The position numbers were made by a program, and so were the translations under genes. The notes under the pieces are model-generated. The model was given only the letters and a program-made list of their open reading frames with translations. It was not told where the DNA came from and made no database searches. Positions 1 through 33,381 of a stretch of DNA of 33,381 bases are shown here, one piece after another. This stretch comes from an uncultured Gammaproteobacteria bacterium (GTDB lineage Bacteria; Pseudomonadota; Gammaproteobacteria; Arenicellales; JAANXG01), in the NCBI GenBank assembly GCA_947258975.1, contig CAMYKK010000041.1:1-33381 (forward strand). Direction: 5' to 3'. The number at the start of each line of letters is the position of its first letter. The stretch's first letter is position 1.

Positions 1-2
1 AG

Positions 3-344
3 ACGCTAAATCGGCGGCCGCATCCTAAAGGGGTCAAAATGCTTAGCATTGCTGGTGAGCTCAGTCCTTGGAATGAGAGAGGTATTCAGCGCTTTCTTGG
101 CTCTGCTCGGGAAACCGCCCCGGTGGCCGCTCAGAAGCTGCAGCCGGATCTGGAGGCCTTCTTGAAGTCAATGACTGACGGCTTGGGGGATGGGTTAGTA
201 ACGGTCGAGTCGACACGCTTGAAAGGAATTGAGCACCGAATGGTGCACGGTACGCATTTATCGATGATCCGTAATATATCGGTAGAAAGCAGCCGTATGC
301 CGCCCGCAGTGCCCCTTATCATCGAATATCTTGAGCAGATGTAA
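3..344 (+). CDS. Alpha/beta-hydrolase (esterase/lipase-like), C-terminal part
   Basis: The reading frame is open from the left edge of the window (no stop before the first Met at 39), so this is the 3' end of a longer gene. The visible protein has two motifs expected near the end of an alpha/beta hydrolase. GDGLV fits the strand carrying the acidic triad residue, and GTHLSMIR carries a His in the position of the catalytic His. The nucleophile elbow (GxSxG) would lie upstream, outside the window. The last residues (IIEYLEQM) form a plausible closing helix. Substrate cannot be inferred. The Met at 39 could be mistaken for a start but has no convincing ribosome binding site. Family assignment is moderately sure, based only on the C-terminal pattern. 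Confidence 0.55.
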   Translation, partial: TLNRRPHPKGVKMLSIAGELSPWNERGIQRFLGSARETAPVAAQKLQPDLEAFLKSMTDGLGDGLVTVESTRLKGIEHRMVHGTHLSMIRNISVESSRMPPAVPLIIEYLEQM

Positions 345-1326
345 TCAAGAAACTCGATTACACCTTCGACTTAGGATGATGCGGCTCGAAGCGCTCCAAA
401 GGCAGCTTTTGCTCTTCAATTCGTGGCCAATAGGGCTGGCTCTTGCCATGTGCGTAGAAGCGTTGAGGAAGTTGATTGGAGTCAACGCGAAGTATCCACT
501 CGGCAACGGTTATAGGCACCACAAGTCTTAGCGCTGCTGGTGCATGCTCCACTATCACAGCCGAAACGGTGGTTCACCGCGAAGAAACCGACAAGCAAGA
601 ATGGGACACTATAGAACCAGGTCGATCGTCCCGCCGATCCGAGTTCAGCTCTGTCATGTGATAATCTGGGATCTACTTTCGCTTTTCTCATTTGCGTGAT
701 GGTCTGCAGCAGAGTTAACGTTCCACGATTCAAATACGGAAACTGTCTACGCGTACGAACCATACTGGCCAACGTCTGCAAAGGATAGGCCCTGCAGCCG
801 TTCAGATCTCCGTTTTCACATCCGACTGAACGGCTCTTCGTGGCCGGTTGGAGCCGTTGCGGTATCAGAGTTTTGACTTTGATCGGATACTATCCATCCA
901 ATCGAGTCTGGGCTAGTAAACGTAATCAACAAAGAAAAGGCCACCATTTATGTGGCAGCCTTCACTCTAATGCACCCCCGTAGCTTCCCTTCAGTGATTA
1001 TGCTAACAAGAATGAAGACGAACATTCTGTAACTCTGATCACAGTCAGAGAAATTAATGTTCTGTGATTTTTATCACGGTCAGGGCAATTGGTGAGAGTT
1101 GTTTTTAGCGCGTCACTGAACCACCGTTCACCATCGATGTAATCCGCGTCACTTCACGTCTTTCGGTGTTTATTCGGCCACAGCCGAGAGATTACGATTT
1201 TTCTGTAAGCGGTTTACATATCCAGCGGACTATTGTGTTTATAATTCCTTGATAATTCGGCAAAGATTATTTGGAACGCAAATTGCCGCCATATAACAAC
1301 TTAGTTTGCCCCGCAGGTAACGCGCT
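345..1326. other. Long non-coding gap with hairpins and CRP-like sites
   Basis: No ORF here looks protein-like; those present have skewed composition and no ribosome binding site. Visible structure: a perfect 10-bp inverted repeat with arms 796-805 and 826-835; a small imperfect hairpin around 937-962 (GCCAC/GTGGC core); and the tandem CRP-like sites described separately. A TATAAT hexamer lies at 1240-1245, about 80 bp ahead of the small gene at 1327, but its best upstream -35 candidates are badly spaced. The region looks like decayed accessory DNA. Confidence 0.5.
1024..1091. promoter_or_regulatory. Two tandem CRP/Vfr-like palindromes in a 34-bp repeat
   Basis: Two imperfect copies of a 34-bp unit stand head to tail. 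Each contains a CRP-type half-site pair: TGTAA-N6-TCACA at 1029-1044 and TGTGA-N6-TCACG at 1063-1078 (consensus TGTGA-N6-TCACA). Both copies are preceded by TTC and followed by a GTCAG and AATT tail, so the similarity exceeds the palindrome. A 34-bp centre-to-centre spacing is close to three helical turns, which would put two dimers on about the same face. Downstream is the small gene at 1327, about 250 bp away. Binding by a CRP/FNR-family protein is inferred. Confidence 0.45.
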
Positions 1327-1539
1327 GTGATCAACTTGAAACAAAACTACATGATGCCCCTTCAGGAAGGAGAGACTCACACTGAAACTATCGGCTGTAG
1401 GCATTCCAATCCGAACCATTGCGCGAGACACAGCATGCTGAATGTGTGCGCCTTCGTGACGAAGGATGGTTTATGTTACGCACCACCTTTATCATGGCAG
1501 AGAGCTTACAAGAAATTGCGTGAAAATGAGAACGTGTAG
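1327..1539 (+). CDS. Small Cys/His-rich hypothetical protein
   Basis: A 70-codon frame with a GTG start. ATGs lie at codons 9 and 10. The core region (about residues 23-60) is rich in Cys, His and aromatic residues: GCRHSNPNHC, then NVCAF, GLCYAPP and SWQRAY. Four Cys plus two His could bind a metal or form disulfides. Composition and codon use look coding, unlike the surrounding gap. There is no signal peptide. Its last 48 bases overlap, on the opposite strand, the foreign tail of the broken reductase gene, so this gene sits right at the breakpoint that removed the end of that reductase. I do not recognise a named family. Existence as a gene is fairly likely; function unknown. Confidence 0.5.
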   Translation: MINLKQNYMMPLQEGETHTETIGCRHSNPNHCARHSMLNVCAFVTKDGLCYAPPLSWQRAYKKLRENENV

Positions 1540-2172
1540 ATGTACAACGGCTTCTTCGTAAGCTTCCTGGGTTGTGGCGAAACCGGCTTTGTAGACGCCA
1601 TTGTTGACGGTGTCATAGATGTGGTTATTGATTTCATCTATTTCAGCACGCATCGAGTCTGAGTAATAGTCACCCGGGACCGCGCCAAGATCATTAAAAG
1701 CGGTGTTGAACATTCTGATGATTTCCGATGACTCGTTGGACACGATGGTCTCCGTCTTTTTATCCCACAACACCGGCACAGTCGCTCGACCCGAATAGTC
1801 AGGGTTTGCCTTGGTGTAGATCTCGCGGAGGTAACGAGCATGGTTGACATTATCAGCAATGACCCCCTCACCAGATTCGAACGTCCAACCCTGATCCCCC
1901 ATGAGCCAGTGCACCACCGAGACAGTGACATGTTTCTCAAGACCCTTGATTACACGAAAGATGAGTGTCCGGTTCGCCCAGGGGCAAGCCAGAGATACGT
2001 AAAGATGGTAGCGATCAGGCTCCGCTTGGAACCCCCCTCCACCACTCGGTCCCGCTGAACCATCGGCAGTAATCCAGTTGCGAAATTGCGACTGGGATCT
2101 TACAAACCGACCCTTACTCAATTTGGTGTCATACCCGCGGTCCTCCCATATCCCATTTACAAGTAATCCCAT
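1492..2172 (-). pseudogene. Glutathionyl-hydroquinone reductase (YqjG/ECM4 type), C-terminally truncated
   Basis: The protein begins like the Xi-class glutathione transferases that reduce glutathionyl-hydroquinones: NGIWEDRGYDTK, then RNWITADGSAGP, and the catalytic motif ACPWANR with Cys63, the same residue number as in E. coli YqjG. The family is normally about 310-330 residues. Here family-like sequence stops near residue 209 (TTQEAYEEAV) and is followed by about 17 unrelated residues read from the antisense of the small gene at 1327-1539. Most of the C-terminal helical domain, including the hydroquinone pocket, is missing, so it is probably inactive. I chose the ATG at 2172, not 2196, because GAGAGG lies 6 bases upstream and family members start MGLLVNG. 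Breakpoint is near 1545-1550. Confidence 0.75.
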
Positions 2173-2196
2173 GATCTGCCTCTCAACGCTATTCAA

Positions 2197-2679
2197 AAAT
2201 TTAAAATCTTCATGCTCAGCCTAAGCTTCCCCCAGACGGTCAATTCGTCGCCTAACCGTATCGGAAAATTGAAATTCCGAAAACCATTTTAACTATTGCG
2301 CCAAATACTCGCACTGATTGAACAACTGGTAACAATTAGAGATGTCCGCTTGCGTGCAAAGTAACGGATGCTCGAGCGCATGACCGGAAGCTAGTATTTA
2401 TGAAAGGTAGGGAAGAAGACACACTACCCTTTAGCCTTTGCTTTGCATCACAGACTGATCCTGTTAAGTAACGAGGAGACATATGATCGCTAGCGCGGAT
2501 ATTGCAGGTACTCATGTAAAAGGGTGCCATGGTCTACACGGGGTCGTTAGCGTTAGTTCTCAACATTGTGAACCAGTGTTTAGTTTGGCGAGTCGGTAGG
2601 AACTCTCAAAACAGCCAAACAATGTTTCCCATGTCCTGTGACTGCCCGGAGATATCCAGAGCCCTTCAACGGATTGATT
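2197..2679. other. Intergenic gap, no supported gene
   Basis: AT-rich spacer between the truncated reductase and the dehydrogenase gene. One 38-codon frame at 2483-2599 has a good GAGGAG Shine-Dalgarno 4 bases before its ATG, but its product has no recognisable features. I see no strong terminator or promoter. Confidence 0.35.
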
Positions 2680-3585
2680 TCAAACTATTTTGGAGAGCGT
2701 ATCTTCTAACGGCTGTGGATTTATACCCAACTCCCGAAATGTTCCATGGACGGGACTCACAACATTATCGTCGCTCATTAAAATAACCTGATCGCGCGTC
2801 AGGGGTGGATTCGAAAGCAGGGCGCTTCCCGCAGCCAGTGCTTTCCAAATTAGAAACGGTACTGGAAGAAATAAACGTCGTTTTTTCAGGTGATTGACAA
2901 TGGTTTCGAGCAACTCACGGTAGCTGTAAATTCGAGGACCACCCAGTTCGTAGATTTTACCTTGCAGATCTATATTCCCGAGTACGCGCACAACCGCTTC
3001 AGCTACGTCCGCAACATGAACTGGTTGTAATCGTGTGGCACCGTTTCCAAAAAGCGGTATGACTGTTACAAAACGGACGAGCTTTAGCAGAGTACCAAGA
3101 AAAGCATCATTGGGTCCGTACAGTGCGCTTGGACGTAAGATTACGGCATTGGGTGCCGCATCCCGCACAGCCTGTTCGCCCGCTGCACGGGCTGCAACAT
3201 AGCGCGACTTTGAACCGAGCTCGGCTCCAATGCCAGAAATATGTACCAAACATGCTCCTGTACCTGCTGACTGCGCCGCGACTTCTCGTGCCCCAACAAC
3301 GTGAACCGCAGAAAAACTCGTCGTGCTTGTTTCCACGTATAAACCCACGGCATTTACGACACTGTCCGCTCCCTCCAAGGCGCGGTGTATGGACTTAACG
3401 TCGGATACATCAGCTTGTATTTGATGAATCGTGTCGCCTACGTCCTGAAACAGATCACTTTGAGGGTGGCGCACGGCCACGCGGACACGGCAACCTTCTT
3501 GCGCCAAATGGTGGACGACACACCGTCCTAGATATCCTGTCCCTCCGAAAACCGTTACTCTGTTGCCTGATAGATTACCTGACAC
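2680..3585 (-). CDS. NAD(P)-binding atypical SDR (NDUFA9/NmrA-like)
   Basis: A complete 301-residue Rossmann protein of the extended/atypical short-chain dehydrogenase group. The nucleotide-binding loop GGTGYLG is at residues 14-20 and is followed by a basic stretch (VRVAVRHP) that would favour NADP. ADSVVNAVG and the LRPSALYGPNDAF region match complex I NDUFA9-like and NmrA-like proteins. The usual catalytic YxxxK appears as Y-V-A-A-R, so classical dehydrogenase catalysis is doubtful, which is common in this subgroup. Bacterial relatives are proposed to handle quinone or lipid cofactors or to serve as redox sensors; none of that can be shown here. The start is GTG at 3585 with no strong ribosome binding site. 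It stands alone between decayed regions. Confidence 0.8.
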   Translation of the reverse strand: MSGNLSGNRVTVFGGTGYLGRCVVHHLAQEGCRVRVAVRHPQSDLFQDVGDTIHQIQADVSDVKSIHRALEGADSVVNAVGLYVETSTTSFSAVHVVGAREVAAQSAGTGACLVHISGIGAELGSKSRYVAARAAGEQAVRDAAPNAVILRPSALYGPNDAFLGTLLKLVRFVTVIPLFGNGATRLQPVHVADVAEAVVRVLGNIDLQGKIYELGGPRIYSYRELLETIVNHLKKRRLFLPVPFLIWKALAAGSALLSNPPLTRDQVILMSDDNVVSPVHGTFRELGINPQPLEDTLSKIV

Positions 3586-3887
3586 GGGAACTCAAAGAAT
3601 CCGATATTGTTTTTCACGAGTATGGTTACCCATCCTGACAATAAGTGATCAGAGCGCAGTACAACAAGTGACACGACTTATACAATAACCGAAATAGCCC
3701 AGTTACGTTAAACAACTCGCGTAACTACGGGATTCAATAGGGTCAGGTTCGATTGATTTACGGTTGTCGCTGTTCCGATAAGTCACCCAAACCGGTCATT
3801 CTGGAATCAACAGCACGAACGGCTCAGTTGGGTCGTTAGCCGCTGTTGTCTATCCATTCGCGAGCTAGTCATGGCGCCAAGGCGGAA
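3586..3887. other. Intergenic gap, no gene seen
   Basis: No convincing frame, RNA gene or terminator. The stretch around 3790-3860 contains short degenerate repeats of GGTCGTTAGC type, of the sort often scattered between genes in gammaproteobacteria, but no clean copy can be defined. Confidence 0.3.
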
Positions 3888-4091
3888 TCATTTCTTCTTA
3901 GGAATCGCGTTTGGCGGTAGAGGCACACAGCCATACCGCAACGCTTCTTTCAACCAAACCCGCGCCGCTTCATAATCCAGTTCGACAGTCTCCGGCACCG
4001 TCATTCCCGTAGCGACACAACCGGGAAAATCGGGGAATGTGGCTAGGTATCCACCGCCTTCACCAATTTCTTGAACGTCAAAACGATAGTC
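3888..4091 (-). pseudogene. HicB-family antitoxin remnant, no start codon
   Basis: The frame reads DVQEIGEGGGYLATFPDFPGCVATGMT, continuing to AARVWLKEALRYGCVPLPP and a lysine tail. This is the core of HicB-type antitoxins (partial RNase H fold), which neutralise the HicA mRNA interferase. The frame is closed on its 5' side by TAA at 4092-4094, and no ATG, GTG or TTG lies between that stop and the conserved core, so the first strand of the domain and the start are lost. No hicA is visible on either side. The downstream DNA-binding HTH found in longer HicB proteins is also absent. I read it as the decayed remains of a hicAB pair. Confidence 0.65.
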
Positions 4092-4105
4092 TTAAGAATT
4101 CATGC

Positions 4106-4372
4106 TCAAATACTTAGCACACGGCAAATAGTCTCCGTAGGCGCATTACCCGGTTCATACGATGTCCAGGGCAATATTTTTTGAACAGAGTAAGCGTTCA
4201 GAAGGATCGCCGCGGGCCTTGAGTCATAAACCCCATCCAGCGTAAACGTTAACTTCGGATATGTCTCCGCGTCCTCGATGTCTGTGTAGCAGTAAAACCA
4301 TCGGGGATATGAGGCCGCAATATTCCCTTCGCCCCAGGACACCTCAGCACCGTTCGTATCACCAGGTGTCAA
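4106..4372 (-). CDS. Hypothetical protein, 88 aa
   Basis: The frame has coding-like composition, with many aromatics and a balanced mix (WFYCYTDIEDAETYPKL, then YDSRPAAILLNAYSVQK). It has no signal peptide or membrane segment. The only in-frame start is a TTG at 4372 without a Shine-Dalgarno. The frame stays open upstream across the stop of the LGFP-repeat gene, so it may be a separate coupled gene or a frameshifted extension of that protein. It lies 25 bases after that gene on the same strand, so they are probably co-transcribed. I recognise no family. Confidence 0.4.
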   Translation of the reverse strand: MTPGDTNGAEVSWGEGNIAASYPRWFYCYTDIEDAETYPKLTFTLDGVYDSRPAAILLNAYSVQKILPWTSYEPGNAPTETICRVLSI

Positions 4373-4397
4373 AGCACATGGGTCATGCTTGCCACAA

Positions 4398-5561
4398 CTA
4401 TGCCACCGGAGCCACGTAAATGTTCAGGTCTCCATTGGGCATCACCTTGGCCGATAGCAGGTGAAATGGGGCCGGTAGGGTCTGAGAGCCCTGCTTCACC
4501 TTCAGGAGCGGATCGAGAGCGGCCTTGAACTCCTTGTTAACATCCTTGGCCTTGAGTTCCATCGAGGTTGGCCACGGAACATGGGTTTGGGCCTGCCATG
4601 CTGACATGTAGCTCCACACCTCACCCTTGGCCCGATTGAAGGCGACGTTGATCCATAAGGTGATGAGGGACGTGGGGTCCGGGAGCACGGGGATATCGAT
4701 GCCGACCCCTGTGAGGACCTTGTATCGGCGATTGGTGACCAGTTTTCCGTTCCACGAATAGTCCTCGATCCCGGCTATTAACGGACCGATCTTGATATAG
4801 ACACGGCCGTTCGATTTAAGCTTGGGGACGATGACATCGGTGAATGCCGCCATCATTTCCGAACTCGAGCGGCTCGCGTTGCCGATTACGAACTTGGTCA
4901 AAGGCGATGCGCTGGCCTTTCCGTGCTTCCAGTAGACCACGCCGTTCTCAAAGTCGGTAAACCTATCCTTGCTGCCTTTGTAGGCCGGAAGCTCGTCGGA
5001 GATGGGATAGCCCAATTTGTTGTTCTTTTCCCATCCCTTGGACGCCCAGTACTTTCGAATGAGGCCGTGGACTTCGTGGGCTGAGATCGATGGCTTCCAG
5101 TAAATGGACCCGCCTTCGAAGTGGTTGAACCGCCCGATTCCGTCTGGCGTCTTGGTCTCGTCGGTGACCGGGAAGCCCAGGAAGCCGGCTTCCCACCCCA
5201 GTCGGCCGAACTTGCTGCGAATCGCTCCATGAGTTTCGAACGCCTCATTCGCTCCCCGCTTCCACAAGATGGCGCCGCCTTGGAACAGGTTGTAGCGTCC
5301 ATCCGCACCACTTCCCGAGTCACGCTCATCTGTCTTGGGATATCCGAGGAAGCTACGCTCCCACCCCAGCTTTTTCCACTTGGCGCGGATCAGACCGTGG
5401 ACTTCGTGTGCACCGGTGAGCGAGTGCCAGAAGATTGAGCCTCCTTTATAGTGTCGATAGCGCCCGACCTTGTCCGCAGTAGGCTTCTCCTTGGTCTTCG
5501 GTGAGCCCAGAAATCCACCCGCGCCCCCGAGCTGCTTATACTTCTCACTAATCGCCGTCAT
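4398..5561 (-). CDS. LGFP-repeat protein
   Basis: The N-terminal half is four LGFP repeats. Their signatures are at about residues 17 (FLGSPKTKE), 71 (FLGYPKTDE), 127 (FLGFPVTDE) and 182 (KLGYPISDE). Each is followed by a GRY/F..F.GG.I.W strand and an AHEVHGLIR helix. LGFP repeats are best known from actinobacterial cell-wall proteins, such as the C-terminal part of corynebacterial mycolyltransferases, and from exported enzymes, where they are thought to bind the envelope. Residues about 220-387 form a second domain I do not recognise, with alternating beta-type segments. There is no signal peptide, so any export would need another route. ATG 5561 is supported by GAGGAAAC just upstream. The gene is followed by the 88-residue hypothetical. 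Confidence 0.8.
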   Translation of the reverse strand: MTAISEKYKQLGGAGGFLGSPKTKEKPTADKVGRYRHYKGGSIFWHSLTGAHEVHGLIRAKWKKLGWERSFLGYPKTDERDSGSGADGRYNLFQGGAILWKRGANEAFETHGAIRSKFGRLGWEAGFLGFPVTDETKTPDGIGRFNHFEGGSIYWKPSISAHEVHGLIRKYWASKGWEKNNKLGYPISDELPAYKGSKDRFTDFENGVVYWKHGKASASPLTKFVIGNASRSSSEMMAAFTDVIVPKLKSNGRVYIKIGPLIAGIEDYSWNGKLVTNRRYKVLTGVGIDIPVLPDPTSLITLWINVAFNRAKGEVWSYMSAWQAQTHVPWPTSMELKAKDVNKEFKAALDPLLKVKQGSQTLPAPFHLLSAKVMPNGDLNIYVAPVA

Positions 5562-5818
5562 GCTTGTTTCCTCGTGTCGAAGTAGTCGGTCGTCGTGCTA
5601 CAAACATTCTCGATATCACCCGGGAGTCGGGCTACGGTGTCGAGAATAGCATTCTTGGGTGTTGACAAGCGCCCAATTTGGACCCAGGCGACTGTATAGA
5701 CTTCCACAAGTTAGCACGCCGATCGGCGCCGAGACCCGGCGCCGGTTAGAGTCTTTTCTGACTCAAGTACATCGGGCACTGAGTGCCAGATCAAATGCAG
5801 ATTAATACAGATTAGAAC

Positions 5819-5880
5819 TGTGCCATAGAAAATTTCGTATCTCACAAAAACAACCGCTTATCTCGACGTTCTATGGCACA
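5819..5880. repeat. Perfect 12-bp inverted repeat, 38-bp spacer
   Basis: The left arm TGTGCCATAGAA (5819-5830) and right arm TTCTATGGCACA (5869-5880) are exact reverse complements. The 38-bp spacer is AT-rich and has no T-run after it, so a rho-independent terminator is unlikely. Its position 37 bp before a tRNA-Arg 3' fragment suggests a recombinase site or the ends of a very small mobile relic. Confidence 0.6.
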
Positions 5881-5917
5881 AAATCGCCGGAAAGCCGCAT
5901 AAAACCTCGCTTTACGT

Positions 5918-5964
5918 CCTGGCTACGAACCAGGCGGTCGCAGGTTCGATTCCTGCGCGGCCCA
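5918..5964 (+). pseudogene. tRNA-Arg(ACG) 3' fragment (relic attachment site)
   Basis: The sequence folds as the 3' half of a tRNA. It has an anticodon stem CCTGG/CCAGG with loop CTACGAA (anticodon ACG at 5925-5927), variable CGGTC, T-arm GCAGG-TTCGATT-CCTGC, then acceptor strand GCGGCCC and a discriminator A. Upstream there is no D-arm and no matching GGGCCGC strand, so the 5' half is absent. Such fragments are left when an element integrates in a tRNA 3' end and carries a copy of that end. The intact tRNA-Arg is not in this window. Confidence 0.75.
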
Positions 5965-6003
5965 CTCAAGCACGGTTAATCCGATGTAAACCGTCATTGA
6001 TAT

Positions 6004-6133
6004 TTGACCCACGATCGGTATCGAACGCTGACTGATCCGCCAACGCTTCATATACACTATCAATTTGGAAGACATTAATCTTCGAATACGTGGGTCAAGT
6101 TTCGATGCCGATTGCCGCTAAAGTTGGTCATTT
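6004..6133. mobile_element. Possible end of an IS21-like element
   Basis: TTGACCCACG (6004-6013) and CGTGGGTCAA (6089-6098) are perfect inverted copies. A degenerate direct copy (GTTGGTCATTTTT) follows near 6124. Multiple GTGGGTCA-type repeats near a terminus resemble the ends of IS21-family insertion sequences. No istA or istB coding remains. The family call is tentative. Confidence 0.3.
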
Positions 6134-6215
6134 TTGCGTGCCGGTTAATAGCCGACAACAGGGGTATTCTTAAGAAGTTGGGTGGAGTGAGTTCAGGACA
6201 TATAGAGGTGGAAGT

Positions 6216-6238
6216 TGGGGGTATATATGGGGGTATAT
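6216..6238. promoter_or_regulatory. Two 11-bp direct repeats upstream of xthA
   Basis: TGGGGGTATAT occurs at 6216-6226 and again at 6228-6238, a 12-bp period, about 52-74 bp before the xthA start. The TATAT parts could supply a -10 element, and the repeat could be an operator. No partner protein can be named. Confidence 0.25.
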
Positions 6239-6289
6239 TGTTATATTAGGCTAATTATAAACTAGTATAACCAATATGTTATAGCCATA

Positions 6290-7102
6290 ATGAAAATCGC
6301 TTCCTGGAATGTAAATTCTTTGCGCGTTCGCCTGCCGCAGGTGCTGGACTGGCTGCAGTCCCATCCCGTCGATATCCTGTGTCTGCAGGAAACCAAACTC
6401 GTGGATGACGAGTTCCCTGCCGCCGCCGTCGAAGAGGCCGGATATCACGTCGTCTACGCCGGACAGAAGACCTACAACGGTGTCGCCATCCTCAGCACAC
6501 AGGAGGCAGCGGATGTGGTCACCGATTTACCGTCCATGGATGATCCCCAGCGGCGGGTGTTGGGGGCGACCATTGGCAAACTCCGCGTACTGAATGTCTA
6601 CATCCCTAATGGCCAGTCGGTCGACTCGGAGAAGTATCGCTACAAAATGGACTGGCTGCAGCGGCTGCAAGACTACGTAGCTCAACAATTGCGTTTGTAT
6701 CCGCAATTTATCTTGTTGGGTGACTTCAATATTGCCCCAGAGGAGGCAGATGTGCATGACCCGGAATTGTGGGCAGGCAAAGTGCTGTTTAGTGATGCGG
6801 AGCGGCAAGCATTCCGCCGATTGATCGCGCTGGGCCTGCACGACACATTTCGGAAATTTTCCCAACCCGAGAACACATTTTCCTGGTGGGACTATCGGGC
6901 TGCGGCGTTCCGGCGTAAGTTGGGATTGCGCATTGACCATATCCTGTGCAGTACCGCCTTGTACGAGCAATGCGTCACATCGACCATCGACCAGGATCCG
7001 CGGAAGTGGGAACGCCCCTCCGATCATGCACCGGCGGTCGCTGAGTTTGCGAGCAGTTCGGATATCGCGCCACGGATCCCGCAGGCTGGCGAAGAATCAT
7101 AA
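6290..7102 (+). CDS. xthA: Exodeoxyribonuclease III
   Basis: This 270-residue endonuclease/exonuclease/phosphatase-fold protein is the main AP endonuclease and 3'-5' exonuclease of base-excision repair. All catalytic landmarks are visible: MKIASWNVNS with Asn7, LQETK with Glu34, NVYIPNGQ (Tyr104), GDFNIAP with Asp145 and Asn147, RIDHIL (Asp216), and SDHAPAVAEF with Asp245-His246. Length is normal (E. coli 268). It is the first gene of the GC-rich chromosomal part and stands alone. Its start is an ATG in an AT-rich leader with no clear Shine-Dalgarno. The C-terminal tail beyond residue 254 is unconserved. Confidence 0.95.
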   Translation: MKIASWNVNSLRVRLPQVLDWLQSHPVDILCLQETKLVDDEFPAAAVEEAGYHVVYAGQKTYNGVAILSTQEAADVVTDLPSMDDPQRRVLGATIGKLRVLNVYIPNGQSVDSEKYRYKMDWLQRLQDYVAQQLRLYPQFILLGDFNIAPEEADVHDPELWAGKVLFSDAERQAFRRLIALGLHDTFRKFSQPENTFSWWDYRAAAFRRKLGLRIDHILCSTALYEQCVTSTIDQDPRKWERPSDHAPAVAEFASSSDIAPRIPQAGEES

Positions 7103-7428
7103 GATCCTTTGTTGCTGTACTCCTCGGCGTGACTGGCATTATTGTGCTTCCGAGCGCGCGCAGCGGTACTGTAATTCTACGCCAGCACGGTGCGAAGCGT
7201 CTTGAGATCCATCGTTGTTGCACGCCCCAGGATGACAAATACCATCATGTCATTCTGAGCGAGCACAACGAGCGAAGCATCTTGAGGTCGTTCATTGTTG
7301 AACGTCCGGAGACGACAGGCGCTGTTGTCATGCCATAACAATCACCTGTCCGGCGGGGCAGACCGTTAGCCCGCCTTTCCACCCAGGCGCGGCGCTTGGT
7401 GGTGTGAGTCAGACGTCAATTCCAGGGA
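7103..7428. other. Gap between convergent xthA and thioesterase genes
   Basis: Contains two copies of a REP-like unit (listed separately) and no gene. Frames here translate to the VILSEHNERSILR type of peptide, which comes from such intergenic repeats and is not evidence of a gene. The right end (about 7340-7428) shows nothing distinctive. Confidence 0.5.
7185..7317. repeat. REP-like intergenic repeat, two degenerate tandem copies
   Basis: Units at 7185-7237 and 7263-7317 share the frame GCAC..GCGAAGC.TCTTGAG.TC..TTGTTG.ACG.CC....GA.GACA. The second is preceded by TCATTCTGAGCGAGC. The AGCGAAGCATCTTGAG core is of a kind found between genes in many bacteria. The placement between convergent genes is typical of REP-type elements. 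Confidence 0.55.
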
Positions 7429-7869
7429 TCAAGGTGCGCCATGCGGGCTAGAAGCCCGCTTGTCTACGATCGCCAGCGACACTAAGGCCTTCGATACCAA
7501 TTCCGTCGTACCCGGTCTCTCGCAGTAGACCTCGGATTCCACCACGCTGAGCCGGGATCCGGATTTGAGCACGGCGGCCTTGCAGAGCAGGCTGTGACCG
7601 GATGCGCCGCGCAGCAGGTTGATTCTAAATTCCACCGTGAGCACCATTTGGCCGCTCGCGATGAGCGTGGCCGCCGCTGAGCCCGCCGTGTGATCGGCGG
7701 TGGTCGCTTGTACTCCGGCGTGTACCAAGCCGTCCTGCTGAAGATGTCGCTCTGCCAGCGCCAGACGGGTTTCGCAATGACCGTCAGCAAAATCCAACAG
7801 TTGTAGTCCAAGATCCCGGATAAAGGGTGCGGCATCGAAGATGCGCCGCAATTCTTCTGCATTTGGCAT
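7429..7869 (-). CDS. PaaI-family hotdog-fold thioesterase
   Basis: A 146-residue single hotdog domain protein. The order is typical of PaaI/YigI-type thioesterases: an N-terminal helix (FIRDLGLQLLDFADG), a first strand (CETRLALAERHLQQDGLVHAGVQATTADHTAGSAA split over the HxG-containing central helix, with His in LVHAG and Asp in TADHTAG), then VLTVEFRINLLRGA and ESEVYCE strands. These enzymes hydrolyse acyl-CoA thioesters, often aryl or short-chain ones; the substrate here is unknown. It is convergent with xthA and divergent from the acyltransferase gene. The last residues are unconserved. Confidence 0.85.
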   Translation of the reverse strand: MPNAEELRRIFDAAPFIRDLGLQLLDFADGHCETRLALAERHLQQDGLVHAGVQATTADHTAGSAAATLIASGQMVLTVEFRINLLRGASGHSLLCKAAVLKSGSRLSVVESEVYCERPGTTELVSKALVSLAIVDKRASSPHGAP

Positions 7870-8027
7870 GGTGGCGTACCGTTCCTGAGTCGTGCGCTGA
7901 TCCTGGTATGAGATTCAATGCGGACGCCCGCGCACGCTACACAGCTTACGGCAGCTTTACATCCGACACCAATTCGGTCGACAATGCCGGGCCCCTGGCC
8001 CGACCACGTCTTTAGATCTACACCGAC

Positions 8028-9722
8028 ATGAGCCCGATGCGCATGCCGTTTTCCCGGCGCCCGATATCGCAATTGATAGACGGGATCATTGAAGATCGAT
8101 CAACCACAGCAGGTGAGTGCGTCGAGAATTTCGACGGGCTGCGGGCGGTGGCGGCGCTCATGGTGTTTTCACTGCATCTGTCAACGGTGCCGCATCTGAC
8201 TCTCGGTCCTGCCGGTGTCTTCCTGTTTTTCGCATTGAGCGGGTTTTTACTCTATTCCGGATTCCTGAAAATCAAGGACCATCCCGACACCCGCACTATA
8301 GTGGCTTACCTCGTGCGGCGCGTTTTTCGTGTTCTGCCTTTGTTCATTGTGTGCGTTGTGGCGATCGCTTACCTGTTCAACGATTGGGACAGCGATTTGG
8401 CGTTCAAGTGGATGCTGATACACGTCATGTTTGTCAAGGCCGATTTCCATCTGTGGACCATGAAGACCGAGATGGTGTTCTATCTATTCCTTCCCGCTTT
8501 GATTTTGGTCTTATATCCAATCCGTGCACACCGATGGCGGTGCATCACCCTATTTGTTGCCGGCATTGCCGCCTGGTATGTGTTCGAGGTGCAGGTAGTG
8601 ATGCAGATGAGCGGGGGATCGCCCTATTTTGCGCCGTTTTTGTTCGGTATGGCCGCGGTGCACTTGCGGCATCGGTTAACGCCCGGGGTGGCGCGCGCCC
8701 TGGTATTATTATCCCTGGCCGCGATCGTGATAGTCAGTTCCGATTATTCATGGGGGCAACCGGTACGCGAATATTTCGGCCTCGAAAGTATGGCGCAGTT
8801 GTGGGGGTTTGGGTTCCTGTTGTATTTGCCCAGCGCGGCGTTGGTGCTGGGGGTGAGCCGGGAACGCAGTTGGTTGTGGGGTAACCGGTTTCTTCGCTTG
8901 ATCGGGGTATGCGGCTTTGGTTTCTATCTGTGGCATTGGCCGATTATTCTGTGGGTCGTGCGCTGGGGCCTGCCCACGCCGCTCTATGAGTTCACATGTT
9001 TTATCTTGACGATGGGCTTGTCGATACTGACGTACCTGGTCGTTGAGAAACCGGGTATCGCCGCTGGCCGGCTTATCGCCCGGTGGATAAAGAGCGACGT
9101 GACACAATTCAAAGTCGTGCGACCGGCATGGGTATGCTTGATGTTGCTTGCCGTATTCTTCGCATACCGGCAGGTGCTGATGACGGACGTGCGAATCGAT
9201 GTTGCCGTGGATATGTGGTCGTCGCAGTCGACCGTGGCGAAGATCTATGTAGACGACGGGGACGGATTCTCCGAGATGCGCGCTGGAAAGGCGCCGGTAG
9301 CGGAAAAAACCTGGCAGACGCTGCGCTTTGAGCTTGCGGATGTTCGCGTCCATCAATTGCGATTTGATCCCGGGGAGACCGACGGTGAATACAGAATTAG
9401 TAAAATAACCGTGCGTTACCCTTTGGACGATGCCCGGTATGAGCTTGACCGGGCGAATTTTCAGCGTTTGATCGGAGTCCGCCACCTGGCGAATGGGGAA
9501 CAGTTTTTGACGGTCGTCGCGGAACCCGGGCACCAGGACCCGGTGCTGGTGTATGCAGGAGAGACACATCAACCGTTCCTGTATACCCGGACATTGAGTG
9601 TCCTGTGGGCGATTCTGGGTACGCTGGGATTGTTGCTTGCATCCAAGATCCTGGACTCCAGGATAGCCGCACGGGGCGAGGTGGGCCGCCCACCTCCCAA
9701 GCCGTATCCATCCCGGGCGTAG
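8028..9722 (+). CDS. Acyltransferase-3 family membrane O-acyltransferase with extra C-terminal domain
   Basis: Residues about 30-340 are an acyltransferase-3 (OafA/NolL-type) integral membrane domain, which moves acyl groups from the cytoplasm onto extracytoplasmic sugars. Visible signatures: NFDGLRAVAALMVFSLHL with the catalytic-region His, GVFLFFALSGFLLY, RRVFRVLPLF, HLWTMKTEMVFYLFLP and GFGFYLWHWPI. About ten hydrophobic segments are present. After a segment near residue 370 comes a soluble region of about 150 residues with beta-type alternation, then one last membrane helix near the C-terminus. This is unlike the SGNH domain often fused to such proteins. ATGs at 8028, 8040 and 8046 are all possible. 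It ends 9 bases from convergent prmC. Target may be LPS, peptidoglycan or exopolysaccharide. Confidence 0.88.
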   Translation: MSPMRMPFSRRPISQLIDGIIEDRSTTAGECVENFDGLRAVAALMVFSLHLSTVPHLTLGPAGVFLFFALSGFLLYSGFLKIKDHPDTRTIVAYLVRRVFRVLPLFIVCVVAIAYLFNDWDSDLAFKWMLIHVMFVKADFHLWTMKTEMVFYLFLPALILVLYPIRAHRWRCITLFVAGIAAWYVFEVQVVMQMSGGSPYFAPFLFGMAAVHLRHRLTPGVARALVLLSLAAIVIVSSDYSWGQPVREYFGLESMAQLWGFGFLLYLPSAALVLGVSRERSWLWGNRFLRLIGVCGFGFYLWHWPIILWVVRWGLPTPLYEFTCFILTMGLSILTYLVVEKPGIAAGRLIARWIKSDVTQFKVVRPAWVCLMLLAVFFAYRQVLMTDVRIDVAVDMWSSQSTVAKIYVDDGDGFSEMRAGKAPVAEKTWQTLRFELADVRVHQLRFDPGETDGEYRISKITVRYPLDDARYELDRANFQRLIGVRHLANGEQFLTVVAEPGHQDPVLVYAGETHQPFLYTRTLSVLWAILGTLGLLLASKILDSRIAARGEVGRPPPKPYPSRA

Positions 9723-9731
9723 CGATCTGTG

Positions 9732-10622
9732 CTAAGAGCGGTGGAACTGACACGCGCTGATGCGATCGAGCCCAGCGTAATCGCGAAATAACGCGATTCT
9801 CTCCCCGCCGTTGCTCAGCATCAGATGCCGAACGGCGCGCGCCTGGTCGAACCCGTGCTCGACGAACAACCATCCCCCGGGTGCGAGGTGATGTGGCGCG
9901 TGCGCCACAATGATCTCGAGCGCATCCAATCCGCGTGCACCGCTGATCAGGGCCTCCTGGGGCTCGCACCGCAGCCCCGCCTGATCGAGGTAGGGGGAAT
10001 CCTGGGCCACGTAAGGTGGATTGGCGACGATCACCTCGAAACGAGTAGACGCCACCGGCGCGAACCAGTCACCACATCGAAACTCGATGTTGGGCAGCGC
10101 CAACCGCTCGCGATTGTTGCGCGCGACGACAAGGGCATCGTTGGAGATATCAGTGGCGGTAATCCGGCATTTGGGCCGCTCGCTGGCGATCGCCAGGGCG
10201 ATTGCCCCACACCCGGTTCCCAGATCGGCAATATGCCACGTGGCCGTGCGGGGAATACGCGCCAGGGCGTGTTCCACCAGTAATTCAGTTTCCGGACGCG
10301 GGATCAAGGTATCGCGGGTCACGTGCAGGTCGAGTGACCAGAATCCGCACTTGGCGGTTATGTGGGCGATCGGCTCTCCGCTCGCCCTGCGCTGCACCAG
10401 ATTGCGAAACCTGACCACCTCATCGGTGGTCACCGGATCGTCGCTGTGGGCAATTAACCATGCGCGATCTCGATCGATGCAGCACTGCAGCAGAATCTCG
10501 GCGTCGACGCCAGCGGTAGCGGACATCGGCGCAAGCGTTTTTCGCGCCCACATCAGCACCATCTGGATTGTCTGCGCCGCGACGTCGTTTGCTTCCGTAA
10601 CGCTGCAAGAAGGGGCGCGCAT
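9732..10622 (-). CDS. prmC: Release factor glutamine N5-methyltransferase
   Basis: PrmC (HemK) methylates the Gln of the GGQ motif in release factors RF1 and RF2. The N-terminal helical domain carries DAEILLQ and RRASGEPIAHI. The catalytic domain shows SAM motif I DLGTGCGAIALA (133-144) and NPPYV at 201-205, which is diagnostic for methylation of a planar amide nitrogen. Closing regions CEPQEALISGARGLDALEIIV and GGWLFVEHG match the family. It lies just after prfA, its own substrate gene, on the same strand with a 45-base gap, the usual coupling. The N-terminus seems about 15 residues longer than E. coli PrmC, and the ATG at 10622 has no strong Shine-Dalgarno, so a downstream start is possible. 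Confidence 0.95.
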   Translation of the reverse strand: MRAPSCSVTEANDVAAQTIQMVLMWARKTLAPMSATAGVDAEILLQCCIDRDRAWLIAHSDDPVTTDEVVRFRNLVQRRASGEPIAHITAKCGFWSLDLHVTRDTLIPRPETELLVEHALARIPRTATWHIADLGTGCGAIALAIASERPKCRITATDISNDALVVARNNRERLALPNIEFRCGDWFAPVASTRFEVIVANPPYVAQDSPYLDQAGLRCEPQEALISGARGLDALEIIVAHAPHHLAPGGWLFVEHGFDQARAVRHLMLSNGGERIALFRDYAGLDRISACQFHRS

Positions 10623-10667
10623 GGTGATTTAAGAATCCGGACTGTCCACGACAACAGATCGCACCTG

Positions 10668-11756
10668 CTAATCCCCTCCCGACAAGGCTGACAGTTGATC
10701 TGCTTGGTGTTCGGCAATCAAGGGTTCAATGATCTGGTCGAGGTTTCCCTGCAGAACGTCCTCGAGTTTGTACACGGTCAAGCCGACGCGATGATCGGTG
10801 ATCCGGTTCTGTGGAAAGTTGTAGGTTCGGATGCGCTCCGACCGATCGCCGCTGCCCACCAGGTTGCGACGTGTCTCCGCTTCCGCGGTGCGCTGTTTGT
10901 GAATCTCGGCCTCCAATAGACGTGACTTCAAGATCGACAACGCGCGCGCCTTGTTTTTGTGCTGGCTCCGTTCATCCTGACACTCTACGACGATGCCGCT
11001 TGGTATGTGGGTGACACGTATCGCTGAATCGGTTTTGTTGACGTGTTGTCCGCCGGCCCCGGAGGCGCGAAACGTGTCGATCCGCAGCTCATCGCCGCTG
11101 ACTTCGATTTCGTCGATCTCATCCGCTTCCGGCAATATGGCCACGGTGCATGCGGAGGTGTGTATGCGTCCTTGCGATTCCGTTTCCGGAACGCGCTGCA
11201 CGCGGTGTGCGCCGGATTCAAACTTCAAGCGCGAATATGCTCCTTGTCCAACGATGCGGCTTATAATTTCTTTGAACCCGCCGTATTCCCCGTCACTCTT
11301 GCTCATCATTTCCACCTTCCAACGCCGACGTTCCGCGTACAGGGAGTACATTCTGAATAAATCGCCGGCGAACAACGCTGCTTCATCTCCGCCGGTGCCG
11401 GCGCGAATTTCCAAGAAGATGTTCCGCTCATCTTTGGGATCCTTGGGTAATAACAGCTTTTGGAGTTCTTGTTCGTGTTCGTCAATGCGATTTTGTAATC
11501 CATTGACCTCCTCTTGCGCGAGCTTGCGAACGTCTTTATCCGCGTCGGACAACATCAATTGTACGGATTCCATTTCGTCACGAAGGTGTTGGTAGCTTTG
11601 ATATCGTTCCACCACTGGAGAGATGTCCGATAGTTCGATGGATAGACCCCTAAACTGGTTCTGGTCGCTGATCACACCCGGATCAGACAATAACTCGTTG
11701 ATCTCTAGCTGCCGGTGGACCAGGTGCTCCAGCTTAGTCTGGATAGACGGCGTCAC
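10668..11756 (-). CDS. prfA: Peptide chain release factor 1
   Basis: RF1 ends translation at UAA and UAG. The 362-residue length is standard. The catalytic GGQ motif is at 235-237 in [16 protein letters not shown], with the Gln that PrmC methylates. The codon-reading PxT tripeptide is PET at 190-192 (PAT in E. coli; the middle position is tolerant), and HRVQRVP precedes it. The acidic EEDE-like loop and the N-terminal coiled domain are present. It begins 2 bases after the hemA stop, so hemA-prfA-prmC form one transcription unit, an order common in Gammaproteobacteria. Confidence 0.97.
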
Positions 11757-11758
11757 TG

Positions 11759-13012
11759 CTATTGTTCTTCTTTGAGATTGAACAGGCGGCGGGCGGCATG
11801 GATCAATATATCATCGGGATCCGCCTTGTTTAATGCGTCGCTCGGGGCGTGTGCGAACTTTTGAACGAGGGAGCGGGCGAGCTGCGCGATAACCTTCTCG
11901 GGGTCTTTACCGGCGCGCAACCGGCGGTGTGCCCGCTCCAGTTCCTTCTCGGAGATGTGATCGATATGTTCGCGAATCTCGAGAATGGTAGGAACCGCAT
12001 CCAGGCCGCGCAGCCAGCGCATGAACTGTGCCGAATGGAGTTCGATGATTTTCTCGGCCTCTTCGGCGGCGATCTGTCTGGCCTCGATGTTCTCCTGAAT
12101 GACTTCCCGCAGATCATCGACAGAATATAAATAGACATCGTTCAGATCGGAGACCTGTTCTTCGATGTCCCGCGGTACCGCCAGATCAACCAAGAACATC
12201 GGTTTGCGCTTACGCTGTCTGAGGGCTTGTTCCACCGCGCCTTTACCCAGGATGGGCAGGGTGCTGGCGGTCGAAGAAACCAGAATATCGGCCTCGGCAA
12301 GTCGACTGGGCAGTTCCGCCAGCGATATCGCTTCGCCGTCGAACGCTTTGGCCAGGCGTTGGGCGCGTTCGAGTGTACGATTGGCGACAACGATATGCCG
12401 CACGCCCTGGTCGTGCAGGTAGCGCCCGACTAACTCAATGGTGTCGCCGGCACCGATCAGTAATGCATGTTCCTTGCTGATGTCGGCAAAGATGCGTTTG
12501 GCCAGGCTGACCGCGGCATACGCGACAGAGACCGCACTCGCGCCGATGTCGGTGTCGGTGCGCACCTGCTTTGCGACGGCGAAAGTCTGTTGAAACAGCC
12601 GATTGAGAACCTTGCCGGTGGCGCCGGTCTTGTGAGCAATACTGAACGCCTCTTTCATCTGGCCAAGAATCTGCGGTTCGCCGAGAACCATCGAATCCAG
12701 TCCTGAGGCCACTCTGAATGCGTGCCGCACGGCATCCTCCCCTGGATGCCGGTATAGATAGGGGCCGACGCTATCAACCTTCAGATGATGGTAGTCACAC
12801 AACCAGCCCACCAGAGCGTCTGGGTCGAACTGTTCTTGACGGCAGTACAGCTCGGTGCGATTGCAGGTTGAAATAATGGCTGCCTCACTCACGGCGCGGT
12901 GGTTCGAGATGTCCCGCAACGCGTCGCCCAGGCGCTCCATGGTGACCGCTGCCCGCTCCCGGATGCGCACCGGAGCGGTCTTATGATTTAATCCCAGGGC
13001 CAATAGGTTCAT
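11759..13012 (-). CDS. hemA: Glutamyl-tRNA reductase
   Basis: GluTR reduces glutamyl-tRNA(Glu) to glutamate-1-semialdehyde, the first committed step of C5 tetrapyrrole synthesis. The catalytic Cys50 stands in [11 protein letters not shown], the GLNHKTAPV start is canonical, and [14 protein letters not shown] is the family signature. The NADPH domain reads [16 protein letters not shown] and the C-terminal dimerisation helix contains LVQKFAHAP. Length 417 is normal. In E. coli the N-terminal Lys region makes the protein a heme-controlled proteolysis target; the start here ([10 protein letters not shown]) has no Lys at positions 3-4. It is followed directly by prfA and preceded at 85 bases by the CstA-like gene. 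Confidence 0.96.
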
Positions 13013-13097
13013 GTTGTTAACGGGTTGCGGGTGGCAGTCAAAGCTCTGGACGAGAGCTGCAGTGGCGCGTATTAACGCCGCATGCCGGTGATCTGAG

Positions 13098-14822
13098 CTA
13101 AAGCCCAGGGGGCCGTAGCGGCATTGCCGAAGTCTGCTGCCTGTGGACGTGAAAAGCGGTCATGGTTGTTACCGTTAATCCCCATAATCCTAGCAGCAAT
13201 ATGACGCTCGCGGTAATCAGCAGCAGCCAAAGGCCTTCTTTCCACCACTGCCACATTACCCACAGCGTTCCCCACGCCAGCACGGGCGATAATATCATCG
13301 GGGGAATCAGCACCATCATGGTAGATCGGCCCAATCGCGACAGTGCGATCGTGATCAGCACGAACACCGCCGGGGCAAGCCACTGTCCGGCAATGCCGAT
13401 CAGGTACCAATAATCCAGATCGAGCCGCGTTTGAGAGATCGCGAATGCCAGTATCGCCACGACCATGATCAGAACCCGGCGTGGACGGGCGTCGTCGGTA
13501 TTCGGCTGCAGATCGAGCTGCTCCCGTCCTTCAGTCAGCAGAAATCCAAAACTGCGCAGTGCGTTCTCGAGAGCAGATAACGTAAGCGTGACAACCATGA
13601 ACGCCGTTAGCGCGCTCCCCCACTGATGGGGTACGCCTAACATCGATATGATTTGCGCGCCGCGATCAATGAACTCATTCAACCACCGGACAATGGGTTC
13701 GTGCTGTGGCCAGGAACCGTAACTTAGGTGCCAACTGTCGGTATCTACGAACCCCACAGTCAACGCCATTACGGCGGTGATCGCCAATAGTCCGTCTGCG
13801 ACCACGCTGCCATATCCTAGCAGTGGGGCATCCTGCTGGTGCTCGATCTGGCGTACGGTAGAACCAGCCTGAAGCAGGGCATGATAGCCCGCGAACGCTC
13901 CACCGGTTAACACCAGGGGTAGCAGTGCCGCTGATACAGGAAGTCCAGCTTGCTCATTGATCCGCGGAGCAGATATATCCGGCTGGTAAATACCGATGCT
14001 GGTAATCATTAACACAACGACAATCAGCAGGATGATTCCCGCCAGCACGCCGCGCGGACGGGCAGTGCGCCACACTGGATCTTTGAGGCTGAGGTAGCCG
14101 GCAATCACTGCGATGACGCTCCAGACGAGCTCCGGCTTGAACACCAACACGTCTTGACTCCAGCCTGGGATACGCCACAATCCGCTTATCGCCAACGGCA
14201 TGAATTGGCCAAGAAGAAAGGCCACGACCAATATCACGAGCACCAGTCCCAGATTGAATAGGAGCTGTCTTGCGTCCGCGGCGAACAGTGACTGCCGCAA
14301 GAACATCGTGATCGGCATCAGAGATAGAAACAGCCAACCCACCGATGGGTGCGCGACCAGGACGGCGCCGATCAAAAGCGTCAGTACTGCGCACACAACC
14401 ATCAGCAGGATTCCGGCCAGACCGAGAAATGGTATCGTTGCCGGCTTGCCTACCAATTCTTGAGCCAAAGCTTGCGGGCTGACCCCCGAGTACCGTAACG
14501 ACGCCCACAGGGTGCCGATAGAATAGGCGCCGGCAACGACCACGGTGCCGATGACGATCCACAAAAAAGCGGGAACCCAACCCCATACGACGGCGACACC
14601 GGCGCCGATCAGGGTCGTGCTACCGGCAACGGCCGCGGTGTGTTGTGACAGCAGCAGCCAGCGGTTACAGCGCACGAAATCGTGGGAATCATGTCGATGA
14701 GAAGCCGGGGTTGGTGCCGAATTGTCGATGCGGAATACGCCAAGGGTCAGAAACTTGGCATAAAAACGGTATCCCATGGCAAAAACGCCGATTGCGACCA
14801 TAATCAGAACTAGGGAATTCAT
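13098..14822 (-). CDS. CstA-like carbon-starvation/peptide transporter
   Basis: A 574-residue membrane protein with roughly 16 hydrophobic segments. The beginning resembles CstA: YRFYAKFL, then TPASHRHDSHDFVRCNRW, corresponding to the DxxDFVPTN loop of the family. LLQAGSTVRQIEHQQDAPLLGYGSVVADGLLA matches the family segment in which SSGT..KQI..E.DA..IGYG occurs. CstA proteins import peptides or pyruvate. Similarity is clear but loose: the motif just after the first loop (WLLLSQHTAAVAGSTTL) departs from the usual GHHFA.IAGAGP, so substrate may differ. The gene sits between hemA and the TPR lipoprotein gene, which are normally neighbours, so it is an insertion in a conserved block. It is divergent from the TPR gene across 111 bp. 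Confidence 0.78.
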   Translation of the reverse strand: MNSLVLIMVAIGVFAMGYRFYAKFLTLGVFRIDNSAPTPASHRHDSHDFVRCNRWLLLSQHTAAVAGSTTLIGAGVAVVWGWVPAFLWIVIGTVVVAGAYSIGTLWASLRYSGVSPQALAQELVGKPATIPFLGLAGILLMVVCAVLTLLIGAVLVAHPSVGWLFLSLMPITMFLRQSLFAADARQLLFNLGLVLVILVVAFLLGQFMPLAISGLWRIPGWSQDVLVFKPELVWSVIAVIAGYLSLKDPVWRTARPRGVLAGIILLIVVVLMITSIGIYQPDISAPRINEQAGLPVSAALLPLVLTGGAFAGYHALLQAGSTVRQIEHQQDAPLLGYGSVVADGLLAITAVMALTVGFVDTDSWHLSYGSWPQHEPIVRWLNEFIDRGAQIISMLGVPHQWGSALTAFMVVTLTLSALENALRSFGFLLTEGREQLDLQPNTDDARPRRVLIMVVAILAFAISQTRLDLDYWYLIGIAGQWLAPAVFVLITIALSRLGRSTMMVLIPPMILSPVLAWGTLWVMWQWWKEGLWLLLITASVILLLGLWGLTVTTMTAFHVHRQQTSAMPLRPPGL

Positions 14823-14933
14823 TGGTTAACCGCAATATGATGCTGACTCACTGGTTGAGTTGTGAGACCATGATAGCGATTCCGTGACAATAATCTAGGG
14901 AGATGGCCGGGTCCCAAATCGGCCGCTCAATTC

Positions 14934-16760
14934 ATGCAAAGCTTGATAAAAAGTAGTTTGAGTAGATTTCGTAATTTCGCTGTCTCACACGATATGAAAG
15001 TGAACGGCCGCTATTCGCACGACAGTACCTTTGATTATCGCACATGGGTGACGAGCTTCGTGGTCTCGGGGGCGTTGCTCACGGGTTGCGCACCAACCAG
15101 TCCATCCGTTGTCCGCGAGCCGGCGGTGCCGGCGCCCCCCCCGGCCACCGCCACAGTGGTGGAGCTGCCCAAGGTCAACCTTACCGAGGATTTGATGTAT
15201 GAGATTCTCCTCGGAGAAATTGCGCTGCAGCGGGGCCATTACGACACGGCGGCGGGGGCCATGGTCAGCGCCGCCATAGTGTCGCGCGACTACCGGGTTG
15301 CAGAACGCGCGAGTTTGATGGCGTTGCGGGCAAAGGATTACGAACAGGCGCTGCAAGCGGCGGAACTGTGGGCGGAACTTCAACCAAACTCGACCAAGCC
15401 CGTACAAACGATCGGTGCCGTCCTAACCGCTCAAGGCCGCCTCGCTGAAGCCGAAGTGCGTTTTGGTGAATTAATACAACGCGCCGACCCGAATGTGGGG
15501 ATCGTGTTCCGGCGCATTGCGGATGTTCTGGCGCAGCATTCCGACGTCGACGGCGTTTTGGAATTGATGGAGCGGTTGGTAATGTCGCATCCGGTTGACC
15601 CGGATGCCCATTTTGCCAAGGCCTATCTGGCCGACCGGCTCAAAAACCCGGACGTGGTCCTCCAATCCCTGGACAAGGCCCTGTCACTGCGCCCGGGTTG
15701 GCAAGAGGCGGCGCTCGCAAAATTCTCGCACTACGCGTCGCAAAAAGACCTCGACGGTGCGCGTCAATTCAGTGAGCAGTTCTTGAGCGAGTATCCGACC
15801 GCGAGCAAGCTGCGGCTGCATTACGCCCGCTACCTGATTGATGAGGGTAAAAGGGATTTGGCGCTGCTGAATTTCAGGACCCTGGTGGAGCATGAACCCA
15901 ACAACGCCGACGCCACATTTGCGGCGGCATTATTGAGTGTTCAGCTCGATCGCTTTGAAGACGCGGAGAAGTATCTGAAACGCAGCGTCAAACTCCGTCC
16001 CGACAATGACCAGGCGCGGCTCTATCTGGGGCAAATATCTGCCGAACAGGAACAATACGAAAAGGCCGCAACATGGTATCGGGCGATAAAGAGCGAAAAT
16101 CTCTATTTCGAGGCGCAGGTTCAATTGGCGAATGTGATCGGAAAACAAAAAGGGACGAGTGCGGCGCTCGAGCACCTTGACGGATTGCATCCGCGTAGTA
16201 CTGATGAGCAGGTGCGCATCATTCTTAGTAAGGAGCAGATCTATCGCATCGCAAAAATGCTGGATGACGCGAAGTCGGTGTTAGATGAAGGCTTGGGGCA
16301 GTTTCCCGACAACACCGATTTGCTGTACGCGCGCGGGCTGGTCGCTGCGCAACTCGAACTCGTCGCAGTTCATGAGCAGGACATGCGGCGCTTGCTGGAG
16401 AAAGACCCCAAAAACGCCCATGCGCTGAATGCGCTGGGATATACCTTGGCGGACCAAACCCAGCGCTATCACGAGGCCCTGGAGTTGATCGATAAAGCGC
16501 TCACGCTCAAGCCGGATGACCCGTTTATTATGGACAGCATGGGATGGGTACATTACCGGCTGGGCAACCACCAACTCGCGATCGAGTATTTAGAAAAGGC
16601 GTTGGGCAAACGCGAGGACGCGGAGATCGCCGCCCACTTGGGGGAAGTGTTGTGGGTGACCGGCGACAAGACTCGCGCTGAAAAGGTATTGAAACGCGCC
16701 CTGAAGAAGTCTCCGGACAACGACGTCCTGCTTACCACCATCGAAAAACTCAAACAGTGA
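14934..16760 (+). CDS. TPR-repeat lipoprotein upstream of lolB
   Basis: A 608-residue exported protein. A lipobox (SGALLTGC) places the lipidated Cys at residue 52, or residue 32 if translation starts at the second Met (14994), which would give a more typical signal peptide; neither start has a clear Shine-Dalgarno. After a Pro-rich linker the rest is helical repeats, with at least ten TPR-like units (for example AEVRFGELIQR, HFAKAYLADRLKNPDVVLQSLDKALSLRPG, NALGYTLADQTQRYHEALELIDKALTLKPDDP). It overlaps lolB by four bases (GTGA), so translation is coupled. A TPR protein immediately before lolB is a recurrent arrangement, suggesting a role in outer-membrane lipoprotein assembly; this is inference. 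Confidence 0.88.
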   Translation: MQSLIKSSLSRFRNFAVSHDMKVNGRYSHDSTFDYRTWVTSFVVSGALLTGCAPTSPSVVREPAVPAPPPATATVVELPKVNLTEDLMYEILLGEIALQRGHYDTAAGAMVSAAIVSRDYRVAERASLMALRAKDYEQALQAAELWAELQPNSTKPVQTIGAVLTAQGRLAEAEVRFGELIQRADPNVGIVFRRIADVLAQHSDVDGVLELMERLVMSHPVDPDAHFAKAYLADRLKNPDVVLQSLDKALSLRPGWQEAALAKFSHYASQKDLDGARQFSEQFLSEYPTASKLRLHYARYLIDEGKRDLALLNFRTLVEHEPNNADATFAAALLSVQLDRFEDAEKYLKRSVKLRPDNDQARLYLGQISAEQEQYEKAATWYRAIKSENLYFEAQVQLANVIGKQKGTSAALEHLDGLHPRSTDEQVRIILSKEQIYRIAKMLDDAKSVLDEGLGQFPDNTDLLYARGLVAAQLELVAVHEQDMRRLLEKDPKNAHALNALGYTLADQTQRYHEALELIDKALTLKPDDPFIMDSMGWVHYRLGNHQLAIEYLEKALGKREDAEIAAHLGEVLWVTGDKTRAEKVLKRALKKSPDNDVLLTTIEKLKQ

Positions 16761-17422
16761 ATCGGCACCGCTCCCGGCCGCTGCTGTGGATCTCGGCAGC
16801 GGTGGTGCTCGCCAGTTGTGCGGTGACTCCGCAACGACCGCCGGCGGTTGATCCGGACCGCGCGTGGCGCGAGCGGCTGGCAAAGACCGGCGCGCTCAAT
16901 CACTGGGAAATCAAGGGCCGGTTGGGTGTGCGTACCCATGAGCGTGGTGGCCAGGCGACGATTATCTGGAAACGGGATGGGGATGACCACAATATCAATC
17001 TGTATGGGCCATTGGGTGGCGGCCGGGTGGTGCTCGTCGAGAACCCGGCCGGCGCCGAAATGAAGGACAGCAAAAAAAAGACTTATTACGCCGAGAATGC
17101 GGAAGAACTCTTGTACCGGGTGGTTGGGTGGCGGGTGCCGTTCGGTGCCATGAAGTATTGGGTGTTGGGATTACCGGCACGACAAGACGAGTTCGAACAA
17201 ACCCTTGACCAGTGGGGTCGTGTGTCAGAGCTTCGTCAAGCGGGTTGGGAAATACGGTTTATCGAATACCGAGACTACGAAGGCATGGAGTTGCCCCGCA
17301 AAATGTTTCTGAAGTCGCTTACGGAACACGCACACATTGCCATGTCCGGGGATCAATTAGACGAAAATGACCGAGTCGAAGTCCGACTGGTCATCAAACA
17401 TTGGATCCTCAAGCAATCATAG
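16757..17422 (+). CDS. lolB: Outer-membrane lipoprotein receptor LolB
   Basis: LolB takes lipoproteins from periplasmic LolA and inserts them in the outer membrane. The product is 221 residues with an SPII signal (VVLASC, Cys21). HWEIKGRLGVRTHERGGQATIIWKRDGDDHNINLYGPLGGG is the signature first sheet, followed by the WRVPFGAMKYWVLGLPA segment typical of LolB. The start is GTG, overlapping the TPR gene stop by four bases, and ispE begins 13 bases after its stop. The TPR-lolB-ispE trio should be one operon. Confidence 0.93.
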   Translation: MNRHRSRPLLWISAAVVLASCAVTPQRPPAVDPDRAWRERLAKTGALNHWEIKGRLGVRTHERGGQATIIWKRDGDDHNINLYGPLGGGRVVLVENPAGAEMKDSKKKTYYAENAEELLYRVVGWRVPFGAMKYWVLGLPARQDEFEQTLDQWGRVSELRQAGWEIRFIEYRDYEGMELPRKMFLKSLTEHAHIAMSGDQLDENDRVEVRLVIKHWILKQS

Positions 17423-17434
17423 CGGCGGTTATCG

Positions 17435-18283
17435 ATGAATGAGGAAAGCGCCGCGGTGCTTCGCCGACCTTGGCCCGCGCCCGCAAAGCTCAATCTTTTC
17501 CTTCACGTGCTCGGCCGCCGCAATGATGGTTACCACGAGTTACAGACCGTATTCCGGTTTTTGGATTATGGTGACGAGTTGACATTCGACGCTCGTGAAG
17601 ACGGTAAGGTGACGCGGCAGGGTAATGATGATATCCCGGCAAGCGATGATCTTTGTGTGCGTGCGGCACGCCTGCTGCAAAACGTGACCGGGACCTCCGC
17701 GGGGAGCCATATTCGGATCATCAAGCGCATCCCCATTGGCGGTGGATTGGGCGGCGGTAGTTCTGATGCCGCCACCGCTCTGATCGCGCTCAACCGCATT
17801 TGGCGTTTGGGTCTCTCGACCGCTGAGTTGATGGAGCTGGGCCTGCGTTTGGGGGCGGACGTGCCGGTATTCGTTGCCGGGCGCACGGCGTGGGCGGAAG
17901 GCGTCGGCGAGCGCTTGTCCCCGCTGACACTGGCGGACCAGCGGTACCTGGTGCTGGTACCTCCGGTCTCGGTGTCAACCGCGCGAATATTCGCGGGCTA
18001 CAAATTGACACCTGATTCGCACCCCATCACAATACGCGACTTTCTCGCGGGGATGGGTCGAAATGACCTGGAATCGGTGGTCACAGAGCTGTATCCAGAG
18101 GTCGGTATCGTGCTTCGATGGCTCGGCCGATACGGGGCAGTAAGAATGACGGGGACCGGGTCGTCGGTGTTTGTTCCTATCGACAGCGAAGAGCAGGGCC
18201 GTCGAATACTGGCGGCAAGACCACCTGAGTGCCGGGGATTTATCGCGCGCGGAGTCGATTTTCACCCACTCTTGGAAGCGTGA
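17435..18283 (+). CDS. ispE: 4-diphosphocytidyl-2-C-methyl-D-erythritol kinase
   Basis: IspE phosphorylates CDP-methylerythritol, the fourth step of the MEP isoprenoid pathway. The GHMP-kinase fold is clear: PAPAKLNLFLHVLGRRNDGYHEL near the N-terminus (Lys18 in the active-site region), the ATP-binding glycine loop IGGGLGGGSSDAA at 101-113, and the catalytic Asp142 in GADVPVF. The C-terminal GHMP motif is RMTGTGSSVFVP. Length 282 is normal. The gene follows lolB and precedes tRNA-Gln and prs, the usual gammaproteobacterial arrangement. Confidence 0.96.
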   Translation: MNEESAAVLRRPWPAPAKLNLFLHVLGRRNDGYHELQTVFRFLDYGDELTFDAREDGKVTRQGNDDIPASDDLCVRAARLLQNVTGTSAGSHIRIIKRIPIGGGLGGGSSDAATALIALNRIWRLGLSTAELMELGLRLGADVPVFVAGRTAWAEGVGERLSPLTLADQRYLVLVPPVSVSTARIFAGYKLTPDSHPITIRDFLAGMGRNDLESVVTELYPEVGIVLRWLGRYGAVRMTGTGSSVFVPIDSEEQGRRILAARPPECRGFIARGVDFHPLLEA

Positions 18284-18308
18284 ACAATAGTAACGCCCCT
18301 TGAGCCAC

Positions 18309-18383
18309 TGGGGTGTAGCCAAGTGGTTAGGCACCGGATTTTGATTCCGGCATACGCAGGTTCGAATCCTGCCACCCCAGCCA
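18309..18383 (+). tRNA. tRNA-Gln(TTG)
   Basis: Complete cloverleaf. Acceptor TGGGGTG pairs with CACCCCA, the D-arm is GCC-AAGTGGTTAG-GC, the anticodon stem-loop CCGGATTTTGATTCCGG carries TTG at 18341-18343, and the T-arm is GCAGG-TTCGAAT-CCTGC. The 3' CCA is encoded. It lies between ispE and prs, where glutamine tRNAs sit in many gammaproteobacteria. Confidence 0.97.
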
Positions 18384-18411
18384 GCTGCAACCTGATGATT
18401 GAGAACGCCAA

Positions 18412-19362
18412 GTGCCGAGCGACAACATAGCCGTCTTCACAGGAAACGCCAATCCGGCGCTGGCGCAAAAGGTGGCCCGGTATCTCGGTGTGTCTCTGGG
18501 CAAGGTGCAGGTAGGCCGTTTCAGCGATGGCGAGGTAATGGTTGAGATCATGGAAAACGTCCGCGAGCGGGACGTTTTCATCATCCAGCCGACCTGCGCG
18601 CCGAGCAACGATAATTTGATGGAGCTGTTGGTGATGATCGACGCCATGAATCGGGCGTCGGCGCAACGGGTCAGCGCTGTGATACCGTATTTCGGTTACG
18701 CGCGACAAGATCGCCGCCCACGGACCGCCAGGGTCGCGATTACCGCGAAATTGGTTGCAAACATGATCAGCGCGGCCGGCGCGGACCGCGTTTTGACCAT
18801 GGACCTGCATGCTGATCAGATACAGGGATTTTTCAGCATACCGGCGGACAACATTTACGCCTCCCCGGTATTGTGGGGAGAGCTGTGGCGGCATGAGCCT
18901 GATGATTTGTTGGTCGTATCGCCGGATGTCGGCGGTGTGGTGCGGGCCCGGGCCATGGCCAAGCATCTCGGCGCGGACTTGGCGATCATTGATAAACGCC
19001 GGCCGAAGGCAAACGAGGCCAAGGTGATGCATATCATCGGGGAGGTGCACGATCGTGTTTGTGTACTGCTGGACGACATGGTCGATACAGCCAGCACGCT
19101 TTGCGAGGCGGCCTCGGCGTTAAAGGAGTCGGGAGCAAGACGGGTGTTGGCTTACAGTACCCATGCGGTGTTATCCGGTGGCGCAGTGACGCGTATTGAA
19201 GACTCGCGGTTGGATGAGGTGGTGGTTACCGACACCATCCCGTTGAATGAACGGGCACAGCAATGCAATAAGATTCGGCAATTGAGCATTTCCGAATTAT
19301 TGGGCGAGGCCATACGGCGAATTTCAGATGGCGACTCAGTGAGTTCGCTGTTTTTAGAATGA
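18412..19362 (+). CDS. prs: Ribose-phosphate pyrophosphokinase
   Basis: Prs makes PRPP from ribose-5-phosphate and ATP, feeding nucleotide, histidine, tryptophan and NAD synthesis. It is a class I enzyme of 316 residues. The ATP-binding regions are [20 protein letters not shown] and ARQDRRPR, the catalytic His is His133 in [13 protein letters not shown], the flexible-loop Lys is Lys195 in DKRRP, and the PRPP loop is DDMVDTA at 221-227. The start is a GTG 29 bases after tRNA-Gln (CCA end), with no strong Shine-Dalgarno. rplY follows at 35 bases. Confidence 0.96.
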
Positions 19363-19397
19363 TGACGCATGAGATGCTTTGAGTAGGAGAGCGAAAG

Positions 19398-20084
19398 ATG
19401 AGTGTACAGTTTGAACTGACCGCGGATACTCGCGTGCAGACCGGAACGAGTATCAGCCGGAGGTTCCGCCGTGATGGTAAAGTGCCGGCGGTGATATACG
19501 GCGCCGACAAAGATAACCAGAATTTGCTGCTCGATCATCTGGAGGTGCTGCGCAACCTCGAAGTGGAGGCGTTTCACTCCGCGATCATTTCCATCAAAAC
19601 CGCTGACGGCAACGTACAGGCGATTCTGCGTGATGTGCAGATGCATCCGTATAAGCCCCAGGTGCAACATGTCGATTTTCAGCGGGTCAGCGAGACCGAG
19701 GCCCTGCGTATGAAGGTTCCGTTACACTTCGTCGGCGCCGACATTGCACCCGGTGTCAAGGTCCAGGGCGGCATCCTTTCTCCTCTCGCGAATGAGGTCG
19801 AGATCTCATGTCTACCGAGCCTGCTGCCCGAATATCTGGAGGTGGATGTTTCGGAGCTCAATTTGCACGAATCGGTCAAGCTCACCGATATCAAACTGTC
19901 GCAAGGAGTGGAACTTCTGGCCCTGGCCCACGGCGGGGAGGATCAGACCATCGCCTCGGTGATGGCGCCGAAGGTTGCGGAAGAAGCCGAGGAGGCGGCA
20001 GAACTCGAGGAGGCGGAAGCCGAGGCCGCCGAAGGGGAAGCCGCGGGCGAACCGGCAGCCCAGGAAGGTGGCGAGAAGGAATAA
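19398..20084 (+). CDS. rplY: Ribosomal protein L25 (Ctc type)
   Basis: The long, Ctc-type form of bL25, which binds 5S rRNA in the central protuberance. The N-terminal L25 domain has RVQTGTSISRRFRRDGKVPAVIYG and VQAILRDVQMHPYKPQVQHVDF. The second beta domain includes PGVKVQGGILSP and PEYLEVDVSELNLHESVKLTDI. The tail after about residue 190 is an Ala/Glu-rich low-complexity extension. The Shine-Dalgarno AGGAG stands 8 bases before ATG 19398, fixing the start. It is flanked by prs and pth, the conserved neighbours. Confidence 0.96.
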   Translation: MSVQFELTADTRVQTGTSISRRFRRDGKVPAVIYGADKDNQNLLLDHLEVLRNLEVEAFHSAIISIKTADGNVQAILRDVQMHPYKPQVQHVDFQRVSETEALRMKVPLHFVGADIAPGVKVQGGILSPLANEVEISCLPSLLPEYLEVDVSELNLHESVKLTDIKLSQGVELLALAHGGEDQTIASVMAPKVAEEAEEAAELEEAEAEAAEGEAAGEPAAQEGGEKE

Positions 20085-20159
20085 CCGCCAGGTCCCGGGC
20101 GCCGTTCGAACTTTTGTTGGCCGGGTTTGTTTGGTGGCGCCCCGATATGCGCATGGATT

Positions 20160-20762
20160 GTGGCTGACCCCATCTTGCTCATCGTTGGATTAGGTAATCC
20201 GGGTCGGCGTTACGCCGGTACCCGGCACAACGCCGGGTATTCATTCCTCGAAGCGATCACCGGTGACGTCGGTGCCGAGCTGCGGTGCGAAGAGCGGTTC
20301 GAGGCGTGGACCGGGATCGGTGCCGTTGACGGAAAAACCGTCCGGCTCCTGGCGCCGCAGACCTATATGAATTGCAGTGGATCATCGGTAGCCAAGTTCG
20401 CGCGGTTCTTCAAGGTACCGGTTCATCAAATGCTGATCGCGCACGATGATCTGGACCTGATGCCGGGTACGGTGCGGCTCAAAGTGGGCGGCGGACACGG
20501 AGGCCATAATGGATTACGGGACATTTTTGAACACCTGGGATCTCCGGACTTTATCCGCTTACGGATTGGGATCGGTCATCCCGGCTCGAGCACTCAGGTA
20601 ACGAACTTTGTCTTGTCAGCGCCGAACGCCGAAGAAAGCGCCGCTATACTCGACGCCATTCAAGCGGCGCGCAGGGAGTTGCCGAGCATTGTGCGCGGGG
20701 AATTTGCGCTGGTCATGAACGCGCTTCATGGCAGGGAGCAGAACCAAGGCGAGGGTGGATAG
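20160..20762 (+). CDS. pth: Peptidyl-tRNA hydrolase
   Basis: Pth releases peptides from prematurely dropped peptidyl-tRNAs. With the GTG at 20160 the protein is 200 residues and starts MADPILLIVGLGNPG, matching the family start. A TTG at 20127 would add 11 unconserved residues. Catalytic His23 lies in TRHNAG, Asp96 in IAHDDLDL, Asn71 in YMNCSG and Asn117 in GGHGGHNGLRD. The region AREFARF-like KFARFFKVP and the C-terminal lid are normal. ychF begins 7 bases after its stop; this pth-ychF pairing is widely conserved. Confidence 0.95.
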   Translation: MADPILLIVGLGNPGRRYAGTRHNAGYSFLEAITGDVGAELRCEERFEAWTGIGAVDGKTVRLLAPQTYMNCSGSSVAKFARFFKVPVHQMLIAHDDLDLMPGTVRLKVGGGHGGHNGLRDIFEHLGSPDFIRLRIGIGHPGSSTQVTNFVLSAPNAEESAAILDAIQAARRELPSIVRGEFALVMNALHGREQNQGEGG

Positions 20763-20768
20763 CCGGCG

Positions 20769-21860
20769 GTGGGATTTCGCTGCGGAATTGTCGGACTTCC
20801 CAATGTCGGTAAATCGACATTGTTCAACGCCCTGACCAACTCGGCAATCGCCGCGGAGAACTATCCGTTCTGCACCATAGACCCCAACGTAGGGATCGTG
20901 CCGGTGCCGGATCCCCGACTGGATCTGGTCGCACAATTCGTACACCCGCAGCGAGTGGTCCCCACCGCCATGGAATTCGTTGACATTGCCGGGTTGGTGG
21001 CTGGCGCCTCGCGGGGGGAGGGACTGGGTAACAAGTTTCTCGCTCATATCCGGGAAGTCGATGCCATCGCGCATATCGTCCGCTGCTTCGAGGACACTAA
21101 TGTGACCCACGTCTCCGGTGCCGTTGATCCCCGCAATGATATCGAAATCATCCACACGGAGTTGATGCTGGCCGATCTCGACACCGTTGACCGCGCCTTG
21201 GCGCGGGCGGAAAAGGCCGCCAAGGCCGGCGACAAAAAACAGCTCAGGTTGTGCGATCTGCTGCAGCGGATACATCGTCATCTCGATGATGGGCAACCAA
21301 TGCGCACCATGCGGCTCGACGAGGATGAGACCGTGTTGGTCAAACGTCTGTTCTTGTTGACGTTGAAACCCACTTTGTATATCGCCAATGTGGAGGAGGA
21401 GGGATTTCAGAACAATCCTCACGTGGATACGGTTCGCGAAATCGCCGTCTCCGAGGCGGCCGAGCTGGTACCGATCTGTGCGAAGATAGAGGCCGAGCTG
21501 GCGGTGTTAAACGACGAGGAGAAAACGGAGTTTCTCGCCGAGCTCGGCCTGACCGAGCCCGGACTGCACCGCGTGATCCGGGCCGGTTACCGGTTGCTGG
21601 GGTTGCAGACCTTTTTTACCGCGGGACCCAAAGAAGCCCGCGCGTGGACGGTACGCGCGGGGAACACGGCGCTGGAGGCCGCCGGCGTCATACACACCGA
21701 CTTCCAGCGCGGATTCATTCGCGCCGAAGTGATCGGCTATCACGATTACGTCGACTGCGGCGGCGAACAAGCCGCGAAGGAAGCGGGCAAACTGCGTTTG
21801 GAGGGTAAGGACTACGTCATGCAAGACGGAGATGTCGTACACTTTCGCTTCAATGTTTGA
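20769..21860 (+). CDS. ychF: Redox-regulated ribosome-binding ATPase YchF
   Basis: YchF/Ola1 is an Obg-family P-loop protein that prefers ATP and associates with ribosomes. The P-loop is [19 protein letters not shown] is the G3 region, and the G4 position reads NVEE where GTPases have NKxD, in line with its ATP preference. The coiled-coil insertion (about 130-170) and the C-terminal TGS domain ([17 protein letters not shown] through [15 protein letters not shown]) are complete at 363 residues. GTG start 7 bases after pth, hence translationally close-coupled. It is the last housekeeping gene before tRNA-Met and the island. Confidence 0.96.
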
Positions 21861-21961
21861 GCGGCAACCATGCAGCTCCCCCGGGACTGAGGCCGGAATC
21901 CGTTTTATGGCCAACCCGCTTGCCACCGGGCGGTTGAATCTTGTATCGTCCCGCTCCCCAT

Positions 21962-22038
21962 GGCTATGTAGCTCAGCCGGTTAGAGCACGGCACTCATAA
22001 TGCCGGTGTCGGTGGTTCGAGTCCACCCATAGCCACCA
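21962..22038 (+). tRNA. tRNA-Met(CAT), elongator type; island insertion site
   Basis: Complete cloverleaf. Acceptor GGCTATG pairs with CATAGCC, the D-arm is GCTCAGCCGGTTAGAGC, the anticodon loop CTCATAA has CAT at 21996-21998, the T-arm is GGTGG-TTCGAGT-CCACC, and CCA is encoded. An A-T rather than a mismatched first pair and the loop match elongator Met tRNA. Its 3' half is repeated exactly at 31,821-31,868, so it is the attachment site of the adjacent element, which restores the tRNA 3' end. Confidence 0.96.
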
Positions 22039-22041
22039 AGT
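21994..22041 (+). repeat. Attachment site core next to the integrase (attL)
   Basis: 48 bp covering the anticodon loop to the CCA of tRNA-Met plus AGT. It is identical to 31,821-31,868. The integrase gene begins 11 bp further right and reads toward it, the classic arrangement for tRNA-targeting tyrosine recombinases. Confidence 0.85.
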
Positions 22042-22052
22042 TTATCAATAGC

Positions 22053-23135
22053 TTACGACACATTTTTCCCTACCTGTCGATCACCGGTGTGACCAAAGTG
22101 TGACCGACTTCCATCCAAAACCGCGACTGCGGCGCGCACATTGTCCGGCGCGAGGTGCGCATACTTCTCCGTCATGGTCACCGTCGTGTGCCCGAGCAGG
22201 TCGCGCACTTCCGGCAGCGGCACACCGCTGCTCACCAACCAGGCGGCAGTGGTATGGCGCATGTCATGAATCCGAAAGTCGCTGATACCGGCCTTGGCAC
22301 ACGCATCGACAAATCCATTGCGCACGCATTCGATACGCTTTCCCTTGCGGGTGCAAAATACCCAGGGACTCGCCGGGCAATACTTCGCCCGGAACCGCGC
22401 CCGGTTGATCAGCGCGGACCGCGCCACCGTGTTGAGCGGCACGGAGCGCCGTTTCCCGGACTTGGTGTGCACGCCTTCCAGGTAAAACAAACCTTCCTTC
22501 AAATCCACCCGCGACCACTCCAAACCCAGCAACTCGCCGCGCCGGCAGCCGGTATGCAGCGCCAGCCGTATGAAGTCGGGTAGATACACCGACGCCCGCG
22601 GCAAGTCCTCGGCAGCGCGGATCAATGCCTCGGCCTGGCTTCGCGAAATCCAGCGGATCCGGCCTTCACCTTGCTTCGGCTTGCGCCCGGTCACGGGGTT
22701 GGGGATCTCCCACTCCCATTCGCGGATCGCGTAGTTGATGGCTGCAGACAACAGCGATAGCTCCCGATAGATCGTTGCAGGTTTAATCCCTTGTTCCTGA
22801 CGCCACGCGGTGTAACCGCGCACGTCTTTGGCGCGCATCGTGTTCAAACACATTCCGGCGAAGTGGCTCCGTAAGACGGTGACAATCCGCCGGTCGCGTT
22901 CGGCACTGCGTTTCTCCTGTTGGGTCGCGTTGAGATAAGCCACCATCAATTCCTCGAAGGTCCGTGACGGCTGCTCTTCCCATTGCTGGACGCGAAAGGC
23001 CTCCAGCTTCCATTTGGCCTCTAGGGCCTCCGCCTCCTTGCGGTCCGTGGTTCCAGTAGAGCGTCTAACTCTTTTGCCGCTCGGGTCGATATACGAGACC
23101 CACCAGTAGCGGCTCCGTTTGCGTTTATGTGGCAT
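22053..23135 (-). CDS. Tyrosine recombinase / tRNA-Met island integrase
   Basis: Site-specific integrase of 360 residues. The N-terminal Arm-binding-type beta region reads YWWVSYIDPSGKRVRRSTGTTD, followed by a core-binding SAM-like domain (about 58-150). The catalytic residues are all present: Arg198 in HTGCRRGELLGLEW, Lys225 in HTKSGKRRSVPL, His290 and Arg293 in HDMRHTTAAW, His316 in LLGHTTVTMTEKYAH, and nucleophile Tyr325. It ends 11 bp from the attachment core. Its first 115 bases overlap the 3' end of the HTH gene in another frame. It should integrate and, with Xis, excise the island. Its C-terminal codons contain a GTGTGAC-type repeat that recurs at the other end. Confidence 0.95.
   Translation of the reverse strand: MPHKRKRSRYWWVSYIDPSGKRVRRSTGTTDRKEAEALEAKWKLEAFRVQQWEEQPSRTFEELMVAYLNATQQEKRSAERDRRIVTVLRSHFAGMCLNTMRAKDVRGYTAWRQEQGIKPATIYRELSLLSAAINYAIREWEWEIPNPVTGRKPKQGEGRIRWISRSQAEALIRAAEDLPRASVYLPDFIRLALHTGCRRGELLGLEWSRVDLKEGLFYLEGVHTKSGKRRSVPLNTVARSALINRARFRAKYCPASPWVFCTRKGKRIECVRNGFVDACAKAGISDFRIHDMRHTTAAWLVSSGVPLPEVRDLLGHTTVTMTEKYAHLAPDNVRAAVAVLDGSRSHFGHTGDRQVGKNVS
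22087..22104. repeat. GTGTGAC direct-repeat motif near attL (possible arm site)
   Basis: GTGTGACCAAAGTGTGAC, itself two GTGTGAC copies separated by CAAA, lies 46 bp inside the left core and within the integrase 3' end. Close copies occur at 31,697-31,714 (inside the right end) and 31,914-31,930 (outside it). It could be an integrase arm-binding site or simply conserved integrase coding sequence. Confidence 0.4.
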
Positions 23136-23365
23136 GCTTTAACCTCCTTCTTGCGCACGCCAGATCCCACGCGGCATCGATTATCCGCCACGTCGATCTG
23201 GTGTGCCACCCAATTCCGCACCGCCTGCGCCGGGATCCGCACCGCGCCCCGCACCTTGACCTTCGGCAGCTCGCCATTGGCAAGCATCCGGCGTACCGTT
23301 CGCGCCGACACGCCGCCTAGTTGCCGGGCGGCTTCGTCAACGGTCCAAAGCAGCACGGTCGTCAT
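23021..23365 (-). CDS. Xis-like helix-turn-helix DNA-binding protein
   Basis: A 114-residue protein whose first 60 residues are an excisionase/AlpA-type winged HTH: WTVDEAARQLGGVSARTVRRMLANGELPKVKVRGAVRIPAQAVRNWV. Such proteins bend attachment-site DNA for excision or control the integrase promoter. The second half is unconserved, basic and overlaps the integrase start by 115 bases, so this may be a fused or extended tail. Start ATG 23365 overlaps the end of the Cys-rich gene by 29 bases. The overlaps on both sides indicate one tightly coupled leftward operon. Confidence 0.85.
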   Translation of the reverse strand: MTTVLLWTVDEAARQLGGVSARTVRRMLANGELPKVKVRGAVRIPAQAVRNWVAHQIDVADNRCRVGSGVRKKEVKACHINANGAATGGSRISTRAAKELDALLEPRTARRRRP

Positions 23366-23696
23366 AGTGGTTCCCCCGGCTCGGGGACTGATTTGCGTTT
23401 GGCACGAACTGGGCCATTCTCGACCCGGTCCGTTTTGCCCGTTCTAAGGCCCTACAGAGGGATGCATAGCGGTGAGACATGGCATCGATGGACGTTTGGA
23501 TTGCTTTATAGATTCGTACCCCTATGCTCCCCTGAAATTGGGCCTTGGCATTGGGTTTCACGAATTCGAGCAAATAGAAACAAATCGGCTCACCTTTGCG
23601 ATAAATGTGGAGCCTCCAATCCGGATCAAGCGGACAGACCGGTGCGGAACATCCGTCAAATCTGGGGCAGTCGCACATCCTCATCGAATTCGTCAT
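23337..23696 (-). CDS. Cys-rich small island protein
   Basis: A 119-residue protein with an N-terminal Cys cluster (MCDCPRFDGCSAPVCPLDPDW: Cys, Cys, Cys, Cys within about 16 residues) and a later Cys in GEPICFYLLE, then a helical region (IQTSIDAMSHRYASLCRALERAKRTGSRM). The pattern suggests a small zinc-binding or Fe-S motif. Similar CPRF..CSAPLCPLD proteins occur in integrative elements of proteobacteria as I recall them, without a known function. I chose ATG 23696: the AGGGAGG overlapping the upstream recombinase stop sits just before it; GTG 23702 is an alternative. It is translationally coupled to the second recombinase. Confidence 0.72.
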   Translation of the reverse strand: MTNSMRMCDCPRFDGCSAPVCPLDPDWRLHIYRKGEPICFYLLEFVKPNAKAQFQGSIGVRIYKAIQTSIDAMSHRYASLCRALERAKRTGSRMAQFVPNANQSPSRGNHYDDRAALDR

Positions 23697-23703
23697 GATC
23701 ACC

Positions 23704-24567
23704 TCACCTCCCTAAGTAGACATACGTTATGCTGATCCGAGCGTGCCCGAGCTCTTCGGCAATCTGTTGTCGGGCTTGGATATCCAACTCTCGTTGTTTA
23801 CCGCTCAATGTGTCCCGCGATGGGCCGCCTTGCATCGGTGACTTCCAACCGGTGAGTTCGTGATAACGGGTCTGTGCATACGCGTGGCGAAGTCCATGCG
23901 TTTTCGATAAACCCGCTTTACGGGTTTCGTATTCCCAGGTGTGCAAGTGCTGCTTATAGCTCTTGTGAGGCGGGATCATGGATCCGTTTCCCGCTAACCG
24001 CTTCGCTTCTTCCAAGACACCGCGCTGATAGGCGGTGCGGATCGGAATCTCTCGCGGTCTCCCGCCCTTGGTCCAGCTGCCTTTGAGCACCAGTTTGGTG
24101 CCGCGATCTGCCCAACGCGGTTGGATCTTCATCGCCTCCGATCTTCTGAGGCCAAACCCCGCCTGGAGTTTGAAACCGACCCGGGTATAGGGGTCGGTGA
24201 CTTGACGGGTCACTGTGACGGTGAGACTCTGCGCTTTGTTGACGGAAGTTTGCGATCTCCCGTTGAGACCGAACGCCCGGTTACTGTCATAGCCGAGATT
24301 CGGCTTACCGATCTTATGCCCGAGCCAACGGATGGCCGACAGACGATTCATGATTGTCGTGTCACTCAGTCCTTGCTGCTTCCAGCGATTCACGGCCTTA
24401 TTAACGTGCCGATTGCCGATGCTTGGCAATCGAATTCCTCGACAACCCAGGGCATCAATGTCTTTGGCAAATCGAAACGCCATCATCTTGCGCTGATACT
24501 GGGTGGTACGCGAACCGTCCCGGTTCACGCGTAATAGCTTTTGAATATCCCATTGCAAGGGAGTCAT
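23704..24567 (-). CDS. Second tyrosine recombinase (Integrase_1-like)
   Basis: A second, different recombinase of 287-288 residues. The N-terminal SAM-like domain contains NRWKQQGLSDTTIMNRLSAIRWLGHKIGK. The catalytic domain has Arg142 (GFGLRRSEAMKI), Lys168 (SWTKGGRPREIPI), His225 and Arg228 (THGLRHAYAQTRY), His276 (ELGHARISITYVYLG) and nucleophile Tyr285, so it looks active. The HGLRHAYAQ motif, with a variable insertion before the last motif, is typical of the Integrase_1 group found in small islands. GGAGG lies 7 bases ahead of ATG 24567 (GTG 24570 also possible). It is the first gene of the leftward mobility operon. It could act on a different site from the tRNA integrase. Confidence 0.88.
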   Translation of the reverse strand: MTPLQWDIQKLLRVNRDGSRTTQYQRKMMAFRFAKDIDALGCRGIRLPSIGNRHVNKAVNRWKQQGLSDTTIMNRLSAIRWLGHKIGKPNLGYDSNRAFGLNGRSQTSVNKAQSLTVTVTRQVTDPYTRVGFKLQAGFGLRRSEAMKIQPRWADRGTKLVLKGSWTKGGRPREIPIRTAYQRGVLEEAKRLAGNGSMIPPHKSYKQHLHTWEYETRKAGLSKTHGLRHAYAQTRYHELTGWKSPMQGGPSRDTLSGKQRELDIQARQQIAEELGHARISITYVYLGR

Positions 24568-25714
24568 CACATTTCCTCCAATCGTTCGTTCAATCTCCCC
24601 GCCGTTTCCGGCGGACCTGCCTACGTGTCATTAACGTTGAGTGTGAATCCGCGGTCCACGGCGACCTGGCGGGCGCCGAATCCCCCTCAAACAACGAGGC
24701 AAAGCGGATGTTTAACGTCGGTCACGTAGCCCCCGACGACGCCTAATCGAGGCGACGGCAAGTGATCGCAAAAGCAATACAACTTGCCGGGTGTGCAGGC
24801 GGATGGGTCTGCCAAACCATCTGATTCAGGACCAATCTTCGATCAAGAATCGAAATGTCTCCAAACCCCAAGCGGGCACTGTCCGCTCGAAGTCGGATCT
24901 CGACAGGTGAAGTGCATGAGGCGGGTTCATCCCGCCAATACCACTCCACTTAATGGGAGAAAATGCTGAAGGGCTCTAAGACCCAACAACTTAATGGAGG
25001 AAATCCGGCGCGAGCTCTAGATGAACTCTAGGCCCCCTTTCAGCCAGCATGAGGGCTTTGTGATGACCGAATTGCTCTCTTAGATAGAGCGCCGCAGGTC
25101 ATCAAACGGCTGGAAATCTTTCTTTACATCGTCGCCGACACAAAGTATTTGCGGTGATGCACCGAATTTAATCCTTTTAATATCGACGGACAATAGCTAT
25201 ACGGTTCATCCGATTTTGACGATGTAGCCTCCGCAACAGTAGTCCACAATTCCGTATCATTACTCCGTCACTAAATATTTTTCGTTCTTGTAGTCTGTAT
25301 GCCGCGCTGGGATTGGGTTTTTGCGGGTGCCCCGCAGCGCGTCACTACTGACTGACGTCCGCAGTGACGCGCAGAAGCGGTAGACTCGAAATCCTAGAAG
25401 TGTGACGTGCACCGAATAGAAACGAACAACGAAATTCTCCAGCACGTTTCGTTATTTTGAGCTGATCCAACCTCATAGGGCAAATCAGTCCGCTGGAGTG
25501 TCCTGTCTGTAAGTAGCTAAAGGTATTTTCGGACTGCGCGACTCAAGCGACGTCGCGATGTTTTAAAGCCCTCCACGGACCGGGCCGATTTGCTAGATTG
25601 GCCAGTATTGTAGTGAGCTTTTCTAACCCGCTAATCTCGGTTAAAGACGCAAGCACTTGTCACGAAGAATAATTAATTGCATCATGGTATTAGTCCGCAC
25701 GTTAGCTAGCAAAC
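24568..25714. other. 1.1-kb gap between mobility operon and cargo
   Basis: No ORF of credible composition on either strand. It must hold the leftward promoter of the mobility operon and the rightward one of the nucleotidyltransferase operon, but I see no strong consensus. It contains repeat copy R1 (25,091-25,262), a perfect 10-bp hairpin GCGCGTCACT/AGTGACGCGC (arms 25,337-25,346 and 25,363-25,372) that competes with an upstream GCGCTG...CAGCGC pairing, and a 7-bp hairpin AACGAAA/TTTCGTT (25,428-25,453) followed by ATTTTG. A structured RNA or leader is possible. Confidence 0.5.
25091..25262 (+). repeat. Cargo-flanking repeat R1
   Basis: About 170 bp that align along their length with 27,400-27,565 (roughly 70 percent identity by eye). 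A 22-base identical core is at 25,202-25,223 (starting CGGTTCATCCGATTTTGAC), with further blocks such as TCGCCGACACA, AATCCTTT and CAATAG. It is non-coding on both strands. It lies about 450 bp before the nucleotidyltransferase gene. Confidence 0.8.
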
Positions 25715-26677
25715 ATGGATTACCTTTCTATTCTTAAAGATTTTTCTTTATTGGCAGATCGTTGTGAGATATCCAGACGTCTACTTGAAACGATTCGCAA
25801 CGCCTTTCTTGAGACCAAGATTTCAGATGATAAACGATTGACGGCTTTTTGTGCTGGGTCGTTGGCTAGAGAGGAAATTGGGTCTAAATCCGATCTAGAC
25901 ATTTTTGTCGTTACAAGTGAAGACTGTTTGCCACGTTTGTACGAAATCGAGATATACGCCACGTTAATAGAGATTAATCACCAACTGAAATTTCCAGATT
26001 TTAGTAACGACGGAGAATTCTTAAAAATCTACTCGTTAAATGAGATGATGACTTTTACGGGTTCTCCTAGAGATGACCATGAAAATTTTTTCACTGCGCG
26101 CATGCTTTATCTGTTAGAAAGTAAAGCTCTTTCGAACACCGCTGCATATGACTGGTTTCTTAAAGACATTATTCGGCATTATTTCAGGGATGCAACCGAT
26201 CACGAAGAGTTCTTACCGGTTTTCCTGGTTAACGACATTTTGAGGTACTGGAGAACGTTGTGTTTGAATTACGAAGTAATTCGTAACGATGTAGAAAGAC
26301 CATGGAGAAAGAAGAATGTTAATCTAAAGTTCAGCCGAATGCTTACGGTCTTTGGGACTATCGTTCCGGTCGTCGCGAAACCGATAACTGATTCAGACAG
26401 TCTCTTTGAATTGTGTCAGCTTACCCCGATGCAGCGATTAGCGTACGGATTAGAACAGTTGGGAGAGGGCCGATTTGATGGCGGTTTTAATATGTTGTTG
26501 GAAGACTATGAGCAGTTTCTAGCCTGGAAAGAGGATGACGACATTGAGTCGAAAATGACTGACCCAAATGTTAAGAATAGCGCGGATGAGACTGCAAAGC
26601 GTGTTGCTAATTTTCTTTATGAAATTCTCACTAGTGAAAATATTGCATTGGATCTTAAGAAGTATTTGGTGATCTGA
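25715..26677 (+). CDS. Polymerase-beta-superfamily nucleotidyltransferase
   Basis: A 320-residue protein with the nucleotidyltransferase signature AGSLAREEIGSKSDLDIFVV: Gly48-Ser49 of the nucleotide-binding turn and Asp60/Asp62 of the metal-binding pair. The third carboxylate is not obvious (candidates in IEINHQLKFPD). Residues about 100-320 are alpha-helical and carry a segment NLKFSRMLTVFGTIVP that resembles the helical half of standalone minimal NTases. It is not a recognisable CD-NTase (no clear cGAS/DncV core), nor a CCA enzyme. Possible roles are modification of RNA or protein ends with NMP, or nucleotide-signal synthesis. A 2H phosphoesterase begins 1 base after its stop, so the two act together. 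Codon use is AT-rich, foreign compared with the chromosome. Confidence 0.78.
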   Translation: MDYLSILKDFSLLADRCEISRRLLETIRNAFLETKISDDKRLTAFCAGSLAREEIGSKSDLDIFVVTSEDCLPRLYEIEIYATLIEINHQLKFPDFSNDGEFLKIYSLNEMMTFTGSPRDDHENFFTARMLYLLESKALSNTAAYDWFLKDIIRHYFRDATDHEEFLPVFLVNDILRYWRTLCLNYEVIRNDVERPWRKKNVNLKFSRMLTVFGTIVPVVAKPITDSDSLFELCQLTPMQRLAYGLEQLGEGRFDGGFNMLLEDYEQFLAWKEDDDIESKMTDPNVKNSADETAKRVANFLYEILTSENIALDLKKYLVI

Positions 26678-26678
26678 G

Positions 26679-27275
26679 ATGATGGCGCGGTGGTTTATTT
26701 TTCTTGAGATTACTGATCCCGATGTCAACATGCTTTTGAGTTCATTGCGCCATATATTTACAGATGAAGATATGCACCACAATATACATATTACTCTTAA
26801 GGGGCCGTTGAAAGGTAAGATTAATAGACACCAAATTGAGAGTGTTTCGAAAAACTTTTGTGATGAGACGATTCTCTTGGCGGGAACGGGAATCTTCAAA
26901 ACAGAGACCGATTCCGTTGTATATATCCGAGCCAGAAACGATAAACTTTGGAAGGTATGGCTTAAACCGGACTACCCTAGAAAAAAGTACGGATTTAATC
27001 CGCACGTTACTTTGTATAAAGGGCGAGATGGATTATTGGCTAACAAAATATATGAATTTCTTAACAGAGAAAGAATAGAGTTGCTATGTCGTTCTTTCAA
27101 AATCACACCATATTTATCGAAACAAACGCCAATTTTTAGTGATGCGGATAATGAGAAATATCCAGCGAGTTTTGAACGGTTAATTGAAGTTGGAAAAATT
27201 CAACGAAACATCTTAGAGAGAGCTAAGCAACTTATGGAAGAACATGAAAACACTCTCCAGCTTCCTCTCTGGTAA
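26679..27275 (+). CDS. 2H phosphoesterase (LigT/2'-5' ligase-like)
   Basis: A 198-residue protein with both histidine motifs of the 2H superfamily: H-I-T at 37-39 (NIHITLKGPLKG) and H-V-T at 109-111 (FNPHVTLYKG). Spacing, about 72 residues, is right for the two-lobed fold. Members open 2',3'-cyclic phosphates, cleave 2'-5' linked or cyclic oligonucleotides, or ligate tRNA halves in reverse. The C-terminal 60 residues are a helical extension. Start ATG 26679 (26682 also possible) lies 1 base after the nucleotidyltransferase stop, so translation is coupled. The phage anti-CBASS protein Acb1 and viral 2-5A-degrading enzymes are also 2H proteins; whether this one degrades the partner's product or repairs RNA with it is open. 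Confidence 0.82.
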   Translation: MMARWFIFLEITDPDVNMLLSSLRHIFTDEDMHHNIHITLKGPLKGKINRHQIESVSKNFCDETILLAGTGIFKTETDSVVYIRARNDKLWKVWLKPDYPRKKYGFNPHVTLYKGRDGLLANKIYEFLNRERIELLCRSFKITPYLSKQTPIFSDADNEKYPASFERLIEVGKIQRNILERAKQLMEEHENTLQLPLW

Positions 27276-27399
27276 TTGGCAATAACAGTTGGCGTCATTA
27301 GATTTGACGAGTATTGCTGACTCAACGCGATTTATGTCCTTAATAAAGTTGAAACTTTCTGGAGATCTGAAAATAGAAGTTTCTAATAAAGAAAGGGAC

Positions 27400-27565
27400 C
27401 GCCGGTAATCAGACGGCTAGAAATTATTCATTAATCATCGCCGACACAGAATATTGGCTGCGATGGGCTGTAATTAATCCTTTCTACCCCCGCAAGCAAT
27501 AGTTATGCGGTTCATCCGATTTTGACGATATAGCCCCACCACTATTTCCATCATTACACCATCAG
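27400..27565 (+). repeat. Cargo-flanking repeat R2
   Basis: The second copy of the 170-bp repeat; core 27,508-27,529 identical to 25,202-25,223. It begins about 125 bp after the 2H phosphoesterase stop and ends about 55 bp before the module B promoter. Together with R1 it brackets the two-gene module A in direct orientation, about 2.3 kb apart. Confidence 0.8.
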
Positions 27566-27619
27566 TATACTTTCTTCGATTCTTTTGGGTTGAATTTTAA
27601 ACTATGACTATATATAGGG

Positions 27620-27648
27620 TTGACACTTGAAGATTCAACATATATATA
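27620..27648 (+). promoter_or_regulatory. Consensus sigma-70 promoter for module B
   Basis: A perfect -35 TTGACA (27,620-27,625), a 17-bp spacer and a -10 TATATA (27,643-27,648), placing a start near 27,655. Flanking CTATATATAG-type stretches stand on both sides of the -35. This is the best promoter in the window and should drive the small basic protein, peptidase and downstream genes. Confidence 0.65.
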
Positions 27649-27672
27649 GTGTAAAGTCCCCAGCGAGGTTGT

Positions 27673-27891
27673 ATGATAAATACAACAATACACGCTTTCG
27701 GGTTAGTACGTATTTCCACTCAATTCGCCCTTACAGGGGGCGTTTCCAAGAGCATTTCTCTGAATATCATACCTGTCGGTGCTGGGACTTTTACGCCAAG
27801 TACCCATTGTTTTAACTTGGTTAGCCCCCATTTTATTAGTAGAATCAAAGGTCTTCTCCTTTCCTTGCATGAAGTTCACTCTAGGGGGTAA
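27673..27891 (+). CDS. Possible leader ORF, 72 codons
   Basis: An ATG about 18 bases after the predicted transcription start, with a weak GAGG 4 bases upstream. The product is hydrophobic-polar mixed, with no motif or homology I can name, and may be noise in an untranslated leader. Listed because its position just behind a strong promoter is that of a leader peptide. Low confidence. Confidence 0.2.
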   Translation: MINTTIHAFGLVRISTQFALTGGVSKSISLNIIPVGAGTFTPSTHCFNLVSPHFISRIKGLLLSLHEVHSRG

Positions 27892-27942
27892 GTGACTGTG
27901 CTAAACTTTTTCTGGCCCTTTCCTAAGGAGAAAATATAGATT

Positions 27943-28137
27943 TTGGCTGACATTGGCGGCGGCATAATGAAACGAGAAACTAAGAAAACGGTGGATAGAA
28001 AGACTGTTAGAAATGCGTTCTCTAGGAATTCCCGGGACCTTCTTCGTGAAGGTAAAGAAGTTCGCCAGAAGGTCAGGGAGCGTATCGAGCCGATTACTAA
28101 AATCGGGGACAGAGAGTTACGTTTTCGTCTTCAATAA
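27943..28137 (+). CDS. Small basic protein, first gene of module B
   Basis: The frame from TTG 27943 gives 64 residues; the AAGGAG at 27,925-27,930 is 12 bases upstream. An ATG at 27967 gives 56 residues but lacks a Shine-Dalgarno. The product is strongly basic and probably one long helix (DRKTVRNAFSRNSRDLLREG, then KEVRQKVRERIEPITKIG). It has no Cys and no membrane segment. The peptidase GTG follows 31 bases after its stop. It may bind nucleic acid, act as an antitoxin-like regulator, or be a substrate or adaptor of the peptidase; none of these can be shown. Confidence 0.55.
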   Translation: MADIGGGIMKRETKKTVDRKTVRNAFSRNSRDLLREGKEVRQKVRERIEPITKIGDRELRFRLQ

Positions 28138-28168
28138 GTTAACCCCTCATGGGAAGTGACCCCTGCGC

Positions 28169-29734
28169 GTGCCTCGCAGAACGAGAACAAAAAACAGTCA
28201 CGTTAACCAGCTTGGAAAGCGGCCCCACAACGAAATAATTTGTGTTGAGTTTTCCGAACCTGCTTTCTTGGAAGCAGTAAGGGAAACTAGCCAAGTCACA
28301 TATCAAGACTGGTCCCCGAATAACCAAGTAGCATATTTAGCGAGCTATTTGGCTTCTCTTAATGCTAAATCACTCGTCATTGAGCATCACTACATTGACA
28401 GGCATTTCATTGAAGAGGTTAGCCTTTATTATTCAAAAAGTTTGCTGCCTCGGCAGAATTGGACAACCCGTATTCATGTTTTCGCAACCCTAGTTGACCA
28501 AACGATTATTGACCAGACAATCGCGGAGGCTTCTTCGGGAAACCTTTCCTCCGCCACTAGAAAGCTACAGCGAGGGTACTGTGGTTATATTGTCATACGT
28601 CCTCTACCATCCGTACCAATTGGTCGTACCGTACTTAAACACCTCTCGGATAGAGGGGAGCGCTTTTTTCCTACTTGCTATACGTATCCGGTTCATTTTC
28701 TAGGTTTTAAGCTCACAGTACATGGCTTAGCTTTTCAACAGCAGGATCGTGCTGTTGGGGCATGTGCGACGACAGCAATCTGGTCCGCTCTGCAGCGCTT
28801 AACACGCCGCGAAGGGGCTCGACCGCCGACGTCTTCTGAAATTACGCAGGCCGCCGTTCGTCATTACCTTCCGCACGGACGTCCATTCCCGTCATCAGGG
28901 CTGGCAATTGAACAAATTTGTGAAGCATTGCGGTGTTTCGGGTTCGCACCGGATCTCTTAGCTGCACACGAATCTACCCCCGCTACAGAGTTTCTTACAT
29001 TTCTTGATATCTATTTGCGTTCCGGTATACCGCTTATCTTGGCTATTCGCACCGGTAATGAAGGTCACGCCGTAACGGTTGTTGGTTATGCTTCAAATAA
29101 AGAAGTTGCTCCGTACGAAGTCGAAATTGGACAAAAACGCCACGTAGTTCGAATCCACAATCTAGCCAGTGAGCGGATTTTCATACACGACGATCGCTTG
29201 GGACCTTATGCGAGAGCTAAGTTTTGGACTGAGGATCGCTGCGACGGAAATGGGAATCCGTTCGAGCAACTAATGGTCAATATTGATTGGCCGAATGGTC
29301 AGCCACAACAAGCCGAAGTCTATTACGTGGCAGCCCCTTTATACCCAAAGCTTCGTACCAGCGCATCAGAATTATTCGAAGCAGCCATGGAGCTGGTCCC
29401 GATACTTAGTGACGCACTAGGAGATGACCAGGGACAACTAGGTTTGGTTGTGCACTTCGAGCGTTCAGGAACATATCAGTCTAGTTTATATGAGAGGAAG
29501 ATTGATTCGAAACGACTCGTCACATTTCAAAAGTCAATTGCGTTGAGTCGATACATTGGAGTGCACCGGTGGTACTGGGGAGACAGACCTTTCATGGATA
29601 CCGTGTGGGATACAACAGACACTATGCGAGAGACAAAATATAAAGAACATTTGCTGGGGGCTGTATGTCTCGATTCCGAATTCGACCAGTTAACTGATGA
29701 GTTCGCCAAGTTTTTTGACGTAGTTTCCGGCTAG
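28169..29734 (+). CDS. Papain/C39-like cysteine peptidase, multi-domain
   Basis: 521 residues. Residues about 185-350 carry a papain-like layout in canonical order: Gln192 then Cys199 in RAVGACATTAIWSALQ (the Q-x6-C spacing of papain folds), His300 in EGHAVTVVGY, and Asp341/Asp342 in FIHDDRLGPYAR. GHAVTVVGY is the hallmark His motif of C39-type peptidases. About 180 N-terminal residues (YLASYLASLNAKSLVIEH, RGYCGYIVIRPLP) and 160 C-terminal residues (SELFEAAMELVPILSDALG, FEQLMVNIDWP) are extra domains I do not recognise, probably for recognising a partner. No signal peptide, membrane span or ABC exporter is present, so this is not bacteriocin processing. Start GTG 28169. Alternative chemistry (transglutaminase or acyltransferase) cannot be excluded. 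Confidence 0.72.
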   Translation: MPRRTRTKNSHVNQLGKRPHNEIICVEFSEPAFLEAVRETSQVTYQDWSPNNQVAYLASYLASLNAKSLVIEHHYIDRHFIEEVSLYYSKSLLPRQNWTTRIHVFATLVDQTIIDQTIAEASSGNLSSATRKLQRGYCGYIVIRPLPSVPIGRTVLKHLSDRGERFFPTCYTYPVHFLGFKLTVHGLAFQQQDRAVGACATTAIWSALQRLTRREGARPPTSSEITQAAVRHYLPHGRPFPSSGLAIEQICEALRCFGFAPDLLAAHESTPATEFLTFLDIYLRSGIPLILAIRTGNEGHAVTVVGYASNKEVAPYEVEIGQKRHVVRIHNLASERIFIHDDRLGPYARAKFWTEDRCDGNGNPFEQLMVNIDWPNGQPQQAEVYYVAAPLYPKLRTSASELFEAAMELVPILSDALGDDQGQLGLVVHFERSGTYQSSLYERKIDSKRLVTFQKSIALSRYIGVHRWYWGDRPFMDTVWDTTDTMRETKYKEHLLGAVCLDSEFDQLTDEFAKFFDVVSG

Positions 29735-29780
29735 AGTCACAGACGTGTCGTCTGACAAACTTAGAACCAAGTCGCCCGTC

Positions 29781-29881
29781 AGGTTGCGTAACCTACCGCA
29801 GCGTGACGAAAAAGCGGCGTAGGTTCCCTGGGCCTGTTCGGTCCCTCCTACCACATGAGCGTCCCAAGTGGTAGATCGAAC
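29781..29881. other. Nested hairpins between peptidase and membrane genes
   Basis: AGGTT-gcgt-AACCT (29,781-29,794) competes with AACCTAC/GTAGGTT (29,790-29,796 with 29,819-29,825). A second stem is CTACCAC/GTGGTAG (29,848-29,854 with 29,868-29,874), closed outside by GTTCG/CGAAC (29,836-29,840 with 29,877-29,881). There is no T-run, so this is not a simple terminator. It fits an mRNA element or a structured small RNA in the 295-bp spacer. Confidence 0.4.
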
Positions 29882-30029
29882 CGTGTCTGGTAGTTGCGAC
29901 AAAATAATAACGGGGTAGTGGGATTTCTGGTTAGAGGTCCACGCAGAATGGATTCGCAAACCTATGATATTTAATTTACCCTAGTCTGTACCCTATTTTT
30001 GCTTTTTTATTTTCTATTACTTGAGCGTC

Positions 30030-31409
30030 ATGATGAGAACCCAGGACCCAGGGAATAAGAATTACGGGCGGTCGCTTATCAAGAACATTGCTCAAATCTT
30101 ATGGACTATCGCAGCATCGCTTTGTTTTATATTGCTGCTTACGAAATTATTGATGGTGGGCGCGGAATCTCCGGACGCCATGGTACTAGCCAAGATTGGC
30201 GGAATACTCGCGCTGCTTTATGTTCTTTTCTTGCTGGAAGGTTTGCAAGTAGCGGGACTTTTAATCAAAGATCACTCAGAAGAGGCGATTAGACAATATG
30301 TTACTTCCGCGGGTTATGGCTCCAAAGAGAAAAAAATACTAAATATCGCGAGAATATTTATCGGAACGTTCGATTCCTTTGTTACGGGAAGACAAATCAT
30401 GGTCATCATGACGGTGGTTTCCATAGCCACTTTATTAGCATCGCTCACCATTTCGCCTAATTTTCAGCAGGGCACCTGGTTGGGCCTGAACATATTCCGA
30501 GAAAAAGTTGTAGGACTACTAAATACCCCGGTTTTTTCGTTTATTTCTTCTACGTTGTTTCCAGCATGGATTAGTCAATTACTTCCACAATTCGCCGCGG
30601 ATAATCGCGCTATCTTATTCGTAACAGTGCCTGGTACAAAATGGGTCATGGCAGCAGCATCCGCGTTGGATAAAGCACAAGCGGGTTATCCAGCTCATTG
30701 GTTATTACGGGTTCTGCAAAAGTTCGGAATTTTCAATAAAAAGGAGGTTATAGCTGTTGGTCGAGACAAGTTTCATGCGAGCGCGATAGCCTTCTATGGT
30801 CGAGGTAAGGAAAGCCATAAGATTACTATACGGCTCGGTGCGAGAACGAAATATCGAGAAGAACTCCGATTTGTCTATCACCGAGGAGAAACACATGAGA
30901 TTTTCCATAAAGTAAGTTTATTGGCCAAAGTTACCGGAGATATAGAAATTTCGATGGATACACCGGACAGTGTGGAAACTGCGGTCCCAAAAGTTGAAGA
31001 GATTGAAAATGAGTCTCAGTATATCTATGTCGTACGCATCCCGCTAAATAAGCCACTGCCACGAAGCTTGAATTCGCCCGATGTTGTTACGTTAATTGCG
31101 GAGTATGAAACTGAAGAGGATTCGTCGGATGAATCCGAGGGCCGATGGGTTGAATTCGTTACAAGTCTACCTATGGCTTACGGCGAGATTCAGATCGTGC
31201 CCCCTCGAGGTCGTATGATTTGTCATCCAATAATATCGGTATTTGATTCTTCACGTAATACAGACACCGCGCTTCTAGATGCTGATCTAACGAACGCATG
31301 GACGATTCAGCACGAGACAAATAATTCAATCATCGCGCATATCTCTTACCCCTTAATCGGATTTATATACACGCTTACCTATGCTAGCCTTCTAAAAGAA
31401 AATGATTAG
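30030..31409 (+). CDS. Multi-pass membrane protein with large soluble C-terminal domain
   Basis: 459 residues from ATG 30030 (TTG 30021 and ATG 30033 are alternatives; no clear Shine-Dalgarno). Hydrophobic segments are at about 21-44, 52-78, 121-141 and 165-188, with a further one near 430-452. Between them residues about 235-425 form a soluble, beta-rich and acidic region (IAVGRDKFHASAIAFYGRG, ISMDTPDSVETAVPKVEE). The loop after segment 2 (LIKDHSEEAIRQYV) and the LFPAWISQLLPQFAADNR stretch faintly recall the layout of DUF21/CNNM-type membrane domains, but I would not assign it. As the last large gene of module B it is the natural candidate for a membrane-acting effector. It is 4 codons from overlapping the next small gene. 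Confidence 0.72.
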   Translation: MMRTQDPGNKNYGRSLIKNIAQILWTIAASLCFILLLTKLLMVGAESPDAMVLAKIGGILALLYVLFLLEGLQVAGLLIKDHSEEAIRQYVTSAGYGSKEKKILNIARIFIGTFDSFVTGRQIMVIMTVVSIATLLASLTISPNFQQGTWLGLNIFREKVVGLLNTPVFSFISSTLFPAWISQLLPQFAADNRAILFVTVPGTKWVMAAASALDKAQAGYPAHWLLRVLQKFGIFNKKEVIAVGRDKFHASAIAFYGRGKESHKITIRLGARTKYREELRFVYHRGETHEIFHKVSLLAKVTGDIEISMDTPDSVETAVPKVEEIENESQYIYVVRIPLNKPLPRSLNSPDVVTLIAEYETEEDSSDESEGRWVEFVTSLPMAYGEIQIVPPRGRMICHPIISVFDSSRNTDTALLDADLTNAWTIQHETNNSIIAHISYPLIGFIYTLTYASLLKEND

Positions 31410-31419
31410 GAGTAAACCA

Positions 31420-31605
31420 GTGTCGAGGAAATCTTTACCTGTAACCTCTTTCGGCTCTAAAAGTAGTGTGACAAAAGGTCGTATCATAAAACGTTTTTCT
31501 GCTAAGGTTGGCGAGGAGGGCGGTAAAACAATTGAGAAAGTGACCGAAACGACCAAGCCCAAGAAAAAGAAAATATCCAAGAGTGGAGTTCGCGTTTTAG
31601 GTTGA
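31420..31605 (+). CDS. Small basic protein, last gene of module B
   Basis: GTG 31420 has AGGAG 7 bases upstream (overlapping the membrane-gene stop), making it the likely start. ATG 31402 is also in frame and overlaps that stop. The 61-residue product is Lys/Ser/Thr-rich (VTETTKPKKKKISKSGVRVLG) and has a GEEGGK turn in the middle. It is probably disordered, with nucleic-acid or acidic-surface binding likely. Like the first gene of module B it is a small basic partner. The pair flank the peptidase and membrane protein. It is the last gene before the right attachment site. Confidence 0.55.
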   Translation: MSRKSLPVTSFGSKSSVTKGRIIKRFSAKVGEEGGKTIEKVTETTKPKKKKISKSGVRVLG

Positions 31606-31696
31606 AGCACTCTTGTATTCGAAAGCATCATCGTGTGGTGCTGTCGAACTTCCACAATGACGTGGAGATTAATCAAACAATAATGTCAGTCACTAG

Positions 31697-31714
31697 GTGT
31701 GACCAAAATGTGAC
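31697..31714. repeat. GTGTGAC motif inside right end of island
   Basis: GTGTGACCAAAATGTGAC, one mismatch from the copy at 22,087-22,104, lies 106 bp inside the right core. The spacing from the core differs from the left (46 bp), as arm-type integrase sites often do. Confidence 0.4.
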
Positions 31715-31820
31715 GTAAAGCTGTCCTCGCGTGTCCATTCGTGGCCTTTCCAGTCACAAACGCGTGGGATCGGCGTGCATAACTGATTGAAAAACAAAAA
31801 GCTATTGGGACTTGGATGCC

Positions 31821-31868
31821 CTCATAATGCCGGTGTCGGTGGTTCGAGTCCACCCATAGCCACCAAGT
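31821..31868 (+). repeat. Right attachment core (attR)
   Basis: A perfect 48-bp copy of 21,994-22,041. It has only the tRNA-Met 3' half from the anticodon loop onward; the 5' side is different, so the gene is not intact here. It marks the right boundary of the island. Confidence 0.85.
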
Positions 31869-31930
31869 AAATCAATAGGTTACGTAACATTTTTACGTAT
31901 CCTCTGGTCGCCGGTGTGACCAAGTGTGAC
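31869..31930 (-). pseudogene. Relic of a related integrase 3' end beyond attR
   Basis: The sequence after the right core follows that after the left core (ATCAATAG, TTACG, ACATTTTT, CCGGTGTGACCAA, GTGTGAC), with substitutions and small indels. That left-hand sequence is the integrase 3' end. It implies a second, related element once sat in tandem at this tRNA and was then truncated at about 31,930, where transposase sequence begins. Confidence 0.55.
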
Positions 31931-32180
31931 TGGGTTGCTTGGCGCAAGCTTCAAAACCACCAACTGTCTGGAATCTCTCAATGCCACGATCGAAGAGCGT
32001 TGTGGTCATGTCGACCACTGGAAGAATTCCAGTCAGAAGCATCGCTGGTTGGCAGCATCGCTGATGAATATCGAGCCTCGGCTGAGACGTATTCAGGGGT
32101 ATCGGCACCTACCCAAGCTGAGGATGGCATTGCTCAAAGCCTTGCGAATCGAACCCATCATCCAGAAGGAGGCTGCTTGA
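31926..32180 (+). pseudogene. Transposase C-terminal fragment (mutator/IS256-like, tentative)
   Basis: 84 codons reading GASFKTTNCLESLNA, then VDHWKNSSQKHRWLAASLMNIEPRLRRIQGYRHLPKL. The TTNCLES...HWKNS.Q..RWLA..L..IEPRLRR..GYRHL pattern is that of the C-terminus of a family of DDE transposases I associate with the mutator/IS256 group. Everything upstream (the catalytic core) is missing and the frame begins abruptly in the integrase relic. No terminal inverted repeat is recognisable downstream, so this is a dead remnant. Confidence 0.65.
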
Positions 32181-32288
32181 TGGTAAACTCACCGAGCCAC
32201 GGAGAATTTCAACTAAGAATGGAACACCCTCACATGCATCGACAAACTAGCGATACCAGCTGATCTTGTATGTTATTGATAAAATGGG

Positions 32289-32429
32289 TTATTCGTTTTC
32301 GTCGTCCTTGTTTTTTAGGTCAACGAAAAGGAGCTGGCGCTGATCAACTCCCAGCCGGAGGTCGTCATAGCTCTTTTTGATGCAATAGTGTCCGTCGTCG
32401 GCATATCGACAGATCTGCCGACAACTCAA
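32289..32429 (-). CDS. Small Cys-containing ORF coupled to slyD
   Basis: A 46-residue frame beginning with TTG that overlaps the SlyD stop by TTGA (an ATGA-type overlap), so it could be translated by re-initiation. The product has an N-terminal cluster with three Cys and one His (SCRQICRYADDGHYC), then a mixed second half (LRLGVDQRQLLFVDLKN) and an acidic end. Composition is coding-like. The tract could also be the decayed end of a longer gene, as the frame stays open upstream within slyD. No family recognised. Confidence 0.4.
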   Translation of the reverse strand: MSCRQICRYADDGHYCIKKSYDDLRLGVDQRQLLFVDLKNKDDENE

Positions 32430-32935
32430 ATCGGTAATACGAGACTTCCATCTATGTCGGGATCCGCACCAACCTCTCCGCCGGCTTCGATCTCTTCTTC
32501 GGTCGCATCGCGAACGGTCAGGACCTTGAGCGTGAAAATGACTTCTCTGCCACAGAGTGGATTGTTGCCGTCAATCGTCAAGGTCTTGTCATCCATCCTG
32601 GTGACAAGAAGGCTCTTCGTTTCGCCCTTATCATTCTCCATGAGGATGGTGTTGCCGACCTTCCGGAACTCCTCGGGAACGTTTTCTATATAGTCGGTAA
32701 ACACCAAGGTCTCGTCCCTGGGGCCATAGAGTCGATTGCGATCGATCGGCACCTCGATTACGTCACCCGCGGACCTGCCTTCTAGCTCCGCGTCGACGGA
32801 GGGGGCAAGGACTTCGTTGTGGCCGTGAACATAGCCCAATGGAAATTTCACCGTGCTGAGCACATGCCCCGATTTTCGGTCGGTCACCTTGTAGGTGAGT
32901 TCGACAAACTTGTTGTCTTGGATAGTTTCATTCAT
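32426..32935 (-). CDS. SlyD-type FKBP peptidyl-prolyl isomerase
   Basis: 169 residues from ATG 32935. FKBP core: VELTYKVTDRKSGHVL, FPLGYVHGHNEVLAPSVDAELEGRSAGD (normally G..ipGLE.AL.G). The insert-in-flap domain runs about 70-125 (YGPRDETLVF, FRKVGNTILM, TLTIDGNNPLCGREVIFTLKVLTV; NNPLCGR corresponds to NHPLAGR of SlyD). These are chaperone-isomerases; the metal-binding His/Cys tail of E. coli SlyD is missing. The N-terminal MSVDA-like dipeptide APSVDAELEG replaces the usual IPGLEKAL, so isomerase activity may be weak. A possible upstream extension to 33106 is not family-like and is rejected. Confidence 0.85.
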   Translation of the reverse strand: MNETIQDNKFVELTYKVTDRKSGHVLSTVKFPLGYVHGHNEVLAPSVDAELEGRSAGDVIEVPIDRNRLYGPRDETLVFTDYIENVPEEFRKVGNTILMENDKGETKSLLVTRMDDKTLTIDGNNPLCGREVIFTLKVLTVRDATEEEIEAGGEVGADPDIDGSLVLPI

Positions 32936-33269
32936 ACAAAATCCGCACCGAGTGATCAGGAGACGGGGGCACCAATAAATCCTGACCTTCTCTTTCCATA
33001 GCCAAGCACATGTCCGCCAAGCCATTCGCCTTTCTTTTTCGGCGATCGACTGGGCCAAGTTTGGGGCCATCCGGAGGATTCGATTCAGATTCCTATGGCC
33101 GCGCAAACCTAAGGAAGCTCGATCAATTCAACCTGAATTGCCAGAGTATCGAAAACACTACAGCGTTTTTTCACAAAAACAATCACGTGTCAGCGCCTGT
33201 TTTTGCCGCTACATCAGTGTACCGCGGAACCTCTAAAGAGATTCTCTAAAAGCTTGCGCGGCTGTAAGC
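32936..33269. other. Intergenic gap, nothing recognised
   Basis: Frames here have no family likeness. No promoter or terminator is convincing. Confidence 0.3.
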
Positions 33270-33381
33270 TCATGGCTTTTTGGGGGTGGTGTACTTGGCT
33301 TCTTTGTGAAACGGTTCCCAGATGGTCTCGTAACCGACGAAACCCTTTTCGTTAGGCTTTTTCTGGCGGGTTATCAGATAG
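33270..33381 (-). CDS. C-terminal end of a gene entering from the right edge
   Basis: The frame is open to the window edge and ends with TGA at 33,270-33,272. The last 36 codons read YLITRQKKPNEKGFVGYE, then TIWEPFHKEAKYTTPKKP, with coding-like composition. Too short for assignment. Confidence 0.5.
   Translation of the reverse strand, partial: YLITRQKKPNEKGFVGYETIWEPFHKEAKYTTPKKP

Follow-up and report, generated by a model that had tools for sequence, protein, structure and literature searches.

A nucleotidyltransferase (NTase) gene and a 2H phosphoesterase gene, read from the same strand with one base between the stop codon of the first and the ATG of the second, form a pair that recurs sporadically over at least six phyla, and in four relatives the 2H partner is replaced by a DEDDh 3'-5' exonuclease. 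The pairing and the exchange of partners are solid. They were found in a stretch of 33,381 nucleotides, the window, which is one whole contig of an uncultured gammaproteobacterial genome. We give slightly less than an even chance to the reading that the two genes constitute a writer-eraser module, in which the predicted activity of the NTase would add NMP to a protein or an RNA and that of the partner would trim it. The two genes are as follows.

25715..26677, + strand: NTase, the proposed writer, 320 aa, ATG start, PDC-M70A-like, with a GSX10DXD motif (ORF call, Pfam, PADLOC, structure model)
26679..27275, + strand: 2H phosphoesterase, the proposed eraser, 198 aa, ATG start, with HIT and HVT motifs (ORF call, Pfam, alignment, structure model)

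An earlier note on this DNA had described an NTase with a GS...SDLD signature followed one base later by a 2H protein, and both the reading frames and the motifs are confirmed here: G48-S49-X10-D60-L-D62 in the NTase, H37-I-T39 and H109-V-T111 in the 2H protein. Pfam recognizes the two proteins at the margin of its thresholds. The NTase matched Polbeta (E 8.6e-5) and NTP_transf_2 (E 0.0011), both slightly below the curated cut-offs, and SidM_N at 15.6 bits, below the 27-bit cut-off; the 2H protein matched PF13563 (2_5_RNA_ligase2; E 5.9e-6) at 26.8 bits against a cut-off of 27, and no HEPN family was found on it at E-values up to 1. In PADLOC, the PDC-M70A model PDLC04778 matched residues 20-295 of the NTase (E 4.2e-27, 93.4 bits). 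The 2H protein matched no PADLOC family at E-values up to 1, M70B included.

The model of the 2H protein (pLDDT 87, pTM 0.82, one segment under 50) gave no Foldseek match at E 0.001 or better, the best being 2.7e-3. Its nearest folds were YjcG (Z 12.0, 146 residues aligned at 2.9 A) and a plant cyclic phosphodiesterase (11.9), followed by Acb1 (9.6), LigT (9.3), Usb1 (9.1), AKAP18 (8.8) and 2',5'-phosphodiesterases (about 8). Together with the two H-x-T/S motifs, the modelled fold places the second protein in the 2H phosphoesterase superfamily. A narrower identity as a LigT/ThpR RNA 2',3'-cyclic phosphodiesterase (TIGR02258) was discarded, the score being 17.2 bits against the 65.7 required.

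For the NTase (model pLDDT 94.4, pTM 0.92), Foldseek likewise gave no match at E 0.001 or better, with DrrA the best at 1.2e-3. A second look at the Foldseek matches gave Z 13.4 for DrrA (267 residues aligned) and 12.8 and 11.9 for GlnE, with 258-267 residues aligned and the NTase domain and helical half arranged as in both proteins, values to be read with the tool's warning that Z up to about 13 can reflect a common arrangement in helical models. That every top structural match is an NTase nevertheless favours a true relation. Lower down came AadA and AAD(9) at 7.0-8.3 for most entries and MNT at 4.4-5.6, and then HalB at up to 4.2, URT1 at 3.4 and CdnE at 3.3-3.5; no MenT or AbiEii chain appeared among the matches listed. 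By its model, the NTase stands nearest to adenylyltransferases of proteins and drugs (DrrA, GlnE, AadA), with the CD-NTases far away. The CD-NTase/CBASS reading was set aside as improbable on this low Z and on the weak match of the PADLOC cyclase model (E 0.0068 over 55 residues, 24-78), as the earlier note had anticipated in calling the NTase no recognizable CD-NTase.

The likeness to DrrA (SidM) and GlnE extends over the whole length of the fold, but in sequence it is limited to the NTase motif. A profile search with the NTase aligned short solved NTases, DrrA and MNT-type proteins only in the motif region (E 3e-6 to 3e-5), and homology to GlnE by profile comparison with the GlnE of the same genome was dropped, the motif alone being aligned (36 columns, 31% probability). 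DrrA and SidD are a writer-eraser pair (PMC12663964); SidD has a phosphatase fold, whereas the eraser proposed here has that of a 2H protein.

The columns invariant in 60 of 60 NTase rows include G48, S49, R52, S59, D60, D62, G116, D121, T127, R129, L131 and E135. In NTases of this fold, a later strand of the sheet normally carries the third acidic residue (PMC11646218). The usual strand-3 position of this carboxylate, whose lack in a predicted structure the earlier note would have counted against a linked enzyme pair, is occupied by K104 in the window NTase (strand 105-107), and the column is acidic in only three of 25 close rows (L023, L027 and L028). From the alignment, D121 is a candidate replacement for the third catalytic carboxylate.

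A scan of species genomes yielded 190 relatives of the NTase, the best 80 of which were analysed: 27 belong to the window NTase's own, close group and 53 fall outside it. A quick maximum-likelihood tree of 65 rows, with SH-aLRT as its sole support measure, places the window NTase among 25 rows that share one branch (support 100), the remaining 40 lying beyond it. This branch holds 24 of the 27 close-group loci, the fragments L020, L037 and L059 having been assigned by identity alone, and 35 of the 53 distant loci entered the tree. Placements are unsure for L004, a long branch (2.01), and for L003 and L005, whose stem is also long (2.2).

Four NTase relatives were found on plasmids at E 0.001. 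Downstream of them lie a TIM barrel that is PDC-M70B in L003 and L005 (M70B matched at 1e-105 or better), a histidine phosphatase in L004 and no gene in L002, from E. coli. The window pair resembles PDC-M70, an NTase (M70A) with a TIM-barrel protein (M70B), in that its NTase matches M70A and precedes its partner as in L003 and L005; it differs in that the partner is a 2H phosphoesterase, not M70B, and the NTases stand on separate branches. The NTase group is already in PADLOC as the candidate PDC-M70, and the partnerships with 2H and Cap18-like proteins lie outside that definition. Among the matches listed in a mostly non-subscription literature, seen as titles and abstract openings, none described an NTase-2H pair, a Cap18-like partnership or PDC-M70.

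Vertical inheritance among the kin of the window's genome was rejected, as the NTase was present in none of 59 other genomes at E 0.001. The M70A model matched in seven of 398 genomes of the phylum, one of them being the window's own and three giving short N-terminal matches only, and the 2H profile found the window's own genome alone among the 398. A viral origin was rejected as well, with no relative among 38 pattern matches in viral contigs; the phage collection held no match to the NTase, and neither protein had a PHROG at E 0.01. On plasmids, no 2H protein was matched with the 2H of the window, L026 or L017 as query. The 2H-methyltransferase protein of L014 matched 140 plasmid records, none over 80% of its length; among the matches listed these start at residue 208 or later and leave the 2H part uncovered.

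Partners were searched with five profiles, built from downstream partners and run against the ORFs around each NTase. Among the 27 close-group loci (within the best 80 of 190 relatives), 22 have a 2H partner, four a DEDDh 3'-5' exonuclease, and one (L022) ends with its contig. Twenty-one of the 22 have the 2H gene immediately downstream, with spacings from -4 to +15 nt, and NTase and partner genes may overlap by 1 to 4 bases. In the exception, L014, the 2H is fused to a methyltransferase and adjoins the NTase on its upstream side in divergent orientation; directly downstream is a gene for a 2H-SAK protein (PF22547 E 6e-19) that overlaps the end of the NTase gene. Because profile seeds match themselves, the counts were checked further. 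The window 2H, used as sole query against the 5,908 ORFs that surround the NTases of the 85 fetched loci and of the window itself, found 22 others, 21 of them at E 8e-34 to 2e-4 and that of L014 at 0.012; all adjoin close-group NTases, and no other locus gave a match. With leave-one-out profiles all 22 2H rows were regained, none at a weaker E than 4e-27. H37, T39 and H109 are invariant in all 22, and position 111 is T or S. Public models miss some of these members, L013 having no Pfam match at E 0.01 and L017 one of only E 0.0055.

The linkage also holds at the scale of genomes. A search of 26 close-group genomes (L020 left out) found exactly one 2H gene in 21, each adjoining the NTase by coordinates, and none in five, namely the four with an exonuclease and that of L022; the 26 were chosen by presence of the NTase, and the count describes 2H occurrence within that choice. 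Homologues standing mostly alone, which the earlier note had named as evidence against a linked enzyme pair, are not what the close group presents, where a 2H or exonuclease gene adjoins the NTase in 26 of 27 loci, but they do prevail in the distant group: a histidine phosphatase lies directly downstream in 11 of 53 loci (nine of the 11 being profile seeds, with Pfam checked for L004 and L042), and 42 of 53 have none of the tested partners adjoining, although L048 carries a histidine phosphatase gene elsewhere nearby. Since 42 distant loci are without a tested partner, the NTase fold does not always need an eraser.

The exonucleases of L028 and L033, the two that were checked, matched the PADLOC model 'Effector, Exonuclease' PDLC00753 (E 2e-42 and 7e-42) and the solved chain 7t2s (E 1.5e-27 and 2.7e-26), which we take to be Cap18. 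By these sequence matches they are Cap18-like; for those of L027 and L036 the match came solely from the profile made of the four exonucleases. The exonuclease gene is divergent from the NTase in L027 and L028, and upstream on the same strand, overlapping, in L033 and L036.

Restriction-modification or candidate defence genes touch eight of the 27 close loci, as a raw count, and the pair is joined to restriction-modification enzymes in several lineages. L023 and L026 carry the 2H domain on complete Type IIG enzymes (PDLC03603 E 5e-177 and 8e-171); as judged by motifs, L025 has it fused to a protein similar to these, and in L014 and L032 the fusion partner is a Type II methyltransferase (PDLC03328). 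A PDC-M62A/B pair is also near L023, L017 comes after PDC-M34A/B, L031 comes after HsdM, HsdS, Fic and HsdR, and L030, whose 2H is fused to GNAT and PIN-like parts, is beside an ASCH gene matching PDC-M11B. Other loci lie among housekeeping genes. Most loci consist of only the two genes and show no recurring effector: 87 neighbour ORFs gave 113 Pfam families, the commonest in three ORFs. Within the window, no CBASS effector was found next to the NTase, the five other scanned proteins matching no PADLOC family at E-values up to 1.

These surroundings bear on the two readings that the earlier note had offered, a signal-making pair or RNA-end repair. The recurring linked pair behind both was upheld, but the fold points to a class of protein and drug adenylyltransferases that was not named in its inference, and the six scanned proteins include no RNA ligase. 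If the pair repaired RNA ends, the 2H enzyme would open the 2',3'-cyclic phosphate produced by a nuclease, and lost nucleotides would be put back by the NTase. YjcG, LigT and the plant cyclic phosphodiesterase are indeed among the closest 2H folds, and 2H enzymes and Pol-beta NTases both serve in RNA repair (PMC7824862, PMC9503650). We nevertheless consider such repair improbable, for no RNA ligase, kinase or RlaP-type NTase was found in the six window proteins scanned against Pfam at E-values up to 1 or among the 25 most frequent of the 113 families in the 87 neighbour ORFs, an exonuclease variant would remove ends rather than heal them, and the NTase fold resembles that of protein adenylyltransferases more closely than that of tailing enzymes such as URT1.

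A second messenger would require the NTase to make a linear or cyclic oligonucleotide, which the 2H enzyme or exonuclease would degrade, with the effector encoded elsewhere. Phage Acb1, which shares the 2H fold, and the 2',5'-phosphodiesterases are among the closest 2H folds, the family of the exonuclease partner is named as a CBASS part in PADLOC with L028 and L033 resembling CBASS Cap18, and HalB, a maker of oligodeoxyadenylate, appears among the structural matches of the NTase at the Z given above. Unlike CBASS, however, the locus has an NTase that is probably not a CD-NTase, judged by fold and by model, with Z of only 3.3 to 3.5 to these enzymes against 13 for DrrA and a cyclase-model match confined to 55 residues, and the loci, mostly two genes alone, show no effector that recurs. 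We regard this explanation as quite improbable.

One close-group locus, L037 of an uncultured genome, has an NTase without the active-site half next to a 2H protein with intact motifs, and a search of the genome turned up no further NTase piece. Two further broken NTases were dropped: that of L020 holds a run of N, so the break is an assembly gap, and the other half of that of L059 lies on another contig of the same genome. The retention of an intact 2H beside a truncated NTase in L037 hints, from one case read in sequence, that the NTase may be the harmful partner.

This case also weighs on a type VII-like toxin-antitoxin system, in which the 2H protein or the DEDDh exonuclease would be a nuclease toxin silenced by AMPylation from the NTase, as MntA does to HepT. 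The spacing of GSX10DXD is that of MntA, the fold class is that of protein adenylyltransferases with MNT itself at Z about 5, all the partners are hydrolases of phosphate esters, and the two genes are a small mobile unit of sporadic distribution; GNAT and PIN-like domains, as fused to the L030 2H, are known from toxins. The window NTase, unlike the minimal one of HEPN/MNT (HepT/MntA) systems, has 320 aa with a long helical half, and its partner is a 2H protein, not HEPN. One NTase architecture would moreover have to recognize unrelated partner folds, the 22 2H rows share no invariant tyrosine, L037 retains its 2H where the NTase has lost its active site, and many full-length distant-group NTases have no tested partner. 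We hold this reading to be unlikely, if the most serious of the alternatives. MenT and AbiEii toxins are comparable in having an NTase in a mobile two-gene unit, and their antitoxins are not known to be phosphodiesterases. MenT is reported to extend tRNA acceptor ends.

The pair lies in a mobile island, the features of which are listed here.

21962..22038, + strand: tRNA-Met(cat), island integration site, left end (tRNA search)
21991..22096, + strand: left copy of the 106-nt island-end repeat, made up of the tRNA-Met 3' part together with the 3' end of the integrase (repeat search)
22053..23135, - strand: tyrosine recombinase (Phage_integrase) adjoining tRNA-Met (PF00589 E 6.5e-31)
23704..24570, - strand: tyrosine recombinase of Integrase_1 type (PF12835 E 1.9e-11, PF12834 E 5e-10)
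25090..25375, + strand: upstream copy of a dispersed repeat, beside the PF12835-like integrase gene, with a terminal hairpin-forming palindrome at 25337-25372
27399..27535, + strand: downstream partial copy of the same dispersed repeat, 78% over 138 nt
31818..31923, + strand: right-hand copy of the 106-nt repeat at the island ends (86%), with a 3' half of the tRNA inside it (repeat search)

The 106-nt end repeats starting in tRNA-Met(cat), together with the integrase at 22053-23135, indicate a tRNA-targeted island of about 9.8 kb. GC content is 0.40 and 0.39 in the bins at 26-28 kb versus 0.53 to 0.61 in the 7 to 25 kb bins. The direct repeats said in the earlier note to bracket the pair exist as two imperfect repeat pairs, 25128-25177/27434-27483 (78%) and 25191-25229/27497-27535 (92%), both spaced 2306 nt, within a longer alignment of about 138 nt at 78% (25090-25240 against 27399-27535). 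That the pair is a linked unit on an island was borne out too; it recurs across phyla, is translationally coupled and sits in the tRNA-Met island.

The flanking repeats also occur away from the pair, as members of a dispersed family that is often found next to genes for PF12835-like integrases, both in this genome and in its genus. The 286-nt repeat region was found in the own genome and in seven of 21 genomes searched, five of the genomes with it being among the genus's six, own genome included, and a PF12835-like integrase gene is close by in 11 of 24 fetched stretches, some of which overlap. Among the places listed, only the window has two copies on one contig with the pair between them. 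It is plausible that the repeats mark a cassette moved by the PF12835 integrase, and the incomplete copy that follows the 2H gene points to insertion of the pair, or to its carriage as a single unit. A mobile island that holds other, unrelated cargo could also bring together two genes that travel without a shared function; with partner counts of 22 and four among 27 loci, overlaps of 1 to 4 bases and a spread over at least six phyla, such a coincidence is barely credible.

We return to the writer-eraser module, for which the activities, acceptor and product that we infer would be as follows. The NTase would take NMP, probably AMP, from NTP and attach it to a hydroxyl group on a cellular target, either a protein side chain or the 3' end of an RNA, and would probably repeat the transfer to give a short RNA-like tail. 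The 2H enzyme, made from the same transcript, would cleave the ribose phosphodiester bonds of the tail and so undo or limit it. A DEDDh enzyme occupies the place of the 2H in four relatives, in keeping with one shared job, the trimming of a nucleotide chain from its 3' end. The 2H protein and the exonuclease interchange beside one NTase architecture, and for this reason they would act on the product of the NTase and not be its substrates. Cleavage by 2H enzymes generally involves an adjacent ribose hydroxyl or a cyclic phosphate, and DEDDh enzymes work at the 3' ends of nucleic acids; an RNA-like product would therefore be expected.

MntA attaches a chain of three AMPs to a single tyrosine by means of its GSX10DXD motif (PMC7641770), and a chain of this kind would fit both the adenylyltransferase fold and an RNA-like product. 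Enzymes with nuclease and phosphatase folds, RNase Z and SidD, can erase AMP from protein, but RNase T, a DEDDh exonuclease, does not deAMPylate protein (PMC12663964); this result, and nearest folds that act on proteins or drugs and not on RNA, count against the writer-eraser reading. So do the unchanged CBASS protection with catalytic-dead Cap18 (PMC9122588), the few strand-3 carboxylates (three of 25) and the partnerless distant NTases, and equally the lack of a Foldseek match at E 0.001, the 36-column GlnE alignment and the fact that L037 is a single locus.

Carried on a mobile cassette near restriction-modification and candidate defence genes, the module would most likely serve as a growth-arrest or toxin-antidote switch. 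More tentatively, and with a probability well short of even, the NTase would be the toxic side of mobile toxin-antidote or defence cassettes, a GlnE/DrrA-like enzyme that writes a short oligonucleotide tail on a target in the cell, with an interchangeable 3'-end nuclease, 2H or Cap18-like, as the antidote.

If the writer-eraser reading is true, the pair would represent a mobile nucleotidylation switch with a built-in eraser, in which one eraser fold can replace another without a change of chemistry. Part of the unnamed PDC-M70 group would be given a function, and the Cap18-like exonucleases of CBASS a candidate substrate class. Should the toxin-antidote reading hold, this would be a type of toxin-antitoxin system with an enzymatic eraser of swappable fold, and Cap18 in CBASS may likewise be an eraser. 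The pair would also provide a simple two-gene system for the direct study of protein or RNA nucleotidylation and its removal.

Among the loci fetched around relatives of the nucleotidyltransferase (NTase), the NTase-2H phosphoesterase pair or its 2H part adjoins other genes as follows:

L031, 3-5873: genes for HsdM, HsdS, a Fic protein and HsdR, then immediately the NTase-2H pair
L030, 6894-9620: 2H fusion with GNAT and PIN-like parts
L030, 9611-10195: ASCH gene after this fusion gene, matching PDC-M11B, a PADLOC candidate defence model

In L023 and L026, 2H is fused in front of complete Type IIG restriction-modification enzymes, and the gene next after the fusion gene is conserved (~212 aa), with no Pfam match at E 0.01. 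Partners of the distant NTase group (L003, L004, L005 and L039-L092) are a histidine phosphatase, a TIM barrel (PDC-M70B, another PADLOC model) or none of those tested, and several of its NTases are chromosomal, in Thalassospira and Bradyrhizobium.

Two further ORFs lie in the window, the first of them in the island that carries the pair:

28169-29734, plus strand: 521-aa protein, weak C39-like peptidase match (E 0.22)
30021-31409, plus strand: 462-aa protein, membrane-bound in appearance

An ORF of similar appearance to the former lies in L014 (8709-9431, minus strand), two genes past the 2H-SAK gene of this locus. The latter, with no family match at a useful E-value, is the final large ORF ahead of the island's right end.

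Finally, positions 25090-25375 are occupied by a dispersed repeat of ~286 nt that has a palindrome at its terminus and copies elsewhere in the genus. In this genome and the genus, a PF12835-like integrase gene often adjoins the copies; the repeat may be the recombination site of this integrase, or a regulatory region.
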